Below, piece by piece: positions 1 through 64,000 of a DNA stretch of 64,000 nt. Origin of the DNA: Amycolatopsis methanolica 239 (lineage in GTDB: Bacteria; Actinomycetota; Actinomycetes; Mycobacteriales; Pseudonocardiaceae); contig NZ_CP009110.1 of assembly GCF_000739085.1 (NCBI RefSeq), positions 62,001 to 126,000 of the forward strand, given 5' to 3'. The notes under the pieces are model-generated. The model was not told the DNA's origin and did not search any database. It was given only the letters and a program-made list of their open reading frames with translations. Positions within the stretch are counted from its first letter, which is position 1. Each line of letters opens with the position of its first letter. A program made the translations under genes and the position numbers.

Positions 1-286
1 GCGGCGGGATGACCAGACGTCGGCGCCCGCCGACCTTCATGCCCTGCACGCCCTGGTCCCAGCCCGGGATGACGTGCCCGGCGCCGAGCGGGAAGCGCAG
101 CGGCTCGCCCCGGTTCCAGGACGCGTCGAACTCCGCGCCGGTCGAGTGCGAGACGCCGACGTAGTGCACGGACACGACGTTGCCCGCTGCGGCTTGGGGG
201 CCGTCGCCGACGGTGAGGTCGGTGACCTCCAGCTCGGCCGGGGGCGGCCCGGTCGGCTTGTCGACCTCGGGGCGTTCGAGTGCCAT
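1..286 (-). CDS. FKBP-type peptidyl-prolyl cis-trans isomerase (5' part, runs off the window)
   Basis: Only the first 95 codons lie in the window. The fold is clear from VSVHYVG near residue 45, the FDASW stretch, and GHVIPGWDQGVQGMKVGGRR before the edge, which is the classic FKBP core around the active-site Ile/Trp. It would catalyse prolyl isomerisation in the cytoplasm, since no signal peptide is seen. The short acidic N-terminal tail (about 30 residues) is typical of small actinobacterial FKBPs. The ATG at 286 has a strong AGGGAGGA Shine-Dalgarno a few bases upstream. It is divergent from the PLP-enzyme gene at 372. Confidence 0.93.
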   Translation of the reverse strand, partial: MALERPEVDKPTGPPPAELEVTDLTVGDGPQAAAGNVVSVHYVGVSHSTGAEFDASWNRGEPLRFPLGAGHVIPGWDQGVQGMKVGGRRRLVIPP

Positions 287-371
287 GCGTGTTCCTCCCT
301 GTGTTTGCGGTCGCTGCACGGTACCCAGCGGCTCCGGGGGTCGCACGCCCAGTTCGGGGTCGGCTGTTGTA

Positions 372-1421
372 ATGAGCAGCGTGAACCTCGACGACCTCAC
401 CCCGCGCAGCCGCGCGGTGGCCGCCGGACGGCCGGACGAACCCGGGGAGCCGCTGAACACCCCGCTGGTGCCGGCGAGCACCTACCTGGCTGGCGCGGGC
501 TTCCGGTACGCGCGGGAGGACGGCACGCCGACCTGGGCCGCGCTCGAAGAAGCCGTGGGCGCGCTCGAAGGCGGGCACGCGACGGCGTTCGCCTCCGGCA
601 TCGCCACCGCGGCCGCGGTGCTGGACCTGCTGGACGTCGGCGCCGAGGTCGCAGTGCCGGTCTACAGCTACGCGGGCACCCGCGGGCTGCTCGACCACGC
701 CGCGGACAAGGGGCGGCTGAAGGTGCGCCGCATCGAGCCGTCCGACCGGGAGGGCTGGCTGGCCGCCGCCCGTGAGGCCGACGTGGTGTGGGTCGAGTCG
801 CCGACCAACCCGACCCTGGACCTGATCGACATCGCCGAGCTGACGGGCCACCGCGCGCGGGTCGTCGTGGACAACACGTTCGCCACGCCGCTCGGCCAGC
901 AGCCGCTGTCGCTGGGCGCGGACATCGTCGTGCACAGCGCGACCAAGCTGATCGGCGGGCACAGCGACCTGCTGCTCGGGCTGACGATCGCGGCGGACGA
1001 GGGCGTGGCCGCGGAGCTGCGCGACGCCCGCACCCGCAACGGCGCAACGCCAGGCGCGCTGGAGGCGTGGCTCGCGTTGCGCGGGCTGCGGACGCTGCCG
1101 GTCCGGCTGGCCGAGCAGTCCCGCACCGCGGCGCTGCTGGCGGAGCGGCTCGGTGAGCACCCGGCGGTGACGAAGGTGCGTTACCCCGGCCAGGGCACGA
1201 TGATCGCCTTCGACCTGGCCGACGCGGACGCCGCCGACCGCCTGTGCGCGTCGCTACGGCTGATCCGGCACGCCACCAGCCTCGGCGGGGTGGAGAGCAT
1301 CGTCGAGCGCCGCGCGATGTGGCCTGGCGACGCACACGTGCCTGCCGGTTTGGTGCGGTTCAGCGTCGGCCTGGAGGACCCGGAGGACCTCTGGCGGGAC
1401 CTGGCTCAGGCGCTGACCTGA
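372..1421 (+). CDS. Cys/Met metabolism PLP-dependent enzyme (cystathionine gamma-lyase/synthase type)
   Basis: The 349-aa protein belongs to the trans-sulfuration PLP family. The Schiff-base lysine is K192 in HSATKLIGGHSD, and VVDNTFATP near 165-173 supplies the cofactor aspartate. The N-terminal LNTPLVPASTY is also a family signature. It is about 30-40 residues shorter than typical MetB/MetC enzymes, mostly in the region after the lysine. Members act on cystathionine, homocysteine or methionine by beta/gamma elimination or replacement; which one cannot be told here. ATG 372 gives the family-typical start; the same frame stays open upstream to 180. Its 3' end overlaps the convergent PPOX gene by 16 bases. 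Confidence 0.88.
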   Translation: MSSVNLDDLTPRSRAVAAGRPDEPGEPLNTPLVPASTYLAGAGFRYAREDGTPTWAALEEAVGALEGGHATAFASGIATAAAVLDLLDVGAEVAVPVYSYAGTRGLLDHAADKGRLKVRRIEPSDREGWLAAAREADVVWVESPTNPTLDLIDIAELTGHRARVVVDNTFATPLGQQPLSLGADIVVHSATKLIGGHSDLLLGLTIAADEGVAAELRDARTRNGATPGALEAWLALRGLRTLPVRLAEQSRTAALLAERLGEHPAVTKVRYPGQGTMIAFDLADADAADRLCASLRLIRHATSLGGVESIVERRAMWPGDAHVPAGLVRFSVGLEDPEDLWRDLAQALT

Positions 1422-1828
1422 GCCCGCCGCGTCAGCTGGTCCGGGTCCAGGTGCCAGGCGTGCACGACGCGCGGGTGGATCCGGATCAGCTCGTCGCTGA
1501 AGAAGCCGCGCCCGAACGACGGCGGCTCGACGCCGGTGAGAAGTTCGGCCGTGCCGCGGACCTCGACGCCCCGTCCCCAGCCGGGTTTGACGGCGCCCGG
1601 CTCGTCCGGGGTGATGTCGTCGACGACGAACGACACCTCGGGGTTGCGTTCGAGGTTGCGCCACTTCTGGCTCTTGCTGAGGTCGGGGCCGCCGATGTCG
1701 ATCGTGCCGTCGTCGTTGAGCCGGAAGCCCAGCGGCCGGACCTGCGGGCGCCCGTTGGCGTCGACGGTGCCCATGCGGCCGAGCCGCTGGCCGGCCAGGT
1801 ACGCGCGCTCGCGTTCGGTGAAGATCAT
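1406..1828 (-). CDS. PPOX-class pyridoxamine-5'-phosphate-oxidase-like protein (probably F420- or flavin-dependent)
   Basis: The 140-aa protein has the split-barrel flavin/F420-binding signature: GRMGTVDANGRPQVRPLGF near the N-terminus, then SFVVDD and GRGVEVRGTAELL. Small actinobacterial members often bind F420 and reduce diverse substrates; the substrate is not visible. The start is placed at ATG 1828 because a MerR-type promoter (1836-1866) puts the transcription start at about this codon, giving a leaderless mRNA. A GTG at 1837 is an alternative with GGAGG upstream, but it overlaps the predicted -10. The gene is convergent with the PLP enzyme gene and divergent from the glycosyltransferase. 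Confidence 0.87.
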   Translation of the reverse strand: MIFTERERAYLAGQRLGRMGTVDANGRPQVRPLGFRLNDDGTIDIGGPDLSKSQKWRNLERNPEVSFVVDDITPDEPGAVKPGWGRGVEVRGTAELLTGVEPPSFGRGFFSDELIRIHPRVVHAWHLDPDQLTRRAQVSA

Positions 1829-1835
1829 GGCATTC

Positions 1836-1866
1836 ACGCTAGAACCTCCAGATAACTGGAGGTCAA
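1836..1866 (-). promoter_or_regulatory. MerR-type promoter with 20-bp palindromic operator
   Basis: On the minus strand a -35 TTGACC (1866-1861) and a -10 TAGCGT (1841-1836) are separated by 19 bases. The spacer is filled by a perfect 8+4+8 inverted repeat at 1844-1863 (ACCTCCAG, ATAA, CTGGAGGT). Over-long 19-20 bp spacers with an ACCT...AGGT palindrome are the hallmark of promoters twisted open by MerR/SoxR/CueR-family activators. The -10 ends seven bases before ATG 1828. No MerR gene is adjacent; the nearest in the window is at 43.3-44.0 kb. Confidence 0.7.
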
Positions 1867-1915
1867 GGAAATGCGGGTGCCCGCCCGGCGCGAGCCCGTT
1901 AGGGTCGCGCCTGAC

Positions 1916-3079
1916 ATGAGTAAGCACATCGCCATGGTCGGGGTCCCGGCCGTCAGCCACGTTCTGCCCGGCCTCGAAGTGATCCGCGAGCTGGCCGCGC
2001 GCGGCCACCGCGTCACCTACGCCAACGACCCGGCCGTCGCCCACCTGATCGAACCGACCGGCGCCGAACTGGTGCCGTGCACCTCGACGCTGCCGGTGGC
2101 CGACAACGCCTGGCCCGCCGACCCGATCGCCGCGATGGACCTGTTCCTCGACGACGCGATCCAGGCGCTCCCGCAGCTGCGCGCCGTCTACGACGCGGAC
2201 CCGGCGGACCTCTACCTCTACGACATCGGCGCGTACGGCGCGCGTGCCCTCGCCGAGTCGCAGGGGCGCCCGTTCGTGCAGTTGTCGCCGACCTTCGTGG
2301 CCTGGAAGGGCTACGAGGATGAGGTCGCCGCGCAGTTGTGGGCGCTGCCCGGCGCCGACGCGCACCGGGCGAAGTTCGCCGAATGGCTCGCGTCGTGCGG
2401 GGCGACCACTTTGGACAGCGACGCGTTCTCCGGCCGGTCGCCGCGCGCGCTGGCGTTGATCCCCCGCGCGATGCAGCCGAACGCCGACCGGGTCGATGAC
2501 AGCGTGACGTTCGTGGGCCCGTGCCTCGGCGACCGTGCGTCCTTGGGCGGGTGGACGCGGCCCGCGGACGCGGGGAAGGTCCTGCTGGTTTCCCTCGGCT
2601 CGGCCTACACGCGCCAGGCCGCGTTCTACCGGGAATGCCTCGCCGCGTTCGGGAACCTGCCCGGCTGGCACGTGGTGCTGCAGATCGGCAAGTACGTCGA
2701 CCCGGCCGAGCTCGGGGAGGTCCCGGCCAACGTCGAGGTCCGGTCCTGGGTGCCGCAGCCTGCGATCCTGGCGCAGGCCGACGCGTTCGTCACGCACGCC
2801 GGGATGGGCAGCAGCGCCGAAGGACTGCACGCGGGCGTGCCGATGATCGCGGTGCCGCAGGCTGCCGAGCAGTTCATGAACGCTGATCGCCTGGTCGAAC
2901 TCGGCGTGGCGCGGCGGATCGACACCGCGGACGCGACGGCCGAATCGCTGCGGAGCACCCTGCTCGAACTCGTCGCCGACCCCGACGTCGCTCGCACGTC
3001 GGCGGGGCTGCGGGACGAGACCCGCGCCGAGGGCGGCTCGACGCGGGCGGCCGACCTCGTCGAAGAGCTGCTTCCCTAG
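1916..3079 (+). CDS. MGT/OleD-type macrolide-family GT1 glycosyltransferase
   Basis: The 387-aa GT-B enzyme matches the UDP-glucosyltransferase family that inactivates macrolides and glycosylates other small molecules. The N-terminal acceptor half opens with HIAMVGVPAVSHVLPGLE. The C-terminal donor half has VLLVSLGSAY, SWVPQPAIL and the nucleotide-sugar signature HAGMGSSAEGLHAGVPM near 285-301, followed by PQAAEQ. It is cytoplasmic, with no signal peptide. ATG 1916 is ten bases after a TAGGGT -10-like element; the frame is open upstream to 1871. It ends in a CTAG shared with the convergent patatin gene. Substrate is unknown; macrolide inactivation is possible but unproven. Confidence 0.88.
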   Translation: MSKHIAMVGVPAVSHVLPGLEVIRELAARGHRVTYANDPAVAHLIEPTGAELVPCTSTLPVADNAWPADPIAAMDLFLDDAIQALPQLRAVYDADPADLYLYDIGAYGARALAESQGRPFVQLSPTFVAWKGYEDEVAAQLWALPGADAHRAKFAEWLASCGATTLDSDAFSGRSPRALALIPRAMQPNADRVDDSVTFVGPCLGDRASLGGWTRPADAGKVLLVSLGSAYTRQAAFYRECLAAFGNLPGWHVVLQIGKYVDPAELGEVPANVEVRSWVPQPAILAQADAFVTHAGMGSSAEGLHAGVPMIAVPQAAEQFMNADRLVELGVARRIDTADATAESLRSTLLELVADPDVARTSAGLRDETRAEGGSTRAADLVEELLP

Positions 3080-4098
3080 ATACCCGCGGCTGGGTATGGG
3101 AAGTCGGCCGGTGGCTTGGCCTTCGGGTCGACCCACCGGCGCATCCCGGCGTCGCAGATGGCGTAGCCCCAGTTGATCAGCCGCTCCTGCACGACGGCCG
3201 GGGTGCGCCGCAGCCGGGTGGGTGACTCGGCGAGCGCGCGGGTCCGGCTGAGCGGCGCGGGGAGCGCGTCGTCGAGCTCGAAGTTGTCGATGTCGCTGTA
3301 GCTGCCCCAGTAGGCGCCCGCGAAGGCGCCATCCACATAGGACTTGATCAGCGAGGACGTGCGCAGCGCGCGGACCTGGTTGTCCATGATGTCGAGCGTG
3401 CGCAGCAGCTGACCCGGCCAGTTCCGGGACACCGACCGCAGCTTGTCCATGCGCTTGCCGGCGTCGCTGACGAGCACCGTGTCGCAGTGCCCGATCACCG
3501 GGTCCAGCCCGAGGTTGTCGAACACGCCCGCGTCGCTCAGCTCGATGCGCCGGTCCTCGCCCGGCACCGGCGTGGTCAGCACGACCGGCGACAGGAACGG
3601 CGGGAACGCCGACGACGCTGCGACCGCAGTCGCGAGCTGCACGGGCGGGTCCTGCTGCCGTTCCCGGTAGAACCACCACTGGTCGCCGTCCTGCAGGTCG
3701 GTCGCCGTGAACACGAAGTGCGGGCCGTGCGCGGGCAGATCCGGCAGCAGGAGGTCGCCGAACAGGTGCTTCCGGTACGCCGCCGCGAGGGCTTCCCCGG
3801 TGCTGTGGCCGGGTGTCACCAACCCGCGCAGGATCACCGGCACGTCGAGGGTCCGGCCGGCGAGCGCGCGGACCGGCCGCACGACCTCGTCGGTGAAGTT
3901 CGCCGCCACCCCGCCGGTGAACTCCAGCCGCGGCCACGCGGCGGCGAGCGCGCCGGCGGTGATCGAGCCGCCGGAGACGCTGGAGATCCGCGTCAGTTCG
4001 GGCAGCTGGCCCAGTTCGTTGATGCGCCACAACGCGCCCAGGTGGAACAGCATCGCGCGGTAGCCGCCACCGGACAGGCAGAGCCCGACCCCAGTCAT
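3076..4098 (-). CDS. patatin-like phospholipase/acyl hydrolase
   Basis: This 340-aa protein has the patatin Ser-Asp dyad. The oxyanion loop is CLSGGGYRAM near residue 10, the nucleophile serine lies in SSVSGGS near residue 40, and the catalytic aspartate in SDAGVFDN near 205. Patatins hydrolyse acyl esters of phospholipids or other lipids. No signal peptide or transmembrane segment is evident, so it is probably cytoplasmic. The start ATG at 4098 places the glycine-rich loop close to the N-terminus as usual; an in-frame start at 4143 would add 15 poorly typical residues. Its stop overlaps that of the glycosyltransferase in a shared CTAG. Confidence 0.9.
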   Translation of the reverse strand: MTGVGLCLSGGGYRAMLFHLGALWRINELGQLPELTRISSVSGGSITAGALAAAWPRLEFTGGVAANFTDEVVRPVRALAGRTLDVPVILRGLVTPGHSTGEALAAAYRKHLFGDLLLPDLPAHGPHFVFTATDLQDGDQWWFYRERQQDPPVQLATAVAASSAFPPFLSPVVLTTPVPGEDRRIELSDAGVFDNLGLDPVIGHCDTVLVSDAGKRMDKLRSVSRNWPGQLLRTLDIMDNQVRALRTSSLIKSYVDGAFAGAYWGSYSDIDNFELDDALPAPLSRTRALAESPTRLRRTPAVVQERLINWGYAICDAGMRRWVDPKAKPPADFPYPAAGI

Positions 4099-4171
4099 AC
4101 GGATGGGTGTACTACGGGTGTCCCGCCGGGAGCAAGGAGTCACCTCTTGTCAGACGGCCGCGGCGGCACTA

Positions 4172-4522
4172 ATGTACAACCATGTGGTTGTAAGTCATCT
4201 CGACGACGCGGAGATCGATCGCATCTTCCACGCACTCGCGGACGCCACCCGGCGCGACATCGTCACCAGGGTGCTCCGCCAGGAGGAGTCGATCTCGCAG
4301 CTCGCCCGCAGGTACGACATGAGTTTCGCCGCCGTGCAGAAGCACGTCGCGGTGCTCGCGCGGGCGTCGCTGGTCGTCAAACAGCGGAGCGGGAGGGAGC
4401 AGCTCGTGCACGGCAATCCCGAGGTCCTGCACAAGGCGGCCCGCCTGCTCGACGAATACGAACAGATCTGGCGCCACCGTGCCGACGCGATCGGCGACAT
4501 CCTGTCCGAGGAGGACGAATGA
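4172..4522 (+). CDS. ArsR-family winged-helix regulator
   Basis: The 116-aa protein carries the ArsR core IDRIFHALADATRRDIV, then SISQLARRYDMSFAAVQKHV as the recognition helix and LVVKQRSGREQL as the wing. It belongs to the subgroup that precedes AHSA1/SRPBCC genes, and it lacks the CxC metal site of ArsR/SmtB sensors. The first codons (4175-4192) form an inverted repeat, so the operator overlaps the start. A -10-like TAATGT at 4170-4175 could instead produce a leaderless message starting at GTG 4184, four codons in. It overlaps the next gene by ATGA, and autorepression of the pair is likely. Confidence 0.92.
   Translation: MYNHVVVSHLDDAEIDRIFHALADATRRDIVTRVLRQEESISQLARRYDMSFAAVQKHVAVLARASLVVKQRSGREQLVHGNPEVLHKAARLLDEYEQIWRHRADAIGDILSEEDE
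4175..4192. promoter_or_regulatory. inverted-repeat operator over the ArsR start codon
   Basis: TACAACCA, two bases, TGGTTGTA: 8-base arms with no mismatch, directly after ATG 4172 and overlapping the TAATGT -10-like element. This is the expected position for autorepression by the ArsR protein. The repeat is translated as YNHVVV in the longer annotated start. Confidence 0.7.
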
Positions 4523-5007
4523 CGGTCATCAGCTCGCACAAGGACACCGAGGCCCTCACCCTCACGATCGTCGCGGAGTACGACGCCGCGCCGGAGCGGG
4601 TCTGGCGCGTGTGGGAGGACCCGCGCAAGCTCGAGCGGTGGTGGGGCCCGCCGACCTGGCCCGCCACCTTCGAGCAGCACGATTTCAAGGCCGGTGGCCG
4701 CTCCAGCTACTTCATGACCGGCCCGGACGGCACGAAATCCAACGGCTGGTGGGAGATCACCGCGATCGAGGCCCCGCGCCGGCTGGAGTTCGACGACGGT
4801 TTCGCCGACGACAAGGGCGAGCGGAACACCGAGATGCCGGTCATCCACTGCGCGGTCACGCTGGAGGCGAACGGCAGCGGCACCCGGATGACCACCGTGA
4901 ACTCCTTCGAAAGCCTGGAGCAGCTGGAAAAGCTGATCGAAATGGGCATGGAGGAAGGTATGAAGCTCGCCGAGGGCCAGATCGACGCCCTGCTGGCCGA
5001 GGACTAG
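4519..5007 (+). CDS. SRPBCC/AHSA1-domain protein
   Basis: The 162-aa protein is a START-like AHSA1 domain: EYDAAPERVWRVWEDPRKLERWWGP at the N-terminus, then FKAGGRSSYFMTGPDG and the closing amphipathic helix with MGMEEGMKL. Such proteins form a hydrophobic cup, but their ligands are mostly unknown. The ATG overlaps the ArsR stop by four bases, so the two are translationally coupled. ArsR-AHSA1 pairs are widespread, and the regulator presumably controls this gene. It shares a CTAG stop with the convergent methyltransferase. Confidence 0.9.
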   Translation: MTVISSHKDTEALTLTIVAEYDAAPERVWRVWEDPRKLERWWGPPTWPATFEQHDFKAGGRSSYFMTGPDGTKSNGWWEITAIEAPRRLEFDDGFADDKGERNTEMPVIHCAVTLEANGSGTRMTTVNSFESLEQLEKLIEMGMEEGMKLAEGQIDALLAED

Positions 5008-5855
5008 TTCCGGAACTCCCAGAGGATCATCGACGGGACACCGGCGCCGGCGGCCGCGCAGGCCGCCGGCGCCAGTCCGGCCAGCGACCACGGCCACGTC
5101 TCCCACGGGCCCGGCTCGGCCGCCGGGATCTCCCGCGCCTGCGCCACCGGTTCCTCGCACCGCGCCGGTTCGAGCCGGGCGGCGAACGCGGCCCGCAGGT
5201 AGTCGCCGGTGCGGTGGCAGTGCGAGCGCACCCGGCCGGGCGCGCCGTCCGCGCGGCGCACCGCCGGGACGTGCCCGCGCGCCACCTGTTCCGGGTGCAC
5301 GTCGGCGACCACCACGCGCCCGCCAGGGCGCAGCACGCGCGCGAACTCCGCGAATACCGGGCCCAGGTCCGGCACGTGCGTCAACGCGAGCGAGCAGGTC
5401 ACCAGATCGACCGGCCCGGACGGCAGCGCGGTGAGGCTTCCGACGTGGGACTCCCCGTCCGGCAAGCGTTTCCCGGCCAGTTCGAGCATCCCGGGCGACG
5501 AGTCGACGCCCACCACCCGGTGGCCGCACTCCGCGAGCACCTCGGCCACCCGGCCCGTTCCGCACGCAGCGTCCAGCGCCACGCCCGGGGACAGCCGGCA
5601 GGCGACCTCGCGCACGAACGGCTCGTCGAAGTCGAACGCCGGGTTCGGGGCGTCGTAGGTCGGCGCCCACAGGCCGTCACCCTCGACCTGGTCGACGTGC
5701 GCGACCTCCACCCCGTCCGGGGACTCCGCGAGCAGCCGCCGGATCTCGGCGAGGCGCTCCGCGACGAACGCGCGGTCGTGCTCGCCGCGGAAGGAACGCA
5801 GCAGCGCCCGGCCTTCCAGTCCGAGTGCGTAGGCCAGCGGGTGTTCGTACGCCAT
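5004..5855 (-). CDS. class I SAM-dependent methyltransferase
   Basis: The 283-aa protein shows SAM motif I as VALDAACGTGRVAEVL near 93-108, motif II VVGVDSSPGML, and ALTHVPDLGPVFAEFARVLRPGGRVVVAD for motifs post-I to III. The layout matches the UbiE/Methyltransf_11 group acting on small molecules. A C-terminal region rich in Glu, Pro and Trp has no recognised motif. The start ATG at 5855 is preceded by a GC-rich stretch without an obvious Shine-Dalgarno. The substrate cannot be inferred from the neighbours. Confidence 0.88.
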   Translation of the reverse strand: MAYEHPLAYALGLEGRALLRSFRGEHDRAFVAERLAEIRRLLAESPDGVEVAHVDQVEGDGLWAPTYDAPNPAFDFDEPFVREVACRLSPGVALDAACGTGRVAEVLAECGHRVVGVDSSPGMLELAGKRLPDGESHVGSLTALPSGPVDLVTCSLALTHVPDLGPVFAEFARVLRPGGRVVVADVHPEQVARGHVPAVRRADGAPGRVRSHCHRTGDYLRAAFAARLEPARCEEPVAQAREIPAAEPGPWETWPWSLAGLAPAACAAAGAGVPSMILWEFRN

Positions 5856-5899
5856 GCCCCGGACCGTAACGATCACCCGGGCGCGGCTACCACGGATTT

Positions 5900-6658
5900 T
5901 CAGTCCAGCAGGTGTTCCAGCACAACCCGCTCGTCCGCGCCGACGTACTCGGCGTAGTAGTCGAACAGGGCGCGCCGCGCCAGCCGGGCCGCCAGCGGGC
6001 CGTCGCCGTCCTCCACCGCGCGCAGCACTTCCTTGTGGTGCGCGACCGACGCCGCCATCAGCGCCTGCCGGTCGGTCGAGTTCGCCAGCTTGCCCGCGAT
6101 CAGGTCCAGCACCACCCCGCGCACGACCTTGCCGCACACCACGATCAGCGTGTTCCGCCCGGCCCGCGCGACCACGTCGTGGAAGGCGACGTCGGCGCGG
6201 CTGAACGTCGCGTAGTCGTCCAGGCTCTCCGTCATCGCCGCCAGCGCCGCGCGCAGCTCGGACAGGTCCTCCTCGGTGCGCAGCTCCGCGGCCAGCCGGT
6301 ACGCCGAGCCCTCCAGGATCATCCGGAACTGCAACAGCTCCGCCAGCCCCAGCGTTTCCGCGCGCGCCAGCCGGTCCAGCGACTTCTGCAGGCTCGCCGG
6401 CGACGCGGGCAGGACTTCCGGCCCGCGTGGATCGCCCGGGCGCGAGCGGATCACCTCGCCGGCCTGCAGGACCCGCAGCGCCTCGCGGATCGTGGAACGG
6501 CTGACCCCGAACTGGGTCATCAGCTCGCGTTCCCCGGGCAGCCGCTCGCCCGGCCGGAGCCGGCCGGTGAGCACGGCCTGCTCGATCTGTTCCACGATCC
6601 GCTCGTAGGCGCGGACCGGGCTGACCGGCTCGAACTCCATCGTCGTCTTGACCTTCAC
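5900..6658 (-). CDS. GntR/FadR-family transcriptional regulator of the divergent transport operon
   Basis: The 252-aa regulator has an N-terminal winged helix (about 16-85) with PGERLPGERELMTQFGVSRS and TIREALRVL, then an FCD-type all-helical effector domain with FRMILEGSAYRLAAEL and the metal-ligand-like DVAFHDVVARAG. FadR-type FCD domains bind organic acids or related metabolites, often via a metal. It starts at GTG 6658 and is divergent from the ABC transporter/amidase operon, with a FadR-style palindrome in between (6683-6695). It very probably represses that operon until the substrate or an intermediate appears. Confidence 0.93.
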   Translation of the reverse strand: MKVKTTMEFEPVSPVRAYERIVEQIEQAVLTGRLRPGERLPGERELMTQFGVSRSTIREALRVLQAGEVIRSRPGDPRGPEVLPASPASLQKSLDRLARAETLGLAELLQFRMILEGSAYRLAAELRTEEDLSELRAALAAMTESLDDYATFSRADVAFHDVVARAGRNTLIVVCGKVVRGVVLDLIAGKLANSTDRQALMAASVAHHKEVLRAVEDGDGPLAARLARRALFDYYAEYVGADERVVLEHLLD

Positions 6659-6682
6659 CCCGTGTGGTGCAAACCTAGGCTA

Positions 6683-6695
6683 CTGGTCGGACCAG
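6683..6695. promoter_or_regulatory. GntR/FadR-type operator in the divergent promoter region
   Basis: CTGGTC-G-GACCAG is a perfect 6+1+6 inverted repeat containing TGGTCGGACCA, which fits the FadR-subfamily pattern of GT and AC half sites. It lies between the GTG of the regulator (6658) and the start of the transporter operon (6716), just upstream of a CATACT -10-like element for the operon. Confidence 0.75.
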
Positions 6696-6715
6696 CATAC
6701 TGACTCGGGGTGAGG

Positions 6716-8197
6716 ATGAAAGTCCGAATTTCCGCGGCATTGGCGCTCCTGCTGGTGGTTTCGGCCTGTTCCGCCGGATCCACGGCCTCGGTCAGCTCCG
6801 GCCCGGACACGCTCGCCGTCGGGTTCACCGCCGAGCCGGCGAACTTCGACTTCACCCGAACCGACGGCACGGCCATCCCGCAGGCCCTGCTCTACAACGT
6901 CTACGAGGGCCTGGTGAAGCTTGACGGCAGCGGCAAGATCGTGCCGTTGCTCGCCCGGTCCTGGACCGTGAGCGAGGACCGGCGCACCTACGACTTCCGG
7001 CTCCAGCCCGGCGTGACGTTCAGCAACGGCGCACCGTTCACCGCCGACGACGTGAAGTTCTCCATCGACCGCGTCAAGACCGACTGGACGATCTCCATCA
7101 AGTCCAAGATGGACGTCGTGGACCACGTCGAGGTGGTCGACCCGCTGCACGCCCGCGTGGTGCTGAAGAAACCCAGCAACGGCTGGCTGTTCGACATGAC
7201 CGGCCGCGTCGGCGCGATGTTCAGCCCCACCGGGGTCGCCGACCTGGCGGGCAAGCCCGTCGGCACCGGGCCGTACGAGGTGCAGTCCCGGCGGCGCGGC
7301 GATTCGATCGTGCTGGCCGCCAACCCGGCCTACTGGGGCCGGAAACCGGTCTACCGGACCGTGATCCTCAAGTACATCAAGGATCCGACCGCGTTGAACA
7401 ACGCGCTGCTCAGCAACGGCATCGACGTCATCGCGCAGATCACCGCGCCGGACTCGATCCCGCAGTTCGAGAACGACAACCGCTTCACCGTCCTGCAGGG
7501 CACCACGAACGGCGAGGTCGTGCTCTCCTTCAACGGCGCCAAAGCCCCGTTCAACGACGTGCGCGTCCGCCGCGCCCTCACCCTGGCCATCGACCGGAAG
7601 GCCTTGCTGGACACCGCGTGGGCGGGTCGCGGCACGGTGCTCGGCAGCATGGTCCCGCCCACCGATCCCTGGTACGAGGACCTCGCCGGCTACTACCCGC
7701 ACGACCAGGTGCAGGCGAAGACGCTGCTGGCCGAAGCCGGGCAGACGAACCTGTCGATCCGGCTGCGCGTCGCGAACCTGCCGTACGCGACGGCCGCCGC
7801 GCAGGTCGTCGCCTCCGATCTGGCCGACATCGGCGTGCGTGTCACGATCGAGCCGCTGGACTTCCCGGCCGTGTGGCTCAAGCAGGTCTTCACCGACCAC
7901 GACTTCGACGCCTCGATCGTCCAGCACGTCGAGGCCCGCGACATCACGACCTTCGGCAACCCCAAGTACTACTGGGGATACGACAACCCGCGGGTCAAGC
8001 AGCTCATCTCGGACGCGGACGCGGGCACGCCGGAGCAGCAGGTCGCGGACATGCGCGAGGCCGCCCGCACCATCACCGCGGACGCGGCGGCCGATTGGCT
8101 GTTCCTGTACCCGAACGTCGTGGTGGCGAAGAAGAAGGTGACCGGGCTCGCCGCCAACCAGGTCAGCGAGTCCTTCGACCTGACGGGGCTGGGCTGA
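6716..8197 (+). CDS. ABC transporter substrate-binding lipoprotein, family 5 (DppA/OppA type)
   Basis: The 493-aa protein has a lipoprotein signal peptide (KVRISAALALLLVVSAC, lipidated Cys at about 18). Family-5 solute-binding features follow: VYEGLVKLDGSGKIVPLLARSW, FSNGAPFTADDVKFS and VRRALTLAIDRKALL. It would capture a peptide-like or other amide solute outside the membrane. ATG 6716 is chosen with GGGG a few bases upstream; a GTG at 6710 adds two residues. It is the first gene of an eight-gene operon under the divergent GntR regulator, and it overlaps the next start by one base. Confidence 0.93.
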   Translation: MKVRISAALALLLVVSACSAGSTASVSSGPDTLAVGFTAEPANFDFTRTDGTAIPQALLYNVYEGLVKLDGSGKIVPLLARSWTVSEDRRTYDFRLQPGVTFSNGAPFTADDVKFSIDRVKTDWTISIKSKMDVVDHVEVVDPLHARVVLKKPSNGWLFDMTGRVGAMFSPTGVADLAGKPVGTGPYEVQSRRRGDSIVLAANPAYWGRKPVYRTVILKYIKDPTALNNALLSNGIDVIAQITAPDSIPQFENDNRFTVLQGTTNGEVVLSFNGAKAPFNDVRVRRALTLAIDRKALLDTAWAGRGTVLGSMVPPTDPWYEDLAGYYPHDQVQAKTLLAEAGQTNLSIRLRVANLPYATAAAQVVASDLADIGVRVTIEPLDFPAVWLKQVFTDHDFDASIVQHVEARDITTFGNPKYYWGYDNPRVKQLISDADAGTPEQQVADMREAARTITADAAADWLFLYPNVVVAKKKVTGLAANQVSESFDLTGLG

Positions 8198-9144
8198 TGG
8201 CCGCCGCGATCCCGCGCCGCGTGGCGATCCTGGTGGTCAGCGTGCTGGTCGCCTCCATCGTGGTGTTCGCGTTCATGGCGGTGCTGCCCGGCGATCCGGC
8301 GCAGGTCGCGCTCGGCATCAACGCCACCCCGGAGCTGCTCGCCCGCACCCGCGCCGACTTCGGGCTCGACCGGCCGCTGGTCGAGCAGTACCTGAGCTGG
8401 ATGGGCGGGGTGCTGCAGGGCGACTTCGGCCGCTCCTACGTCACCGGCGAGGCGATCGGGCCGCAGCTGGTGGACCGGCTCGGCGTGACGTTGTGGCTGG
8501 TGGGCTCGGGGATGCTGGTCGCGGTCGTGCTCGCGGTGCCGTTCGGCGCGCTGGCCGCGGTGTGGCACCGGCGCTTCGGTGGCACGGCCATCTCCGGCCT
8601 GTCGCAGGTGGGTGTCGCGGTGCCTGCCTTCCTCGCCGGGATCCTGCTGGTCCAGGTGTTCGCGGTGCAGCTGCGGTGGCTGCCGTCGGGCGGGTGGACG
8701 CCACCGAACCAGGACGCGGGCGAGTTCGTGCGCGGCCTGATCCTGCCCGCCCTGTCGCTCGGTCTCGTGCAGGGCGCGGTGCTCACCCGGTACGTGCGTT
8801 CGGCGGTGCTGGACACGCTCGGCCAGGACTACCTGCGCACCGCCCGCTCGAAGGGCCTGCGCCCGTACCCGGCGCTGATGCGGCACGGCATGCGCAACGC
8901 CGCCGTGCCGGTGGTGACCGTGCTCGGGCTCCAGCTGACGACGCTGCTGATCGGCGCGGTCGTGGTGGAGCGGGTGTTCGTGCTGCCCGGTCTGGGCAGC
9001 ATGCTGCTGGACTCGGTGTCCGCGCGCGACCTGCTGGCGGTGCAGGGCATCGTGCTCGTGCTGGTGGTCGCGGTGCTGGTGGTCAACTTCGTGGTCGATC
9101 TGCTGTACGTGGTGATCGACCCCCGGCTGAGGACGGCGCGGTGA
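8197..9144 (+). CDS. ABC transporter permease, DppB/OppB type
   Basis: The 315-aa integral membrane protein has about six transmembrane helices. The periplasmic-side N-terminal loop contains ELLARTRADFGLDRPLVEQYLSWM and FGRSY, which is typical of DppB. The EAA-like cytoplasmic loop is DYLRTARSKGLRPYPALMRHGMRNA near 205-230, and the C-terminus has VVVERVFVLPGLGSML. It pairs with the DppC-type permease downstream to form the channel. Its ATG shares a base with the upstream TGA, and its TGA overlaps the next GTG. Confidence 0.94.
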   Translation: MAAAIPRRVAILVVSVLVASIVVFAFMAVLPGDPAQVALGINATPELLARTRADFGLDRPLVEQYLSWMGGVLQGDFGRSYVTGEAIGPQLVDRLGVTLWLVGSGMLVAVVLAVPFGALAAVWHRRFGGTAISGLSQVGVAVPAFLAGILLVQVFAVQLRWLPSGGWTPPNQDAGEFVRGLILPALSLGLVQGAVLTRYVRSAVLDTLGQDYLRTARSKGLRPYPALMRHGMRNAAVPVVTVLGLQLTTLLIGAVVVERVFVLPGLGSMLLDSVSARDLLAVQGIVLVLVVAVLVVNFVVDLLYVVIDPRLRTAR

Positions 9145-9959
9145 AGGGGCGGACATCGCCGGCGTTGATCGCCGGCGCGGTACTGGTCGGGCTCGTGGTG
9201 CTGGCGGCGCTGGTGTCGTTCGTGTGGACGCCGCACGATCCGCTGAAGGTCGAATCGACCGCCCGGCTGCTCGGGCCGACCGCCGAGCACTGGTTCGGCA
9301 CCGACAAGTTCGGCCGGGACGTGTTCAGCCAGATCCTCGTCGGCGCGCGCACCACGCTGTACGTCGGCGTGATCGCGGTCGGCGTCGCCGCGCTGGTCGG
9401 GACGCCGCTGGGCATCCTGGCCGGGATGTCGATGCGGTGGCTCGGCGAGTTCGTTATGCGGGTCAACGACCTGGTGCTCGCGTTCCCGGCGCTGCTGCTG
9501 GCGATCATGCTCGGCGCGGTCTACGGCGCCAGCACGGTCACCGCGATGATCGCGATCGGCGTCGCGACCATCCCGTCGTTCGCACGGGTGGCCCGCTCCG
9601 GCACGTTGCAGGTGATGAGCACGGAGTACGTGCTGGCGGCCCGTTCGGCGGGCCGGTCGCGGTTCTTCATCGCGCGGCGGCACGTGCTGCCGAACATCGG
9701 CGGGCTGGTGATCGTGCAGTGCTCGGTGTCATTCGGCATCGCGGTGCTGGCCGAGGCGGCGCTGTCGTTCCTCGGGTTCGGCACGCGTCCGCCGACACCG
9801 TCCTGGGGGCGCATGCTGCAGGAGTCCCAGGAACTGCTGACGGTGCAGCCGCGGCTCGCGCTGGTGCCGGGTCTCGCGATCGCGATCGCGGTGCTCGGGT
9901 TCAACCTGCTCGGCGACGGTCTGCGTGACCGCCTCGACCCCCGGCTGGAGCGGCGATGA
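9141..9959 (+). CDS. ABC transporter permease, DppC/OppC type
   Basis: The 272-aa membrane protein has the DppC signature HWFGTDKFGRDVFSQILVGART after the first transmembrane helix. The EAA loop is EYVLAARSAGRSRFFIARRHVLPN, and the C-terminal LSFLGFGTRPPTPSWG is near-diagnostic for the family. About six helices are expected. The GTG start overlaps the preceding stop (GTGA), and its own stop overlaps the next ATG, so translation is coupled through the operon. Confidence 0.94.
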   Translation: MKGRTSPALIAGAVLVGLVVLAALVSFVWTPHDPLKVESTARLLGPTAEHWFGTDKFGRDVFSQILVGARTTLYVGVIAVGVAALVGTPLGILAGMSMRWLGEFVMRVNDLVLAFPALLLAIMLGAVYGASTVTAMIAIGVATIPSFARVARSGTLQVMSTEYVLAARSAGRSRFFIARRHVLPNIGGLVIVQCSVSFGIAVLAEAALSFLGFGTRPPTPSWGRMLQESQELLTVQPRLALVPGLAIAIAVLGFNLLGDGLRDRLDPRLERR

Positions 9960-10726
9960 CCCTCGAAGTGTCGGAACTGTCCGTGCATGCCGGTGCGCAA
10001 CCGCTGGTGCGCGAGGTGTCGTTCGCGGTCGGCGCCGGTGAGCGGGTCGGGCTGATCGGCGAGTCCGGGTCCGGCAAGTCGCTGACCGCGTCCGCGGTGA
10101 TGGGCCTGCTGCCGGAGGGGTTGCGGGCGAGCGGGTCGGCGAAGCTGACCGGCACCGAGCTGCTGGGCGCGCCCGAGCGCGAGCTGTCGCGGCGGCGGGG
10201 GCGGGACCTGGCGATGGTGTTCCAGGAGCCGATGACCGCGCTGAACCCGCTGATGCGCGTCGGTCGCCAGGTCGCCGAGGCGATCCGGCTGCACACCCGC
10301 AAGTCGCGGCGAGCGGCCCACGAAGCCGCGGTGGCGTTGCTGGACGCCGTGAAGCTGCCCGATCCGGAGCAGCTCGCCCGCGCCTACCCGCACCAGCTCT
10401 CCGGCGGCCAGCGGCAGCGGGTGGTGCTGGCGATCGCGCTGGCCAACGACCCGGCACTGCTGATCTGCGACGAGCCGACCACGGCGCTGGACGTCACGGT
10501 GCAGGCGCAGGTGCTCGACCTGATCCTGACCGGGGTCGCCGAGCGGGAGACGGCGCTGCTGTTCATCACGCACGACCTCGCGGTGGTGGCCAGGGTGTGC
10601 ACGCGGGTGCTGGTCATGTTCGACGGCCGGATCGTCGAGGAAGGGTCCACTTCGGATGTCCTCACCCGGCCGCGGCACGACTACACGAAGAAGCTGCTGG
10701 CCGCGTCGGACCTGGAGGCGGCGTGA
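9956..10726 (+). CDS. ABC transporter ATP-binding protein, DppD/OppD type
   Basis: The 256-aa ATPase has Walker A GESGSGKSLT, Q-loop VFQEPMTALNPLM, signature LSGGQRQRVVLA, Walker B LLICDEPTTALD and an H-loop FITHDLAVV. Family-5 importers use two different ATPases, and this is the D-type half. The usual C-terminal cysteine-rich oligopeptide-binding extension is short here, since the protein ends about 25 residues after the H-loop region. Coupled by ATGA to the permease upstream and by GTGA to the second ATPase. Confidence 0.94.
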   Translation: MTLEVSELSVHAGAQPLVREVSFAVGAGERVGLIGESGSGKSLTASAVMGLLPEGLRASGSAKLTGTELLGAPERELSRRRGRDLAMVFQEPMTALNPLMRVGRQVAEAIRLHTRKSRRAAHEAAVALLDAVKLPDPEQLARAYPHQLSGGQRQRVVLAIALANDPALLICDEPTTALDVTVQAQVLDLILTGVAERETALLFITHDLAVVARVCTRVLVMFDGRIVEEGSTSDVLTRPRHDYTKKLLAASDLEAA

Positions 10727-11487
10727 TCGAACTGCGAGACGTCCACCGCCACTACCGGCGGCCACGCGAGGTGCACGCGCTGCGCGGGGTGTCGTTCACC
10801 GTCGCGGGCGGGCAGCGCTTCGGCATCGTCGGCGAATCCGGCTCCGGCAAGTCCACCCTGGTGCGCCTGCTGGCCGGACTGGACCGGCCCACCTCCGGCG
10901 AGGTCTCCTTCGACGGCAGGCGGATCGACGGCCTGCCCGAGCGGAAGCTGGGTTTCCTGCGCCGCGCGGTGCAGGTGGTGTTCCAGGACCCGATGGGCTC
11001 GCTGGACCCGCGGATGCGCGTGCGGGACATCATTTCCGAGCCACTGGGCCGACGCGATCCGGACCGCGTCGCGGAACTGCTGACCGCGGTCGGGCTGCCG
11101 GCGGACGCGGCGAGCCGCTACCCGCACCAGTTCTCCGGCGGGCAGCGGCAGCGGATCTCGATCGCCCGCGCGCTCGCGCCGCACCCGCGGGTGCTGATCG
11201 CGGACGAGCCGGTCAGCGCGCTGGACGTGTCGGTGCGCAAACAGATCCTCGACCTCCTCGCCGAGCTGACCGAGCGCTTCGAGCTGACGCTGGTGTTCGT
11301 TTCGCACGACCTCGCCGTGGTACGCCGGGTCTGCGACACGGTCGCCGTGATGCGGTCCGGGGAGCTCGTCGAGCTGGGCGCGGTGGAACAGGTCTACGGC
11401 GATCCGCGACATCCCTACACGCGGGAGCTCGTCGCGGCGGCCCCGAACCTGCGTGCGGAACTGGCCAGGCTGCAGGGAGGACGATGA
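10723..11487 (+). CDS. ABC transporter ATP-binding protein, DppF/OppF type
   Basis: The 254-aa second ATPase of the importer has Walker A GESGSGKSTL, Q-loop VFQDPMGSLDPRM, signature FSGGQRQRISIA, Walker B LIADEPVSALD and H-loop VSHDLAVV. The GDPRHPYTREL stretch near the C-terminus is typical of DppF. The start GTG overlaps the D-type ATPase stop. A GGGAGG near its 3' end is placed to serve the aldehyde dehydrogenase gene that follows, which ties the transporter and the enzymes into one transcript. Confidence 0.94.
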   Translation: MIELRDVHRHYRRPREVHALRGVSFTVAGGQRFGIVGESGSGKSTLVRLLAGLDRPTSGEVSFDGRRIDGLPERKLGFLRRAVQVVFQDPMGSLDPRMRVRDIISEPLGRRDPDRVAELLTAVGLPADAASRYPHQFSGGQRQRISIARALAPHPRVLIADEPVSALDVSVRKQILDLLAELTERFELTLVFVSHDLAVVRRVCDTVAVMRSGELVELGAVEQVYGDPRHPYTRELVAAAPNLRAELARLQGGR

Positions 11488-12926
11488 TGTTCGACCCCTA
11501 TCCCGACGGACTGCCGATCGGGGCCGACTGGGTGTCCACACCGGACACGATGGAAATCAGGTTCCCCTACGACGGCTGCGTGGTCGCGCGGGCGCCGGTC
11601 GGCACGCCCGACCTGGCGCACCTCGCGGTCAACGAGGCGGTGCTCGTCGCGCGGGAGGTGGCGAAGCTGCCCTCGCACGTGCGCCGCGAGGTGCTGCTGG
11701 GCGTGCACCGGTCGCTGCTGGAGTGGCGCGACGAGCTGGAAGGGCTGCTGGTCGTGGAGACCGGCAAGCCGCTCGTCGACTGCCGCGTCGAGGTCGCCCG
11801 GACGCTGGTGACGTGGCAGGCCGCGGCCGAGGAGGTCGCCCGGCTGCACGGCGAGACCGTGCCGCTGGACCTGCTGCCCGCAGGCGAGGGGCTCACCGGG
11901 TTCTGGGTGCGCAAGCCGATCGGCGTGGTCGTCGGCATCGCCGGGTTCAACTACCCGCTGCTGCTCGCCTCGCACAAGATCGCGCCGGCCATCGCGGCGG
12001 GGTGCCCGGTGATCGTGAAACCGGCGCCGCAGACGCCGCTGTCGACGCTGTGGCTGGTGCACCTCGTACGCGAGGCGGCGGCTGGCGTCGGCGCGCCGCT
12101 GCCGATGGTCCAGCTGGTCACCGGTGACGCCGAGGTCGGATCGGCGCTGGTCACCGACCCACGGATCGGCGCGGTGTCGTTCACCGGCTCGGCTGCCGTC
12201 GGGCACCGCATCGCGAAGGACGCGGCGCCGCGGAAGACCCTGCTGGAACTGGGCTCGAACTCGGCGCTGGTGGTCGCCGAGGACGCGGACCTCGACGGGG
12301 CCGTGGACGCGGTGCTGCGCGGCGGGTTCTACGCGTCCGGGCAGGCGTGCATCTCCGTGCAGCGGCTGCTGGTCGTCGACGCGGTGGCGGACGAGTTCAC
12401 CGAACGCCTGCTGGCCCGGCTGCCCGAGGTCGTCACCGGCGACCCGCGGGACGAGCAGACCCGGGTGTCGGCGCTGATCGACGAACGGTCCACCCGTCGC
12501 GTGCTCGACTGGATCTCGGCGGCGGTCGCCGCGGGCGCGCACGTGGCCACCGGCGGCGAGGCGGTGGACGGGATCATCCGGCCGACCGTGCTGACCGACG
12601 TGCCCGACGGCGTGGACTGCTGGGACGAGGAGATCTTCGGTCCGGTGGTGTGCCTGCGCCGGGTGCCCGACGTGGAAACGGCGTTCATGCAGGTCAGCGA
12701 CTCGCGGTACGGGCTGCACGCGAGCGTGTTCACGCGCTCGCTGCGCACCGCGATGCGGGCGATCGACGAGCTGGAGGTCGGCGGGGTGGTGGTGAACGAG
12801 GTGCCCGGGTTCCGGTCGGACACCATGCCCTACGGCGGCGTGAAGGACTCCGGCATCGGGCGCGAGGGGCCGCGGTTCGCGATCGACGAACTGACCGTGA
12901 CGCGGATGGCGGTGATCAGGGCGTGA
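11484..12926 (+). CDS. NAD(P)+-dependent aldehyde dehydrogenase
   Basis: The 480-aa enzyme has the ALDH superfamily motifs: GFNYPLLL (oxyanion Asn), PVIVKPAPQTP (cofactor Lys), SFTGSAAVG, general base Glu about 255 in LLELGSNSALV, and nucleophile Cys about 289 in ASGQACISVQR. It oxidises an aldehyde to the acid. The second ATG at 11487 has better spacing to the GGGAGG at 11475-11480, so the true start may be one codon later. Its place after a transporter and before an SDR and an amidase suggests it completes oxidation of an imported compound. Confidence 0.94.
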   Translation: MMFDPYPDGLPIGADWVSTPDTMEIRFPYDGCVVARAPVGTPDLAHLAVNEAVLVAREVAKLPSHVRREVLLGVHRSLLEWRDELEGLLVVETGKPLVDCRVEVARTLVTWQAAAEEVARLHGETVPLDLLPAGEGLTGFWVRKPIGVVVGIAGFNYPLLLASHKIAPAIAAGCPVIVKPAPQTPLSTLWLVHLVREAAAGVGAPLPMVQLVTGDAEVGSALVTDPRIGAVSFTGSAAVGHRIAKDAAPRKTLLELGSNSALVVAEDADLDGAVDAVLRGGFYASGQACISVQRLLVVDAVADEFTERLLARLPEVVTGDPRDEQTRVSALIDERSTRRVLDWISAAVAAGAHVATGGEAVDGIIRPTVLTDVPDGVDCWDEEIFGPVVCLRRVPDVETAFMQVSDSRYGLHASVFTRSLRTAMRAIDELEVGGVVVNEVPGFRSDTMPYGGVKDSGIGREGPRFAIDELTVTRMAVIRA

Positions 12927-13687
12927 ACTACGAGAAGCTGTTCCGGCTCGACGGGAAGCGGGCCGTGGTGCTCGGCGCGGGCAGCGGTATCGGCCGCGAG
13001 GCTGCGCTCGCCCTCGCCGCGCACGGCGCGGAGGTGATCTGCGCGGACCGCGATGCCGCCGCCGCGGCGGAGACCGCGCACGAGATCCGCGGCGAGTCCT
13101 ACGAGATCGACGTGCTCGACTCGTCCGCGGTCGAGCGGGCGGCAGGCGAGCTGGGCGCGCTCGACGTCGTCGTCCTGACCGCGGCGACCAACGTGCGCAA
13201 ACGCCTGCTCGACTACCGGCGCGAGGAGTTCGACCGGGTCGTCGCGCTCAACCTCGGCGCGACCTTCGACGTCGTCCGGGCCTTCGGCGCCGGCATGGTC
13301 GAGCGCGGGCGGGGCAGCATCATCGGGTTCTCCTCGATCCGCGGCACCACCGTCGAACCCGGCCAGGGGCCGTACGCGGCGACCAAGGCGGGGCTCGTCC
13401 AGCTGTTCCGCACCGCCGCCGCCGAGTTCGGCCCGTCCGGGGTGCGGGTCAACGCGATCGCGCCCGGCGTGGTCGAGACGCCGCTGACCGAACAGATCAA
13501 GGCCAGCCCCGACTGGTACGCCGCGTATGCGGGCAAGAGCGCGCTCGGCCGCTGGGCCAAGGCGTCCGAGCTGGCCGGTGCCGTCGTCTACCTGGCCTCC
13601 GACGCGGCGAGCTTCGTCACCGGGGCGGTGCTGGCCGTCGACGGCGGCTGGACCGCGGTGGACGGCCGCTACACACCACCGGAATGA
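12923..13687 (+). CDS. short-chain dehydrogenase/reductase
   Basis: The 254-aa classical SDR shows the cofactor motif GAGSGIGRE near residues 18-26, an acidic CADRD after beta-2 favouring NAD(H), catalytic Ser in SSIRG, and YAATKAG (Tyr-x-x-x-Lys) near 150. The C-terminus has LASDAASFVTGAVLAVDGGW. It would interconvert an alcohol and a carbonyl. It is coupled to the aldehyde dehydrogenase by a GTGA overlap, so a stepwise alcohol-to-aldehyde-to-acid or hydroxyl-to-ketone oxidation is plausible. This is an inference from order, not from the sequence of the active site. Confidence 0.93.
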   Translation: MNYEKLFRLDGKRAVVLGAGSGIGREAALALAAHGAEVICADRDAAAAAETAHEIRGESYEIDVLDSSAVERAAGELGALDVVVLTAATNVRKRLLDYRREEFDRVVALNLGATFDVVRAFGAGMVERGRGSIIGFSSIRGTTVEPGQGPYAATKAGLVQLFRTAAAEFGPSGVRVNAIAPGVVETPLTEQIKASPDWYAAYAGKSALGRWAKASELAGAVVYLASDAASFVTGAVLAVDGGWTAVDGRYTPPE

Positions 13688-13697
13688 GGAGGGACCC

Positions 13698-15074
13698 GTG
13701 GAGCTGACCGATCTGACCGCGACTGAACTGCTCGCCGCCTACCACGCCGGGACGTTGTCCCCGGTCGAGGTCACCGAGGCGGTGCTGACCCGCATCGACG
13801 CGCTGGAACCGTCCCTGCACGCGCTCTACGCCCACGACCCGTCGCAGGCGCGGGACGCGGCCAAGGCGTCCGAACAGCGGTGGCTCGCGGGGGAGGCGGG
13901 GCCACTCGACGGCGTGCCGCTCACGCTGAAGGAGAACATCGCGACCAAGGGCACGCCGGTGCCGCTGGGCACCGCGGCCACCGAACTGGTCCCGGCACCG
14001 GCCGACGCGCCCGCCGCCGCCCGCGTCCGCGAGGCGGGCGCGGTGCTGCTCGGCAAGACCACGATGCCCGACTACGGGATGCTGACCTCGGGGTTGTCCA
14101 GCTTCCACCCGGCAAGCCGCAACCCGTGGGACCGCTCGCGGACGCCCGGCGGGTCGAGCGCGGGCGCCGCCGCCGCGGCCGCCGCCGGGTACGGGCCGCT
14201 GCACGTCGGCACCGACATCGGCGGCTCGATCCGGCTGCCCGCCGGGTGGTGCGGGCTGGTCGGTCTGAAGCCGAGCTTCGGGCGGGTGCCGGTGCACCCG
14301 CCGTTCCCCGGCCGGGTCGCCGGGCCCCTGACGCGGACGGTGGCGGATGCGGCGTTGCTGATGGGTGTGGTGTCCGCGCCGGACAGCCGGGACCACCTGA
14401 GCCTGCCCTCGGCGGAAATCGCCTGGTCACAATTGGAACTCGACGTCACCGGACTGCGCCTCGGGCTGCAGCTGGACGCCGGGGTCGGGCTGCCGGTCGA
14501 GGACGACGTGCGAGCCGCGGTGCTCGACGCGGCCCGCCGGTTCGAGGCCGCCGGCGCGATCGTCGAACCGGTCGAACCCTTCCTGACCAGGGAAATGCTG
14601 GACGGGCTGGACGACTTCTGGCGCGTGCGGGCGTGGTGCGACATCAGCGCGCTGCCACCGGAACGGCAGGCGTTGGTGCTGCCGTACATCGCCGCCTGGG
14701 CGCAGGGCGGCGGGGAGGTTTCCGGTGTCGCGGCGTACCGCGGGTTCGCCCAGATGGACGCGATCAGCGTCGCCGCGCTGCGCGCCGGTGAGCCGTACGA
14801 CTTCGTCCTGTCGCCGACCTGCCCGGTTTCCGCCCCGCCCGCGGAGTGGGCGTCGCCCACGAACGACCCGGACCGGCCGTTCGAGCACATCGCGTTCACC
14901 GTGCCCTACAACATGTCCGGCCAGCCCGCGGTGTCGTTGAACTGCGGTTATACGAGTGGGGGACAGCCGGTCGGGCTGCAGATCGCCGGACGGCGCTTCG
15001 ACGACCTCGGTGTGCTGCAGCTGGCTGCAGCATTTGAAGGAATTCGCGGCCCGCAGCGGTCGCCGGGGGTGTGA
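13698..15074 (+). CDS. amidase (amidase-signature family)
   Basis: The 458-aa enzyme has the Ser-cisSer-Lys triad. The Lys is about 78 in LTLKENIATKG, the cis-Ser in PGGSSAGAAAA near 155, and the nucleophile Ser in TDIGGSIRLPAGWCG near 177. The family hydrolyses carboxamides, and also serves as GatA; no GatB or GatC gene is present, which favours a catabolic amidase. The GTG start at 13698 has GAGGAGGG a few bases upstream. It is the last tightly linked gene of the GntR-controlled operon, so an imported amide is probably cleaved here before or after oxidation. Confidence 0.93.
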   Translation: MELTDLTATELLAAYHAGTLSPVEVTEAVLTRIDALEPSLHALYAHDPSQARDAAKASEQRWLAGEAGPLDGVPLTLKENIATKGTPVPLGTAATELVPAPADAPAAARVREAGAVLLGKTTMPDYGMLTSGLSSFHPASRNPWDRSRTPGGSSAGAAAAAAAGYGPLHVGTDIGGSIRLPAGWCGLVGLKPSFGRVPVHPPFPGRVAGPLTRTVADAALLMGVVSAPDSRDHLSLPSAEIAWSQLELDVTGLRLGLQLDAGVGLPVEDDVRAAVLDAARRFEAAGAIVEPVEPFLTREMLDGLDDFWRVRAWCDISALPPERQALVLPYIAAWAQGGGEVSGVAAYRGFAQMDAISVAALRAGEPYDFVLSPTCPVSAPPAEWASPTNDPDRPFEHIAFTVPYNMSGQPAVSLNCGYTSGGQPVGLQIAGRRFDDLGVLQLAAAFEGIRGPQRSPGV

Positions 15075-15104
15075 AGACGCGCCATCTGGGGGACGATCGG
15101 ATCC

Positions 15105-16820
15105 ATGCGGATGGTGTACACCGGAGCGGACGAGGAAGAGTTCATCGACGCCCGGCAGCGGCTGCTCGTCGAGCTGGACGCCTGGTCGCAGATGCGGCAA
15201 CGGGTGGTGGACCCGGTGGTCGCCGGGGCCATGCTGGACTTCCGCTTCGAACGGGACGGCCTGCTCGGCCGCTGGACGCGTGACATCCTCCGCAACGCGC
15301 TGCTGGTGTGGTTCCCGCGCAAGGTCGTGCTGCTCGACCCGCACTCCTCGGCCGTGCTGTCCACGGTCGAAGCGCTGATGGACTTCTTCGACGACGCCGA
15401 CCTGCTGGACGAGCGCAGCGAGCAGCCCGCCGTGCTGCGCACGTACCTGACCGCGATCGCCGACCGGTTCGACACGGCGATGAACGAGCCCTCGAACTTC
15501 GGGCTGGCCAAGTTCTGGGCCGTGGCTATGGCCGAGCACGGCATCGACCCGCTGAACGAGGTCGCCGCGCAGGCGTTCATCGACCGGGTGCGGCGGGGTG
15601 AGGTCGAGGTCGACCAGACGTTGCTGCACGACCTGGCCTACCGCCACTACCAGGGGGACCCGGACGCGGAGGCGGCCGCGCCGTCCCCGGTGTTCCCGCT
15701 CGCGTCGCCCGAGCGGCTGGCGGCGGAGGCCGAGGTCACGGCGGTGGTGCCGCAGCTGCGCCGGTTCGTCGAGTGGATCGGCGACGGCCGGGACCTGGCG
15801 GAGATCAGCGCGCCTGCCGAGTTCGTCGCGATGGCCAAGCGGGCCGGGGTGGTCCGGGTCTACCGCGGACGGCTGGTGCCGGTGAAGAAGGCGGCGCGGC
15901 GGCTGGCCGACCCGGTCGAGCTGTGGCGGGCGGCGGTGGCGTCGATCCTGGGCAACCCGGTCGCGGCCGAGATGGTCACCGAACTGGCTTCGGAGCCTGC
16001 CACGATCCCGATGCTGGTGGAGATGCTGGGCGGTGACGGCGGCACGATCCTGCGGGTGGTGGCCCGGCTGGCCGAGTACGGGCTGGTGGAGATCTTCCCC
16101 GCGGGCGAGGAACACGTCGAGGACCTGCTGGACTTCGCGGGGGTGGACTACCTCGACGAGGTGCCCGAGGAGGAGCGGCAGGTCGTGCAGCTGCTGCCGC
16201 TCGGTGTGCAGGCGGCCTACGAACTGCGGCTCGCCGAGGGCGAGCCGGTGCTGACGGTGGACGATCTCGCGACCGAGACGGCGGAGGTCCTGTTCGCGCG
16301 CCTGGCGCCGCTGGACCCGCAGGTACTCGACGAGGGCTCGGCGACGTGGCTGCGCGCGCGGGACCCGGAACGCGCGATCGCCGAGCTGTCGGCGCTGGCC
16401 CGCCGGACGGACGACTTCGAGCACCTGATGCTGACGTTCCGCCTGCTGGCGCGCCTCGGCGGCGACGGCGTCGCGGCGATCGCCTCCCTGCGCGACCACT
16501 CGGCAGCCGGCCCAGCCGCGACGACGTGGCTGTTCGACGCGGGCCTGATCGACCGCAGTGAGGTCGCCGGCCGCGAGCGCACGTACAGCAAGGTGGACCT
16601 ACTGGCCGCGGACATCCGGACGGAAGGCCGGGAAAAGGCCCTCGCCGACTTCGCCTCACAACCCCGACCGGACCAACTGCTGTTCCTGGCAGGCGCGACG
16701 ATCTGCGGCCACCCGAGCGCACGCGAGGTGCTCGAATCGGTCGTCGTGGCGCACCCCGACCGCGCTGTATCGAATGCGGCGCGCAAAGCGCTGGACTGGC
16801 TCCACGACGAACCGTTTTGA
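15105..16820 (+). CDS. 571-aa protein of unknown function
   Basis: I do not recognise this family. The protein is acidic, soluble and mainly alpha-helical, with no signal peptide or membrane segment. The central part (about 285-345) has a possible winged-helix flavour (PTMLVEML... TILRVVARLAEYGLVEIFP). The C-terminal 150 residues read like HEAT-type helical repeats (LTFRLLARLGGDGVAAIASL, EVLESVVVAHPDRAVSNAARKALDWL). It lies 30 bases after the amidase and may share that transcript, though it does not resemble a metabolic enzyme. ATG 15105 is used; ATG 15111 is two codons later. It may be a conserved actinobacterial protein. Confidence 0.8.
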   Translation: MRMVYTGADEEEFIDARQRLLVELDAWSQMRQRVVDPVVAGAMLDFRFERDGLLGRWTRDILRNALLVWFPRKVVLLDPHSSAVLSTVEALMDFFDDADLLDERSEQPAVLRTYLTAIADRFDTAMNEPSNFGLAKFWAVAMAEHGIDPLNEVAAQAFIDRVRRGEVEVDQTLLHDLAYRHYQGDPDAEAAAPSPVFPLASPERLAAEAEVTAVVPQLRRFVEWIGDGRDLAEISAPAEFVAMAKRAGVVRVYRGRLVPVKKAARRLADPVELWRAAVASILGNPVAAEMVTELASEPATIPMLVEMLGGDGGTILRVVARLAEYGLVEIFPAGEEHVEDLLDFAGVDYLDEVPEEERQVVQLLPLGVQAAYELRLAEGEPVLTVDDLATETAEVLFARLAPLDPQVLDEGSATWLRARDPERAIAELSALARRTDDFEHLMLTFRLLARLGGDGVAAIASLRDHSAAGPAATTWLFDAGLIDRSEVAGRERTYSKVDLLAADIRTEGREKALADFASQPRPDQLLFLAGATICGHPSAREVLESVVVAHPDRAVSNAARKALDWLHDEPF

Positions 16821-16831
16821 ACGCCCGAAGA

Positions 16832-16846
16832 GCCCGCCCTGCGGGC
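16832..16846. terminator. GC hairpin after the 571-aa gene
   Basis: GCCCGC, three bases, GCGGGC: a perfect 6-bp stem 11 bases after the stop at 16820. No T-tract follows, so it is a possible actinobacterial-style terminator only. Confidence 0.4.
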
Positions 16847-16885
16847 GGAATGCGCCTCACGGCGCCGATAGGTCACCTTCGACCA

Positions 16886-16942
16886 CCCCCGCCCCCGATG
16901 CCTGATTGTGACTAAAGATCGGCTGTGAATCGGGGGCGGGGG
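16886..16942. repeat. 14-bp perfect inverted repeat between convergent genes
   Basis: The left arm at 16886-16899 (five C, G, five C, GAT) pairs without mismatch to 16929-16942 (ATC, five G, C, five G) around a 29-base, less GC-rich loop. It lies between the ends of the 571-aa gene and the CitE-like gene, so it could terminate both. The G5-C-G5 arm is unusual in composition even for this genome. No gene was found between 16821 and 16999. Confidence 0.75.
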
Positions 16943-16999
16943 AGGTCTGGTTGGGGTAGTCGCTTGCTTTTCGTTGCCGGGTGGCGGTTTTCTTGTTGG

Positions 17000-17869
17000 C
17001 TAGAGCTTTCCGGCGATTGCCTCTGCCAGTGCGAGGATTCGCTGCGCGTTCTCCACGTGCAGGTTCTCGATCATCCGCCCGTCCACGGTCACCACGCCGC
17101 GTCCCTCGGACTTCGCCTCCTCGAATGCGGCGATGATCTTCCGCGCCTGTGCGACCTCGTCGTCCGACGGTGCGAACACCCGGTTGCACGGCTCGATCTG
17201 GCCAGGATGAATGAGGGTCTTGCCGTCGAACCCGAACTGGCGTCCCTGCAGGCACTCCGCCTCGAACCCGGCCAGGTCCTTCACGTCGTTGTAGACGCCG
17301 TCCAGGATGACCTTGCCCGTCGCCCGTGCGGCGAGCAGGCACAGCGACAGTCCACCCAGGAGCGGGGCCCGGCCGCGGACGAACTCCGCGTGCAGCTCCT
17401 TGGCCAGGTCATTCGTCCCCATCACGAGCACCGTCAGACGCTCGCTCGCCGACGCGATCTCCTCCGCGTGCAGCATCGCGACCGGGGTTTCGACCATCGC
17501 CCAGATCTTCGTCGAATCGGGCGCCCCGCCGAGCTCCAGCGCGCGCTCGATGTTGTGCACCTCGGCCGCCGAGTTGACCTTCGGCACGACCACGGCGGCC
17601 GGGCCCGCCTGGGCCGCCGCCCGGAGGTCCGCGTCGTGCCACTCGGTGTCCAGTCCGTTGACCCGGATGGTCACCTCGCGGCTGCCGTAGTCGCCCGACG
17701 CCGCCGCCGCGCACACCCGCTCCCGCGCCGCCTCCTTCGCGTCCGGTGCGACCGCGTCCTCCAGGTCCAGGATCAGCGCGTCCGCGGGCAGGGTCTTCGC
17801 CTTCTCCAGCGCCCGCTCGTTCGCGCCCGGCATGTACAGCACCGAACGCCGCGGCTTCACTCCACTCAT
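17000..17869 (-). CDS. CitE-like HpcH/HpaI-family lyase, probable malyl-CoA thioesterase type (Mcl2-like)
   Basis: The 289-aa TIM-barrel protein shows [27 protein letters not shown] (metal and CoA region), the arginine of [18 protein letters not shown] and [10 protein letters not shown]. This is the CitE-like fold acting on (3S)-citramalyl- or malyl-CoA esters. Its neighbour is a second, longer family member, and in Rhodobacter such a pair is malyl-CoA/beta-methylmalyl-CoA lyase plus (3S)-malyl-CoA thioesterase of the ethylmalonyl-CoA pathway. That assignment is by analogy. ATG 17869 overlaps the upstream stop by four bases. Confidence 0.85.
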
Positions 17870-18936
17870 GCCAGCGCTTCCTTCGTCGCCTCGTCGTACG
17901 CCTGCTTCAGCTCCGGGTCGCGCTCGGCCAGCTTGTCCGCCAGCTCCGCGACCACCCGGCACTGCTTGACCGAGGCGTCGTCCTGCATCTTCCCGTCGAT
18001 CATGACCGCGCCGGTGCCGTCCCCCATCGCCGCGATCACCTTCCGCGCCCACGCGACGTCCTTCGGCTCCGGCGAGAACACCCGCTTCGCGATGTCCACC
18101 TGCACCGGGTGCAGCGTCCAGGTGCCGACACAGCCGAGCAGGAACGCGTTGCGGAACTGGTCCTCGCAGGCCACCACGTCCCGGATGTCCCCGAACGGCC
18201 CGTAGTACGGCAGGATCCCGTGCATCGCGCAGGCATCGACCATCCGCGCGACCGTGTAGTGCCACAGGTCCTGCTGGTAGGTGGTGCGGCCTTCGTGCAA
18301 GTCCTCGCCGACCGGGTCGGTCCGCACCAGGTAGCCGGGGTGCCCGCCGCCGACGCGGGTCGTCTTCATGCGGCGACTCGCGGCGAGGTCGGCCGGGCCC
18401 AGCGAAATGCCCTGCATGCGCGGGCTCGCGCCGGCGATCTCCTCGACGTTCGCGACCCCGCTCGCGGTCTCCAGGATCGCGTGCACCAGCAGCGGCCTGC
18501 GCAGACCTGCCCGCGCTTCCAGCTGGGCCAGCAACCGGTCGACGTAGTGGATGTCCTGCGCGCCCTCGACCTTCGGCACCATGATCACGTCGAGTTTGTC
18601 GCCGATCTCCGTGACCAGCGTGATCAGGTCGTCCAGCACCCACGGCGAGTCGAGGCTGTTGATCCGCGTCCACAGCTGCGTCGAGCCGAAGTCGGTGGCC
18701 TTCGCGATCTCCACCAGGCCCTGGCGCGCGGCCTCCTTGCGGTCCGCGCGCACCGCGTCCTCGAGGTTGCCGAGCAGCACGTCGACCTTCTTGGCCAGGT
18801 CGGGGACCTTCGCCGCCATCTTCGCGTTGCTGGGGTCGAAGAAGTGGATCATCCGCGACGGCAGCGCGGGGATCTCGCGGACGGGGTCGGGCGCCCCCAC
18901 GGCGAGGGGCGCGAAGAAGTCCTTCGGCGAGCGCAT
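17866..18936 (-). CDS. L-malyl-CoA/beta-methylmalyl-CoA lyase-like protein (Mcl1 type)
   Basis: The 356-aa HpcH/HpaI-family protein opens with [14 protein letters not shown] and [20 protein letters not shown], a start characteristic of malyl-CoA lyases, followed by [38 protein letters not shown] and [11 protein letters not shown]. It would cleave or form malyl-CoA from glyoxylate plus acetyl- or propionyl-CoA. ATG 18936 has GGGAGGAC upstream; the in-frame extension to 19017 looks non-coding. It is first in a two-gene operon with the CitE-like protein and divergent from the Ser/Thr kinase. Confidence 0.87.
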
Positions 18937-19034
18937 CCGTCCTCCCTTGGCACAGCCGTTGTAACCGATGAGTAACCCTAACCACGAAACCAGGGGAACC
19001 GCTGCGGCGAAGCTCACCTCGGAGTGAGGTGCGA

Positions 19035-20780
19035 ATGCGGAACTGGGCGGTGCCGGGCTTCACCGAAGTCGGGTTGCTGGGCGAAGGCGGGTTCGGCGAG
19101 GTCGTGCTGGCCAGGCACGACCCGTCCGGCACCCCGGTGGCGATCAAGTACCTGTTCGGGAAGCACCTCGGCGACCCGGCGCGGCTGACCGCGTTCCGGC
19201 ACGAGGCGCAGCTGCTGAGCCGCATCCGGTCGCCGCACGTCGCCCGGCTCTACGAGTTCCACGAGAGCCCGCACGGCGCGGCGATCGTGATGGAGGCCGT
19301 TCACGGCGTCTCGCTGCGTGAGGTCCTCGGCCACGACGGCGTGCTGCCGCCCGAGTCGGCGCTCGCGGTGCTGAAGGGCTCGCTGCTCGGGCTGGCCGAC
19401 GCGCACCGGGCCGGGGTCGTGCACCGCGACTACAAACCGGCGAACGTGCTGGTCGGGCCCGGTCGGGAGAGCAAGCTGGTCGACTTCGGCATCGCCGTGC
19501 TGGCCGGGCGGCCCGGCGTGCCCGCGGGCACCCCGGCGTACATGGCGCCCGAGCAGTGGCGCGGCGGGCCCGCCGCCCCGGCGACCGACGTGTACGCGGC
19601 GACCTGCGTGTTCTTCCAGAGCATCGCCGGGCGGCAGCCGTACCAGGGCACGACCACCGACGAGCTCCGGGACCTGCACGAGAACGCGCCGGTGCCGCTC
19701 GACGCGGTTCCGGCGCCGGTGCGCGGGCTGATCGCGCGCGGCATGGCGAAGGAGGCGGACCGGCGGCCGTCCGCGGCGGCCGAGTTCGTCGCCGAACTGG
19801 AGACCGCCGCGGTCGCCGGGTACGGCCCGGACTGGGAGCAGCGCGGCCTGGGCAGGCTGGCCCAGCGGGCCGGGGCGTTGCTGGCGTTGTCGCCGCTGGC
19901 GCTGCTCGGCGCCGGGACCGCGGCCGCGCCGGGAGCCGCGGCGGGCGGGCTGGCGGCGGTCGGCACCGGCATCGGTCTCGGCGCGAAGATCGGCGCCACG
20001 CTGGTCGCCGTCGCGGTCGGCATCGGCGCGGTGATCGGCACGATCGCGGTGATCGGCAACGGCGAAACCCTCCCGCCGGTCGCCGCGGCGCCACCCGCCG
20101 AGCAGCAGGCGGCGGTCCAGGTCAGCCTGCTGACCCGCACCGAACCCGGCGCCGGGTTCCACGTCGACGCGCAGTACGCCGCGATGAGCGGGATGCGGGA
20201 CCCCGCGGTGCAGGACCGGGTCAACGCCGCGCTCGCGAAACCGCTCGACGACTTCACCGCCTACGTCCGCTCCGGGATCGTCGACCCGACGGAGGACCCG
20301 GTGATCGAGAACAAGGTCACCATCGGCAGGCAGGACGAGCGGATCGTGTCCGTGCGGTACGACCTGATGGTGCAGTCGAGCCAGTTCGGCAACCACGGCG
20401 GCTACGCCATCCTGTGGCTGAACGTCGACCTGTCGACCGGGCAGGTGATCACCGCCGGGGACGTCCTCGACGGCATCGCGGCCGACCAGAACGCGATGAG
20501 CGTGCTGGAGGCGCGGATCCTCGCCCGCTCACCGGGCGGCTACTGCGACGGCGGCGAACCGTTCGGCGAGCGCACCCCGCTCGCGCCGCAGGACCTGCAG
20601 CCGTGGGGGATCCTCGACGCGCCCGCGCTCCAGCTGGGATTCCGGCCAGACGGAGTGGTGTTCTGGCTCGCCACCGACGCGCGGAACTATCCGATGGCGT
20701 GTGGGTTCCACGAGGTCGTGGTTCCCTACTCGGAGGTGGCCGACCTGATGACACCGCTGGGCCGGGAACTCCTGCCCTGA
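19035..20780 (+). CDS. membrane Ser/Thr protein kinase with extracytoplasmic C-terminal domain
   Basis: This 581-aa protein has an N-terminal Hanks kinase domain (about 8-265): glycine loop [15 protein letters not shown] lysine, catalytic loop [12 protein letters not shown] (Tyr replaces the usual Leu after HRD), VDFGIA, and APEQW in the P+1 region. An Ala/Gly-rich stretch near 280-345 supplies one or two membrane passes. The roughly 230-residue exterior domain ([12 protein letters not shown]... ADDVLDGI) resembles RsiV/DUF3298-like folds rather than PASTA repeats. It starts at ATG 19035 with GAGG five bases upstream; GTG 19029 is possible. The ligand is unknown. Confidence 0.9.
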
Positions 20781-20788
20781 TCCGTACG

Positions 20789-20797
20789 TTGTCCACA
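20789..20797 (+). other. DnaA-box-like nonamer downstream of the kinase gene
   Basis: TTGTCCACA matches the actinobacterial DnaA-box consensus exactly and is nine bases after the kinase stop. It also forms part of a small TCCAC-A-GTGGA inverted repeat, so a single chance occurrence is possible. Confidence 0.4.
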
Positions 20798-20884
20798 GTG
20801 GAACGTGAATGGAATTGCTCCGTTCGGCGGTACGGAAGCGCTGGGCGTCGGGTCGTTCAGCGGTCCGTCACCCATTCGGAAGCA

Positions 20885-20907
20885 GTGTCGGGCTGAAGTC
20901 CCGACAC
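20885..20907. terminator. hairpin in the kinase-downstream intergenic region
   Basis: GTGTCGGG, seven bases, CCCGACAC: a perfect 8-bp stem with no T-tract. It lies in the 277-base gap 20781-21057, which otherwise shows only a DnaA-box-like site and no gene. It could end the kinase transcript. Confidence 0.45.
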
Positions 20908-21057
20908 CGCTCATCGACCGGTCACCGACCGTTGAGCGCCGCCGATCGCAGGCGCTCCCATTGTCCACCGATCAACCGGCCCACCCCTGGTACCTCTTTC
21001 CATGTGCCTCTTTTCACGAGGTGCGGGTAGGGAATCAGCGGTAAGAGGAGGCGGATC

Positions 21058-21693
21058 GTGGCGGTTACACCAGGGCACACCGGAAACTCGGTGGTGGCCG
21101 GCGGACGATCGTTCCCCACCCGCGTGGTGCCGCCCGTCGAGTTGCCCGCCAGCGTCAGCGTGCTGGCCCGCGACGCCGCCGCCCAGCTGGGCTGGAAGGG
21201 TGTCGTGCTCCCCGAGGTCACGATGCTCGGCCGCCGCGTGTGCGTCGTCGCCAAGCTGCGCACCGCCACCCACGCCGAGCGGATCGCGATGGGCGTCGCC
21301 CCGGTGACCGACCGCGCGACCGTCGCCACCTGGACGTGGCCGGAGTTCGCGCCGACCGCCCCGGCCCCGGCCGCGGAGATCGTCGGCGTCCTCGCTGTCG
21401 CCCGGCACTGGCGCACCGGGATGGCGTCCGCCGTGCCGTTCAGCCGCTACGGCGAGGCGGCCGTGGTGCTGCCGACGTCGGCCGTGCTGAGCCGCGACTA
21501 CCTGGACAACTGCCTGCCGCGCGCCCGTTCCTACGGCGTGGGCGTGGTCACCGCCGACGAGGACGCCCGGGTCGACTTGGACATCGACGTGCGCCGCGAG
21601 CGCATCCTCCTCCCCGAGGACGCGGTGTCCCGCTGGATCAACGAAATGGTCTACGAGCAGCTCCTCGCCTCCTACGACCTGCCGGTGGCCTGA
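21058..21693 (+). CDS. 211-aa protein of unknown function
   Basis: I cannot assign this protein to a family. It has no signal peptide or membrane helix. It contains RRVCVVAKLRTATHAERIAMG, a Pro/Ala-rich linker near 95-105, and an acidic C-terminus with LDIDVRRERILLPEDAVSRWINEMVYEQLL. It starts at GTG 21058 with AGAGGAGG upstream. It is followed 21 bases later by a NAD(P)-binding protein that has its own leaderless-type promoter, so an operon is uncertain. Nothing in the context points to a role. Confidence 0.78.
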   Translation: MAVTPGHTGNSVVAGGRSFPTRVVPPVELPASVSVLARDAAAQLGWKGVVLPEVTMLGRRVCVVAKLRTATHAERIAMGVAPVTDRATVATWTWPEFAPTAPAPAAEIVGVLAVARHWRTGMASAVPFSRYGEAAVVLPTSAVLSRDYLDNCLPRARSYGVGVVTADEDARVDLDIDVRRERILLPEDAVSRWINEMVYEQLLASYDLPVA

Positions 21694-21701
21694 CCCCGGC
21701 C

Positions 21702-21707
21702 TAGAGT
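21702..21707 (+). promoter_or_regulatory. -10 element for a leaderless start at 21715
   Basis: TAGAGT ends seven bases before ATG 21715, which places transcription initiation on the start codon. No clear -35 is visible. Confidence 0.5.
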
Positions 21708-21714
21708 CAGTTCC

Positions 21715-22365
21715 ATGCGAGTCGTCATCGCCGGAGGGCACGGGAAGATCGCGCGTCACCTGGAGCGGCTGCTGGCCGGCACCGGGGACGAGGCCGTTGG
21801 CATAATCCGCAACGTCGAGCAGGCCTCCGCCCTGCGCGACCTCAGCGCCGAGCCGGTCGTGCTCGACCTGGAGTCCGCCGCGGTCGACGAGGTCGCCGAC
21901 GTGCTGAAGGGCGCGGACGTCGCGGTGTTCGCCGCCGGCGCGGGCCCCGGCAGCGGCGCGGCCCGCAAGGAGACGGTGGACCTCGGCGCCGCGCGGCTGT
22001 TCGCCGACGCCGCGGAGCGCGCCGGCGTCCGGCGGCACATCCAGATCGGCTCGATCGGCGTCGACCGCCCGGCCCGCCCCGGCACCGACGAGGTGTTCGC
22101 GGCGTACCTGCGCGCGAAGAAGGCCGCCGAGGACGACCTGCGCGCCCGCGACCTGGACTGGACCATCCTGCGCCCCGGCCGCCTCACCGACGAGCCCGCG
22201 ATCGGCGAGGTCCACCTGGCCGACAAAGTCGACTACGGCGAAATCCCGCGCGAGGACGTCGCCGCGGTGCTGGTCGCGCTCTTCGAGGAGCCCCGCTCGT
22301 TCCGCCGCACGCTGGAACTGGTGACCGGCGACACGCCCGTCGACGAAGCGATCACCCGCTTGTAG
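21715..22365 (+). CDS. NAD(P)-binding atypical SDR (SDR_a5/NmrA-like, YwnB/HSCARG type)
   Basis: The 216-aa Rossmann protein has MRVVIAGGHGKIARHLERLLAG with the atypical GxxGxxG of SDR_a5 proteins, then VFAAGAGPGSG, IQIGSIGVD and WTILRPGRLTDE (the LRP motif of the group). The classical Tyr-x-x-x-Lys dyad is replaced by YLRAKKAAE. Members act as NADPH sensors or reductases of unknown substrate. The message is probably leaderless (TAGAGT at 21702-21707). The stop directly abuts the ATG of the ADP-ribosylglycohydrolase remnant. Confidence 0.86.
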   Translation: MRVVIAGGHGKIARHLERLLAGTGDEAVGIIRNVEQASALRDLSAEPVVLDLESAAVDEVADVLKGADVAVFAAGAGPGSGAARKETVDLGAARLFADAAERAGVRRHIQIGSIGVDRPARPGTDEVFAAYLRAKKAAEDDLRARDLDWTILRPGRLTDEPAIGEVHLADKVDYGEIPREDVAAVLVALFEEPRSFRRTLELVTGDTPVDEAITRL

Positions 22366-22974
22366 ATGACTCAGGAGAGCATCGAGATCGCGGGCTGGCC
22401 CGCGGACGAGGCCCGCCGCCGGTCGCGCAAGATGTCGGACTGGCATCGGGACGGGACAGCGGCTCCGCGGGCAGCGGGGCATCGAGAGCCGGTTCCTCGG
22501 CGCGGTCTTTTCGGCCGCGCTCGGGGACGCGATGGGGTACCGGGTCGCGGCGATGGGCGCCGAAGCGTTGCGGCGTCAGAACGAGCGGTGGTTTACCGAA
22601 CCCGTGTTCCCCAACGGCGTCGCGCTGGTCTCGCCGAACACGCAGCTCGTGCTGTTCACGGCCGAGTCGATGATCGGACCGCACGCGGCGGACCGGCCCA
22701 TCCCCGGACCGCCGTCGTCGTTCTGCCGCAACAACTCCTGCGCGGGCAACCGCTGCCAGCGGCGATCGCCGCGGTCCGGCTGCTGAACCAGCCGGAAGCC
22801 GCTCCGGTGGTCCAGGCCCTCGACGCCGCGGTCGAACTCGCCCGCACCGTCGAGGCGCCGGCTTCACCACAGCAGCTGACCGCCACCCGCGACCTGCTCG
22901 CCGAGTTCGGGCCGCAGCCGCCGGGCGATCCACTGTGGATTCACCGCTACTGGCACGACCGACGGGCCGCCTAG
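22366..22974 (+). pseudogene. decayed ADP-ribosylglycohydrolase (DraG-like) gene
   Basis: Parts of one protein appear in two frames. Frame 1 gives MTQESIEIAGWPADEARRR. After an apparent extra G near 22452, frame 2 gives ESRFLGAVFSAALGDAMGYR and SPNTQLVLFTAESMI, the hallmark N-terminal motifs of DraG-type ADP-ribosyl hydrolases (normally SDDTQM, here altered). The text then returns to frame 1 with LPQQLLRGQPLPAAIAAVR and ends at 22974. The roughly 200-residue middle with the second metal site is missing, so it is inactive. It shares a CTAG stop with the convergent oxidase gene. Confidence 0.72.
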
Positions 22975-24278
22975 GGCAACGGGCCGAGCACCCGGTCCAC
23001 ATAGGAGTTCCGGAACACCCCGGCCGGGTCGCAGCGTTGCGCCACCTTCACGAAGTCGTCGAAGTGCGGGTAGCGCTCGCGCAGCGCTGCGGCGTCCAGG
23101 GTGTGCATCTTGCCCCAGTGCGGGCGCCCGCCGACGGCCCCGACGATCGACTCGAAGCCGGCGAAGTACTCGCGGTAGGGCATGCCGACGAACTGGTGCA
23201 CGGCGATGTAGGCGGAGTCGCGGCCCTGCGCCGTGGACATCCAGATGTCGTCCGCCGCCGCGACGCGCACCTCCACCGGGAACGCCACCGGGTTCTCCAG
23301 CCGCGGCACCAGCGCCCGCAGCTCGCACAGGACCTCGTGCAGTGATTCACGTGGAACGGCGTACTCCGACTCCACGAACCGCACCCCGCGGTGGGTCACG
23401 AAAACCCGGTGCGAGGTGTCCGAGTACTCGCGTGCCGACAACGCCGCCGACGCGAACCGGCCGAGCGGCTGGACCAGTCGCGGCACCGCGCGGCCGATGC
23501 GGCACAGCGTGCCGAACGCGATGTTCTCCATGATCTCGTAGTCGAAGAACTCCCGGGCCCGGCTTAACGGCCGCGGCGTTTCGCCGGCCGGCAGCCGGTT
23601 GTTGCGCTTGACCAGCGCGTTCTTCCCGTACGGGAACCAGTAGAACTCGAAGTGGTCGTTCTCGGCCGCGAAGGTGTCGAACCCCTCCAGCACCTGCTCC
23701 AGCGGCTCCGGCCGCTCCTGCGCGGCGAGCGCGAACGCCGGTTCGCACTGCAGCGTCACGTGCGTGATCACGCCGACCGCGCCGAGCCCGACGCGGGCGG
23801 CGGCGAACAGGTCCGGCTGCCGGTCGGCCGAGCACGTGACCACCGAACCGTCGGCGAGCACCAGTTCCAGCTGCACGATCTGCGTGGCCAGCCCGCCGAG
23901 CCGCGCACCAGTGCCGTGCGTGCCGGTCGACACCGCGCCCGCGATCGTCTGCGCGTCGATGTCCCCGAGGTTGGTCAGCGCCAGGCCCAGTCCGTCCAGC
24001 TCGGCGTTGAGCTGCCGGATGGTGGTGCCCGACCGCACCGTGACGCGGTGGCTCCCGGCGTCGACCGCGGCGATCCCGGTCCAGCCGCGGAGGTCGATCG
24101 CGTCCGAGTCGGCCACCGCGATCGGCGTGAACGAGTGCCCGCTGCCCCACGCGCGGACGCGGCGGCCGTGCACCGCGACGCGGGTGACGACCTCCGCGAT
24201 CTCGGCCGCGCTGCGCGGGGTGTGGATGCGCTGCGGGTCCGCGCTCGCGGTCCCCGCCCAGTTCTGCCACCGGCTCAT
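22971..24278 (-). CDS. FAD-linked aldonolactone oxidase (D-arabinono-1,4-lactone oxidase family)
   Basis: The 435-aa flavoprotein has the PCMH FAD domain: VRAWGSGHSFTPIAV near 42-56 (His in the GSGHS loop), LGDIDAQTIAGAVSTGTHGTG and GLGAVGVITHVTL. The C-terminal ALO domain carries the family HWxK motif as RPHWGKMH near 387-394. Such enzymes oxidise sugar lactones or related alditols with oxygen or another acceptor. It starts at ATG 24278 and is divergent from the amino-acid deaminase/aldolase gene, a neighbourhood seen in many actinobacteria. Confidence 0.9.
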   Translation of the reverse strand: MSRWQNWAGTASADPQRIHTPRSAAEIAEVVTRVAVHGRRVRAWGSGHSFTPIAVADSDAIDLRGWTGIAAVDAGSHRVTVRSGTTIRQLNAELDGLGLALTNLGDIDAQTIAGAVSTGTHGTGARLGGLATQIVQLELVLADGSVVTCSADRQPDLFAAARVGLGAVGVITHVTLQCEPAFALAAQERPEPLEQVLEGFDTFAAENDHFEFYWFPYGKNALVKRNNRLPAGETPRPLSRAREFFDYEIMENIAFGTLCRIGRAVPRLVQPLGRFASAALSAREYSDTSHRVFVTHRGVRFVESEYAVPRESLHEVLCELRALVPRLENPVAFPVEVRVAAADDIWMSTAQGRDSAYIAVHQFVGMPYREYFAGFESIVGAVGGRPHWGKMHTLDAAALRERYPHFDDFVKVAQRCDPAGVFRNSYVDRVLGPLP

Positions 24279-24351
24279 GAAGTGCTCACCCGTCCGTGTC
24301 GAGTGACGAAACCGTAAGTGAAAGGTATTCGCGTTTCAAGTTTTTCTGACG

Positions 24352-24357
24352 TACGGT
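24352..24357 (+). promoter_or_regulatory. -10 element for a leaderless start at 24364
   Basis: TACGGT lies six bases before ATG 24364. It follows an AT-rich patch (GTTTCAAGTTTTTC) that stands out against the GC-rich surroundings of this divergent promoter region. Confidence 0.5.
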
Positions 24358-24363
24358 CCTAGC

Positions 24364-25551
24364 ATGACGACCTCCGCGACCACGTACGACACGGTGACGA
24401 AGGATCTCGATCCGCCGCTCGCCCTCGTCGACCTGGCCGCGTTCGACGCCAACGCCGCCGATCTGGTGGAGCGCGCCGCGGGCTTGCCGATCCGCCTGGT
24501 GAGCAAGTCCGTGCGCTGCCGCTACCTGATCGAGCGCGCGCTCGCGACGCCCGGGTTCGCCGGGTTGATGTGCTACTCGCTGGCCGAAGCCCTGTGGCAC
24601 GCCGGCCTGGGCACGAGCGACGACATCCTGGTCGCCTATCCGACAGCCGATTTCGGCGCGCTGCGCGCACTCGCGGCCGACGAGCGGGCCCGCGCCACGA
24701 TCACGATCGTGGTCGATTCGGCCGAGCACCTGGACCTCGTGGACGCCGCGCTGGGCCACGACCACCCGGAGATCCGGGTGTGCCTGGAACTCGACGCGTC
24801 CTGGCGGCCGCTGCCGTTCGTGCACGTCGGGACCCGCCGCTCGCCGGTCTTCACCGCGAAGCAGGCCGCGGCGCTTGCGCGGAAGATCGTGGCGCGCCAA
24901 GGCTTCCGCCTGACCGGGCTGATGGCCTACGAGGGCCAGATCGCCGGGCTGGGCGACGCCACCGGCAGCCGCGTCAACGACCTCGCCGTGCGCTGGATGC
25001 AGTGCCGGTCGTCGGCCGAGCTGTCCCGCCGTCGCACGGCCGCGGTGGAGGCGGTGCGGGAGGTCACCGACCTGGAGTTCGTCAACGGCGGCGGCAGCGG
25101 CAGCATCGAGCTGACCCGAGCCGACCGGGTGGTCACCGAGGTCGCGGCCGGGTCCGGGCTGATCGGCTCGACCCTGTTCGACGGCTACACCCGCTTCCGC
25201 CCGCAGCCCGCGGTCTTGTTCGCACTCCCGGTCGTCCACAAGCCGTCGCGCCGCATCGCCACGCTCTACTCCGGCGGTTTCGTCGCCTCCGGCCCGGCTT
25301 CGGCGAGCCGGCTGCCGTCCCCGTACCTGCCGGAAGGGTTGCGGCTGCTGCCGTTCGAAGGCGCCGGCGAGGTGCAGACTCCCGTGACCGGCAAGGCGGC
25401 CCGCGATCTGCGGGTCGGCGACCGGGTGTGGATGCGGCACGCGAAGGCGGGCGAACTCGCCGAGCGGTTCGACGCCTACCACGTCGTGGTGGACGGCCGG
25501 GTGGAGCGCACCGTGCCTACCTACCGGGGCGAACACCAGAACTTCGGCTGA
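24364..25551 (+). CDS. PLP-dependent amino-acid deaminase/aldolase (alanine-racemase-fold, D-threonine aldolase-like)
   Basis: The 395-aa fold-III PLP enzyme has the cofactor lysine at about 48 in RLVSKSVRC. A TIM barrel follows with AYEGQIAGLGD near 191 and FVNGGGSGSIEL near 240 for phosphate binding. The C-terminal beta domain ends with PTYRGEHQNFG. Known relatives are D-serine dehydratase and D-threonine aldolase. The exact amino acid is not clear. It appears leaderless (see 24352-24357). Downstream lies a hairpin with DnaA-box-like arms, then the convergent TetR remnant. Confidence 0.86.
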   Translation: MTTSATTYDTVTKDLDPPLALVDLAAFDANAADLVERAAGLPIRLVSKSVRCRYLIERALATPGFAGLMCYSLAEALWHAGLGTSDDILVAYPTADFGALRALAADERARATITIVVDSAEHLDLVDAALGHDHPEIRVCLELDASWRPLPFVHVGTRRSPVFTAKQAAALARKIVARQGFRLTGLMAYEGQIAGLGDATGSRVNDLAVRWMQCRSSAELSRRRTAAVEAVREVTDLEFVNGGGSGSIELTRADRVVTEVAAGSGLIGSTLFDGYTRFRPQPAVLFALPVVHKPSRRIATLYSGGFVASGPASASRLPSPYLPEGLRLLPFEGAGEVQTPVTGKAARDLRVGDRVWMRHAKAGELAERFDAYHVVVDGRVERTVPTYRGEHQNFG

Positions 25552-25552
25552 C

Positions 25553-25582
25553 TTGTCCACATGTCCACAACCCTGTGGACAA
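25553..25582. other. three DnaA-box-like nonamers forming a hairpin between convergent genes
   Basis: TTGTCCACA (25553-25561), ATGTCCACA (25561-25569) and, inverted, TGTGGACAA (25574-25582) fill the whole gap. The outer copies match the actinobacterial DnaA-box consensus and the middle one has one change. The same bases form TGTCCACA-ACCC-TGTGGACA (25562-25581), a perfect 8-bp stem with a 4-base loop, so the site may also be a bidirectional terminator. Confidence 0.55.
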
Positions 25583-25583
25583 C

Positions 25584-26016
25584 TCAGGCGAGTGTCGCCG
25601 CCGCCTGCCGCAGTTCGTCGAGCGTCCGCCGGGTCAGTTCGGCGAAGCCCAGCTGGTTGGCCGGGGCGATCCAGCGGGTGAACGCGGTCCGGAAGGCGAG
25701 GCTCCCGATCTCGGCGGCGAGGCTCGCGCCGGGTTCCGGCACGCCGCGTTCTCGCAGAGCGTCCCGGAAGGCGGTGGCGAGCTTGAGCAGCTCGCGCTCC
25801 CGCAGCTCGGTTGGCGTCGATGACGGCCTGCCGTTCCTGCGCCCACTTCAGCCGCTCCGGCCCGAAGAACACCGCGGTGGCTTCGAGAGCCGCGCCGATC
25901 GCCGCCAGCGGTTGGACCGGATCGGGCGCGGCGGTGATCCCCTCCGCGAGGACCTTGACCAGCGCGTCCTGACCGCCGAACAGCACCTTCCGCTTGTTGA
26001 TGTCACCAAGTGACAT
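25584..26016 (-). pseudogene. TetR-type regulator remnant without its HTH, frameshifted
   Basis: Reading from 26016, MSLGDINKRKVLFGGQDALV continues as a TetR-like C-terminal domain to AQERQAVIDAN. One extra base near 25810 then shifts the frame, and the rest (ELRERELLKLATAFRDAL through RRTLDELRQAAATLA) lies in the next frame to a TGA at 25584. The DNA-binding domain that should precede it is absent. The opposite side is occupied by the divergent epimerase gene, also frameshifted. Either this is real decay or the sequence has base-call errors here. Confidence 0.65.
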
Positions 26017-26018
26017 CA
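25998..26018. promoter_or_regulatory. 21-bp palindrome between the divergent TetR remnant and epimerase pseudogene
   Basis: TGATGTCAC-CAA-GTGACATCA is a perfect 9+3+9 inverted repeat, 15 bases before the epimerase ATG at 26033. Its size and place fit a TetR operator. It overlaps the first codons readable from the regulator remnant. Confidence 0.6.
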
Positions 26019-26032
26019 CTGAGGAGGATTCC

Positions 26033-26936
26033 ATGCGTTTTTCGTCACGGGCGCGTCGGGGCACGTCGGTTCAGCGGTCGTTCCGGAGCTGCTTTCGGCC
26101 GGTCACGAGGTGGTCGGCCTAACGCGGTCGGAGGCCTCGGCCGCGAAGCTGTCCGCCGCCGGCGCGCAGGTGTGGCGGGGCGACCTGCGGGACCTGGACG
26201 GCCTGCGGGAGGCGGCAGCCGAAGCGGATGGCGTCATCCACCTCGCCTTCGACCACGAAGCCATGACTGCCGGGGACTTTGCGGGCGCGGGCGACACCGA
26301 CCTGGCCGTCGTGCGGGCGTTCGGCGAGGTGCTGGCCGGCACCGGCAAGCCGCTGGTCGGGACCTCGGGCACCGCGATGGTCGCGGGACCCGGGCTGGAC
26401 CGCGCCGCCACCGAGGAGGACGTGATGCCCGGCGGCTACCGGATCGACGCGGAGAACGAGCTCATCGGGTTCGCCGACCGCGGGATCCGGACGTCGGTGG
26501 TCCGGCTCCCGCCGACCGTGCACAGCTCACTGGACAAGCACGGCTTCGTCCCGGTCCTGATCGCCGCCGCGCGAAAGGCGGGCCGGTCCGGCTACCTCGG
26601 CGACGGCGTCAACCGCTGGCCCGCCGTGCACACGCTGGACGCCGCGCGGCTCTACCGCCTGGCGATGGAGAAGGCCCCTGCCGGTTCGCGGCTGCACGCC
26701 GTGGGGGACGAGGGCGTCCTGTTCCGGCAGATCGCCGAGGCCATCGGCCGCCACCTGGGGTTGCCAACGGAGAGCATCCCGGCCAAGCAGGCGGAGGAGC
26801 ACTTCGGCTTCTGGCCAGCTTCGCGGCGATGGACAACGCGGCGTCCAGCGAGCACACCCAGCGGCTGCTGGACTGGAAGCCGGAGCATCCCGGCCTGCTC
26901 GCCGACCTCGACGCGGGCCACTACTTCGAGAACTGA
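26033..26936 (+). pseudogene. NAD(P)-dependent epimerase/reductase, two frameshifts
   Basis: The gene starts at ATG 26033 behind GAGGAGGA, but the T-run at about 26037-26042 breaks the frame. The correct frame then gives FVTGASGHVGSAVVPELLSAG, VVGLTRSEASAAKLSAAGA, HLAFDH and LVGTSGTAMV, which is an extended-SDR (NmrA/epimerase-like) protein. A second single-base loss near 26815 sends the last part into another frame (ASFAAMDNAASSEHTQRLL to a TGA at 26936). Restoring both would give about 300 residues. It could be real decay or sequencing error; the coding pattern is otherwise intact. Confidence 0.72.
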
Positions 26937-26937
26937 G

Positions 26938-27564
26938 CTACTCCCCGAGGCGCGAGGCCAGGTACTGCTTGATGAGGTGCTTGGTCTCGCCCACGATCTC
27001 CGCGTCGCCCTCGGGGTCGTGGTGGAAGGCCAGCTTCAGCAGCCCGTCCGCGGCCTCGATCGCGACCGTCATCGCCAGCGACAGGCGCGGCGTGTTCAGG
27101 TCGATGTACTTCCCGACGAGGTCGGCGAGCGAGTCCGCGATGACCCGGTTGTTGTCCCGGCTGTCGTCGAGCAGCTGCCGGTCCACCACGTCGCCGAAGT
27201 GGACCTTCGAGAAGCCCGGCACGGTCCGGTGCATCTCCAGGTAGATGTCCAGCACCGAGTCGACGACGTCCCACCAGTGCCGCGGGTCCTCGCGGCTCAG
27301 CCGTTCGCTCACGGCCTGCACGAACCGGTCGAGGTTGCGTTGCGTCAGCGCCCGCACGACCGCCCGCTTGTCGGGGAAAAACTGGTACAGCGACCCGACG
27401 GCGACCCCCGCGCGCTTCGCGATGAGGGTGGTGGTCAACGCGTCATAACCGACCTCGTCGATGAGCTCGGCGCTCGCGTCCAGCATCTGCTCGACCCGCT
27501 TCGCGCTGCGCTGCTGGACGGGCTGCCGGCGAAGCGGGGTCGTCGTCGCCTGGGTCTCCGACAC
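26938..27564 (-). CDS. TetR-family transcriptional regulator
   Basis: The 208-aa regulator has an intact N-terminal HTH (about 20-66): RVEQMLDASAELIDEVGYDA, LTTTLIAKRAGVAVGSLYQFF with PDKRAVV. The C-terminal domain, LDIYLEMHRTVPGFSKVHFGD, is of the TetR_C_17-like kind; its ligand is unknown. It starts at GTG 27564 and is divergent from the beta-glucosidase/MFS operon, which it may control. It is convergent with the epimerase pseudogene, one base apart. Confidence 0.92.
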   Translation of the reverse strand: MSETQATTTPLRRQPVQQRSAKRVEQMLDASAELIDEVGYDALTTTLIAKRAGVAVGSLYQFFPDKRAVVRALTQRNLDRFVQAVSERLSREDPRHWWDVVDSVLDIYLEMHRTVPGFSKVHFGDVVDRQLLDDSRDNNRVIADSLADLVGKYIDLNTPRLSLAMTVAIEAADGLLKLAFHHDPEGDAEIVGETKHLIKQYLASRLGE

Positions 27565-27685
27565 GTTGTGCTCCTTCTGGTGCTCTGAACAGGGACTTTA
27601 GCGCGCCGGACCGCTTCCCCCCGGTCGAGGGAAGGGCTAGCATTTGAGAACTTTTCACGTTAGCCCCGATGGAGGGACGTCGCTC

Positions 27686-28960
27686 GTGGAGAACCTCGCC
27701 TTCCCGTCCGGTTTCCTGTGGGGCGTGTCCACTTCGGCCTTCCAGATCGAGGGCGCGACCAGCGAAGACGGGCGCGGGCCGTCGGTGTGGGACACCTTCG
27801 CTCCTGGGCGGGCCGACGTCGCGTGCGACCACTACCACCGCTGGCCGGAGGACGTCGCGCTGCTGACCGAGCTGGGTGTCGGCGCCTACCGCTTCTCCTT
27901 CGCCTGGCCGCGGATCCAGCCGACGGGGTCCGGCGCGCCGAACGCAGCGGGCCTGGCCTTCTACGACCGGCTGATCGACGCGCTCTGCGAAGCGGACATC
28001 GCGCCGGTGGCGACGGTCTACCACTGGGACACCCCGCAACCGCTGGAGGACGACGGCGGCTGGCTGAACCGGGAGAAGGCATACCGGTTCGCCGAGTACG
28101 CCTCGGTCCTCGGCGAGCGCTTCGCTGATCGCGTGCGGATGTGGATCCCCCTCAACGAGCCGATGGTGACGACGATGTTCGGGTACGCGATCGGCGAGTA
28201 CGCGCCCGGCCGAACACTGCTCTTGGACGCCCTCCCCACCGCACACCACCAACACCTCGCCCACGGCCTCGCGGTCCAGGCTCTGCGGGCCGCGGGTGCG
28301 TCGAACATCGGCACCGCCAACCATCATTGTCCAGTTTGGCCCACTTCAAACGCCGAAGCCGATCATGACGCGGCCCGCCGGCTGGACGCGTTGCTCAACA
28401 GAGCCTTTTCGGACCCGGTGCTGCTCGGCGGTTATCCCGCGGAAATCGAACCGCACCTTCCCGCCGGATACGCCGATGACCTGGTGAACATCGCACAACC
28501 GCTGGATTTCTACGGCGTCAACTATTACGAGCCGCAGGGCGCGGCGGCGCCCGGCGAGGGCAGTCCGCTGCCGTTCGAACTTCGCCCGATCGAGGGTTTT
28601 CCGCGCACCACCAACGACTCCCCGATCGTGCCGGCCGCGCTGCACGAGCTGCTGGTCGGCCTGCGCGACCGCTACGGCGAAAGGCTGCCGCCGGTCTACC
28701 TGACCGAGAACGGCGCGAGCTTCGACGGCGTTCACGATCAGGAGCGCATCGACTTCCTGGACGCGCACCTGCGGTCCGTCGCCGCCGCGATAACGGCGGG
28801 AGTTGAAGTCCGTGGGTATTTCGTTTGGTCGTTGCTCGACAATTTCGAATGGTCCAAGGGGTACGCGCCGCGGTTCGGCCTGGTGCACGTCGACTACGAA
28901 ACGCAGCGCCGGACTCCCAAGGACTCCTTCCACTGGTACCGGAAGCTGGTGCGCGCATGA
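27686..28960 (+). CDS. family 1 glycoside hydrolase (beta-glucosidase-like)
   Basis: The 424-aa GH1 enzyme opens with FPSGFLWGVSTSAFQIEGA, the family N-terminal signature. The acid/base Glu lies in WIPLNEP near 157 (Pro replaces the usual Thr before LNEP), the nucleophile Glu in YLTENGAS near 340, and sugar-binding residues in VWSLLDNFEWSKGY. No signal peptide means an intracellular enzyme acting on imported beta-glycosides. GTG 27686 with GGAGGG about ten bases upstream is chosen; a TTG at 27644 extends the frame. It is coupled by ATGA to an MFS transporter, probably its substrate carrier. Confidence 0.92.
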   Translation: MENLAFPSGFLWGVSTSAFQIEGATSEDGRGPSVWDTFAPGRADVACDHYHRWPEDVALLTELGVGAYRFSFAWPRIQPTGSGAPNAAGLAFYDRLIDALCEADIAPVATVYHWDTPQPLEDDGGWLNREKAYRFAEYASVLGERFADRVRMWIPLNEPMVTTMFGYAIGEYAPGRTLLLDALPTAHHQHLAHGLAVQALRAAGASNIGTANHHCPVWPTSNAEADHDAARRLDALLNRAFSDPVLLGGYPAEIEPHLPAGYADDLVNIAQPLDFYGVNYYEPQGAAAPGEGSPLPFELRPIEGFPRTTNDSPIVPAALHELLVGLRDRYGERLPPVYLTENGASFDGVHDQERIDFLDAHLRSVAAAITAGVEVRGYFVWSLLDNFEWSKGYAPRFGLVHVDYETQRRTPKDSFHWYRKLVRA

Positions 28961-30204
28961 CCGGAACGCGGACGCCCGACGCGCTCGCCGAGCCCGACGT
29001 CCCGGTCCGGGCCGGCTGGATCAGCCTGCTCTTCGGCGCGAACATCGGGCTGTGGCTGGGGATCTACGCCCCGATCCAGGTGCTGCTGCCGGAGCAGGCC
29101 GAACGCCTGGACGCCGCGGACAAGGAGCTGGTGTTCGGCATCGTCACCGGGGCCGGCGCGGTGGTCGCGCTGCTCACCAACCCGCTGGTCGGGCTGGCCT
29201 CGGACCGCACGCGCTCCCGTTTCGGTCGGCGGCACCCGTGGACGCTCGCGGGCGCGCTGTGCGGCGCGCTCGGCCTGGTGGTGCTGGCGCTGGCGCCGAA
29301 CGTGGCGATCATGGTCGTCGGCTGGTGCCTGGTGCAGGCCGGGCTCGGCGGCATGCTCGCAACGCTCACCTCGGCGGTGCCGGACCGGGTCCCGGTCGGC
29401 CAACGGGCGCGGATCGGCGGCCTCGTCGGCATCAGCCAGATGCTCGGCACCGTTCTCGGCGCCGTGCTGGTGACGGTCCTGGTCACCAGCCTGCCCGGCG
29501 GCTACCTCGCCTGCGCCGCGGTGGTGGTGCTCGGCGCGGCGGCGTTCGTGCTGCGCACCAGGGACATCGCCCTGCCGCGGGACTGGCGCCCGGCGACCGG
29601 GTTCCGCGCGGTCCTGCGCGAGCTGTGGGTTTCGCCGCGGCGGCACCCGGACTTCGCGTGGGCCTGGGGCTGCCACTTCCTGATCAACCTCGGCAACGCG
29701 CTGGGCACGTTCTTCCTGCTGTTCTTCCTCAAGGACGCGGTGCACCACCCGGACCCGGACACCGGCCTGCTGATCATGATGGGCCTCTACGGCGTCGCGC
29801 TGGTGATCGGCGGCCTCGTGGTCGGCCCGCTGTCCGACCGGACCGGCCGCCGCAAGCCGTTCGTGGTGGGCGCGGCGGTGGTGATGGCCGCGGCGGCGGT
29901 GGTGCTGGTGCTGTGGCAGACCTGGCCTGCCGCGCTGGCGGCGTCCCCGCTGCTCGGGATCGGGTTCGGCGCGTACTGGGCGGTGGCGCTGGCCATCCTC
30001 ACCGAGGTGCTGCCCGCCGCGCAGGACCGCGCAAAGGACCTGGGCGTCATCAACATCGCCAACGCGCTGCCACAGGTGATCGCGCCGGTCTCCGCCACCG
30101 TCATCCTGGCCGAGCTGGGCGGCTACCCGGGACTGTTCGCCGCGTCGGCGGTCGCGACGCTCGCGGCCGGGGCGTTCATCCTCGGCGTCCGCTCGGTGCG
30201 CTGA
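28957..30204 (+). CDS. major facilitator superfamily transporter (GPH/MFS_2-like sugar permease)
   Basis: The 415-aa protein has twelve predicted membrane helices in two halves. The inter-helix loops SDRTRSRFGRRHPWTL and SDRTGRRKPF are the MFS loop 2-3 and 8-9 signatures, and SRFGRRHPW is typical of glycoside-type carriers. Its ATG overlaps the stop of the beta-glucosidase, so uptake and hydrolysis of a beta-glycoside are probably linked. A strong hairpin follows at 30210-30246. Substrate specificity cannot be read from the sequence. Confidence 0.9.
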   Translation: MTGTRTPDALAEPDVPVRAGWISLLFGANIGLWLGIYAPIQVLLPEQAERLDAADKELVFGIVTGAGAVVALLTNPLVGLASDRTRSRFGRRHPWTLAGALCGALGLVVLALAPNVAIMVVGWCLVQAGLGGMLATLTSAVPDRVPVGQRARIGGLVGISQMLGTVLGAVLVTVLVTSLPGGYLACAAVVVLGAAAFVLRTRDIALPRDWRPATGFRAVLRELWVSPRRHPDFAWAWGCHFLINLGNALGTFFLLFFLKDAVHHPDPDTGLLIMMGLYGVALVIGGLVVGPLSDRTGRRKPFVVGAAVVMAAAAVVLVLWQTWPAALAASPLLGIGFGAYWAVALAILTEVLPAAQDRAKDLGVINIANALPQVIAPVSATVILAELGGYPGLFAASAVATLAAGAFILGVRSVR

Positions 30205-30209
30205 AATCA

Positions 30210-30246
30210 CTGAAGGGCTCCTCCGGGGTTCGGAGGAGCCCTTCAG
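30210..30246 (+). terminator. 16-bp stem transcription terminator of the glucosidase/MFS operon
   Basis: CTGAAGGGCTCCTCCG, five bases, then its exact reverse complement. The stem starts six bases after the MFS stop. No T-tract follows, which is common in actinobacteria. The remaining bases to 30454 show an AT-rich patch near 30429-30450 (seven T, then the palindrome CGATTAATCG) but no gene I can support. Confidence 0.8.
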
Positions 30247-30454
30247 CTCCGTACCTTTGGGCCCGCGGGCCGGTGCCGGTCGGGGGAGGGGAGTGCAACG
30301 GCACCGGTCCGCGGAGTTCTCGGGGCCACGAGGGCGGGGCGGTCAAGGTGCGATCTGCAACTTCGCGTCCTCAACCATGATCGACAACATAGCGGTGACG
30401 GGGGTGTTCCACCAGGGGTTGTGACCGAGTTTTTTTCGATTAATCGCCGAGTGG

Positions 30455-30853
30455 TCAGTGGTGCGCGACCTGCGGTATCAGCGCGTGCCGACCGGTTGCC
30501 TCACCGGGCGTCGTACCGCGTGTCTGGGCCGGGACCTTCGGCTTGCGGCGCGACGGGCGACGCAGGTCCTGCTGGGGGGCGAGACCGCCCGCGACGAGGT
30601 GCTCATGCGCGACCTGCCACACCGAGCACGGCGCCTTGCAGCGGTGCCACCGGGTGGAGCAGGTGGGGCAGTCACCCCGCTCATCGGGCTCGTGAGCGGT
30701 CAGCATCGCACGCCAGCCCTCGGTCAGCCGCGGCAGTTCCGACCGGGCCACTGAGACCAGGGACTGAGCGTCCGCCCTGGTGGCGAGATCGGCGAGCATG
30801 TCGAGGCGCTCCCAAACCGCGTTGCGGAGGACCTGCCCAAGGATCTGATCCAC
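30455..30853 (-). CDS. 132-aa protein of unknown function with a CPTC...C...C motif
   Basis: The protein starts at GTG 30853, 13 bases after the stop of the 104-aa gene. The first half is helical (MDQILGQVLRNAVWERLDML). The middle has RGDCPTCSTRWHRCKAPCSVW, with four cysteines and a histidine that could bind zinc. The basic, low-complexity C-terminus (about 95-132) has no motif. I do not recognise the family. It is co-oriented with the 104-aa gene and divergent from an NsdA-like regulator, so a regulatory or developmental role is possible but unproven. Confidence 0.7.
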   Translation of the reverse strand: MDQILGQVLRNAVWERLDMLADLATRADAQSLVSVARSELPRLTEGWRAMLTAHEPDERGDCPTCSTRWHRCKAPCSVWQVAHEHLVAGGLAPQQDLRRPSRRKPKVPAQTRGTTPGEATGRHALIPQVAHH

Positions 30854-30866
30854 GGAATTCTCACCG

Positions 30867-31181
30867 TCACCTTTCCGCCAGCTTGGCGGCTTCGTTCAAC
30901 GCCGCCTGGAGCTGGCCGAGCTGACCCGCGGTGAGGCGGGCCGTTTCCCCGGGCGGTCCGACGAGGACCACCTGGTTGTCCTGGACGAGCACGGTGACGC
31001 AGCGGTCGCGGTTGATCATGTCGCCGCACTGCACCCGCCACACCAGCTGACCACCCTCGTAACGGCGCAGCTGCGCGGCACGCGGGTCCGGCGCCGGCAT
31101 CGCCGACCGGCTCGCGACCGGGGCGAAGGGCCGCCGGTGGACCTGGGCGCGTGGTGCCGAGATCGAGTTCATGAACTCCAC
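30867..31181 (-). CDS. 104-aa protein of unknown function
   Basis: The short basic N-terminus (PRAQVHRRPFAPVASRS) is followed by a compact domain with RYEGGQLVWRVQCGDMINRDRC, VLVQDNQVVLVGPPGETARL and an amphipathic helix LGQLQAALNEAAKLAER. GTG 31181 has GGAGAG five bases upstream; ATG 31172 is an in-frame alternative. The family is not one I can name. It forms a two-gene unit with the cysteine-motif protein and shares a 286-base divergent control region (31182-31467) with the HTH regulator. Confidence 0.72.
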   Translation of the reverse strand: MEFMNSISAPRAQVHRRPFAPVASRSAMPAPDPRAAQLRRYEGGQLVWRVQCGDMINRDRCVTVLVQDNQVVLVGPPGETARLTAGQLGQLQAALNEAAKLAER

Positions 31182-31467
31182 CGCGTCTCTCCGCTCTGCT
31201 TCGGGCTTGCTGTCCGTGTTCGTCGTAGCTCTGCGTGATCGCGGGGCGTATCCGCTCGGTCACGCCGAACCCGAGAACTAGATTGCGATGAACCGCAGCC
31301 GAAGAGAAGGCGAACCGCGGTCACAGCGGCGACCGGCGCGGGCGGGCCGGTGAACGGTCGCCGGAGTTCACCCCGACCGATCAGGGCTCCCGCAACGACG
31401 TTTCCCAGGGTTCAATGGGTGTGCCTACGCTGCGAATCGACGCCCGACAGGATGGTGAGGGGGCGCA

Positions 31468-32850
31468 ATGGACGCCGGTGACAACACTGATGCCCGCCAG
31501 GGACACCCGATCAGCTCGGATGCCTGGGAGAAGCGGGAGATGAGGGAGGCCCTGGCCGCCCGCAACATCAGTGCCGTGTACCGGAATCTGCGCAAGGAGG
31601 GCATCTCCCAACGCCAGATCGCCGCGCTCACCGGCCAGTCCCAGTCGGAGGTCTCGGAGATCCTCAAAGGCCGCCAGGTGATGGCCTACGACGTGCTCGC
31701 CCGGATCGCCGACGGACTGGGTGTCCCCCGTGGATACATGGGCCTCGCCTACGACGAGGCCACCGAGATTCAGGTCGTCGGCGCAGCCGACGAGCAGCAG
31801 GCTGAGGAGGACGAGTCCGTGAAGCGGCGGAACTTCCTCGCGCACGCCGCCCAGGTCACGATGGGGGCGGCCATCCTGGGATCGTCGCCGAGGGCATGGG
31901 CGGCGAGCCCCGCGAGGACGCCGGCACCCGGCCACATCGGGATGACCGACGTGCGCCAGGTCGAGGCTGCGACCAGAGCGCTGCGCGCGCTCGACTACCA
32001 GTACGGCGGCGGTTTCTGCCGCGACGCCGTGGTCGCGCAGCTGTCCTGGGGGCAGCAGATGCTCGACTCCTCCGCGGCCACCCCGGTCCGCTCGCGCCTG
32101 TTCGTGGCGCTGGCCGACCTGCACAGCCTGGCCGGTTGGACGTCGTTCGACAGTGGACTGATGGACTCCGCGCGCGGGCACTTCGCCAACGCGCTGGAGC
32201 TGGCCAAGCAGGGCAACAACGACCACCTGGTGGCCAACATCCTGTACCGGATGGGCCGGGTCTACCTGCACCAGGAGGCGCCCAACGACGCGCTCAAGCT
32301 GTTCCAGCTGGGACAGATCGCGGCGCAGGAATCCGGCTCCGAGCTGGCGATCTCCGTGCTGGCGGCCAACCAGGCGTGGGCCTACGCGATGATGGGCAAC
32401 GAGGACCAGTCGCTCAAGCTGCTCGGCCTGGCGAAGGACGAGTTCGCCCGCGCCAACGTGGCCGAGGCCGAGGACTGGGTCAAGTTCTTCAACGAGACCG
32501 ACGTCTACGCGATGATCGGCACCGTCCACACGGTACTGGCGCGCGGCGTCGACACGAAGCACACGCAGTACGCGATCCCGGCGCTGACCAGGGCGATCGA
32601 GGCCTACGGCGAGGACATGCAGCGCAGCAAGGTGTTCAACCAGGCCGCGCTGGCCACCAACCACCTCATCGACGGCGACATCGACCACGGCGCACGCATC
32701 GGCCGCCTGGCGCTGGAGTCGGCGGACGGCCTCAAGTCGGCCCGGGTGAAGGACCGCATGATGCCGATGCAGGAAGAAGCGGCCAAGCGCCGCAACAACC
32801 CGGACGCCCGCGACCTCGACGAACGCATCAGTTCGTTCTTCGCGGCATAG
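31468..32850 (+). CDS. Xre-type HTH regulator with TPR-like C-terminal domain (NsdA-like)
   Basis: The 460-aa protein carries an Xre HTH near 30-95 (LRKEGISQRQIAALTGQSQS, SEILKGRQVMAYDVLARIADGLGVP). A KRRNFL segment and a hydrophobic stretch (AAQVTMGAAILG) near 115-135 look like a Tat-type or tethering motif. A long all-helical region follows (about 155-440) with TPR features such as LFVALADLHSLAGW and NILYRMGRVYLHQEAPNDAL. This architecture matches NsdA-type negative regulators of Streptomyces differentiation. ATG 31468 has GAGGGGG upstream. The APH-type gene follows four bases after its stop. Confidence 0.86.
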   Translation: MDAGDNTDARQGHPISSDAWEKREMREALAARNISAVYRNLRKEGISQRQIAALTGQSQSEVSEILKGRQVMAYDVLARIADGLGVPRGYMGLAYDEATEIQVVGAADEQQAEEDESVKRRNFLAHAAQVTMGAAILGSSPRAWAASPARTPAPGHIGMTDVRQVEAATRALRALDYQYGGGFCRDAVVAQLSWGQQMLDSSAATPVRSRLFVALADLHSLAGWTSFDSGLMDSARGHFANALELAKQGNNDHLVANILYRMGRVYLHQEAPNDALKLFQLGQIAAQESGSELAISVLAANQAWAYAMMGNEDQSLKLLGLAKDEFARANVAEAEDWVKFFNETDVYAMIGTVHTVLARGVDTKHTQYAIPALTRAIEAYGEDMQRSKVFNQAALATNHLIDGDIDHGARIGRLALESADGLKSARVKDRMMPMQEEAAKRRNNPDARDLDERISSFFAA

Positions 32851-32854
32851 GAAG

Positions 32855-33763
32855 ATGCGCACCGTCGCGGACGAGCTGGACGGCCGGTTCACCAAGGAGA
32901 AACTGGCCGCCGTGCTGGCCGAGGCGTGCGCCCTGCTGGGTCTGGACCACCGTGGCGCCCGGCTGCTGCGGTTCACCAACAACGCGGTCTACGAGCTGGC
33001 CGGCGCGCCGGTCGTGATGCGCATCGTCGGGTCGCGTGCGCTGCGGCACCGGGTCGCCAAGGTCGTCGAGGTCGCACGGCACTTCGAGGCCAACGACGTG
33101 CCTGCGATCCGCCTGCTGCCCGGCGTCGGCCAGCCGATCCACGTCGGCGAGCACGTCGTCACCGCGTGGGTCCGGGTGCCGCCGGGCGAGCGCCGCGCGA
33201 ACGCCGCCGACCTGGGCAGACTGCTGCGCCGGGTGCACGCCCTGCCCGCGCCGGACGGTGTCGGCGAGTGGGCGCCGCTGGCGGACGTGCGGGCCCGCGT
33301 GGCCGACGCCGAGGAGCTCGACCCGGACGACCGCCGGTTCCTGCTGCGCCGGAGCGCCGAGGTCGAAGCCGCGCTCGGCGAGCTGGAGTTCCCGCTGGAA
33401 CGGAGCCTGATCCACGGCGACGCGCACCCGGGCAACGTGATCGTCGGCCCGGACGGACCGGTGCTGTGCGACTTCGACTCCGCGTGCTTCGGCCCGCCGG
33501 AATGGGACCTCACGCCGCTGGCCGTCGGTCGCGAGCGGTTCGGGGACCCTGCGGGCCGGTACCGCATGCTCGCCGACGTCTACGGCTTCGACGTCACCGC
33601 CTGGGACGGGTTCGCGGTGCTGCGGGCCGCCCGCGAGCTCAAGCTCGTGACGAGCGTGCTCCCGATTTTGCGCAGCCACCCGCACGTGCGCGGCGAGCTG
33701 CGGCGGCGGCTGGGCGACCTGCGCGCGGGCCGTGCCGGCACGGAGTGGGCCCGCTACCGCTAG
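32855..33763 (+). CDS. aminoglycoside phosphotransferase (APH)-family kinase
   Basis: The 302-aa protein has the APH-fold catalytic loop LIHGDAHPGNVIVG near 186-199 and the metal-binding LCDFDSACFGPPEWDL. The N-lobe is abbreviated, with ARLLRFTNNAVYEL and VMRIVG. Most chromosomal members phosphorylate metabolites or small molecules and do not confer aminoglycoside resistance; the name reflects the fold only. It lies four bases after the NsdA-like regulator, so they are co-transcribed. The partner substrate is unknown. Confidence 0.88.
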   Translation: MRTVADELDGRFTKEKLAAVLAEACALLGLDHRGARLLRFTNNAVYELAGAPVVMRIVGSRALRHRVAKVVEVARHFEANDVPAIRLLPGVGQPIHVGEHVVTAWVRVPPGERRANAADLGRLLRRVHALPAPDGVGEWAPLADVRARVADAEELDPDDRRFLLRRSAEVEAALGELEFPLERSLIHGDAHPGNVIVGPDGPVLCDFDSACFGPPEWDLTPLAVGRERFGDPAGRYRMLADVYGFDVTAWDGFAVLRAARELKLVTSVLPILRSHPHVRGELRRRLGDLRAGRAGTEWARYR

Positions 33764-33917
33764 TCCACATCGTGGGAAAATCGGGGACATTTACCGACCG
33801 CAGAAGACCGCTCGTCGTATGTCCGGTTCCCTGTGCGGGCGGTGGGAATTTCGGCCCGGCTAGTCACCCCGGGTGGATTAATCCTTCCCCACGCGTGCAA
33901 CTTGCAGCTACTGACGG

Positions 33918-34943
33918 TTAGCTGACCGGGGCGCGGGTGAGCACCACCGCGAAGCCGAACGCGAGCCCCATGGCGGTCAGCTCGAGGGTCGCCCACGTCG
34001 CGAGCGCGGTCCGCTCGTGCCGGACGATCCGCGGCATCAGCTTCCACCGGACCATCGCCCCGAGCACGGCGATCCCCGCCGCGCACATCATCTTGAGCAC
34101 CACGAGCTGCCCGTACGGCGTGGTGAACAACGCGGTGAACAGGCTGATCGTCGGGTTGAGCAGGATCTCCACGACCGCGTTGAACAGCCCGGTCGCCGAC
34201 ACCAGGACCAGGCACAGCGTGGCCAGCTTGGAGAACCGCGGCAGCGCGTGCGCGAGCAGCGTCCGGTTCGCCGCGAGCAGCACGACCATCGCGCCGAGGC
34301 CGCCGGTCCACGCGACCGCGCCCATGACGTGCAGCTCCATCGAGATCATCGTGTAGTCGTGATAGTCCCAGTTCGCCGCGTGCCCGGTCACCGGCAGCGG
34401 CAGCAGGGCGAACAGGCCGAGCCCGACGCGCACCTCGGCAGGCACCTTCTCGCCGTGCCGCAGCGTCAGCACCCCGAGCCCGACCTGGACCAGCGCGAGC
34501 ACGGCGACGACGAGCAGCGCCTTGCCCGCGCCGACCTGCACCACGTAGTCCCAGATGTCGGCGAAGCTCACGGTCGGCACCTGCGGCCGGTACTCGGCGG
34601 TCTGCAGGACGAGCGTGACCAGCGCGGTCGTCGTCCACACCAGCGACGCGGCCAGCGCGATCGGACGGGCGCGGCGCATGATCGGCTCGGTCAGCTTCGG
34701 CCGGTCGTACCCGACCAGCACGGACAGCAGGGCGAGCCCGATCGTCGTCACCGCGGCCAGGTCGAGCAGCACACGGACGATCGGGATGGCGGCCGAGACC
34801 ACCTCGCTGACCTCCGCCACCCCGGGCACCGGCGCGGTGGCCGTCAGCGCGACGCCGATCAGCGCGCCGGCCAGCGCCGCGGTGACGATCGCGACGATCG
34901 CCTGGTAACGGACTTGCGAGGTGGCCCCGGCCGCCGTGGTCAT
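33918..34943 (-). CDS. CopD-family copper resistance/uptake membrane protein
   Basis: The 341-aa protein has about eight transmembrane helices. VTGHAANWDYHDYTMISMELHV near 210-230 and the later LTALFTTPYGQLVVLKM segment fit the CopD domain, with the histidines of GHAAN and LHV as likely ligands. It would move copper across the membrane together with CopC and YcnI. Its ATG at 34943 overlaps the CopC stop by four bases. It is last of a four-gene minus-strand operon; 33764-33917 downstream holds no gene. Confidence 0.9.
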   Translation of the reverse strand: MTTAAGATSQVRYQAIVAIVTAALAGALIGVALTATAPVPGVAEVSEVVSAAIPIVRVLLDLAAVTTIGLALLSVLVGYDRPKLTEPIMRRARPIALAASLVWTTTALVTLVLQTAEYRPQVPTVSFADIWDYVVQVGAGKALLVVAVLALVQVGLGVLTLRHGEKVPAEVRVGLGLFALLPLPVTGHAANWDYHDYTMISMELHVMGAVAWTGGLGAMVVLLAANRTLLAHALPRFSKLATLCLVLVSATGLFNAVVEILLNPTISLFTALFTTPYGQLVVLKMMCAAGIAVLGAMVRWKLMPRIVRHERTALATWATLELTAMGLAFGFAVVLTRAPVS

Positions 34944-35473
34944 GCCTTTTCCCTGCCCATCCGCAGAGCCAGCGTCAGCCCGATGGCCAGCAGGACCACC
35001 GCGCCGAGGATCCACACCCACACCGGAACCCCGCCGCCGGACTGCGCGGCGGGCGCGGCCGTGTCGGCCCCGGTCGCGGCGCTGGCCGTGGCCGGGGTGC
35101 CGTTGCCCGCCGTGGTGAGGGTGAACGGCACCTCGCCGGTCACCGGGTGCCCGTCGGCGGACAGGATCCGGAACCCGACGGTGTACTGCCCGGCCGGGCC
35201 GAGCGGCCGCACGCCGACGGTGACGACGTTGCTGCTGATCTGCACGTCGCCCTCCGCCCACTGGGTGCCGCCGGGGCCGGTGACCGAGACCTGGTTGACG
35301 TTGCCGCCCTGCACCGGCGCGTCGAAGGTCAGCGTGATCTTCGACGGCCCGGTCGCGAGCACGGCGTCCTTGGCCGGGTCGGACGAAACGAGCACGTTGT
35401 GCGCCAGCGCCGGGGTGGCGGTGACGACCAGTGCGACCAGTGCGGTGGCGACCGTGACGAGCAGGCGGCGCAC
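34940..35473 (-). CDS. CopC-domain copper-binding exported protein
   Basis: The 177-aa protein has a signal peptide (RRLLVTVATALVALVVTATPALA). The mature protein begins at His in AHNVLVSSDPA, the N-terminal Cu(II) ligand of CopC proteins. The beta-barrel contains ITLTFDAPV and ADGHPVTGEVPFTL. A C-terminal helix (VPVWVWILGAVVLLAIGLTLAL) anchors it to the membrane with a basic tail. It starts at GTG 35473, sharing one base with the YcnI stop, and is coupled by ATGA to CopD. Confidence 0.92.
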   Translation of the reverse strand: MRRLLVTVATALVALVVTATPALAHNVLVSSDPAKDAVLATGPSKITLTFDAPVQGGNVNQVSVTGPGGTQWAEGDVQISSNVVTVGVRPLGPAGQYTVGFRILSADGHPVTGEVPFTLTTAGNGTPATASAATGADTAAPAAQSGGGVPVWVWILGAVVLLAIGLTLALRMGREKA

Positions 35474-36207
35474 TACTTCGACGCCTGCCGGGAGCGCAGG
35501 ACCGCCCCGGCGCCGACACCGAGTCCGAGCGCGCCGACGACCAGTCCGGCGCCGCCGAGCCAGCGGGCCGTGTCGTCGGTCGAGGCGGACTCTTCCGCCG
35601 CGGCCTGCGCGGCGGCGGTCTTCGCGTGGTGCGAGTCACCCGAGGTCGAAGCCGCGGCCAGCGACACGGTGGGCGCCGGGTGCTCCGGCTCCGCCGCGCC
35701 GGCCGCCTGGACCTGGTCCCACGCCACGACCGCGCCGTTGTCGTAGGTCTGGATCGCGGGCAGGACCAGTTCGTCGACCGCGGGCAGCGAGCCCGCGGTG
35801 ATGCCGAAGTCCTGGTACTGGGTCTCGCCGGGGCCGATCTTGGTGCCCGGCTGAGCGGTGAAGACGATCTTCGTGACCGCCTCGGTGACGTCGAGGCCCT
35901 TGCCGTTCTTGACCGGCGCCGGCAGCGGGGTCTTGGTGACCTCCGCGGTCCAGCCCGGGATCGGCTGGTACCGCACCGAGCTGATCGCGTACTCCGGCTT
36001 GAAGTCGATCTCCACTTTGACGGTGGCGGCGTTCTCCTCCTCGTTCGGCACGCGGAAGGTGATCGCCCCGTACCCGCCCTGCTGCGGCTCCGAGCCGAGG
36101 ACGTTGGCCGTGACGTGCGCGGACGCGACGCCCGCGCCCAGCAGACCCGCGATCCCGACGGTGCCGGCCAGCACGAGCCCGCGCCGGATGACGGCGTTGT
36201 TCGTCAT
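35473..36207 (-). CDS. ycnI: YcnI-family (DUF1775) copper-binding membrane-anchored protein
   Basis: The 244-aa protein has a signal peptide ending ASA, then His in AHVTANVLGSEP as the mature N-terminus, the known copper ligand of YcnI, followed by YGAITFRVPNEEENA, IPGWTAEV and DFGITAGSLP. The C-terminal linker is Ala/His-rich (SHHAKTAAAQAAAEES), and a final helix with RSRQASK anchors it. ATG 36207 has TTCAGGAGC upstream. It is second in the copper operon, 25 bases after the 184-aa membrane protein. Confidence 0.92.
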   Translation of the reverse strand: MTNNAVIRRGLVLAGTVGIAGLLGAGVASAHVTANVLGSEPQQGGYGAITFRVPNEEENAATVKVEIDFKPEYAISSVRYQPIPGWTAEVTKTPLPAPVKNGKGLDVTEAVTKIVFTAQPGTKIGPGETQYQDFGITAGSLPAVDELVLPAIQTYDNGAVVAWDQVQAAGAAEPEHPAPTVSLAAASTSGDSHHAKTAAAQAAAEESASTDDTARWLGGAGLVVGALGLGVGAGAVLRSRQASK

Positions 36208-36232
36208 GATGCTCCTGAAGAAGTGAAGTGGG

Positions 36233-36787
36233 TCAGCGCGCTGCGCTGAGGTGAAGGGTGTGGTGCGCCGGGCGCGCGGGCGGGCCGCGCCGCGCGTGCA
36301 TCCGGCTCAACAACACCTGCACCTGCGGCACGCCGGGCGCCGGAGCGGGCGCGGCGGGCAGCGGGACCGGTGGCGGGAGCGGTCCGAAGAGGACCGGGAG
36401 CAGCAGCGACAACCGCGCGGCGGCGACGTCCAGCAGCGCTTCGGCGTGCGCCAGCAGCAGTCCGGTCACGACGGTCGCGCCCGCGTGGGCGGCGAACATC
36501 GCGCCGGGCATGGCCGTGGCGTGCGGCATCAGCTCGTCGAGCACGACGTGCATCAGCAGCTGGGCCGCGCCGAGGACGGTGAGCACACCGGCCGGGCCGC
36601 GGGTGCGGTCGGCCAGCGCGGTGCCGGTCCAGCCGACGAGCAGGACGAGCAGCAGCGTCAGCGCGGTGTCCGGCAGGCCGCCGTGGGCGAGCGCGTGCGC
36701 GCTGACGGCAAGTCCGCCGGAGGTGAGCGCGAGCAGGACGCCGCGCACGGTGCGGGACGCTCCGTGTCGCTGGGGTCGCTTGCTCAC
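36233..36787 (-). CDS. 184-aa multi-spanning membrane protein of the copper operon
   Basis: The protein has about four hydrophobic segments (GVLLALTSGGLAVSAHALAH, LTLLLVLLVGWTGTAL, VLGAAQLLMHVVLDEL, AGATVVTGLLLAHAEALL) with intramembrane histidines that could bind copper. The C-terminus is proline-rich (FGPLPPPVPLPAAPAPAPG). I know no specific function; similar proteins often precede ycnI-copC-copD in actinobacteria. The GTG at 36787 is probably leaderless, with TACCCT six bases upstream. It is the first gene of the operon. Confidence 0.8.
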   Translation of the reverse strand: MSKRPQRHGASRTVRGVLLALTSGGLAVSAHALAHGGLPDTALTLLLVLLVGWTGTALADRTRGPAGVLTVLGAAQLLMHVVLDELMPHATAMPGAMFAAHAGATVVTGLLLAHAEALLDVAAARLSLLLPVLFGPLPPPVPLPAAPAPAPGVPQVQVLLSRMHARRGPPARPAHHTLHLSAAR

Positions 36788-36793
36788 CGATCC

Positions 36794-36799
36794 AGGGTA
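36794..36799 (-). promoter_or_regulatory. -10 element of the copper operon
   Basis: TACCCT on the minus strand ends six bases before GTG 36787, so the transcript probably starts at the first codon. Confidence 0.45.
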
Positions 36800-36976
36800 T
36801 GAGACCGGTGATGATCATGCGACGCCATCCCGGGTGGTGAACGCTGGGAGAGATCCGGAAACCGGGGCTCATCCGACCGTAACCCAGTGTCGGTAGTTGA
36901 GACTTTCATGTTTTTCGGCAACGGTGGGTAGGCCGGACGAGTGAACGACCGAACCGGGAGGAGGCGGCCACCGGGG

Positions 36977-37624
36977 ATGAACCTGTTCGAGTACGTGGCC
37001 GATCGGTGGAGCAGGCTCGGGCTGCAGGCCTGGCTCCATGTGAGCGCCGTGGTGCAGTGCACGATCATCGCCGCCGTCATAGGTGTGCTGATCGGCGTCG
37101 CGGTCTACCGCAGCCCCATCGGATCGGCCCTGGCCACAGCGCTGGCCAGCACGGTCCTCACCATCCCGTCGTTCGCGCTGATCGGCCTGCTGATCCCGGT
37201 CGTCGGGCTCGGCGTCGCGCCCAGCGTGATCCCGCTCGTGCTGTACGCGCTGCTGCCGATCGTGCGGAACACCATCGTCGGGCTGAGCGGGGTCGACCCC
37301 GCCGTCACCGACGCCGCCAAGGGCATCGGGATGAGCCGGTTCGGTGTGCTCACGCGCGTCGAGCTGCGCCTGGCCTGGCCCGCGATCCTGGCCGGCATGC
37401 GCGTCGCGACCCAGATGCTGATGGGCATCGCGGTGATCGCCGCCTACGCCAAGGGGCCCGGGCTGGGGTCGGAGGTGTTCGCCGGGCTGACCAACGCGGG
37501 CAGCACCAACTCCATGAACCAGGCCCTCACCGGCACGATCGGCGTGGTCGTCCTCGCGCTGATCCTCGACGGCATCTACGTCCTGATCTCCCGCTTCACC
37601 GTTCCCAGGGGTGTCCGTGTCTGA
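36977..37624 (+). CDS. osmoprotectant/glycine-betaine ABC transporter permease (OpuCB/ProW type)
   Basis: The 215-aa permease starts MNLFEYVADRWSRLGLQ, typical of the short OpuC permeases. Its EAA-like loop is PAVTDAAKGIGMSRFGVLTRVELRLAWP, and it has about five helices. ATG 36977 is chosen on homology grounds, although the GGGAGGAGG at 36956-36964 is rather far (12 bases); GTG 36941 is an in-frame alternative. It is first in a four-gene transporter operon, permease-ATPase-permease-binding protein. A GTTGAGACTTTC element lies at 36896-36907. Confidence 0.9.
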   Translation: MNLFEYVADRWSRLGLQAWLHVSAVVQCTIIAAVIGVLIGVAVYRSPIGSALATALASTVLTIPSFALIGLLIPVVGLGVAPSVIPLVLYALLPIVRNTIVGLSGVDPAVTDAAKGIGMSRFGVLTRVELRLAWPAILAGMRVATQMLMGIAVIAAYAKGPGLGSEVFAGLTNAGSTNSMNQALTGTIGVVVLALILDGIYVLISRFTVPRGVRV

Positions 37625-38807
37625 AACCATCGAATCTCCCGCACAGGCGGAATCCGGCGCGGTGTCCGGCGTCGAGATCCAGCTGGAGCACGTCACCAAG
37701 CGCTACCCCGGCTCGCGCCAGCCCGCGGTCGACGACGTCACCATGACGATCCCGGCGGGCAAGATCGTGATCCTGGTCGGCCCGTCCGGCTGCGGCAAGA
37801 CGACCACGATGCGGATGATCAACCGGCTGATCGAGCCGACGTCCGGCCGGATCACCATCGGCGGTGAGGACGCGCTGAGCCTCAACCCGGACCGCCTGCG
37901 CCGCAAGGTGGGCTACGCGATCCAGCAGGCCGGGCTGTTCCCGCACTTCACGGTCGCGCAGAACGTGGCGGTCGTGCCCGGACTGCTCGGCTGGGACAAG
38001 AAGAAGATCGCCGACCGCGTCGACGAGATGCTCGACCTGGTCGGGCTCGACCCGGCCCAGTTCCACGACCGGTTCCCGCGCCAGCTCTCCGGCGGCCAGC
38101 AGCAGCGTGTCGGCGTGGCCCGCGCGCTCGCCGCCGACCCGCCGGTGCTGCTGATGGACGAGCCGTTCGGCGCGGTCGACCCCATCACCCGCGGCAACCT
38201 GCAGGACGAGCTGCTGCGGCTGCAGTCCGAACTGGGCAAGACGATCGTGTTCGTGACCCACGACTTCGACGAGGCCGTGAAGCTCGGCGACAAGATCGCG
38301 GTGCTCGGCAACCAGTCGAAGATCCTGCAGTACGACACCCCGGACGCAATCCTGGCCAACCCGGCCGACGACACGGTCGCCGGGTTCGTCGGCGCGGGCG
38401 CCTCGCTCAAGCAGCTCACCCTGCTGCGCGTGCGCGACGTCGAGCTGAAGCAGGACACGGTGACCGCGACGATCGGCGATTCGCCCGCCGAGCTGCGGCG
38501 GCAGATGACCGAGCAGCGCCGCACGTACGCGCTGGTGCTCGACCGCCGCCGCCGCCCGGTCCGCTGGGTGCACGTCCGCGACCTGGGCAGCGCGACCTCG
38601 CTGGAGGGGGTCGGCAAGCCGATCGGCGACTACGTGAGCCTGCAGTCGACGCTGCAGGACGCGCTGGAGGCGATGCTCGTCGAGGGCGGCGGCGTGCCGG
38701 TCACCGGGGCGCGCGGCGAGTACGCCGGGATGATCGAGCTGGACACGGTGATGGGCACCATCCAGCGGTTGCGCGAGGAGCACTCCGACGACGGGGGACC
38801 GGCGTGA
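37617..38807 (+). CDS. osmoprotectant ABC transporter ATP-binding protein (OpuCA/ProV type)
   Basis: The 396-aa ATPase has Walker A GPSGCGKTTT, Q-loop YAIQQAGLFPHFTV, signature LSGGQQQRVGVA, Walker B LLMDEPFGAVD and H-loop FVTHDFDEAVKLGD. The C-terminal third (about 270-385) carries two CBS-like halves (LVLDRRRRPVRWVHV; LVEGGGVPVTGARGEYAGMI), as in OpuCA sensors of ionic strength. GTG 37617 is chosen because AGGGG at 37607-37611 is then well spaced; GTG 37611 is also in frame. The start overlaps the end of the upstream permease gene. Confidence 0.93.
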   Translation: MSETIESPAQAESGAVSGVEIQLEHVTKRYPGSRQPAVDDVTMTIPAGKIVILVGPSGCGKTTTMRMINRLIEPTSGRITIGGEDALSLNPDRLRRKVGYAIQQAGLFPHFTVAQNVAVVPGLLGWDKKKIADRVDEMLDLVGLDPAQFHDRFPRQLSGGQQQRVGVARALAADPPVLLMDEPFGAVDPITRGNLQDELLRLQSELGKTIVFVTHDFDEAVKLGDKIAVLGNQSKILQYDTPDAILANPADDTVAGFVGAGASLKQLTLLRVRDVELKQDTVTATIGDSPAELRRQMTEQRRTYALVLDRRRRPVRWVHVRDLGSATSLEGVGKPIGDYVSLQSTLQDALEAMLVEGGGVPVTGARGEYAGMIELDTVMGTIQRLREEHSDDGGPA

Positions 38808-39580
38808 CCACGACCGTCGACAAGGGGTTCACCACCGAATCCGGCTCCCGCCGCGCGGAACGGGCGCGGCTGCTGGTGCAGCCCGCGGTGGTCGTGGTGG
38901 TCGTCGCCGCGGTCGTGGCGTGGGCGCTGCTGCGGGACAACGACGCCATCGAGGCGCAGAACCTGAACGCCGCCCGGCTGCTGGAGGCGACGTGGCAGCA
39001 CCTGCTGATCACGGTCGCCGTCGCGGTCATCGTGGTCGGCGTCGCGGTGCCGCTCGGCGCGGTGCTCACCCGCTCCTGGGCGCGGCCGGTCGCGCCCGTG
39101 TTCCTGACGATCGCGAACATCGGGCAGGCCGCGCCCGCGCTCGGCGTGATCGTGTTGTTCTTCCTGTGGACGCAGTGGGACGGGTTCTGGGTCGCGGTGC
39201 TGCCGATCGCGTTCTACTCGCTGCTCCCGGTGCTGCGGAACACGATCGTCGGCATCAACTCGGTCGACCCGGCGCTGATCGACGCGGGCCGCGGCATCGG
39301 CATGTCCGGCCGCGCGGTGCTGTTCCGGATCGAGCTGCCGCTGGCCGTGCCGCTGATCCTGGCCGGGCTGCGGACGTCGCTGGTGCTGGCGGTCGGCACG
39401 GCGACGCTGGCGTTCTTCGTCAACGGCGGCGGGCTCGGCGAACTGATCGACACCGGGTACAAGCTCAACCGCGTCCCGGTGCTGGTCACCGGCGCGATCC
39501 TGGCGGTCGGCCTGGCACTGCTGATCGACTGGCTGGGCGCGGTCATGGAACGCGTCTTCGGACCGAGGGGGCTGGCGTGA
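38804..39580 (+). CDS. osmoprotectant ABC transporter permease (second OpuC-type permease)
   Basis: The 258-aa permease has a longer N-terminus with one extra helix (VQPAVVVVVVAAVVAWAL), an exterior segment with DAIEAQNLNAARLL, then five helices. The EAA loop is DPALIDAGRGIGMSGRAVLFRIELPLAVP and LAFFVNGGGLGELI follows. It pairs with the smaller permease to form a heteromeric channel. GTG 38804 overlaps the ATPase stop, and its own stop overlaps the binding-protein start. Confidence 0.92.
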   Translation: MTTTVDKGFTTESGSRRAERARLLVQPAVVVVVVAAVVAWALLRDNDAIEAQNLNAARLLEATWQHLLITVAVAVIVVGVAVPLGAVLTRSWARPVAPVFLTIANIGQAAPALGVIVLFFLWTQWDGFWVAVLPIAFYSLLPVLRNTIVGINSVDPALIDAGRGIGMSGRAVLFRIELPLAVPLILAGLRTSLVLAVGTATLAFFVNGGGLGELIDTGYKLNRVPVLVTGAILAVGLALLIDWLGAVMERVFGPRGLA

Positions 39581-40539
39581 AGCACCGCTGGAAGGCGATT
39601 TTCGGAGCCGCGCTGCTGACGACCTCGCTCACCGCGTGTGGCCTGGACGTCAACGCGGCGCTGCCGTACGAGGTGAAGCCCGGGACGATCCGGCCGGTGC
39701 CGAGCCTGGAGGGCGTGGACATCGCGGTGGGGTCGAAGGACTTCACCGAGAACATCATCCTGGGCTACATGGCCGAGCTGGCGTTGTCGGCCGCCGGGGC
39801 GCACATCACCGACCTGACGAACATCAGCGGGTCGAACTCCGCGCGGCAGGCGCTGATCAACGGGCAGATCGACATCTCGTGGGAGTACACCGGCACCGCG
39901 TGGATCTCCTACCAGGGCAACACCGAGCCGATCCCGGACGAGAAGGCCCAGTTCGACGCGGCGAAGGCGGCCGACGAGGCGCAGTTCGGCATCACCTGGC
40001 TGGACTACTCGCCGGTGAACGACACGTACGCGTTCGCCACCACGGAGGCCTACGCCCAGCAGCACAACCTGCGGTCCAATTCGGACATGACGGAGTTCCT
40101 GAAGCAGCACCCGGAACAGGCCATCTTCTGCGTGGAGACGGAGTTCGCGAGCCGCCAGGACGGGATGCCGGGCGTGCAGAAGACCTACGGCTTCCCGACC
40201 ACGGAAGTGAAGACCTTCGGCACGGGCGCGATCTACTCCGCGGTGGCCAGCGGCACCTGCAACTTCGGCGAGATCTTCACCACGGACGGCCGCATCGCGG
40301 GCCTGAACCTCCGCGTCCTGACCGACGACAAGCGGTTCTTCCCGCAGTACAACGCGGCGGTCACGATGAAGCAGGAGTTCCTGGACGCGCACCCGGCGGT
40401 GCGCGGGGTGCTGGAACCCGTCGCGAAGGCGCTGGACAACCAGCAGATGATCGAGCTGTGCAAGCAGGTCGACGTCGACGGCCGCGACGCCGGTGAGGTC
40501 GCCCGCGACTGGATGGTCGCGAAGGGCTTCATCCAGTAG
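39577..40539 (+). CDS. osmoprotectant-binding lipoprotein (OpuAC/OpuCC-type)
   Basis: The 320-aa lipoprotein has a signal peptide with lipobox LTTSLTAC (Cys 21). The binding domain carries VAVGSKDFTENIILGYMAELAL, SARQALINGQIDISWEYTGTAW and VNDTYAFATT, which fit quaternary-amine binding proteins (PF04069). It delivers glycine betaine, choline or a related compatible solute. GTG 39577 overlaps the permease stop. The next base after its TAG begins the convergent stop of the 154-aa gene (TAGCTA). Confidence 0.93.
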   Translation: MKHRWKAIFGAALLTTSLTACGLDVNAALPYEVKPGTIRPVPSLEGVDIAVGSKDFTENIILGYMAELALSAAGAHITDLTNISGSNSARQALINGQIDISWEYTGTAWISYQGNTEPIPDEKAQFDAAKAADEAQFGITWLDYSPVNDTYAFATTEAYAQQHNLRSNSDMTEFLKQHPEQAIFCVETEFASRQDGMPGVQKTYGFPTTEVKTFGTGAIYSAVASGTCNFGEIFTTDGRIAGLNLRVLTDDKRFFPQYNAAVTMKQEFLDAHPAVRGVLEPVAKALDNQQMIELCKQVDVDGRDAGEVARDWMVAKGFIQ

Positions 40540-41004
40540 CTATACGCCGAGGCGCTTGAGCAGCTGGCCTTCGATCCGCTCCAGCTCGGCTGCCACCGCC
40601 TGGTGCGCGGCCTTGCGGCGCGTGCCGGGCATGCGCTCGGCGGCCCGGACCGCGGCCGTCAGCTGTTCGAGCGTCGCCTGCGAGTCCTTCGCGAAGCGGA
40701 CGTCGTCGTCGCTCGCGCGTTCGGCCTTGCGCACCTCGGCCAGCGCCTCGGACGTGCCGGCGATGCGGGCCAGCAGGTGCGCGCCGCGGCCGGTGAACTC
40801 CGACAGCTGGTCGATCGGCACGCCGAGGCGCCGCGCCTGGTAGTGGTCGTAGGCGTCGCGGACCGCACTCGCCGCCTTGACCGCGAGCGGTGCCAGCGCG
40901 GGCGCCACCGCGGGCACCACGATCTTCGCCACGGCGACCGCGTTCTTGGCCTTCTTCGGCGTGATGCCCGTCTCGGCCGGCGTCTTGGTCTTCTTGCGAG
41001 CCAT
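40540..41004 (-). CDS. 154-aa conserved helical protein (possibly DUF6474)
   Basis: The basic, lysine-rich start MARKKTKTPAETGITPKKAK leads into a hydrophobic stretch (VAVAKIVVPAVAPALAPLAV), then RDAYDHYQARRLGVPIDQL and FTGRGAHLLARIAGTSEAL, ending in a coiled-coil-prone LERIEGQLLKRLGV. I believe it matches an actinobacterial DUF family of unknown role. It may associate with the membrane through the central hydrophobic region. ATG 41004 has no strong Shine-Dalgarno. It is divergent from the nuclease gene. Confidence 0.78.
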   Translation of the reverse strand: MARKKTKTPAETGITPKKAKNAVAVAKIVVPAVAPALAPLAVKAASAVRDAYDHYQARRLGVPIDQLSEFTGRGAHLLARIAGTSEALAEVRKAERASDDDVRFAKDSQATLEQLTAAVRAAERMPGTRRKAAHQAVAAELERIEGQLLKRLGV

Positions 41005-41094
41005 GGGCTGAATGTAGCGGCACGCACAAGCCGGAGCATGTCCGACACGTAATGCGCCGGTCACACTCGGCGCGGAACTGTCGGTGGTCCTCTC

Positions 41095-41100
41095 TAAAGT
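41095..41100 (+). promoter_or_regulatory. -10 element for a leaderless start at 41108
   Basis: TAAAGT ends seven bases before ATG 41108, placing transcription initiation on the start codon. Confidence 0.5.
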
Positions 41101-41107
41101 GGGTGTC

Positions 41108-42742
41108 ATGGAACCTGAGGTGCTGCTCGAGGCCGGCGCGGTGAGCCGTTGCCGTCGTCGTGTGCACCTCGAACACGACCCGGCGATGCGCGAGGTGCCG
41201 CTGGCCCCGCCGGACCCGTCGGCCGAGCAGCGGATCGCCGACGCGGCCGCGCACCGCGCCGAGATCCGCGACCGGCTGATCGCGGCCACCCCGGGCGCGA
41301 GCTGGGTGGTCGTCGACCGGGAGCTGCCGCCGCCGGAGCGGGCCGCCGCGACGCAGCAGGCGATGGCGCAGGGCGCCGACTACATCTGGGGCGCGCTGCT
41401 GCCCGCCGACCGCGCGGGCCACCGCCGCGGCGGGTCCGAGCTGCTGGTCCGCGCCGAGGGCGGGTACCTGCCGGTGCTGGTGGTGCGCCACCGCATCACC
41501 GACCCGGGCGCGGGCGCGGTCACCACGCCGCCGCACGACCTCGACCCGCGTCACGCGATCCCCGACCCGGCGCGCCGGGTCCGCTCGCACCCGCGCGACC
41601 AGATGCGGCTGGCCCACCTGCGTCGCATGCTGGAGGCGCACGGCATGGCGGCGGACCGGCTGGTCGGCGGTGTCATCGGTCTGGACGCCGACGTGGTGTT
41701 GTGGCACGACCTGTCCGCCGCCACCTGGCCGAACGGCCGCACGGCGCTGACCGAGTACGACACGCGCTTCGCCGACCGGCTGGCGATCGCCGAGGCCGCG
41801 CGCTCCGGTGGCCCCGCGCTGGCCGAGCCGTCCCGCGTGCTGGAGTGCCGCACCTGCCCGTGGTGGCCGACGTGCGAGGTCGAGCTGACCGCGATGCGGG
41901 ACGTGAGCCTGGTCGTCCGCGGTGAGGACGCGATGGAGCTGCGCCGCGCCGGGGTCTCCACAGTGGACAAGCTCGCCGCGCTCGACCCGGACGACGAGCC
42001 GCCGATCATCTGGACGTCCGGGCCGTTCGCCGACGCCGTCGCGCTGGCCAGGGCGTGGCTCGCGGACCTCACGATGGTGCGCCGCGTCCGCGAGGTCGAG
42101 GTGGCGCGCGCGGACGTCGAGGTCGACATCGACATGGAGTCCTTCGGCGAGTCCGGCGCCTACCTGTGGGGCTGTCTGCTCAGCGGCGCGGACATCGGGG
42201 TCGAGCAGGGCTACCGAGCGTTCGTGACGTGGCAGCCGCTGCCCACCGGGGACGAGGCGCGGTCGTTCACGGAGTTCTGGACCTGGCTGCGTGACGTCCG
42301 CGAGCGCACCCGCGCGGCCGGCCTCACGTTCCGGGCCTACTGCTACAACGCGATGGCCGAGAATCGCTGGCTCTTCGGCTCGGTCGAGCGGTTCGGCGAC
42401 TACCCCGGCATGCCTGCCAAAACGGAAGTCCAGTCCTTTGTGGACTCCGACGAGTGGGTGGACCTGTTCCGCAGCGTGTCCGACCAGTTCCTGTGCTCCC
42501 GCGGCAAGGGGCTGAAGGTGGTCGCCCCGGTGGCCGGCTTCACCTGGCGCGACCCGGAAGCTGGCGGCGAGGCGTCGATGCGCTGGTACCGCCAGGCGGT
42601 CGGCATGGACGGCGGCGAGCCGGACCTCACCCAGCGCGAACGACTGCTGCGCTACAACGAGGACGACGTGCGAGCCACACGCGCCCTGCGCGAGTGGATG
42701 ACCACGACGGCGAACGGCATCCCCTTCATGGGCGACCTGTAG
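41108..42742 (+). CDS. TM0106-family RecB-like/RNase H-like nuclease
   Basis: The 544-aa protein has an N-terminal RecB-like half (about 1-270) with SRCRRRVHLEHD and the cysteine cluster LECRTCPWWPTCE near 242-254, as in Fe-S-associated PD-(D/E)XK nucleases. The C-terminal YprB-like RNase H fold has VDIDMESFGESGAYLWG near 337-353 (Asp-x-Glu), YNAMAENRWL and YNEDDVRATRALREW. It acts on nucleic acid; the exact role is unknown. The message is probably leaderless. The last 15 coding bases plus stop are duplicated immediately after the gene. Confidence 0.88.
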   Translation: MEPEVLLEAGAVSRCRRRVHLEHDPAMREVPLAPPDPSAEQRIADAAAHRAEIRDRLIAATPGASWVVVDRELPPPERAAATQQAMAQGADYIWGALLPADRAGHRRGGSELLVRAEGGYLPVLVVRHRITDPGAGAVTTPPHDLDPRHAIPDPARRVRSHPRDQMRLAHLRRMLEAHGMAADRLVGGVIGLDADVVLWHDLSAATWPNGRTALTEYDTRFADRLAIAEAARSGGPALAEPSRVLECRTCPWWPTCEVELTAMRDVSLVVRGEDAMELRRAGVSTVDKLAALDPDDEPPIIWTSGPFADAVALARAWLADLTMVRRVREVEVARADVEVDIDMESFGESGAYLWGCLLSGADIGVEQGYRAFVTWQPLPTGDEARSFTEFWTWLRDVRERTRAAGLTFRAYCYNAMAENRWLFGSVERFGDYPGMPAKTEVQSFVDSDEWVDLFRSVSDQFLCSRGKGLKVVAPVAGFTWRDPEAGGEASMRWYRQAVGMDGGEPDLTQRERLLRYNEDDVRATRALREWMTTTANGIPFMGDL

Positions 42743-42763
42743 GTGATGGGCGACCTGTAGGCG
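42728..42763 (+). repeat. tandem 18-bp duplication including the nuclease stop codon
   Basis: ATGGGCGACCTGTAGGTG (42728-42745) is followed at once by a copy with one change (42746-42763). The unit contains the final codons and TAG, so two in-frame stops result. It marks the start of the gene-free stretch that carries the 42-bp repeats. Confidence 0.85.
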
Positions 42764-42883
42764 CCACCGCCTGGTGGTGGTGCTTCCCCTGGCGCTTCTC
42801 TTGGCGGTGATCCGCCAGCGGGTCGCTGCGGCGCCGCTGACCGCGCACCTGCGCGGGAGGCGGTTGACGTGGCGCGTGGGCAT

Positions 42884-43255
42884 GTCTGCCTGGGCCGGCG
42901 TTATCCGGCCTCGGTTTGCAGGCCTGGGCTGCGCCATCTCCGCCGTGCGAACCGGATCTTGACTCGCGGGGTCTGCCTGGGCTGCGCCGTCGCGGTCTCG
43001 GCTTGTGGCCTGCCTTGCTGGAGTTGCGCCGTTCCGGCCTCGGTTTGTGGGCTTACCTGGCCGGGTTGTGCCATCCCGGCCTGAGCTCGTTGGCCTGTCG
43101 GCCTGGGTTGCGCCATGCCGGTCTCGGCTTGTGGGCTTGCCTGCCTGGGCCGGGGGTCGTCCCGGCCTCGCTTTGCGGGCCTGCCTGCGGCTGCGCCGCA
43201 CCCACCGCAGCTTGCGTGCCCACCTGCCCGCGCCGCGCCATCCCCGCTGCGCCAC
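42884..43255. repeat. degenerate 42-bp tandem repeat array
   Basis: Units begin G(C/T)CTCGG(C/T)TTGTGGGC and end in GCGCCAT(C/G)CCG. The clearest copies are 42995-43036, 43037-43078 and 43079-43120 (42 bases each) and 43121-43164 (44). More divergent copies reach to about 42908 on one side and 43250 on the other. Because 42 is a multiple of three, all frames stay open locally, and the minus strand reads as 14-residue AG(M/T)AQPxQxxPQxE units, but no convincing start or ribosome site exists. The gene-free gap 42743-43260 holds nothing else. Confidence 0.75.
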
Positions 43256-43260
43256 CCCGG

Positions 43261-43962
43261 TCAGCCGGCCTCGACCGCCCGGACGTAGGCGCTCAGGTGC
43301 GTGGCGGCGTCCAGCATCGCCACCCCCTGCGCGGTCAGCTTCCCCTGCCACGCCGACAGCGCGTCGGCCAGCGCCTCAGTTCCGCCTGCCGTGCGGATCT
43401 GCCGCACCACCTCCGCGACGTGTTCCAGCAGGTAGCCGCCGCGCCGGAGGAGGTGCGCCAGTTCCGCGTCCCGCACGTCCGCGGCGTGGTAGAGGCGATA
43501 CCCGGTGACCGGATCGCGGGTGGGCGAGATGATGCCCGCCTCCTCCCACTTGCGCAGCGTCGCGGGCGTGACGCGGAGCCTCCGCGCGAGTTCGCCGATC
43601 GTCCGCGCCGGCCCGTCCGCAACGGACGGGGCTTCGGTCAGGTGCCCGACCGCCTTGCGCACCGAGTCCAGCGTCTCGCGGTCACGCAACAGCTGGGCGT
43701 GCCCGCGGTCGACGAGCGTCAGCGCGTGGTCGAGCCTGCCCTCGTGGAGCGCGTTCATGATCTGCCCGGCGATCGTGTGCCCGTGAGCCCGCACCAGCGC
43801 CAGGAACGCCCGCAGCGCCGCGGCGTGCACCTCCGTGTAGACCCGGTAGCCGCTGGGCGTTCGGTCGGCGCGCGGGAGGAAGCCGTCGCGCTCGTAGTTG
43901 CGCACCGCCTGGGGCGAGATGCCGTGCTCGCGCGCGAGGTCGGCCGGTTTCAACGTGACCAC
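43261..43962 (-). CDS. tandem-MerR (TioE-like) transcriptional regulator
   Basis: The 233-aa protein contains two MerR DNA-binding domains in one chain: residues 3-60 (LKPADLAREHGISPQAVRNYERDGFLP, SGYRVY) and 118-175 (TIGELARRLRVTPATLRKWEEAGII, TGYRLY). The tail has LLRRGGYLLEHVAEVVRQI. This double-HTH plan is the TioE-family arrangement. The GTG at 43962 lies nine bases after TAAAGT (leaderless). It is divergent from an erythromycin-esterase-like gene and likely controls it; the spaced inverted repeat at 43964-44017 is the probable site. Confidence 0.9.
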   Translation of the reverse strand: MVTLKPADLAREHGISPQAVRNYERDGFLPRADRTPSGYRVYTEVHAAALRAFLALVRAHGHTIAGQIMNALHEGRLDHALTLVDRGHAQLLRDRETLDSVRKAVGHLTEAPSVADGPARTIGELARRLRVTPATLRKWEEAGIISPTRDPVTGYRLYHAADVRDAELAHLLRRGGYLLEHVAEVVRQIRTAGGTEALADALSAWQGKLTAQGVAMLDAATHLSAYVRAVEAG

Positions 43963-43963
43963 C

Positions 43964-44017
43964 GGTTGGAGACTTTAGCGCACCTCCACCAGAGAAATCC
44001 CAGCGAAAGTCTCAACC
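43964..44017. promoter_or_regulatory. imperfect spaced inverted repeat between TioE-like regulator and esterase-like gene
   Basis: GGTTGGAGACTTTAGCG (43964-43980) and GCGAAAGTCTCAACC (44003-44017) are inverted copies with one bulged base and an imperfect outer end, 22 bases apart. The left arm overlaps the TAAAGT -10-like element of the regulator gene. The right arm contains GTTGAGACTTTC (minus strand), also found at 36896-36907. Confidence 0.6.
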
Positions 44018-44044
44018 GTTCTTTCAACGATACGATTGAGGCTC

Positions 44045-45184
44045 ATGGACATTCGAGAACTCCTCACCCCCGAGGTCGACTTCCTGGCCTTCGGCGAGCC
44101 CGCCCACCTGGAATCGGCCTTCGCCCGCATCCGCAACGAACTGTTCGCCGAGCTGGCCGGTGCGGTCACCGCGATCGCACTGGAGACCGACCGCGTCGCC
44201 GCGCTCGCGGTGAACGACTACGTCCAGCACGGCGTCGGCGACCTGGACACGGTGATGCGTGAGGGCTTCTCGCACCGCTTCGGCGAGCTCGACAACAACC
44301 GGCGGCTGGTGGCCTGGATGCGCGAGTACAACGAGACCGCCGAGCGCCCGCTCGCCTTCCACGGCTTCGACGTCTCCACCGAGATGATGAACGCGCCCAG
44401 CCCACGCACCTACCTCGAGTACGCACGGGACTACCTGGGTCTCGACCACGACATCGCGGCTCTCGCCGGCGACGAGGAACGGTGGAACCGCACGGAGGCG
44501 GTCCTGAAGGCGGCTGAATCGCCCGGCGCGACGCCCGAGGCGGACCGGCTCCGCGTGATCGCCGACGACATGCTGGTCACCCTCCACGCCGGCGCGCCGA
44601 TGCTGATCGCGGCGACCTCACGCGCCGAGTGGGACCGGGCGCGGATCCACCTCACCGCGGGCCTCGGCCTGCTGCGGTACCATCGCCAGGCCGCGGAGCC
44701 GGTTGACGACAGCGCACGCTGGACCCGGATGAGCGCGTTCCGCGACGCGATGATGGCCCAGAACCTGCTCGACATCCGGGACGCCGAGCGCGGCCCGGTC
44801 CTGGTGTTTGGTCAGAACCGGCACCTGCAGCGCAACGAGAGCCACATGCGGCTGGGCCCGATGGACATGAACTGGTCCAGCGCGGGCGCCATCGTCTCGT
44901 CGCTGGTGGGCGAGCGGTACCGGCTGATCGTCGGCAGCCTGGGCAGCAGCAAGGCGATCGACCTCGGCGAACCCGGGCCGGAGACGTTCGAGGGCCGGTT
45001 GCAGAGCCGCGGCGACACGTGGGGTCTGGTGCCGGCGCGCGAACTCGCTGCCGCGGAGACGCGCACCGACACCAACCCGATGCAGGGCTACTTCCCGCTG
45101 GACCAGGCCACGGTCGACGGCGCCGACGCGATCCTGCACGTCACCGCCGGCACCGACACCCAGGCCCTGGTGCTGCGTGCTTAG
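44045..45184 (+). CDS. erythromycin-esterase-like hydrolase
   Basis: The 379-aa protein fits the EreA/EreB superfamily: FGEPAHLESAF near 15-26 (GExxH, His needed for catalysis in Ere enzymes), ALETDRVAALAVNDYV, RPLAFHGFDVS near 100, and VLVFGQNRHLQRNESHM near 258-275. Family members open macrolactones or have other hydrolase roles, and many are not resistance genes. ATG 44045 follows TACGAT by eight bases (leaderless); a TTG at 44036 is also in frame. It is divergent from the tandem-MerR gene. Confidence 0.82.
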   Translation: MDIRELLTPEVDFLAFGEPAHLESAFARIRNELFAELAGAVTAIALETDRVAALAVNDYVQHGVGDLDTVMREGFSHRFGELDNNRRLVAWMREYNETAERPLAFHGFDVSTEMMNAPSPRTYLEYARDYLGLDHDIAALAGDEERWNRTEAVLKAAESPGATPEADRLRVIADDMLVTLHAGAPMLIAATSRAEWDRARIHLTAGLGLLRYHRQAAEPVDDSARWTRMSAFRDAMMAQNLLDIRDAERGPVLVFGQNRHLQRNESHMRLGPMDMNWSSAGAIVSSLVGERYRLIVGSLGSSKAIDLGEPGPETFEGRLQSRGDTWGLVPARELAAAETRTDTNPMQGYFPLDQATVDGADAILHVTAGTDTQALVLRA

Positions 45185-45939
45185 CGCGGCGCCATCCGCA
45201 GCGAGCCGTCCATGCGGATGACCTCGCCGTTGAGGTAGTCGTGCTCCACGATGTCCACCGCGAGCTGCGCGTACTCGTCGGGCCGGCCGAGGCGCTTCGG
45301 GAACGGCACTCCCGCCGCCAGACCGGCCCGGAACTCGTCGGAGACCGTGGCCAGCATCGGGGTGTCGATGATGCCCGGCGCGATCGTCATGACCCGGATG
45401 CCGTGCGAGGCCAGGTCACGCGCCGCGGGCAGGGTCATCCCGGCGACACCGCCCTTCGACGCCGAGTAGGCGACCTGCCCGATCTGCCCGTCGAAGGCGG
45501 CGACCGACGCGGTGTTGATGACGACACCCCGGGCGCCGTCCTCGATGGGGTCGGTCTTGGCGATCGCCTCGGCGGCCAGGGTCGTCACGTTGAAGGTGCC
45601 GATCAGGTTGACCTCGACGACCTTGCGGAACAGGTTGAGGTCGTGCCTGCCCTTCTTGGACAGGATCCGCGCGGACGGCCCGATTCCGGCGCAGTTCACC
45701 ACGACCCGCAGCGGCACCGATCCGCCGGCGGCCTGCTCCACCGCGGCCGCGACCTGGTCACCGTCGGTCACATCGGCCTCGACGTAGGTGATGCCCTCGA
45801 CCTTCTCCGCCTTCTCGATCCCGGCGGCGAGGTCCAGCGCGAACACGTGCGCGCCCCGCTCGGCGAGCGCCTTCGCCGTCGCGCCACCGAGCCCCGACGC
45901 ACCACCTGTGACGATCGCGGCGGTGTCCTTGATCTGCAT
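45181..45939 (-). CDS. SDR-family 3-hydroxyacyl-CoA dehydrogenase-like protein (HSD10/FadB2x type)
   Basis: The 252-aa classical SDR has VTGGASGLGGATAKAL, ALDLAAG (acidic end of beta-2, NAD), NCAGIG, NTASVAAFDGQ and YSASKGGVAGMTLP (Tyr-x-x-x-Lys near 154). The longer loop with ILSKKGRHDLNLFRKVVEVNLIGT and the ending GEVIRMDGSLRMAPR are typical of type II 3-hydroxyacyl-CoA dehydrogenases in actinobacterial beta-oxidation. ATG 45939 has GGAAGGAACC upstream. It overlaps the esterase gene by four bases at the 3' ends. Confidence 0.9.
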   Translation of the reverse strand: MQIKDTAAIVTGGASGLGGATAKALAERGAHVFALDLAAGIEKAEKVEGITYVEADVTDGDQVAAAVEQAAGGSVPLRVVVNCAGIGPSARILSKKGRHDLNLFRKVVEVNLIGTFNVTTLAAEAIAKTDPIEDGARGVVINTASVAAFDGQIGQVAYSASKGGVAGMTLPAARDLASHGIRVMTIAPGIIDTPMLATVSDEFRAGLAAGVPFPKRLGRPDEYAQLAVDIVEHDYLNGEVIRMDGSLRMAPR

Positions 45940-46097
45940 GAACGGTTCCTTCCGTGGCCGGCCACTCTGCTCTGCACACGAGGTTAACGCTCGTTTGCCC
46001 GCGCCCGGCGTGGCCCTCCTCACCCGTCGCGCGACGTATCCGGCGCGGACGACTTCCGTTAGGACTGCGGTCAACTGCGGCTGTCACCGTCGGCAGC

Positions 46098-47420
46098 ATG
46101 AGCGGAGCTCGCATCGTCGTGATCGGCACCGGATACGTCGGACTGACCACAGGGGCCTGCCTCGCCGCCCTCGGACACCAGGTGACCTGCGTGGACGTGG
46201 ACGACGTCAAGGTGGCCCGGCTCGCCGCGGGACGGGTGGACATCCTGGAGCCCGGCCTGGAGGAACTGGTCACGCGCGGGCTCGCCGCGAGAAGGCTGCG
46301 GTTCGTCGTCGGGGCCCGCGCCGCGGTGGCCGGCGCGGACGCCGTCTACCTGTGCGTGCCGACGCCGATGGGCGCGGGCGGCGCCGCCGACCTCCGCGCC
46401 GTCGAAGCGGTGATCGCCGAGATCGCCGACGTCCTGCCCGCCGGCTGCGCGGTGGTCACCAAGTCGACCGTCCCGGTCGGCACCGCGCAGCGCATCCGCG
46501 CCCTGCTCGGCCGCGACGATGTGCCGGTGGTCGCGAACCCCGAGTTCCTGCGCGAGGGCACCGCGGTCGCCGACTTCATGCACCCGGACCGGATCGTCGT
46601 CGGCTCCGACGACGACGCCGCCGCGCGCCGCATCGCCGACCTCTACCGCGACCTGTCCGCGCCGAACGTGATCACCGACGCCGCCAGCGCGGAACTGGTC
46701 AAGTACGCGGCCAACTGCTTCCTCGCGATGAAGCTGTCCTACGTCAACGCGATCGCCGAACTGTGCGAGCGGCTCGGCGCCGACATCGTGTCGGTGACCG
46801 AGGGGATGGGCCACGACCGCCGCATCGGCCGGTCGTTCCTCAAGCCCGGCCCCGGCTGGGGCGGCTCCTGCCTGCCCAAGGACACGCACGCGCTGGTGCA
46901 GGTCGCCGAGTCCGTCGGGTTCGACTTCTCGCTGCTCACCGCCGCGATCGTGGAGAACATCGCGCAGCGGGACCGGATCGTCGCGAAGATCGCCGGCGCG
47001 GTGGGCGGCAGCCTGGCCGCCGCCCGGATCGGCGTGCTGGGCCTGGCGTTCAAGGCCGGCACCAACGACCTGCGCGACTCCCCTGCCCTGTCGGTCACCT
47101 CGATGCTCGCCGCGCACGGGGCCGAGGTGACGGCCTACGACCCGGCGGTGCGGGAGGCGCTGCCGGGCATGACCGTCGTCGACGACCCGTACCAGGTGGC
47201 CAAGGACGCGGACGCGATCGTCGTGCTTACCGAGTGGGCCGAGTTCACCAAGCTGGACTGGGGCTACGTGGCGGACCTGATGCAGGGCGACGGGGTGGTG
47301 GACACGCGGAACCTGCTGGAGCCGCGGACCATCACGGACGCCGGGCTGTCCTATGTGGGCCTCGGCCGCCCCCGCCCGGCCCGCGTCGCCCTGCCGAGTC
47401 CGTCGGGTGTTGCCAGCTGA
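46098..47420 (+). CDS. UDP-glucose 6-dehydrogenase
   Basis: The 440-aa enzyme has the N-terminal Rossmann motif IVVIGTGYVGLTTGACLA, then VPTPMG, TKSTVPVGT, NPEFLREGTAV, the central ELVKYAANCFLAMKLSY, and the catalytic Cys about 258 in GGSCLPKD. The C-terminal domain has LGLAFKAGTNDLRDSP. It makes UDP-glucuronate with two NAD+, a precursor for cell-surface glycans; the glycan operon at 51-59 kb could use it. ATG 46098 is the family-typical start. It is divergent from the SDR gene. Confidence 0.94.
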   Translation: MSGARIVVIGTGYVGLTTGACLAALGHQVTCVDVDDVKVARLAAGRVDILEPGLEELVTRGLAARRLRFVVGARAAVAGADAVYLCVPTPMGAGGAADLRAVEAVIAEIADVLPAGCAVVTKSTVPVGTAQRIRALLGRDDVPVVANPEFLREGTAVADFMHPDRIVVGSDDDAAARRIADLYRDLSAPNVITDAASAELVKYAANCFLAMKLSYVNAIAELCERLGADIVSVTEGMGHDRRIGRSFLKPGPGWGGSCLPKDTHALVQVAESVGFDFSLLTAAIVENIAQRDRIVAKIAGAVGGSLAAARIGVLGLAFKAGTNDLRDSPALSVTSMLAAHGAEVTAYDPAVREALPGMTVVDDPYQVAKDADAIVVLTEWAEFTKLDWGYVADLMQGDGVVDTRNLLEPRTITDAGLSYVGLGRPRPARVALPSPSGVAS

Positions 47421-47462
47421 GCCACCCGCACCGCTACGGAACGCGGCCCATCGTCAGTCCGA

Positions 47463-48332
47463 TCACGGCTGCCAGAGCCAGAACTCGATGCCCTGGTTGT
47501 CGATGCAGTCGGCGGTGAGGCCGTAGGGCTTGCGGTCCACTTCGGTCACCTGACCGCCGGCCGCGCGGACGCGCTCCACCGCGGCGTGCACGTCGTCGAC
47601 CGCGTACATCAGCTTCCAGCCGACCTGCCGCGGCCCGCCCCACAGGCCGCCTTCCAGGCCTGGTCCCTGGAAACCCCAGGCGCCTTCGACGGATCCGCGG
47701 GAGAACTGCCACCCGAGCACGCTGCCGTAGAACGCCTTCGCGGCCTCGTCGTCTGGGACCTGGAACGTGAAGTACATGGCCTGGCCGTGCCGCGCGGTGT
47801 CCTGGCCGCTGGCGCGGACCGGGGCCTGGGCCAGCAGCCACCGCTGGCCGAACGGGTCGCGGATCGAGCCGGACCGGCCGTGCCCGCGGTCGGACACCGG
47901 GTCGAGCACCTGCGCGCCCAGGTCGACGGCGCGTGTCACTGCGGCGTCCACATCGGACAGTTCGATCCGGATGCTCGCCCCGCCCGCGGCCGTCTGGTGC
48001 CCGATCTCCGGGAACTCCTCGGCCAGCATCAGGACGCTGTCGCCGATCGCCAGTTCGGCGTGCCCGATGCGGCCGTCCGGCATGACTATGGGGTCGCCGC
48101 GGCGTTGCGCGCCGAAGGCTTCGACGTAGAAGTCCAGAGCACGCCGCGCGTCGGACACGGCGAGGTACGGCGTCAGCGAGTGCAGTTCGGCCCGTGCGGG
48201 TGCTTCCGTGCTGGTCATCTCTCCTCCGTTCAACACAGCGCGACGCAGGCGCTCGCGCAGCTCGGCGGCGAACCGCGGATCGGGGGCGACCGGCTGGACC
48301 GGGGCGCGGAGTGCGTCGAATGGGTCAGTCAT
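47463..48332 (-). CDS. double VOC-domain protein with sigma-linked N-terminal extension
   Basis: The 289-aa protein starts with DPFDALRAPVQPVAPDPRFA and AELRERLRRAV, an N-terminal segment often found in proteins linked to ECF sigma factors. Two vicinal-oxygen-chelate domains follow: about 45-160 (LTPYLAVSDARRALDFYVEA, GHAELAIGDSVLML) and 165-289 (MYFTFQVPDDEAAKAFYGSV, WKLMYAVDDV, GIEFWLW). Its ATG overlaps the sigma-factor gene by eight bases, so they are co-expressed. It may be a ligand sensor or antibiotic-binding protein; enzymatic function is not proven. Confidence 0.86.
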   Translation of the reverse strand: MTDPFDALRAPVQPVAPDPRFAAELRERLRRAVLNGGEMTSTEAPARAELHSLTPYLAVSDARRALDFYVEAFGAQRRGDPIVMPDGRIGHAELAIGDSVLMLAEEFPEIGHQTAAGGASIRIELSDVDAAVTRAVDLGAQVLDPVSDRGHGRSGSIRDPFGQRWLLAQAPVRASGQDTARHGQAMYFTFQVPDDEAAKAFYGSVLGWQFSRGSVEGAWGFQGPGLEGGLWGGPRQVGWKLMYAVDDVHAAVERVRAAGGQVTEVDRKPYGLTADCIDNQGIEFWLWQP

Positions 48333-48849
48333 CACGCACCTCCTTCTCCCGGTAGGCGGCCCGGAACGCGGATCGCGCCCGGACCAGCAGTGCTTCGGTG
48401 GCGTGCACGGTCCGGCCAAGCAGGCGGGCGACCTCCGGCACCGGCAGACCGTCCAGGTACCGCAGCGTCAGCGCGGCCCGGTGGTGCGCGCCCAGCGACT
48501 CCAGCACCTCGCGGGCCAGCAGGGCGTCCAGTTCGGCGTCCCACGGGTCTACCGAACCGGCCTCGGACTCGTGCACCACGCGCAGCCCGCGTTCCTCGCG
48601 CTCCCGCCGCCGCCAGTGGTCGATCAGCTTGTGCCGGGCCACCCCGATGAGCCATGGCGTGCTCACCGGGGGCGCCCCCGGATTCCGGCACGCGCTGACG
48701 GCGCCGAGGAACGTCTCCGAGGTCAGCTCCTCGGCCACGCCCCGGTCACCGCAGCGCGCGTGCAGGTAGCCGTACACCTCCGGCAGCGCCGTCTCGTAGA
48801 GGTCGAGCAGCGCGAAGGCCGGGTCCGGTCGTACCCGCGGTTCGCTCAC
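48325..48849 (-). CDS. ECF RNA polymerase sigma factor
   Basis: The 174-aa protein has region 2 with LHARCGDRGVAEELTSETFL (DxxAxxLxxxxFL type), WLIGVARHKLIDHWRR for the core-binding and -10 parts, and region 4 with LTLRYLDGLPVPEVARLLGR and HATEALLVRARSAFRAAY. No anti-sigma factor with a membrane helix is adjacent; the only partner is the overlapping VOC protein, which could supply control. It starts at GTG 48849 or nearby and is convergent with nothing. Target promoters are unknown. Confidence 0.92.
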   Translation of the reverse strand: MSEPRVRPDPAFALLDLYETALPEVYGYLHARCGDRGVAEELTSETFLGAVSACRNPGAPPVSTPWLIGVARHKLIDHWRRREREERGLRVVHESEAGSVDPWDAELDALLAREVLESLGAHHRAALTLRYLDGLPVPEVARLLGRTVHATEALLVRARSAFRAAYREKEVRDD

Positions 48850-48901
48850 ACCCCCATCGTCGTCCGGGGAGGCGGTTTTCCGACGCCCTTCGCGCGGATT
48901 T

Positions 48902-49065
48902 TCAGCCGCGTGGGTCCGGCAACCGCCGCGCGGCGACCGCGCCGACGGCCATCACGGTCGCCTGCAGGCCGGTGACCAGCAGCAACGCGTCCTGCGCGCC
49001 CCACGTGCCCGCCAGCGCGACGTACAGGGTGCTCATGGTCGCGACGCCCGCCGAACTTGCGGAAC
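48902..49065 (-). pseudogene. C-terminal remnant of an MFS-type transporter
   Basis: The minus strand reads GVATMSTLYVALAGTWGAQD and ALLLVTGLQATVMAVGAVAA, two membrane helices with the tail RRLPDPRG and a stop at 48902. No complementary N-terminal part is found upstream, where the frame becomes low-complexity. It looks like the end of a deleted transporter gene. A 44-aa peptide from ATG 49036 is a less likely reading. Confidence 0.55.
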
Positions 49066-49108
49066 CGGCGGCCGTACCGGGGCGAGCCGCTGACCGAGGT
49101 CGAGATCG

Positions 49109-49411
49109 ATGACGAACGACGCGGAATGGGCGGCCGCGAAGGAACGCTTCCCGATCGGCTCGGCGGTGGCGGCCGTGGTCGAGCAGCACCTGCCGTTCGG
49201 CATGGTCGTGACCCTGCCCGGCGGGCTGCCCGCGTTGATCGACGCCATCAGCTACCGTCCGGGCGGCGAGGACGTGTTCGACCATTCGAAGTGGCCCGCC
49301 ACCGGCGAGTCGATCGAGGCCGTGGTCGCCGACCACCGGGACCGCAACCGGCAGATCCAGCTCCGGGTGGGGCCGCCCGTGTGGGAGAAGACCGGGAGTG
49401 TTCGGGCCTGA
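49109..49411 (+). CDS. 100-aa S1-like OB-fold protein
   Basis: The small protein shows KERFPIGSAVAAVVEQHLPF and GMVVTLPGGLPALIDAISY, the pattern of an S1-type RNA-binding OB fold, then a helix and IQLRVGPPVWEK. ATG 49109 has GAGG upstream. It may bind RNA or act as a small regulatory or toxin-linked protein; nothing adjacent supports a choice. No gene is evident between 49412 and 49635. Confidence 0.6.
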   Translation: MTNDAEWAAAKERFPIGSAVAAVVEQHLPFGMVVTLPGGLPALIDAISYRPGGEDVFDHSKWPATGESIEAVVADHRDRNRQIQLRVGPPVWEKTGSVRA

Positions 49412-49622
49412 CGCTGCCGCCCGAGGAGCAGCCCGTCCGGTCCGCGTCGCGGCCTGCCGAGAAGACCCTGCCGAGAAGGCGCGGTTCGGAGGAGCGCTCG
49501 AGCCGCCGCGCATCCAGATGCCGGCCCAGGCGGCCAGCGCGCCTGCCCTGACCTCGCGCGTACCGCCCGAGTCGTAATCCAAGAGCCGCTCTTCGACGGA
49601 CGCGCGGCGCGGCCGCCTGCCG

Positions 49623-49628
49623 TAGCTT
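49623..49628 (+). promoter_or_regulatory. -10 element for a leaderless start at 49636
   Basis: TAGCTT ends seven bases before GTG 49636 of the histidine kinase gene. Confidence 0.45.
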
Positions 49629-49635
49629 CGGGGGC

Positions 49636-50742
49636 GTGCGTGACCCCCGCCGGTGGCCGGCCCTCGTGGACGTGGTGCTGACCCTCGTCCCGATGGGGTT
49701 CGTCCTCGGGGCGACCACCGTGGCCGGCCGGGTGCAGCACCACCCGCTCGACCTGACCGGCTACCTGTGGCTCACCGCGGCCGCGTTGCCGTTGTTCGCC
49801 GTGCGGCGGGCGCCGTTGCCGGTCTTCGTCGTCACCGCCGCGCTGACCTGGGCCTACTACAGCACGGACCACCCGGGCGGCCCGGCGGTCGTGGTGCCGA
49901 CCATCGCGCTGTTCGTGCTCACCCGCGTCCGTGGACCGCTCGTCGCGGGAATCGCCGGGTCGGCCGTCATCCTGGCCGGGCTGGTCGTCTACTTCGCCCG
50001 CGGCGGCGAACTCGTGCTCGACGCCCGCGCCGGGTTGTTCGTCGTCTGGCTGGTCGCCGTCCTCGGCATCGGCACCGCCGTCCGCAACCGCGTCGCGGCC
50101 AGGCTCGCCGCCGAGCAGGAGGTCGCCGAGCGGCAGTCCCGCCTGGCCGAGCAGGAGCGGCTGCGCATCGCCCGCGAGGTGCACGACGTCGTCGCGCACA
50201 GCCTGGCCATGATCAACGTCCAGGCCGGCGTCGCGGTGCACGTCGCGGACCGGCGGCCGGACCAGGCCGTGGCCGCGCTGCAGGCGATCAAGGAGGCCAG
50301 CGCCACCGCGCTCGCCGACCTGCGCGCCACCGTCGCCGTGCTGCGTTCCGGTCAGGGCCTCGGGCCCGCGCCCAGCCTGAAACAGCTCGGCGAACTGCTC
50401 GACCACACCCGCGCCACCGGCCTCACCGTCCGCGTCCACGGCTCGCCCGGCGATCTGCCCGCCCCGGTCGACGGCGCGGCCTACCGGATCCTGCAGGAGT
50501 CGCTCACCAACGTCGTCCGGCACGCCAACCAGCCCCGCACCGTCGACATCCGCTTCGCCCGCCGGGACGGGCAGTTCCGGCTCGTGGTGCGGGACGACGG
50601 CCGCGGCGCGGAAAGCCCCACCGTCGGCAACGGCCTGCGGGGCATGCAGGAACGCGCCGCCGCGCTCGGCGGCAAGGCCGAGGCCCGCGCGGTCGACGGC
50701 GGTTTCGAGGTCCGCGCGGAACTACCCCTGGAGGAGACATGA
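49636..50742 (+). CDS. NarL-type sensor histidine kinase (HisKA_3, DesK-like)
   Basis: The 368-aa kinase has an N-terminal membrane domain (about 10-148) with four to six helices and no large external loop. The dimerisation helix carries the phospho-acceptor His183 in IAREVHDVVAHS, then the HATPase region with RILQESLTNVVRHA (N box near 270), VRDDGRG and NGLRGMQERAAALGG. The small sensor suggests it reads membrane or lipid-state signals. It starts leaderless at GTG 49636. The stop overlaps the response-regulator ATG. Confidence 0.93.
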   Translation: MRDPRRWPALVDVVLTLVPMGFVLGATTVAGRVQHHPLDLTGYLWLTAAALPLFAVRRAPLPVFVVTAALTWAYYSTDHPGGPAVVVPTIALFVLTRVRGPLVAGIAGSAVILAGLVVYFARGGELVLDARAGLFVVWLVAVLGIGTAVRNRVAARLAAEQEVAERQSRLAEQERLRIAREVHDVVAHSLAMINVQAGVAVHVADRRPDQAVAALQAIKEASATALADLRATVAVLRSGQGLGPAPSLKQLGELLDHTRATGLTVRVHGSPGDLPAPVDGAAYRILQESLTNVVRHANQPRTVDIRFARRDGQFRLVVRDDGRGAESPTVGNGLRGMQERAAALGGKAEARAVDGGFEVRAELPLEET

Positions 50743-51407
50743 TCCGCGTCGTGCTCGCCGACGACCAGGCGCTGGTGCGCGCCGGGTTCCGCGTGCTGCT
50801 GGAGACCGAGGACGGGTTCGAGGTCTGCGGCGAGGCCGCGGACGGGGCGCAAGCGCTTGCCCTGGCGCGGGAACACCGGCCGGACGTGGTTGTCATGGAC
50901 ATCCGGATGCCCGGGGTCGACGGCCTCACCGCGACCCGCGAGATCACCGGCGACCCGGACCTGGCCGAGGTGAAGGTGCTGGTCCTGACCACCTTCGACG
51001 TCGACGAGTACGTGTTCCAGGCGCTGCGCTCGGGCGCCAGCGGGTTCCTGCTGAAGGACACCGATCCGGTCGAGCTGCTCCGCGCGCTGCGGGTGGTCGC
51101 CGCCGGCGAGGCACTGCTCGCGCCGACCGTCACCCGCAGGCTGATCAGCGAGTTCGTCGGCCGCCCGGAGAACCGGCGCATCGACGCCGGCGCGGTCCGG
51201 CAGATCACCGAGCGCGAACGCGAGGTGCTGGCGCTGGTCGCGGGCGGGCTGTCCAACGACGAGATCGCCGCGCAGCTGGTGATCTCCACGGCCACCGCGC
51301 GCACGCACGTCAGCCGCATCATGACGAAACTCGGCGCGCGGGACCGCGCCCAGCTCGTCGTGCTCGCCTACGAGTCCGGCTTGGTCACGCCGCGCGGCTC
51401 ACGGTGA
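50739..51407 (+). CDS. NarL/LuxR-family response regulator
   Basis: The 222-aa regulator has a receiver domain with acidic pair DD at 8-9, phospho-acceptor Asp54 in VVVMDIRMPG, Thr in VLTTFD and Lys in FLLKD. The LuxR-type HTH is near 155-215: ITEREREVLALVAGGLSNDEIA, ISTATARTHVSRIMTKLGA. It is coupled to the kinase gene by ATGA with GGAGG upstream. Targets are unknown. Its 3' end overlaps the small membrane protein gene on the opposite strand by 40 bases. Confidence 0.94.
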   Translation: MIRVVLADDQALVRAGFRVLLETEDGFEVCGEAADGAQALALAREHRPDVVVMDIRMPGVDGLTATREITGDPDLAEVKVLVLTTFDVDEYVFQALRSGASGFLLKDTDPVELLRALRVVAAGEALLAPTVTRRLISEFVGRPENRRIDAGAVRQITEREREVLALVAGGLSNDEIAAQLVISTATARTHVSRIMTKLGARDRAQLVVLAYESGLVTPRGSR

Positions 51408-51478
51408 CGCAGCACGGCCATCAGCCGCACCAGGAACACCACGGCGATCAGGCCGACGAGGCCGATCTGGATCCACAT
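51368..51478 (-). CDS. 36-aa single-pass membrane protein
   Basis: The reading frame gives MWIQIGLVGLIAVVFLVRL followed by a basic tail (RHREPRGVTKPDS), a one-helix small membrane protein. The ATG at 51478 has a strong AAGGAGG about five bases upstream, the best argument that it is real. It overlaps the 3' end of the response-regulator gene on the other strand by 40 bases. No function can be given; a role with the adjacent two-component system is only a thought. Confidence 0.6.
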   Translation of the reverse strand: MWIQIGLVGLIAVVFLVRLMAVLRHREPRGVTKPDS

Positions 51479-51555
51479 CCGCGCCTCCTTCCCGTGCCCG
51501 ATGCTCTGCCTGGTAGGCGCGCGGAGGTGGGAGGAGGTTGCGTGACACGCCGAAC

Positions 51556-53361
51556 TCACCCGTTGGGGGTGACCGGCTCACCTGCGAGGATGCGCGTCAG
51601 CGACCAGACGCGGTGCGGGTCGAGGTCCACCGGGCGGGGCGCCGGATCGGGCCGCAACCGGCTCAGCAGGACCTGCTGGACCAGCGCGGTCGGCACGCCG
51701 CGGGTGGCCAGCCGCCGCCAGAACACGTGGTCCTCCAGGCCGTCGACCAGCGGGTCCTCGGTCCAGCCGCCGAACGACTCGACCAGTTCGCGGCACACCA
51801 GGTACCCGCTGCCCAGGTAGGGCAGCTCCGCCAGCCGCCGCTCCTCCGGGGGCAGCGCGGCGACCAGTCCTTCGACCGGGTCGGCCACCGGGCAGTGCAC
51901 CACGTCGACGTCAGCGGACGCCTCGACCAGCCGTTCCAGAAGTCGGCGCGAGGCCCGCAGCCCGCCGTCGAGCACCAGTAGCCACGGCGCGGCCGAGCGC
52001 TCCAGCAGCCGGTTGCGCGTGTACCCGCGGCCCAGCGGCAGCTCGTGCCGCAGCACGTCGGCGGGCCGGGGGCGGGGCCGCGGCGCGACACCGTCTTCGC
52101 CGACGAGGATCCGCCGCGGCAGCACTGTGCCGGCGAGCAGGTCGCGCACCAGCGGGTCCGGATCCGGCTCGCCGGGGCGGCGGACCAGCAGCACGTCCAC
52201 CTCCGCCCGGTCGGCGTCCGGGAACACGGTCGGCGCCGCCGAGGGCAGCCACTCCACGCCGGACGTGCGGCGCGCGTCCACCGTCTGCTGGCCCATGCGG
52301 GTGGCCAGCGGCGGGTTCTCGGCCGGCGCGCCGAGCGACCGGGTGCCGGCGAACCGCACGTCCCAGGAGGGGGTGTCGATCGCCAGCGGCCGCGGCGCGT
52401 CGACCGCGGCGGTCTCGGCGAGCGGCGGGCTCGCGGGCATCCCGGGCGAGGCGGTCAGCACCTGTTCGGCCAGCTCGACCAGGGTCTTCGCGGACGCCAG
52501 CGGCTCCAGCGCGGTGCGCACGAACTCGTACCCCGCCATCCGCAGGTCGCGCTCCCGCTGCGGATCCGCGGCCAGCGCGGTGGCCGCCGCACCCAGCGAC
52601 TCCGGCCGCGTCACGACCAGGTGCGTGCCGGACACCAGCGGCGCCAGGTCCGTGGACGGCTCGGTCAGCACCACGCAGCCGTTGCACAGCGCCTCCAGCA
52701 CCCGCACCCACTCCAACGCCCGGGACCGCTCGCGGTGCAGGTTGAGCAGGAACCGCGAGTTCGCCAGGTGCCGGAACTTCGCCTCGCCGGGCAGGAAGTC
52801 GACCCGCTGCGGGCCCATCGGCTCGTGCGGCGGGGTGAGCAGCCGGACCCGCAGGTCGGCGAGGTCGTCGGCGTAGGACGCGAGCAGCTTCGACCGGCGC
52901 CGCTCCGCGGTGCCGAGGTAGGTCACGTCGATCTCGCGGGCGCTGTACGGGTCGCCGCCCCACGCGTCCCACAGCGGCGAGTACCCCAGCTGGAAGTGCT
53001 CGACGGGGATGCCGCGGCGGCGCAGTTCGGCGGTCGAGTCGTGGTTGATGTCCACCGCGCCGGCCAGCCCCGGCAGCAGGGCCGCGCTGCGCTCGAAGGT
53101 CGCCGTGCCCGGGTGTTCGACGCAGAAGGCGATGGTGCGGCGGCGCTGCTCCTCGGTCGGCTGATCGGCCTCCGGGGTCACCACGAAGTACTCGTGCGGC
53201 ACCACGACGTAGACCGTGTCGGCGTCCGCGTCCGGGTAGCGGCCGGTCGCCGTGGTCGCGCGGAACCCGGCCCGCCGCACCGAATCGGCGACCACCTCCA
53301 TCAGCTCCGCCATGAACCCGGAGCCGCCGGTCGCGGACACGAAGCAGAGCTGCGCGGTCAT
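51556..53361 (-). CDS. two-domain glycosyltransferase (GT-B/CgeB-like plus GT-A-like)
   Basis: The 601-aa protein has an N-terminal half like CgeB/GT4 enzymes: VYVVVPHEYFVV, VDINHDSTAELRRRGIPVEH, IDVTYLGTAERRRSKLL, RFLLNLHRERSRALEWVRVLEAL with a CNGCVVLTE loop. After a Pro/Ala-rich linker near 315-375, a GT-A-like half follows (VDVLLVRRPGE, GRGYTRNRLLERSAAPWLLVLDG, YLGSGYLVCRELVESFGGW, EDHVFWRRL). The DxD of GT-A appears as LDGG, so activity of this half is uncertain. ATG 53361 overlaps the coiled-coil gene stop. It is last in the glycan operon. Confidence 0.82.
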   Translation of the reverse strand: MTAQLCFVSATGGSGFMAELMEVVADSVRRAGFRATTATGRYPDADADTVYVVVPHEYFVVTPEADQPTEEQRRRTIAFCVEHPGTATFERSAALLPGLAGAVDINHDSTAELRRRGIPVEHFQLGYSPLWDAWGGDPYSAREIDVTYLGTAERRRSKLLASYADDLADLRVRLLTPPHEPMGPQRVDFLPGEAKFRHLANSRFLLNLHRERSRALEWVRVLEALCNGCVVLTEPSTDLAPLVSGTHLVVTRPESLGAAATALAADPQRERDLRMAGYEFVRTALEPLASAKTLVELAEQVLTASPGMPASPPLAETAAVDAPRPLAIDTPSWDVRFAGTRSLGAPAENPPLATRMGQQTVDARRTSGVEWLPSAAPTVFPDADRAEVDVLLVRRPGEPDPDPLVRDLLAGTVLPRRILVGEDGVAPRPRPRPADVLRHELPLGRGYTRNRLLERSAAPWLLVLDGGLRASRRLLERLVEASADVDVVHCPVADPVEGLVAALPPEERRLAELPYLGSGYLVCRELVESFGGWTEDPLVDGLEDHVFWRRLATRGVPTALVQQVLLSRLRPDPAPRPVDLDPHRVWSLTRILAGEPVTPNG

Positions 53362-53858
53362 GAAGTCCGCCGCCGCACGGCCCGCAGCGGCGCGGTGACC
53401 CGCCAGCTCACCGTCGCCCGCGTCGCGTCCAGTTCCCGGGCCAGCTCGGCGGCCCGCTGCTCGGCGGCGAGCGTGCCGCTCTCGGTGAGCGGCGCCTCGG
53501 CCTGCGCCGCGCCGGACAGCTGCAGCTCGGCGTCCAGCAGCCGGAGCCGCAGCCGGTCGCGCTCGCCGCGGGTCTCGGCCAGCTCGGCGCGCAGCGAATC
53601 GCGTTCGGCGCGGGCCACCAGCACGTCCCGCGCCAGCGCGTCGGCCTGCTCGGCGCGTTCGGCGACGCCGGCCAGTTTCTCGACCTGCTTCACCAGCTGG
53701 TCGCGGTGCTTGGTCAGCTCGTGGATCTGCAGTTCGGACTCGCGCAGCTCGGTGCGCAGCCGCTCGCGCTCCTCGGTGAACGCGACCCGCTCGGCCCGCA
53801 ACCGGGTCAGCTCGGCGCGCACCGCACCGGGAAGTTCATCGGGCAGCTCGTCGGTCAT
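53358..53858 (-). CDS. coiled-coil protein linked to glycosyltransferases
   Basis: The 166-aa protein is almost all heptad-repeat helix (TRLRAERVAFTEERERLRTE, HRDQLVKQVEKLAGV, AERDSLRAELAETRGERD). It ends with ATVSWRVTAPLRAVRRR, a SWR(V/L)TAPLR tail that recurs at the C-termini of glycan-biosynthesis proteins with coiled coils. It may act as a scaffold or chain-length ruler for the adjacent glycosyltransferases. It overlaps both neighbours by four bases (ATGA). Confidence 0.75.
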   Translation of the reverse strand: MTDELPDELPGAVRAELTRLRAERVAFTEERERLRTELRESELQIHELTKHRDQLVKQVEKLAGVAERAEQADALARDVLVARAERDSLRAELAETRGERDRLRLRLLDAELQLSGAAQAEAPLTESGTLAAEQRAAELARELDATRATVSWRVTAPLRAVRRRTS

Positions 53859-55738
53859 CCCCGCTCCTTCACCAGCTCGGTGAGCACGTCGGCGTACTCG
53901 GCGGCGTAGCCCGCCGGGTCCAGCCAGCCGTGCAGCTTCTCGTAGGCGTTCGCGGCGATCGCGCGCCGCCGGGCCGCCGGGGTGTCCAGGGCACGAAGTA
54001 GCGCGACGGTGAGCGCGTCCGCGTCGTTGGGCTCGAACAGCCAGCCGCTGCGCCCGTCGGCGATCATCTCCCGCGCGCCGAACACGTCGCTGGCGACCAC
54101 CGGCAGACCGCAGCACACGGCCTCCAGGATCGAGCGCGGCAGCGACTCCACGTCGGAGCTGTTCACGAACAGGTCCGCCGCCTCGAACCACGGCGCCGGG
54201 TCGCGCTGGATCGGCACCAGGTCGACCCAGTCCCGCAGGCCGGTCCGCTCGGTGAACTCGGCGAGCGCCAGCCCGTACGGCGACGGGTGGTGGCCGACGA
54301 TGCTCAACCGGATCCCGGGGTGCGCCCGCCGGACCCGGTCCATGGCGCTGATCAGCAGGCCCTGTCCCTTGCGCGGTTCCAGCACGCCGACGTTGAGCAG
54401 CAGCGTGGTGTCCTCGGGGATGCCGAGTTTCCGCCGCGCCGCGCGACGGTCGCGTTCGGACACCTGACCGCCGTAGGTGACCATCGGCGTGCCGTAGCGG
54501 ATCGTGCGGCAGCGCGCCGGGGTCGAGAACGGCAGGAACATCTCGCGCGTGGCGTCGGCGACGAACAGCAGCCGGTCCGCCTCGCGCAGCGTGCTCACCC
54601 AGCGCTCGCGCACCGGCGGCAGCAGGCCCGCCGGCCCCCAGTTCTGGTACGAGAAATCGTTCAGGTCGAAGCTCTCGTGCAGCACCCACGCGGTCGGCAG
54701 CCCCGCCCGGATCGCCGCGTCCGCGCCGGGGAACGCGCCGAGCGTGTTGACCAGCGCGACCGAGGCGTCGGTGCCGCGCGCGAACTGGGCGAGCTCGGCG
54801 ATGTGCCCTTCGTAGGAGGCGACGTCGTGCACGCGGTACGGCGAGGTGAGGTGCACGTCGATGCCGTGCGCTTCGCAGTCCGCGCGCAGTTCGCCGTCGA
54901 GCTGGGTGACGACCGTGATGCGCCAGCCGTGCCGCGTCGCGAGCCGGTCCAGCAGCTCCTGCAACCACAACTGCCCGCCGCCGACCGCGAGGCTGTGCGT
55001 GAACACCAGAACGTGCCGCGGATCCGCGCCGCTACGCGGCCGCGCCAGCGCCTTCCGCGTGCGGTCGGCGAGCTGCGCGGCCAGCGCGACGTCGGTGTCC
55101 TCGGCCGCCGGGTTGGACAGCACCACCTCGCGCGCGTCGGAGGTCCACTCGCCGGACAGCTCGCCGCGGACGCGGATCCGCACCGACAACGCGCGGTCCT
55201 CGCCCGCCGGCAGGTCGATGGGCACCCGCGCCTCGAACCCGCTGACGCCGGCGTCCGGGAAGTCCGGCAGGTGGTCGGCCACGTCCGGCCGCGGCAGGCG
55301 GGTGCGGGCGCGGACCGGCTCACCGCCGTCGACCAGGACCTCGACCAGCGACGGCGCACGCGAGTCGAGCAGCACCCAGCCACGCACGAACACGACGTCG
55401 CCCTGCGGGTTGTCGCCGTGCTTCGGGGTGTCGATCTCGTACAGCCGCAGCGGTTCCTCGTCGCCGAAGCGGCCGACCTCCACCACGGCGCCGGTCAGCG
55501 CGTCGCCGTTCGCGGCGCGGACCACGACCTCGTGCCTGCCGGTCGGCACCGGGTCCGGCGTGCGGATCAGCAGACCGGTCGTGCCCGGCGGTTCGGTCCC
55601 GGTGTCGTGGCGCCGCACCTCCGCCTCGGACCCTCCGATGTGGACGGTCACGGTCTCGCCCGCGGTGACCCAGCCGCGCAGCTCGAACAGGTGCCCCACC
55701 GGCCGTCCCGGCCGCACCAACCCGGCCGCTGTGTTCAT
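53855..55738 (-). CDS. GT4-family glycosyltransferase with N-terminal beta-sandwich region
   Basis: The 627-aa protein has an N-terminal roughly 215-residue beta-rich part with two repeated modules (VGHLFELRGWV and VVFVRGWVLLDS; TGRHEVVVRA and RALSVRIRV). The GT4 GT-B enzyme follows: VLVFTHSLAVGGGQLWLQELL, TAWVLHESFDL, LLNVGVLEPRKGQGLLI, and SSDVESLPRSILEAVCCGLPVVASD with the retaining EX7E motif near 550. It transfers a sugar from a nucleotide donor in the cytoplasm. The start ATG 55738 overlaps the methyltransferase stop by four bases. Confidence 0.87.
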   Translation of the reverse strand: MNTAAGLVRPGRPVGHLFELRGWVTAGETVTVHIGGSEAEVRRHDTGTEPPGTTGLLIRTPDPVPTGRHEVVVRAANGDALTGAVVEVGRFGDEEPLRLYEIDTPKHGDNPQGDVVFVRGWVLLDSRAPSLVEVLVDGGEPVRARTRLPRPDVADHLPDFPDAGVSGFEARVPIDLPAGEDRALSVRIRVRGELSGEWTSDAREVVLSNPAAEDTDVALAAQLADRTRKALARPRSGADPRHVLVFTHSLAVGGGQLWLQELLDRLATRHGWRITVVTQLDGELRADCEAHGIDVHLTSPYRVHDVASYEGHIAELAQFARGTDASVALVNTLGAFPGADAAIRAGLPTAWVLHESFDLNDFSYQNWGPAGLLPPVRERWVSTLREADRLLFVADATREMFLPFSTPARCRTIRYGTPMVTYGGQVSERDRRAARRKLGIPEDTTLLLNVGVLEPRKGQGLLISAMDRVRRAHPGIRLSIVGHHPSPYGLALAEFTERTGLRDWVDLVPIQRDPAPWFEAADLFVNSSDVESLPRSILEAVCCGLPVVASDVFGAREMIADGRSGWLFEPNDADALTVALLRALDTPAARRRAIAANAYEKLHGWLDPAGYAAEYADVLTELVKERG

Positions 55739-57798
55739 CGTCCCGCCTTCAACGTCTCTTCGGCGTCCTTGACCAGGATCAGCACGTCCTGGTGGCCGTC
55801 CCAGCCCGCCTCGACGTACCCGGCGAGGCGCAGCCGCGGGGTGAGGACGTGCCCGGTCACCCACTCCGGGGTGCTCAGCGAGATGCCGTACCCGGGCTGG
55901 CCGGGGTAGTCGGCGTAGCCGAACCCGTGGTCACGGTAGTCCGCCAGCACCCGGGCGTGGTCCGCGGCCGTCAGGCCGTACTCGCCGCCGTTGGCCATCC
56001 GCCACGCGACGCGGCGGCCGTGCGTGGTGACCACCGCGACCCCGCCCGGCGCGAGCGCGCGCTCGAAGTAGCCGAGCAGCGCGTCCCACGCCGCGATGTC
56101 CAAGTGGGTCAGCACCGAGCCGGACCAGATCAGGTCGATGTCGCTGACCTGCGGGATCTCCTCGATGCGCACCGACGCGGGCAGCCCGGTCGCGCCGAAG
56201 AACCGCACGCAGTGCTCGACGCCGTCCAGTTCGATGTCGGAGGCGACGAGTTCGGCGTCCGGGAAGGCGGCCCGGAACGTGCGCAGCACCCGGCCATAGC
56301 CGCAGCCGAAGTCGAGCACCCGCCGCGGCGCGGGCCGACCGGCGGCCTGCAGCCCGTGCAGGCACGCCCGCAGCGCCTGCCCGGCCACCGCGAAGTAGTG
56401 CTCGGTGTTGCCGCGGAACATCGAGTCGCCGGACGCGATGATCCGGTCCATCCGGGTCAGGGTGCGGGCGACCTGCGCGTCCAGTTCGGTGGTGGCCGGG
56501 GTGTGCCGCGTGATCTCCTCGGCGAGACGGCGGCGCCAGGCCAGGCGCATCGCATCCCGCTCGTGGTCCAGACCGGGGCCGGAAGTGACGCCGCAGCGCC
56601 GGATCGCCTGGAACTCCGCCTCCCGCTCGGCGGCCGCGTCGACGAACGCCGTCGGCCGGTCGAGCAGGACACCGAGCCAGGCGGCCAGGTCCCGCACCGT
56701 CGTGCCGGGCGCGGCGCCGGCCCAGCCGGCACGGGCGAGTTCGTCGGCGAGCAGCAGCAGGCCCCGGTCGATCACCTCGTCGGCGGTCGTCCCGGCGCGC
56801 TCCCACTCCAGGTCGATCGCCTGTGGCGGGTCGACGGCCAGCACGTTCGACGGGATCAGGTCCCACGACGGGTTGGTACGCACCAGATCCGCCCACGCGG
56901 TCAGCAGCTCCGCGGCCCGCCACGGCTGCTCGTTCAGCACCTCGGGCAGCGTCGGGGCGTCGACCACGACGTCCGTCCACTCGCGCACCGCGACCGGCCC
57001 CGGTTGCTGCGGCAGCAGGGGAGTGCGGCGGATTTCGTCGCCGACCACGTCCGCCCGGGTGCACCAGCGGGCCGCGCGGTCGGTGTTGAAGTAGGTGGCG
57101 AGTACGTCGTCCGGCCAGAGCCGGGCGGCGGGTTCGCCTGCCGACGCGAGGAACAGCAGGCCGTCCACGGTGTCCAGGCCGAGACCGCCCTCGACCATCT
57201 CCGCCCAGCGCTCGTCACGTCCGGACAGCTCCACCGCGAGCCGCGGGTGCCGGTCGAGCAGTTCGGCGGTGATGACGGCGCGGGTGATCCGGTGACCGGG
57301 GAGGCAGCCGAGGACCTTGTGGACGGTCAGCCCGGCCTCGGCCAGCCGACGCTCCCAGTGGCGGCGCGACTGCCCGCCCGGCCGGCCCACACCGAGCCGG
57401 TTCGGCACGGCGAGGCACAGCACCCCGCCGGGCTTCAGCCGGTCCGCGTGCTCGACGTCGGACGCGACGACCAGGTCGTACCGCTCGCCGGGAACCTCGT
57501 CCAGGACGCGCACCCCGGGCAGATCGGCGGTGCGGGCCCGGACGGCTTCCGCGTGGTCCGCCTCGACGGCGTCGACCCGCGCCACCTGCTCGCCGAGGTA
57601 CCGCGTCACCGCGCCGTGCCCCGCGCCCACTTCGAGCACGTGCGCGTCCGGCGGCAACCGGAGCGCCCGCAACGCGTTGGCCCGGCCGTGGTCGAGCTGG
57701 TCCCGCTCGCCCGGCGACAGCGCCGCGAAGTGCAGCTCGTCGGACAGCGCGGAGTGGTCGGCGGCGTTGCGGATGATCTCGGCGACCAGGTCGCTCAC
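55735..57798 (-). CDS. two-domain SAM methyltransferase of the glycan operon
   Basis: The 687-aa protein has two methyltransferase-like domains. The first, with VLEVGAGHGAVTRYLGEQV near 53-71, looks reduced after motif II. The middle (about 290-440) has ideal helices without a named fold (AIDLEWERAG, REAEFQAIRRCGVTS). The second domain has VLDFGCGYGRVLRTFRAAFP near 505-524, DIDLIWSGSVLTHLD and ALAPGGVAVVTTHGRR, typical of active enzymes. It could methylate a glycan end to cap chain growth. GTG 57798 is two bases after the upstream stop. Confidence 0.85.
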   Translation of the reverse strand: MSDLVAEIIRNAADHSALSDELHFAALSPGERDQLDHGRANALRALRLPPDAHVLEVGAGHGAVTRYLGEQVARVDAVEADHAEAVRARTADLPGVRVLDEVPGERYDLVVASDVEHADRLKPGGVLCLAVPNRLGVGRPGGQSRRHWERRLAEAGLTVHKVLGCLPGHRITRAVITAELLDRHPRLAVELSGRDERWAEMVEGGLGLDTVDGLLFLASAGEPAARLWPDDVLATYFNTDRAARWCTRADVVGDEIRRTPLLPQQPGPVAVREWTDVVVDAPTLPEVLNEQPWRAAELLTAWADLVRTNPSWDLIPSNVLAVDPPQAIDLEWERAGTTADEVIDRGLLLLADELARAGWAGAAPGTTVRDLAAWLGVLLDRPTAFVDAAAEREAEFQAIRRCGVTSGPGLDHERDAMRLAWRRRLAEEITRHTPATTELDAQVARTLTRMDRIIASGDSMFRGNTEHYFAVAGQALRACLHGLQAAGRPAPRRVLDFGCGYGRVLRTFRAAFPDAELVASDIELDGVEHCVRFFGATGLPASVRIEEIPQVSDIDLIWSGSVLTHLDIAAWDALLGYFERALAPGGVAVVTTHGRRVAWRMANGGEYGLTAADHARVLADYRDHGFGYADYPGQPGYGISLSTPEWVTGHVLTPRLRLAGYVEAGWDGHQDVLILVKDAEETLKAGR

Positions 57799-57800
57799 GA

Positions 57801-59018
57801 TCAGCCCACCGGATAGGGCAGCAACATCGAGCGGACGGTCCGCTGGTAGGCGCCCGACAGCGCGGCCTCGTCGGCCAGGTCGCCCTGCGTCACGTTGACG
57901 CGGATCAGGTTCTCGCCCGACACCCAGGTGGCGCGGTAGACGATCGGTGAGGCGACGAGCTTGTGGAACACCACCTGCGGCGGGATGTTCGGCAGCTGGT
58001 CGCTGATCAGCACCAGGCCGTTGCGCACGTAGTACTGGCGCAGCTGGCCGGCGAGCGCGGTCGCGGTGGCGGAGCTGTCCAGCGGGATGACCGTCACCGA
58101 GATCTTCTCGTTGCCGGGGCCGGTGGCGTCCGGCTGGCGCTGCGAACCGCGCCAGGCGACCTCCTGCACCGAGCGGCTGCTCAGCAGCGTGGCCTCGCCC
58201 TCGTCCATGATCCCCAGGTCGACCAGCCTGCTGACCGGCAACAGACCGCTCTGGCCGTCCGCGGTGCCCTCGGTCGGCGGGATCTTGTCCAGCAGCGCCT
58301 GGTTGGGCGAGTTGCTGGCGGCGCTCGAGGTGGGCGGCGGCTGCGTGGTCGTGGTGGCGGCCTGGTTGTCGTCACCGCCGGACGTGGTGAGGAAGATCGT
58401 CAGGCCCGCGGCGACCAGCACCACGACGACCGCGACGGAGATCCAGACGGCCTTGCCCTTGCCCTTGGCGGGCTTGTCGTCGAAGGCCTCCGGACCCTGC
58501 GCGACCGGGCTGATCGGCGGGAAGTCGGAGCCGCCCCACGGCGGGCTCGCGTCGGACTCCGGCGCGTTCCACGGCTGCTGCACCGGCTGCGGACCGGACT
58601 GGGGGAACCCGGCGGGCGGGGAGGCCGGGAAGCCCGCGGGAGGTGACTGCGGTGCGGGCGGGTTGGCCACGTACTGGGTGCGCTCCGGGTCCACCGGCGG
58701 CCTGGCCTGCCAGTTCGGCGAGACGGCCTGCGTCGGCTCCGCGGAGAAGTTCTGCGGCTGTGGCTGCTGCTGGGGCGGCTGCGGCGTGCCCTGCGGCGGG
58801 CTGATCGGCGCGATCACCTGCGTCGAGTCCGCGGAGTTGTCCTGCTGCTGGGGCGCCGGCTGTTGCTGGGGCGCGGGCTGCTGCGGCTGGGACGCGCTGT
58901 CGCTGTAGGACACCGCGGACGAGAGCACCTGGTCCCGGCGGACGCGGTAGTCGTCCGCGGAGAGACGTCCCGAGGCAAGCTCTTCGTCCAGCTTGCGCAA
59001 CTCCTCCTGCCAGGACAC
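57801..59018 (-). CDS. membrane-anchored Q/P-rich protein, first gene of the glycan operon
   Basis: The 405-aa protein starts MSWQEELRKLDEELASGRLS then ADDYRVRRDQVLS, a SHOCT-like short helical pair. A long Q/P/A-rich linker (about 38-170) follows, then one transmembrane helix (VWISVAVVVVLVAAGLTIFL near 190-210) and an extracytoplasmic domain to the end. GTG 59018 has AGGGGGC upstream. It shares N-terminus, layout and C-terminal fold hints with the protein at 60806-62605, so they are paralogues. Coupling to the methyltransferase (two-base gap) suggests a link to surface glycan assembly. Confidence 0.8.
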   Translation of the reverse strand: MSWQEELRKLDEELASGRLSADDYRVRRDQVLSSAVSYSDSASQPQQPAPQQQPAPQQQDNSADSTQVIAPISPPQGTPQPPQQQPQPQNFSAEPTQAVSPNWQARPPVDPERTQYVANPPAPQSPPAGFPASPPAGFPQSGPQPVQQPWNAPESDASPPWGGSDFPPISPVAQGPEAFDDKPAKGKGKAVWISVAVVVVLVAAGLTIFLTTSGGDDNQAATTTTQPPPTSSAASNSPNQALLDKIPPTEGTADGQSGLLPVSRLVDLGIMDEGEATLLSSRSVQEVAWRGSQRQPDATGPGNEKISVTVIPLDSSATATALAGQLRQYYVRNGLVLISDQLPNIPPQVVFHKLVASPIVYRATWVSGENLIRVNVTQGDLADEAALSGAYQRTVRSMLLPYPVG

Positions 59019-59174
59019 CCGGTAGCCCCCTAATCTGCTCTGGACGAGGCGGAACGCGTCCGCCGGATAGCGCTACGGTGACGACGCACATTGTGCACGC
59101 CTACCCTGCTCATCGCCGGTGAGGGTCATTTCGTGACCTTGTTCTGGTTAGGGTGTGAGGGAGGAGGGGGCGAG

Positions 59175-60809
59175 ATGGCGGCACGCTGGCCCGCCGTGGC
59201 CGCGGTCGCCGGGGGAACCGCACTCATCGGCCTGCACGGCTGGTCCTACGGCAACTGGATCAACGACGACGCGGCGATCACCTTCGCGTACGCGCGCGAC
59301 CTGGTCGACGGCGCGGGGCCGGTGCTCCAGCCGGGTGCGGAACCCGTCGAGGGGTTCTCGAACCCGGCCTGGCTCGTCCTGCTGGTGCTGGGGAAGGTGC
59401 TGCGCCTGTTCGATACCGGCGCGATCTTCGGTGTGCCCGACTATGTCCTGTTCCCGAAGATGCTCGGATTGCTGTGCTGCGCCGGTGTTCTCGCCGCGTG
59501 CCACTTCGCGGTGAGTCGCGTCACGCGGTGGGCATGGCTGGTGACGTTGTTCGCGGGCGGGTTGCTGGCCGCGATCCCGTCGTACGTGATCTGGTCGCTG
59601 TCCGGTTTGGAGAACCCGCTGTACGCGCTGGCGGTGGCGTGGCTGGCGGCGCTGTTGTTCCGCGCGGTGGTGGACGGGCGGGTGGCGGCCGTGCGGGTCG
59701 GGCTGGCCGCCGGTCTGCTGGCTGTGCTGGCGGCGCTGACCAGGCCGGACGGTGCGATCTTCGTGCTGGCCTACCCGGTGGTGGCGCTGGTGTTCGCGCG
59801 GCGGTGGCGGGCGCTGCTTCCGGCGGGGGTGTCGGTGCTGGCGTTCGCGGTGCCGTACGGCGCGTACCTGTTGTGGCGGCACGCGGAGTTCGGCCGGTGG
59901 GTGCCGAACACGGCGGTGGCGAAGAACCAGCAGCCGCCGTCGTGGTCGAACGCCGGGCGGGTGGTGGAGCCGGTGGAGTACCTCGGCTGGCCGGTGGTGC
60001 TGGCCGGGCTGGTGACCGTGGGGTTGGCGTTCTGGCTGGTCCCGGCGTTGCGGCGGCCGTTGGTGGCGTGGCTGGTGCCGCTGGTGCTCGCGTTGGCGGC
60101 GTACTGCGTGCTCAACCCGGAGCCGGGCGGCGAGTTCCGGTTCGCGACTCCGTTGTGGACGATGGCGGCGCTGGTCGCGGCGCTGGCGGCGGTCGAGGTG
60201 ATGCGGGCGTTGTCGGTGCGGTGGCGGGCGGCGCTGGCGGTCGTGCTGGTGGCCGCGGCGGTGCCGAGCGCGCCCGCGCTGGCCGACTCGGGCCGCGGGT
60301 TCGCGAGTGGTCCGGTGGTGCCGTTGTGCCAGATCGCGGAGCGGTACGGGCGGTTGTTCAACGGGTACGCGGACACGATCGGCCTGCGGGAGGGGTCGGC
60401 GCTGTTGCCGGACGTCGGCGGGACGGCGCTGACCAGCCGGTTGCGGGTGGTGGACTCGGTCGGGCTGGCGGACGCGCGCATCGCGGACCTGGTGTCCACG
60501 GGGGACTTCCCGGGGTTGCGGGACTACGTGTTCGACGAGGTCAAGCCGACGTTCATCCACACGCACGTGCCGTGGACCGACCTGACGGGGCTGACGTCGG
60601 ACGGGCGGCTGGCGGTCGAGTACGCGGCCGTGGTGCTCGACCGGACGGGCAAGAACGGCGACTGGGTGCGGCTGGACGCGCTCGACGGCGACGACCTGGT
60701 GAACCTGCGGGCGTACGCGCGGGTGACCGTGCCGCGCGTGGAGGCCTCGCGCGCGGCGGCGGTGACCGGGCGGTGCGGTGACGTGCTGCGGCCCGGGCAG
60801 GTGCCCTAG
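59175..60809 (+). CDS. GT-C membrane glycosyltransferase (AftB-like arabinofuranosyltransferase family)
   Basis: The 544-aa protein has about nine to ten membrane helices. The first external loop carries WINDDAAITFAYARDLVDG near 28-46 with the acidic pair expected for GT-C catalysis, followed by LQPGAEPVEGFSNPAWLVLL, as in AftB-like and related mannosyltransferases. The C-terminal roughly 160 residues are extracytoplasmic. Such enzymes use polyprenyl-phosphate sugars. ATG 59175 has GGAGG upstream. It shares a CTAG stop with the convergent Q-rich protein gene. The sugar is not determined. Confidence 0.8.
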   Translation: MAARWPAVAAVAGGTALIGLHGWSYGNWINDDAAITFAYARDLVDGAGPVLQPGAEPVEGFSNPAWLVLLVLGKVLRLFDTGAIFGVPDYVLFPKMLGLLCCAGVLAACHFAVSRVTRWAWLVTLFAGGLLAAIPSYVIWSLSGLENPLYALAVAWLAALLFRAVVDGRVAAVRVGLAAGLLAVLAALTRPDGAIFVLAYPVVALVFARRWRALLPAGVSVLAFAVPYGAYLLWRHAEFGRWVPNTAVAKNQQPPSWSNAGRVVEPVEYLGWPVVLAGLVTVGLAFWLVPALRRPLVAWLVPLVLALAAYCVLNPEPGGEFRFATPLWTMAALVAALAAVEVMRALSVRWRAALAVVLVAAAVPSAPALADSGRGFASGPVVPLCQIAERYGRLFNGYADTIGLREGSALLPDVGGTALTSRLRVVDSVGLADARIADLVSTGDFPGLRDYVFDEVKPTFIHTHVPWTDLTGLTSDGRLAVEYAAVVLDRTGKNGDWVRLDALDGDDLVNLRAYARVTVPRVEASRAAAVTGRCGDVLRPGQVP

Positions 60810-62605
60810 TTCGGCGGGAGTGCCGTGGCCAGGGAGGTCTTGGTCTGGGCGAGGCGTTCGGTCAGCGAGTTCGGGTCGCCGTCGAGGCCCTGGGACACCC
60901 AGATCGCGACGGCGTAGCTGCCCGAGGTGTACCACGTGCCGCTCATCTGGCCTGCCGAGTTGCTGCCGGTGACGGCCTTCGCGTCGGTCGATCCGGACGG
61001 GACGGTTTGCAGGCCGGCGGTGAGGGAGTGCTCGTAGAGGCGGCGGGTGATCGAGGCCGCGGCGGCGGGTGAGCTGGCGGGGACGACCAGGACGAGGTAG
61101 CCCTGCGGGCCCTGGGACGAGCCGCGGAAGATGACCTGGCCGGCGCCGTTGTCCTTGAAGAGCTGGCCTTCCTCGCGGGAGTACAGCTTGAGGTCGATGC
61201 CCTGCTCGACGGTCAGGGTGCCGTTGTTGGTGCTCGGGGTGCCCGGCAGGGTCGGCAACCGCGCCTCGACGGCCTCCGGCGAGCTGACGGCGGAGGTGGT
61301 CGGCCCGGCGGTCGTGGTGGTGGCGTTGTTGCCGCGCAGGAACCACACGCCGGCCGCGACCATCGCGAACACGACGACGACGCCGAGGGTGATGAACAAC
61401 CAGGTGGGCTTGCGCTTCGGCGGCGCCTGCAACACGGGCGCGGCGTCGAAGGGAAGCTGCTGGCCGGGCCCGTGCAGGGGCGGCGGCGGGGTCATGCTGG
61501 GCAACGGCCGGGCAGGCGGAGGAACCGGATTGGTGACGACCGTCGGAGCGTCCTCGATGGAGGGGAAGCGCATCGAATCGGTGGCCCGCTCGTCGGCCGG
61601 GCTGGGGGCGCTCGTGGGCTTCTTGGTGGCGAGCAGCTGCGCGGAGATGCTCTGCGTGGGCCCTTCCTCAGTGGCGAGCGCACTGCCCACCTCGGGAGCC
61701 TGCTCACCCTGCTGCTGGCTCTGGCCAGCCTGGGGCTGGGCAGCCAGGGGCTGCCCAGCCTGCGGGTGACTCTGCGCTTGGCCACCCTGCTGCTGGCCGG
61801 CCGGTGGCTGCCCGGCCTGAGGCTGGCTCTGCGGCTGACCGCCCAGTTGCCCACCGTGCTGCTGGCTCTGCGGCTGGCTGCCCTGTGGTGTGCCGCTTTC
61901 CGGCTGGCTGCCCTGCTGCTGGCCAGCCTGTGGCTGGTCGCTGTGTGGCTGCCCCTGGCCGGCCTGCGGCTGCCCGGCTTCGGGCTGCGGCTGGGCCCCT
62001 GGCTCAGCCTGGCCACCCTGAACCTGCCCGACCTGCCCCGCCTCGACCTGACCCCGACCAGCCTGCGGCTGCCCCGCCGGAGTCTGCCCCGTCGCGCCGG
62101 TCTGAACCTGCCCGTACACGTCCTGCGGCTGCCCGAACTGCGGCTGCCCCACCTGGGGCTGAACCCCCGCCTGCGGCTGGCTCTGCGGCTGCCCAACCGG
62201 CGGCTGCCCCGGCACGCCCGGCCCCTGCGGCACCCCGCCCACCGGCTGATGCGCGTACTCGCCCGGCGGAACCTGCCCCTGCGGCCACCCCTGCGGCGCG
62301 AAACCCTGCGGCACCGCGCCCCCCGGCACCGCGCCCTGCGGCGCCCCCTCCTGCGGCCACCCTTGGGGCGCCTGCGCCCACGGCGCCTCCCCCGGCTGCG
62401 GAGCGAATCCCGGACCGGCCGGATTCGCACTCTGCCACTGAGGCGCCCCGTCAACCCGCCCCCGCGGCGAAGCCACCGACGCCGGCGCCACATTGCCCGA
62501 CGCGGCGGCGAGCAGCTCGTCCCGCATCTTGCGGTGCTGGTGCTGGGTGATGGTTCCGTTGGCGAGCTCGGCGTCCAAACGGCGCAGCTCGTCCTGCCAA
62601 CTCAT
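60806..62605 (-). CDS. membrane-anchored Q/G/P-rich repeat protein, paralogue of the glycan-operon anchor protein
   Basis: The 599-aa protein opens MSWQDELRRLDAELANGTIT (helical pair), then about 290 residues of low complexity built from QPQAGQPQ-, QGQ- and PQG-type units (about 50-330). A linker with Thr and Pro, one transmembrane helix (TWLFITLGVVVVFAMVAAGV near 410-430) and an extracytoplasmic domain (FKDNGAGQVIFRGSSQGPQG, TWYTSGSYAVAIWVSQGLDG) follow. ATG 62605 has GAGGAGCC upstream. The long glutamine repeat may vary in length between strains. It is convergent with the GT-C gene and shares its CTAG stop. Confidence 0.8.
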   Translation of the reverse strand: MSWQDELRRLDAELANGTITQHQHRKMRDELLAAASGNVAPASVASPRGRVDGAPQWQSANPAGPGFAPQPGEAPWAQAPQGWPQEGAPQGAVPGGAVPQGFAPQGWPQGQVPPGEYAHQPVGGVPQGPGVPGQPPVGQPQSQPQAGVQPQVGQPQFGQPQDVYGQVQTGATGQTPAGQPQAGRGQVEAGQVGQVQGGQAEPGAQPQPEAGQPQAGQGQPHSDQPQAGQQQGSQPESGTPQGSQPQSQQHGGQLGGQPQSQPQAGQPPAGQQQGGQAQSHPQAGQPLAAQPQAGQSQQQGEQAPEVGSALATEEGPTQSISAQLLATKKPTSAPSPADERATDSMRFPSIEDAPTVVTNPVPPPARPLPSMTPPPPLHGPGQQLPFDAAPVLQAPPKRKPTWLFITLGVVVVFAMVAAGVWFLRGNNATTTTAGPTTSAVSSPEAVEARLPTLPGTPSTNNGTLTVEQGIDLKLYSREEGQLFKDNGAGQVIFRGSSQGPQGYLVLVVPASSPAAAASITRRLYEHSLTAGLQTVPSGSTDAKAVTGSNSAGQMSGTWYTSGSYAVAIWVSQGLDGDPNSLTERLAQTKTSLATALPPN

Positions 62606-62701
62606 CCCGGGGCTCCTCGGTCAACTTGCGCACGGTGGACGTCACCGAGAAGATAGCGCGATCACCGGTTCGATGGGTGCGGATGTGTCCGATCCGCCCG
62701 C

Positions 62702-63223
62702 CTACCCCGCTGGCAGCAGCGGCTCCACCTTCTCGGCGAAGGCCTGCGCGTTCGGACAGCCCTGAGCGTCTTCACTGGCCCGCGCCATGGTCGCCAACAC
62801 CAGGGCGAGGGCGTGTTCTCCGACCCCCACCGCGACAGCACAGCCGCCGGTGGGAATGTCGGCCTGCAGGGCGTCGCGACCGTTGATCGAGATCTCCCGT
62901 GCCCCCGTGTTGTCCGCGGCGAATCCGCTCAGCCCTTGCGTGGAATCGAGCGCCAGGCTGTAGGTGATGAATTCCGGTTTCGACGCTGTGCACTGGTTGC
63001 GCGCGCTCTTGTTCTCGCCGGGGTTGAATCCCTGACCCGCGTTGAGCTGGTCCAGCAGCTGGCACGCGTTGAGCCCGGCGAACACATCCGAATTCCCCGG
63101 GCTCGAGCTGGGAGCCGGACCGGGCGCGGGCAACGCGCTGCCGGAGACAGTGCTGGTGCAGGCGGTTCCGGCCGCCAATGTGCAAGCGACGGCCACGATG
63201 GCCCGGGCAGATCGACGGTTCAC
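62702..63223 (-). CDS. DUF3558-like lipoprotein
   Basis: The 173-aa protein has a lipoprotein signal peptide with lipobox LAAGTAC (Cys 22), a Ser/Pro-rich linker (ALPAPGPAPSSSPG), then a domain with ACQLLDQLNAGQGF, NQCTASKP and GGCAVAVGVGEHALALVLA. Three cysteines after the lipobox are conserved in DUF3558 proteins, which are exported in mycolic-acid actinobacteria. GTG 63223 overlaps the preceding gene by four bases. Function unknown; similar lipoproteins often follow ESX-type helical proteins. Confidence 0.82.
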   Translation of the reverse strand: MNRRSARAIVAVACTLAAGTACTSTVSGSALPAPGPAPSSSPGNSDVFAGLNACQLLDQLNAGQGFNPGENKSARNQCTASKPEFITYSLALDSTQGLSGFAADNTGAREISINGRDALQADIPTGGCAVAVGVGEHALALVLATMARASEDAQGCPNAQAFAEKVEPLLPAG

Positions 63224-63663
63224 CGAGGTTCCTGATTCCTGAGGGTGTTGAGCGCCTTGGTAGCCGCCTCGTCCGAGGCGTCGTACTTGCTGATAGCAGT
63301 TTCGATGGCTTGGCGAAGCGTTTCCAGGGTGTCTCGCGCCGTGACGAAAACCTGAACCAGTGACTGGTCGTCCGAGTCCATCGCGCTGAGGAAATGCGCG
63401 GCCGCTCGCTGTGCGTACTCGTCGTTGCCGAACTTAGGCGCACGCTGCAGAAGGTGCACCCGTTGGCCGACCTCGTTCAACCGTGTCTGCATCTGCGTCA
63501 CCGCCCGGCGCAGGTGTGTTCCCGTCTCCTCGTCCACCGCCCAGCGGCCGGCTTGCGCGTCCGCCAGCATGCGCTTCGCGTCGGTGTTCATCGTGTTCAG
63601 TTGCTGCTCGCCGCCGAAGACGTTGGCCACCTGGGTCGCCACGTCGCCGGAGTTGTCGCTCAT
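63220..63663 (-). CDS. 147-aa helical protein, possibly ESX/WXG100-like
   Basis: The protein is nearly all alpha-helical (AVTQMQTRLNEVGQRVHLLQ, VFVTARDTLETLRQAIETAI, SKYDASDEAATKALNTLR), with GGEQQLNTMNTDAKRMLADA at the start and no signal peptide. A WXG motif is not clear, although ADAQAGRWAVDEETG holds a Trp near the expected turn. Its size and pairing with a DUF3558-like lipoprotein resemble small ESX-associated proteins, but this is weak evidence. ATG 63663 has AGGGAGGG upstream. Confidence 0.7.
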   Translation of the reverse strand: MSDNSGDVATQVANVFGGEQQLNTMNTDAKRMLADAQAGRWAVDEETGTHLRRAVTQMQTRLNEVGQRVHLLQRAPKFGNDEYAQRAAAHFLSAMDSDDQSLVQVFVTARDTLETLRQAIETAISKYDASDEAATKALNTLRNQEPR

Positions 63664-63725
63664 GAGCCCTCCCTCGCTCGGCCAGCACAATATCGCCCGG
63701 GCCGCCCCGCTGCCACAACCAGCGA

Positions 63726-64000
63726 CTACGCCGCCTCCTCCAGGTACGCCGCCGCTTGCAGGGTGAACAGTGACGCGTAATCCCCGCCCTGGGACATCAG
63801 CTCCTCGTGCGTTCCTTCCTCCGCCAGGCGGCCCCGGTCGAGCAGCAGGATCTTCTCCGCCTGCCGCACCGTCGAGAACCGGTGCGAGATGTACAGCGTG
63901 GTCCGGCCCTCGGACAGCGCGCGCAGCCTCGCGAACAAGTCGTGCTCCGCCGCGGCGTCCAGCGCCGACGTCGGCTCGTCCAGGATCAGCACCGGCGCGT
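63726..64000 (-). CDS. ABC exporter ATPase domain, 3' end (runs off the window)
   Basis: Only the last 91 codons are present. They show Walker B LILDEPTSALD, D-loop, H-loop YISHRFSTVRQAEKILLLDRG, then GTHEELMSQGGDYASLFTLQ, the C-terminus of an MsbA/MDR-type exporter with fused membrane and ATPase domains. The substrate cannot be determined. It is 62 bases downstream of, and in the same direction as, the helical protein gene, but the gap and the missing upstream part prevent an operon call. Confidence 0.9.
   Translation of the reverse strand, partial: APVLILDEPTSALDAAAEHDLFARLRALSEGRTTLYISHRFSTVRQAEKILLLDRGRLAEEGTHEELMSQGGDYASLFTLQAAAYLEEAA

Follow-up and report, generated by a model that had tools for sequence, protein, structure and literature searches.

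A putative methyltransferase–kinase chain terminator in a conserved glycan operon of Amycolatopsis methanolica

Chain termination in Gram-negative bacteria and a related actinobacterial locus

To our knowledge, the coiled-coil rulers and terminating enzymes characterised come from O-antigen synthesis of the Gram-negative, ABC-exporter-dependent kind. ORF6 from Klebsiella O7 comprises a methyltransferase, a 223-residue unannotated kinase resembling AmiN, an Ig-like module, a coiled coil and two GT2 modules. The protein caps the O-antigen chain with a methyl-phosphate, which ends it, and a D441A substitution abolishes its kinase activity (PMC11231755). By comparison, the WbdD kinase of E. coli O9a is similar to eukaryotic protein kinases, and a difference from the O7 kinase is reported (PMC3482155, PMC11231755). 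A search of the open literature found no Gram-positive or actinobacterial terminator of this methyltransferase–kinase type.

Here, a related locus is described from Amycolatopsis methanolica 239 (complete genome, 7.24 Mb), in a window of 64,000 nucleotides (contig NZ_CP009110.1, positions 62001–126000; G000:C1), which is the whole stretch of DNA analysed; the named genomes nearest to it are those of Amycolatopsis tucumanensis, A. deserti and A. thermalba. Five genes, named g1 to g5, share with ORF6-O7 the succession of a methyltransferase and an unannotated, putative kinase domain (223 residues there, ~247 in g2), the kinase aspartate and DxxPxN motif (D313, N318 and D329 of the window's g2 occupy the positions predicted for a kinase domain), the published SAM-binding residues, conserved in intact actinobacterial g2 proteins, and the presence of glycosyltransferases and a coiled coil within one system. 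The same logic of methyltransferase, kinase, coiled coil, membrane-associated tail and partner glycosyltransferases is seen in WbdD–WbdA of E. coli O9a. The locus differs from ORF6-O7 in that the coiled coil and the glycosyltransferases are separate genes, the coil thus lying outside the g2 polypeptide, in that g2 of the window has an eroded first methyltransferase domain (MT1) and carries a further one (MT2) by fusion, and in having no Wzm/Wzt. Furthermore, Amycolatopsis is Gram-positive and without LPS.

Together, these features suggest that some Gram-positive bacteria may cap a surface sugar chain much as Gram-negatives stop O-antigen. If true, chain termination would also operate in Gram-positive envelopes, through a methyltransferase–kinase module encoded in an operon that is conserved in Pseudonocardiaceae and has no exporter of its own, and this would point to a surface glycan not yet known, in antibiotic-producing genera. 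The genomes would also provide a natural series of a bifunctional cap enzyme losing and replacing its methyltransferase.

Layout and conservation of the operon

The five reading frames all lie on the minus strand, at 51556–59018 of the window: g1 (57801–59018; GTG start, 405 aa), g2 (55735–57798; GTG start, 687 aa), g3 (53855–55738; 627 aa), g4 (53358–53858; 166 aa) and g5 (51556–53361; 601 aa). A 2-base gap separates g1 from g2, and the g2/g3, g3/g4 and g4/g5 junctions are ATGA overlaps, confirming the first-pass annotation of five coupled genes with junctions overlapping or 2 bases apart. The order and adjacency of g3-g4-g5 are kept in all 24 of the g4-bearing cassettes compared, with identical short overlaps within them in close relatives, and g1-g2 lie upstream in nearly all neighbourhoods fetched from relatives. 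In three genomes (L070–L072) g1-g2 are oriented opposite to g3-g4-g5, and in Actinokineospora (L014) the order is g3-g4-g5-g1, with no g2 homolog found adjoining. This conserved arrangement indicates that the gene order is more than chance; the gene-order search proposed by the first-pass annotation, which would have counted against a system had the genes lain apart in most relatives, found them together. Both the operon structure and its assignment to glycan synthesis are firm.

g5 is present in 10 of 61 near relatives and in 21 of the 397 genomes of the order; with few candidates scored per genome, a class sample (395 genomes) added none and a phylum sample two, and a search of plasmids for g5 relatives gave none. 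A g2 homolog containing the kinase-like domain is present in 40/390 family genomes. Presence of the cassette is patchy across relatives, often with the same two-component system alongside, and a patchy distribution with recurring neighbours argues for a genuine unit subject to loss or exchange. In the window, the histidine kinase and response regulator adjoin the cassette at 49636–51407; counterparts of the response regulator in other genera of the Pseudonocardiaceae are 78–88% identical, and often also adjoin the cassette.

g1 begins with a short SHOCT/DUF1707-like segment (the DUF1707 match being weak, in 16 of 17 aligned members) and a Pro/Gln-rich linker, and has a single apparent transmembrane stretch and an extracytoplasmic domain; searches placed neither this domain nor the protein clearly in a family. 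It is tied to the system in the distant relatives L091 and L093 too. Divergent from it lies a gene for an AftB-like membrane protein (59091–60809, plus strand), which has no Pfam or NCBIfam match and which, from our own reading of the sequence, is presumably of GT-C type; within the window's clade, as in L062, it adjoins the cassette, and in L014 it is near. Next comes a g1 paralog (60806–62605, minus strand), found near g1 in many relatives, and this stretch beyond g1 (59091–62605) recurs beside the cassette in several of them. Further out, at 62702–63992, a DUF3558 gene, a small conserved protein and an ABC transporter end are conserved in the window's clade.

The first-pass description of g3 as a GT4 enzyme is borne out by PF00534 (Glycos_transf_1; E 3.3e-32) and PF13439 (Glyco_transf_4; E 1.4e-8), while its N-terminal ~250 residues, beta-rich by eye, matched no known family in searches. 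The coiled-coil-type protein g4, previously described as ending in SWRVTAPLR, has the C-terminus SWRVTAPLRAVRRRTS; a motif SW[RK]VT[AK]PLR is indeed conserved in 24/24 g4 proteins, followed by a basic tail, and is not terminal, as AVRRRTS comes after it in the window. A literature search for SWRxTxPLR variants yielded no paper. Heptad periodicity is modest by a crude test (z = 2.2 in the window, −1.4 to 4.8 in relatives). g4-like coils are fused to a methyltransferase in L088, L089 and L094, and to a GT4 in L091–L093; all of these adjoin g5, and in L088 and L089 g3 as well. In L015, the order is g5, a short coil-type protein and a methyltransferase.

The N-terminal domain of g5 matches PF13524 above the cut-off and resembles CgeB-like glycosyltransferases, from which g5 differs by an extra, degenerate module. 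This C-terminal part is termed GT2-like because its counterpart in the distant relative L015 has a clear GT2 domain (PF00535, 6.6e-23). Where GT2 enzymes have DxD, the main Pseudonocardiaceae clade has L-D-[GA]-G (D-G-G in the window), whereas distant relatives retain D[AS]D (LLDADN in L015). With DxD replaced by LDGG or LDAG, the module is probably inactive, so that of the "dual glycosyltransferase" originally proposed two modules stand, the second of them degenerate.

The kinase-like domain of g2 and the fate of its methyltransferases

Pfam detects only methyltransferases in g2, namely the eroded class I domain MT1 (residues 1–189; 57232–57798, minus strand) and a second class I domain, MT2 (residues 437–687; 55738–56490, minus strand). 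The intervening ~247 residues (190–436; 56491–57231, minus strand) have no Pfam match and were revealed by alignment; the protein had been annotated as a two-domain methyltransferase, a description that holds for its two ends and misses the kinase-like domain between them. In the window this domain contains W312-D313-L-I-P316-S-N318 ... I-D329-L-E-W. WDLxPxN and IDLEW are invariant in the middle-domain alignment, and their spacing is that of a kinase catalytic loop and metal-binding Asp. D443, P446, N448 and D461 (Pseudomonas numbering) are likewise invariant in 41/41 actinobacterial proteins.

A tblastn search of plasmids with an intact g2 from the relative L059 connected the family to Gram-negative proteins, matching Pseudomonas asturiensis WP_024686765 (1457 aa; 33.8% over 92% of length, E 1e-46) and Citrobacter braakii WP_326979343 (35% over 60%). 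Both genes immediately follow those for an ABC permease and an ATPase (a Wzm/Wzt-type exporter), the Citrobacter gene also being near dTDP-rhamnose genes. The Pseudomonas protein contains a methyltransferase, an unannotated middle and two GT2 domains, a layout that agrees with ORF6-O7, and has Y28, Y66, G91, G93, E112 and Y158 at the exact residue numbers published for ORF6-O7. This identity of SAM-site numbering, as compared with the published description, is the ground for assigning it to the ORF6-O7 family; its motif Asp is residue 443 against D441 in ORF6-O7, an equivalence drawn from colinearity. The kinase-like domain alone matched the Pseudomonas protein with a profile E of 4e-13, where the highest-ranking of 3000 shuffled decoys reached 0.19; for the Citrobacter protein the value was much weaker (0.004), with a weak motif match outside the methyltransferase. 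Only in the actinobacterial genome G417 does the methyltransferase–kinase continue into a long coiled-coil-like tail; homologs of g3 and g5 lie next to it.

As whole-g2 fold searches filled up with methyltransferases, the middle domain was folded alone (six sequences), giving a model with pTM 0.73 and pLDDT mostly >90 in the C-lobe-like part. The best Foldseek matches are kinase-like and not significant (best E 0.02). With VIA-align, all 50 entries listed are kinases of the APH, choline, sugar or protein type or relatives of these; among the matches listed the best has Z 6.7, rmsd 5.7 and 157 aligned, with APH-type kinases ranked first and protein kinases lower (Z all <8). Single fold matches are weak, and it is the uniform kinase character of these model-based matches that counts. 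WbdD is missing from the sequence and fold matches listed, which is not evidence of absence. Comparison of the kinase-like domain alone with Pfam and PDB sequences produced chance ribosomal L3 matches, one sub-threshold phosphotransferase and nothing useful.

The window's MT1 retains the equivalents of G91, G93 and E112, and has lost those of Y28, Y66 and Y158; without the full SAM-site set, the window's g2 is a variant, not a member, of the ORF6-O7-type terminators. All six residues are found in 6 of 41 actinobacterial proteins (one such genome has an adjacent MT2 gene), and G417 loses Y66 only. The tyrosines are lost in 34 of the 41. Of these, 11 carry a fused MT2, 6 have it as an adjacent gene, 9 have it elsewhere in the genome and 8 lack it; the tallies come from related genomes that are not independent. 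The coincidence of MT1 loss with MT2 presence, MT2 being a separate gene in several relatives, suggests methyltransferase replacement; as a strict rule, replacement was rejected, given the eight genomes with an eroded MT1 and no MT2. A Gram-positive terminator of separate proteins, with the kinase as its constant core, a decaying ancestral MT1, and an MT2 recruited beside it and then fused, moved or lost, can be proposed tentatively. Orphan MT2 genes lie far from the cassette in genomes with an eroded MT1 at L064:9139–9903, L066:9317–10084 and L067:9162–9929.

A model for chain termination and its alternatives

The operon may build and terminate a lipid-linked surface glycan, with g2 as the chain terminator, a reading to which we give a probability of roughly 0.6. 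In the scheme that we infer, in terms of enzyme activity, substrate, a ruler role for g4 and export, the glycan would be made lipid-linked at the cytoplasmic membrane, g3 and the GT-B domain of g5 would add sugars, and g4, through its coiled coil and basic tail, would hold the glycosyltransferases at the membrane. The kinase-like domain of g2 would then phosphorylate the non-reducing end of the chain, and a methyltransferase, probably MT2 in the window's clade, where MT1 is eroded, would methylate the phosphate or the sugar, at which point growth stops. g4 might additionally serve as a ruler; with the terminator on one protein and the coiled coil on another, this would require a complex. The glycan operon with a capping methyltransferase envisaged by the first-pass annotation gains support from the homology to O-antigen terminator-type proteins and from g3 and g5 relatives in Wzm/Wzt loci. 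Its chain-length idea had been framed without the kinase-like domain, which is the real link to those systems, and the locus has no exporter.

No Wzm/Wzt exporter genes lie beside the operon, and a search for Wzt_C in the window genome found none. The sole Wzm-like permease found in this genome is one weak match, beside an ABC ATPase, and its neighbours are, by our own reading of the sequences, presumably GlfT1-, DprE1- and GlfT2-like; this presumed arabinogalactan galactan locus is at L129:4743–12638 (G000:C1:244742–252637). That the genome's one such permease sits there, and that an AftB-like protein flanks the operon, would fit a cassette with no separate polysaccharide, whose target for modification or capping is the galactan of arabinogalactan and whose exporter is the galactan Wzm/Wzt. 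Arabinogalactan is general in the window's order, however, whereas the cassette is patchy in the counts given above for g2 and g5, and its relatives occur in dedicated polysaccharide loci. On a Rhodococcus qingshengii plasmid (L122), a g3 relative shares an ABC-exporter polysaccharide locus with genes for Wzm, Wzt and dTDP-sugars; in G1205 and G1310, Wzt_C and Wzm genes are found in the neighbourhood of g5 relatives. Galactan capping is considered very improbable.

Two further alternatives concern g2 itself. It could decorate sugars internally, by phosphorylation or O-methylation and with no control of chain length, leaving g4 as a membrane scaffold only; in the whole-g2 fold search MT2 resembles the sugar methyltransferases TylM1, DesVI and CalS10, among many others, MT2 can be absent, g2 carries no fused coiled coil, and the decorating enzymes AlgX-like and Acyl_transf_3 are among the neighbours in relatives. 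Set against this, the characterised protein of g2-like architecture, ORF6-O7, is a terminator (PMC11231755), and g2 homologs are found in ABC-exporter polysaccharide loci, making internal decoration rather unlikely. It is quite improbable that the middle domain does no more than position the chain, as a pseudokinase or glycan-binding module, with the chemistry left to the glycosyltransferases and MT2: the D, N and D positions are invariant throughout the actinobacterial set, and the equivalent domain of ORF6-O7 is catalytic, D441A being dead (PMC11231755), despite the weak fold scores, an N-lobe basic position that is mostly Arg, not Lys, and a nearest Foldseek match to the kinase homology domain of Rv3910. 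On the sequence comparisons made here, a terminator role for g2 is the best explanation.

In some relatives, AlgX-type SGNH and acyltransferase-3 genes lie beside the cassette (L072:2116–3444, L072:7913–9058 and L012:11826–13124), which suggests O-acetylation of the glycan there.

Follow-up and report, generated by a model that had tools for sequence, protein, structure and literature searches.

Protein A (P0001), one of two paralogous membrane proteins encoded in the window, the 64,000-nucleotide stretch of Amycolatopsis methanolica 239 DNA analysed here, carries a conserved, mostly triplicated threonine motif, [DE]-x-T-Q-x-[VI], in its linker. With moderate confidence, we lean towards the view that A acts as a wall sensor that resembles PknH but lacks a kinase, and the tail of which would be phosphorylated by a PknB-type kinase and would dock FHA proteins at the site of glycan synthesis. 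The proposal builds on the domain layout, homology, predicted fold and gene neighbourhood of A, on the conservation and threonine specificity of the motif, and on the presence in the genome of FHA proteins and of a PknB with a matching TQ site. Phosphorylation of the tail and FHA binding we infer, as we do the topology of A, the identity of the glycan and the role as a sensor.

Paralogy and domain layout of A and B

Both open reading frames lie where the first-pass annotation had placed them, A (405 aa, GTG start) at 57801..59018 and B (P0002, 599 aa, ATG start) at 60806..62605, both on the minus strand. As that annotation described, the two proteins share a similar start, a Q/P-rich linker, a single helix and an outer domain. 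A begins with VSWQEELRKLD and B with MSWQDELRRLD; across 35 N-terminal aa the two share 49% identity (E 2e-9), and the outer domains align at 24% over 168 aa (E 3e-5; profile-profile match 99.9%). A and B are paralogues, as had been claimed.

The N-terminal 37 aa (58908..59018 in A, 62495..62605 in B, minus strand) are the best-conserved segment of both proteins and form a module, two-helical in A, that resembles SHOCT, DUF1707 and GvpG. Among 40 N-termini, HMM matches at E<=0.1 were found to GvpG in 40, to DUF1707 in 29 and to SHOCT in 19, all below the curated cut-offs for the window copies A and B. SHOCT (PF09851) had no match at E<=10 to the whole of P0001 or P0002, and the best whole-protein SHOCT score in a relative was 20.5 bits against a gathering score of 27. 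The module differs from these families in its near-invariant W-Q start and its position: it sits at the extreme N-terminus in 40/40 aligned copies, whereas SHOCT is predominantly C-terminal. A role of SHOCT as an oligomerisation domain is not supported in the available text of the paper that named it (PMC3581485).

The linkers that follow, 152 aa in A and 363 aa in B (61403..62491, minus strand), lead to one hydrophobic helix per protein, identified by hydropathy at aa 191-209 in A (58392..58448) and aa 402-420 in B (61346..61402), both on the minus strand. A FliL-like annotation was rejected, as the NCBIfam scores of 17.6 and 12.5 bits fall far short of the 179 required and the resemblance was confined to the transmembrane region. 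The putative extracytoplasmic part of A comprises aa 210-405 (57804..58391, minus strand), with a folded portion at aa 238-405 (model residues 56-223), and that of B lies at 60809..61345 on the same strand.

Predicted fold of the outer domains

A sequence search with P0001 against solved structures gave 0 matches. The models of the outer domains (pLDDT 82.5 for A and 83.5 for B) resembled the extracellular domain of Mycobacterium tuberculosis PknH (4esq), with Z 12.1 for A and 12.8 for B and an rmsd of 3.5 A and 3.0 A, respectively, each over 148 residues, at a sequence identity of about 10-12%. Both Z values lie well above those of unrelated structures, which start at 8.8 and 9.5, respectively. 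The outer domains are thus predicted to carry the PknH fold; they are homologous and share one predicted fold, instead of the different folds that the first-pass annotation had named as speaking against its reading. A single transmembrane helix followed by such a domain is also the layout of PknH, which has a kinase domain in front of the helix; A and B are without one, and no kinase family matched P0001 or P0002 in Pfam at E<=10.

Other actinobacterial envelope domains are similarly distant, with about 8-12% identity for TiME, LpqN, MTC28 and DUF7373. The fold likeness to the A and B domains was Z 11.2 and 11.6 for TiME and Z 7.9 for LpqN. DUF7373 matched 15/60 A outer domains at E<=0.1, and Pfam PknH was absent among the matches listed for these 60. 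We know of no TiME, LpqN, MTC28 or DUF7373 domain with a cytoplasmic TQ tail. The similarity to PknH shows no function by itself.

Threonine sites in the linkers

The three sites of A are DSTQVI (aa 64-69, 58812..58829), EPTQAV (aa 94-99, 58722..58739) and ERTQYV (aa 112-117, 58668..58685). A second conserved element, PPWGGSDFPP...QGPEAF, lies before the membrane at about aa 159-179 (58482..58544); all four are on the minus strand.

Conservation was followed in two sets of loci that overlap in species (L036 and L109, for example, are 100% identical): 41 loci, about one per genus, picked from the 139 matching genomes among the matches listed, and 80 loci kept of 130 relatives. Because genes in the relatives were picked by a mechanical, homology-guided procedure, some start codons will be wrong; the short ORF L163 was left out. 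In 69 linkers TQx[VI] occurred 138 times, against a mean of 4.5 and a maximum of 9 after shuffling. With A and B assigned by the N-terminus alone, at least one TQx[VI] was present in 124/130 A copies (exactly three in 80) and in 33/77 B copies, one truncated copy with a 6-aa linker being included. When A was instead taken as the TQ-richer copy, a choice that favours the contrast between A and B, and one A and one B were dropped by transmembrane and length filters, 234 sites were observed against 5.9 in shuffled linkers. The threonine is invariant: at the third position of [DE]-x-X-Q-x-[VI], 344/344 matches in A linkers have Thr and none has Ser. With the acidic residue at -2 required, 123 sites were counted in 11,295 linker residues, compared with 4 in 174,586 residues of 425 neighbouring genes.

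Across many genera the A linkers hold about three sites, without similar conservation of the stretches in between. QGP[ED]xF was found in 36/46 and 68/84 A copies but only 1/23 and 0/54 B copies. By sequence, the predicted disordered cytoplasmic tail of A is a repeated array of threonines with V/I at +3 and an acidic flank. The suggestion that the Q/P-rich linkers organise cytoplasmic glycan enzymes gives way, for A, to these conserved TQxV threonines and the juxtamembrane QGPExF motif.

The Q/P/G/A-rich linker of B holds one TQ-like site, GPTQSI at T317. Its repeats, pointed out in the first-pass annotation, are real if imperfect, with periods of 15 and 57 bp among others and 63-81% matches. 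The annotation had also expected linker length to vary, which holds strongly for B (112, 176, 267, 293, 358, 363 and 367 aa within the genus) and hardly for A (132-152 aa). B mostly lacks both TQ sites and QGPExF, and its long repeats are, as far as the data go, a species-variable spacer.

PknB, other carriers of TQ sites, and FHA proteins

The juxtamembrane segment of the organism's own PknB carries ERTQVI, of the same form as the sites in A. In 27 relatives an acidic-(R/H)-T site is retained at that place, but strict TQx[VI] occurs in 2/27, next to variants such as ERTQVL and ERTQVM; because relatives usually have T, S, A or E in place of Q after ERT, A and PknB agree exactly in TQ in some genera only. 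According to the accessible parts of two reports, the PknB juxtamembrane segment recruits FhaA in mycobacteria (PMC6180346, PMC12077195), and FHA domains are described, in the portion available of a third, as selecting the residue at pT+3, V included (PMC5549992). A differs from PknB in having about three sites and no kinase domain, and its phosphorylation we can only infer. The genome encodes Ser/Thr kinases and has three FHA-domain matches; no FHA gene was found in the A/B locus.

A genome-wide DNA pattern for [DE]-x-T-Q-x-[VI] gave 74 matches in 7.24 Mb. The only close clusters were those of A (3 sites), a protein with four transmembrane helices (3) and the tail of a D-Ala-D-Ala carboxypeptidase (2). 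The four-helix protein had 2-4 TQ sites in 17/18 homologues, in a search run without low-complexity masking that recovered 18/18 loci. The carboxypeptidase (S13) was discarded as a conserved carrier, a TQ site being present in only 6/30 homologues. The sites are not a general trait of the glycan enzymes next to A either, being sporadic in the neighbour clusters C13 (0/9), C9 (2/12), C1 (2/22), C5 (2/17), C4 (4/18), C15 (0/7), C16 (1/7) and C27 (0/5).

Gene neighbourhood and distribution

Only 2 bp separate A from the next gene on the same strand, which has a methyltransferase domain (55735..57798; Pfam and locus reading). Open reading frames with a GT4-type glycosyltransferase domain (53855..55864, with a provisional start that overlaps the upstream gene) and a glycosyltransferase-like domain (51556..53361) follow, both also on the minus strand, and A therefore heads a row of glycan genes, as the first-pass annotation stated. 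The link recurs in many genera: in 31/41 loci the next gene downstream of A belongs to a glycosyltransferase or methyltransferase cluster, and a same-strand gene lies within -11 to +18 bp in 18/41. Glyco_trans_1_4 matched 21/39 genes downstream of A, a family with 20 matches over the cut-off in the window's own genome. The enzymes next to A differ between genera.

On its other side A adjoins P0003, a GT-C-like integral membrane protein on the plus strand (59091..60809, with a probable start at ATG 59175 judging by homologues). B faces it across a joint CTAG stop (60806-60809), exactly as annotated. A pair flanking a GT-C gene is, however, not the general arrangement, and P0003 was rejected as an obligate partner, since it adjoins A in 6/41 loci, all of the window's own genus. 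Homologues occur in 19/60 genomes of the family, and relatives elsewhere occupy other places; among 20 such loci, read with short flanks of about 1.5 kb, the N-terminal motif of A and B was found only at the window's own. Judged from the loci read, the position of P0003 is a genus-level insertion. The label AftB-like could not be confirmed: P0003 had no Pfam match at E<=10 and a single weak NCBIfam match, which scored 13.1 bits where 200 are required, and neither P0003 nor a 13-sequence profile found a relative at E<=10 in the PDB copy searched, which may not include an AftB structure.

An N-terminal search recovered the family in 139/150 genomes at E<=1; it was absent in 11/150, and another 4 matched only at E>1e-3. 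Its distribution is essentially limited to a single GTDB family, which by named records is Pseudonocardiaceae. Some genomes without it still have PASTA-domain proteins, so that the family is not essential to the pathway. Queries of a limited open-access literature, which were not exhaustive, found no publication on the family, and the term TQ motif did not occur in the matched papers.

Alternative explanations and proposed mechanism

TQxV and QGPExF might instead be constitutive docking motifs for a phospho-independent partner, for example a scaffold of polar growth or the glycan enzymes encoded nearby, which would make A the plain scaffold of the first-pass annotation. Several conserved short motifs in the linker, with QGP[ED]xF almost restricted to A, and the translational closeness of A to glycosyltransferase and methyltransferase genes fit this reading. 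We nevertheless regard it as unlikely, since an absolute threonine with an acidic -2 and V/I at +3 is what FHA or kinase recognition would select, and PknB itself holds the same site. Still less probable is that the linkers are mere low-complexity spacers, with A and B acting through their outer domains and the TQ repeats arising as slippage by-products in Q/P-rich DNA. The freely varying B linker, mostly without TQ sites, agrees with such a spacer, but A keeps its three or so sites while the intervening sequence drifts, and at a frequency far above that in shuffled linkers. We give equally little credence to a wall-glycan sensor pair that feeds back on the neighbouring glycosyltransferases through the SHOCT-like module, phosphorylation being a minor modulator. 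The strong conservation of that module in both proteins and their two PknH-like outer domains speak for such a pair; the enzymes next to A vary among genera, however, which makes one fixed enzyme contact unlikely.

In the mechanism that we prefer, A would be a sensor or adaptor that spans the membrane once, with its N-terminus inside and its C-terminus outside. A PknB-type Ser/Thr kinase would phosphorylate the TQ threonines of its disordered cytoplasmic tail, and the multiply phosphorylated tail would recruit FHA proteins (FhaA, FhaB or GarA-like), in parallel to the recruitment of FhaA by the phosphorylated PknB juxtamembrane segment in mycobacteria. Such docking would put wall-growth regulators beside the envelope-glycan enzymes encoded next to A, with the outer domain reporting the state of the wall or of a ligand. 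B has diverged from its paralogue A, with which it shares both ends, and carries few TQ sites; it is probably either a partner of A or a spacer version of it. In its described features, A resembles GlpR of Corynebacterium glutamicum, a membrane protein with three transmembrane helices instead of one, the disordered cytoplasmic regions of which tie division to the wall-growth machinery in the available text of its report (PMC10522489).

More tentatively, and with rather less confidence than in the sensor itself, we suggest a TQ-cluster code in Pseudonocardiaceae, in which [DE]xTQx[VI] sites, a single one in the juxtamembrane segment of PknB and several in both the receptor A (as kinase-less, PknH-like wall sensor) and the four-helix envelope protein, would be read by FHA proteins that bring wall-growth regulators to sites of glycan synthesis. 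It would resemble, by convergence, the docking of FHA domains to SQ/TQ clusters in eukaryotic checkpoint kinases. The TQ motif may be used to seek further kinase and FHA clients in these genomes, and the four-helix protein was already found in this way. The coupling of wall sensing to wall-polymer synthesis by actinobacterial PknB-type kinases is partly known, chiefly from mycobacteria and corynebacteria. The A family offers a concrete candidate substrate in antibiotic-producing actinomycetes, with a kinase-sensor-like outer domain, a fixed set of threonines and adjoining envelope-glycan genes.

Two paralogous membrane proteins with a predicted PknH-like outer domain

Open reading frames were found where the first-pass annotation had placed its two Q/P-rich proteins, A (P0001, 405 aa, 57801-59018) and B (P0002, 599 aa, 60806-62605), both on the minus strand, with the membrane protein P0003 encoded between them on the plus strand. 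Pairwise alignment gave 17/35 identical residues for the N-termini (E 2e-9) and 41/168 for the outer domains (E 3e-5). Profiles of the outer domain, built from 60 A-type and 43 B-type sequences with the transmembrane helix included, matched each other with 99.9% probability (E 4.9e-34). The likeness between A and B is therefore more than chance, and both ends of the proteins are related, as had been claimed. The nearest named relatives are Amycolatopsis species, A. tucumanensis giving 97% for A.

One layout fits 69 members at 41 loci: an N-terminal two-helix module of about 37 residues with a W-Q start, a P-, Q-, G- or A-rich linker (50-367 residues), a single hydrophobic helix and 165-210 residues on the outer side. 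More positive charge before the helix than after it (54/69 and 118/138 members) favours an N-in, C-out topology. Variation in linker length had been anticipated, and within the genus of the window it holds for B (112-367 residues), whereas the linker of A only spans 132-152. Matches of the N-terminal module to the GvpG, DUF1707 and SHOCT models fell below the curated cut-offs, by which membership in SHOCT was rejected; membership in FliL was likewise rejected, with a score far below the cut-off.

AlphaFold2 models of the outer parts of A (pLDDT 82.5, pTM 0.73) and B (pLDDT 83.5, pTM 0.73) have an identical order of helices and strands. Among solved structures, A and B both match best to the extracellular domain of PknH, a kinase of Mycobacterium tuberculosis, with Z 12.1 and rmsd 3.5 Å for A, Z 12.8 and rmsd 3.0 Å for B, each over 148 residues; Foldseek gave E 1.5e-4 for A. 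TiME comes second (Z 11.2 and 11.6, respectively), below which unrelated structures begin at Z of about 9. DUF7373 matched 15 of 60 A outer domains at E<=0.1. Although A and B share this predicted fold with PknH, a domain-model search of the whole proteins detected no kinase domain in either, and they were thus not assigned to the PknH kinases.

Distribution of the family

The first 47 residues used as a query matched 139 of 150 genomes of the GTDB family of the window, representing 44 of 46 genera, at E<=1; four of the matching genomes were weaker than E 1e-3, and two or more matches per genome were frequent. In a class-wide scan of 197 genomes, the own genome was the sole match at E<=1e-6. 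When a 40-row N-terminal profile was searched against 249 genomes of the order, the strong matches lay in the own family (40 of 42 family members among the matches listed), and the 66 matching genomes outside it reached only E 6e-8 to 0.01, the level expected of generic SHOCT-like modules. The named genomes carrying the family include Amycolatopsis, Prauserella, Saccharomonospora, Saccharothrix, Lentzea, Actinophytocola, Kibdelosporangium, Kutzneria, Saccharopolyspora and others, genera which we take to be Pseudonocardiaceae. From 130 relatives found, 80 loci were kept. One record (L183) is labelled Rhodococcus rhodnii NRRL B-16535 contig35.1; it is probably mislabelled or contaminated, since five blocks are 91.6-94.9% identical to the Kibdelosporangium aridum locus L185.

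Gene neighbourhood

In 31/41 loci, A is followed directly downstream by a gene from one of five clusters, examples of which carry glycosyltransferase and/or methyltransferase domains. In 18/41 loci a same-strand gene follows at a distance of -11 to +18 bp, frequently with an 8-bp overlap. Glyco_trans_1_4 matched 21 of 39 downstream genes and several methyltransferase models 16 of 39 (E<=1e-3); the entire own genome holds 20 matches over the same Glyco_trans_1_4 cut-off. Genes for acyltransferases and AlgX-like proteins also recur in the neighbourhood. At positions 53358-54968 and 53855-55864, two minus-strand ORFs overlap; one frame encodes a GT4 domain and the other a coiled-coil-like C-terminus, which leaves the gene limits ambiguous here.

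Another family member is the next gene upstream of A in 12/41 loci; A and B are thus often adjacent with no gene between them. The arrangement proposed in the first-pass annotation, a GT-C gene flanked by the pair, is not a general layout of the family: P0003 adjoins A in 6/41 loci, all within that genus, and its relatives, present in 19 of 60 genomes, are located at other places. A DUF3558 gene (62702-63223, minus strand; 38.3 bits against a cut-off of 34.1) adjoins B, and at the related locus L038 a number of genes from its cluster lie beside B.

A threonine motif in the linker of A

Alignment of the A proteins revealed short conserved blocks within the linker, chiefly [DE]-x-T-Q-x-[VI]. TQx[VI] occurred 138 times in 69 linkers against a shuffled mean of 4.5 (maximum 9), whereas SQx[VI] was absent from the same linkers against 6.4 expected. 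In a second set of 79 A copies, picked as the TQ-richer copy, there were 234 occurrences against 5.9 after shuffling, with exactly three in 57. When the copies were defined by the N-terminal 36 residues alone, at least one occurrence was found in 124/130 A (exactly three in 80/130) and in 33/77 B, mostly one. The motif is threonine-specific, the central residue of [DE]-x-X-Q-x-[VI] being T in 344/344 matches. Its density was 123 in 11,295 linker residues, compared with 4 in 174,586 residues of the neighbouring genes used as control. A second conserved juxtamembrane element, PPWGG...QGPExF (58482-58544, minus strand), is nearly missing from B linkers: QGP[ED]xF lies near the membrane in 36/46 and 68/84 A copies, but only in 1/23 and 0/54 B copies. 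This element may serve as a docking site.

Across the 7.24-Mb genome, a DNA pattern for the site gave 74 matches against 16 in the reversed control, and close clusters were limited to A (three), a 4-TM protein (three) and the tail of an S13 carboxypeptidase (two). The 4-TM protein (G000:C1 ~6,073,706-6,074,600, minus strand; L268 2844-4421) has TQVV clusters in a disordered N-terminal tail and no Pfam match, and 17 of the 18 family homologues found keep two to four sites. The S13 D-Ala-D-Ala carboxypeptidase (G000:C1 ~6,738,294-6,738,350, minus strand; L269 2076-4010) has its two sites in the N-terminal tail, and was rejected as a conserved case (6/30 homologues). An acyltransferase-like protein (G000:C1 ~1,297,980, minus strand; L252 358-1539) carries an N-terminal AERTQQI. 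It resembles the acyltransferases adjoining A in other genera, and a GT4 gene is close by at 1,298,124. A second glycan/acyl locus, away from A, seems to be present in the own genome.

Possible role of A

We read TQxV as a phospho-threonine site because DERTQVI occurs in PknB of the own genome, in the juxtamembrane segment that links the kinase to the transmembrane helix, and because the corresponding domain recruits FhaA in M. tuberculosis (PMC6180346, Introduction; PMC12077195, Discussion; both citing a 2011 structure paper). Passages of PMC3953482 and PMC5549992 describe FHA domains as pThr-specific and selective at pT+3, V included, and PMC7164672 describes PknA-dependent sites of M. tuberculosis as enriched in preceding acidic residues and Leu/Val at +3, both of which support the same reading. 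The support from PknB is only partial, as strict TQx[VI] is present in its juxtamembrane segment in 2/27 relatives; acidic-(R/H)-T occupies the same place in these 27, usually as ERT with T, S, A, E or Q as the next residue. The own genome has 16 kinase matches and three FHA matches; an fhaA-fhaB-like region (54-55 kb) near pknB (48 kb) accounts for two of the latter. Docking of FHA on eukaryotic SQ/TQ clusters, which appears in a reference title in PMC6180346, resembles the tail of A by analogy only.

A may sense something outside the membrane through its predicted PknH-like domain, and a PknB-type kinase would then phosphorylate the tail. FHA proteins could dock on the resulting pThr sites, bringing wall-growth regulation to the envelope-glycan machine, with B as a putative diverged partner or competitor. 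That A is a kinase substrate and FHA docking protein is, in our judgement, slightly favoured; any specific kinase, FHA protein or glycan is named with less confidence. A would act like a relative of PknH that lacks the kinase and takes on the part of the PknB juxtamembrane segment in FHA docking, and we would place it within STPK/FHA-linked envelope signalling.
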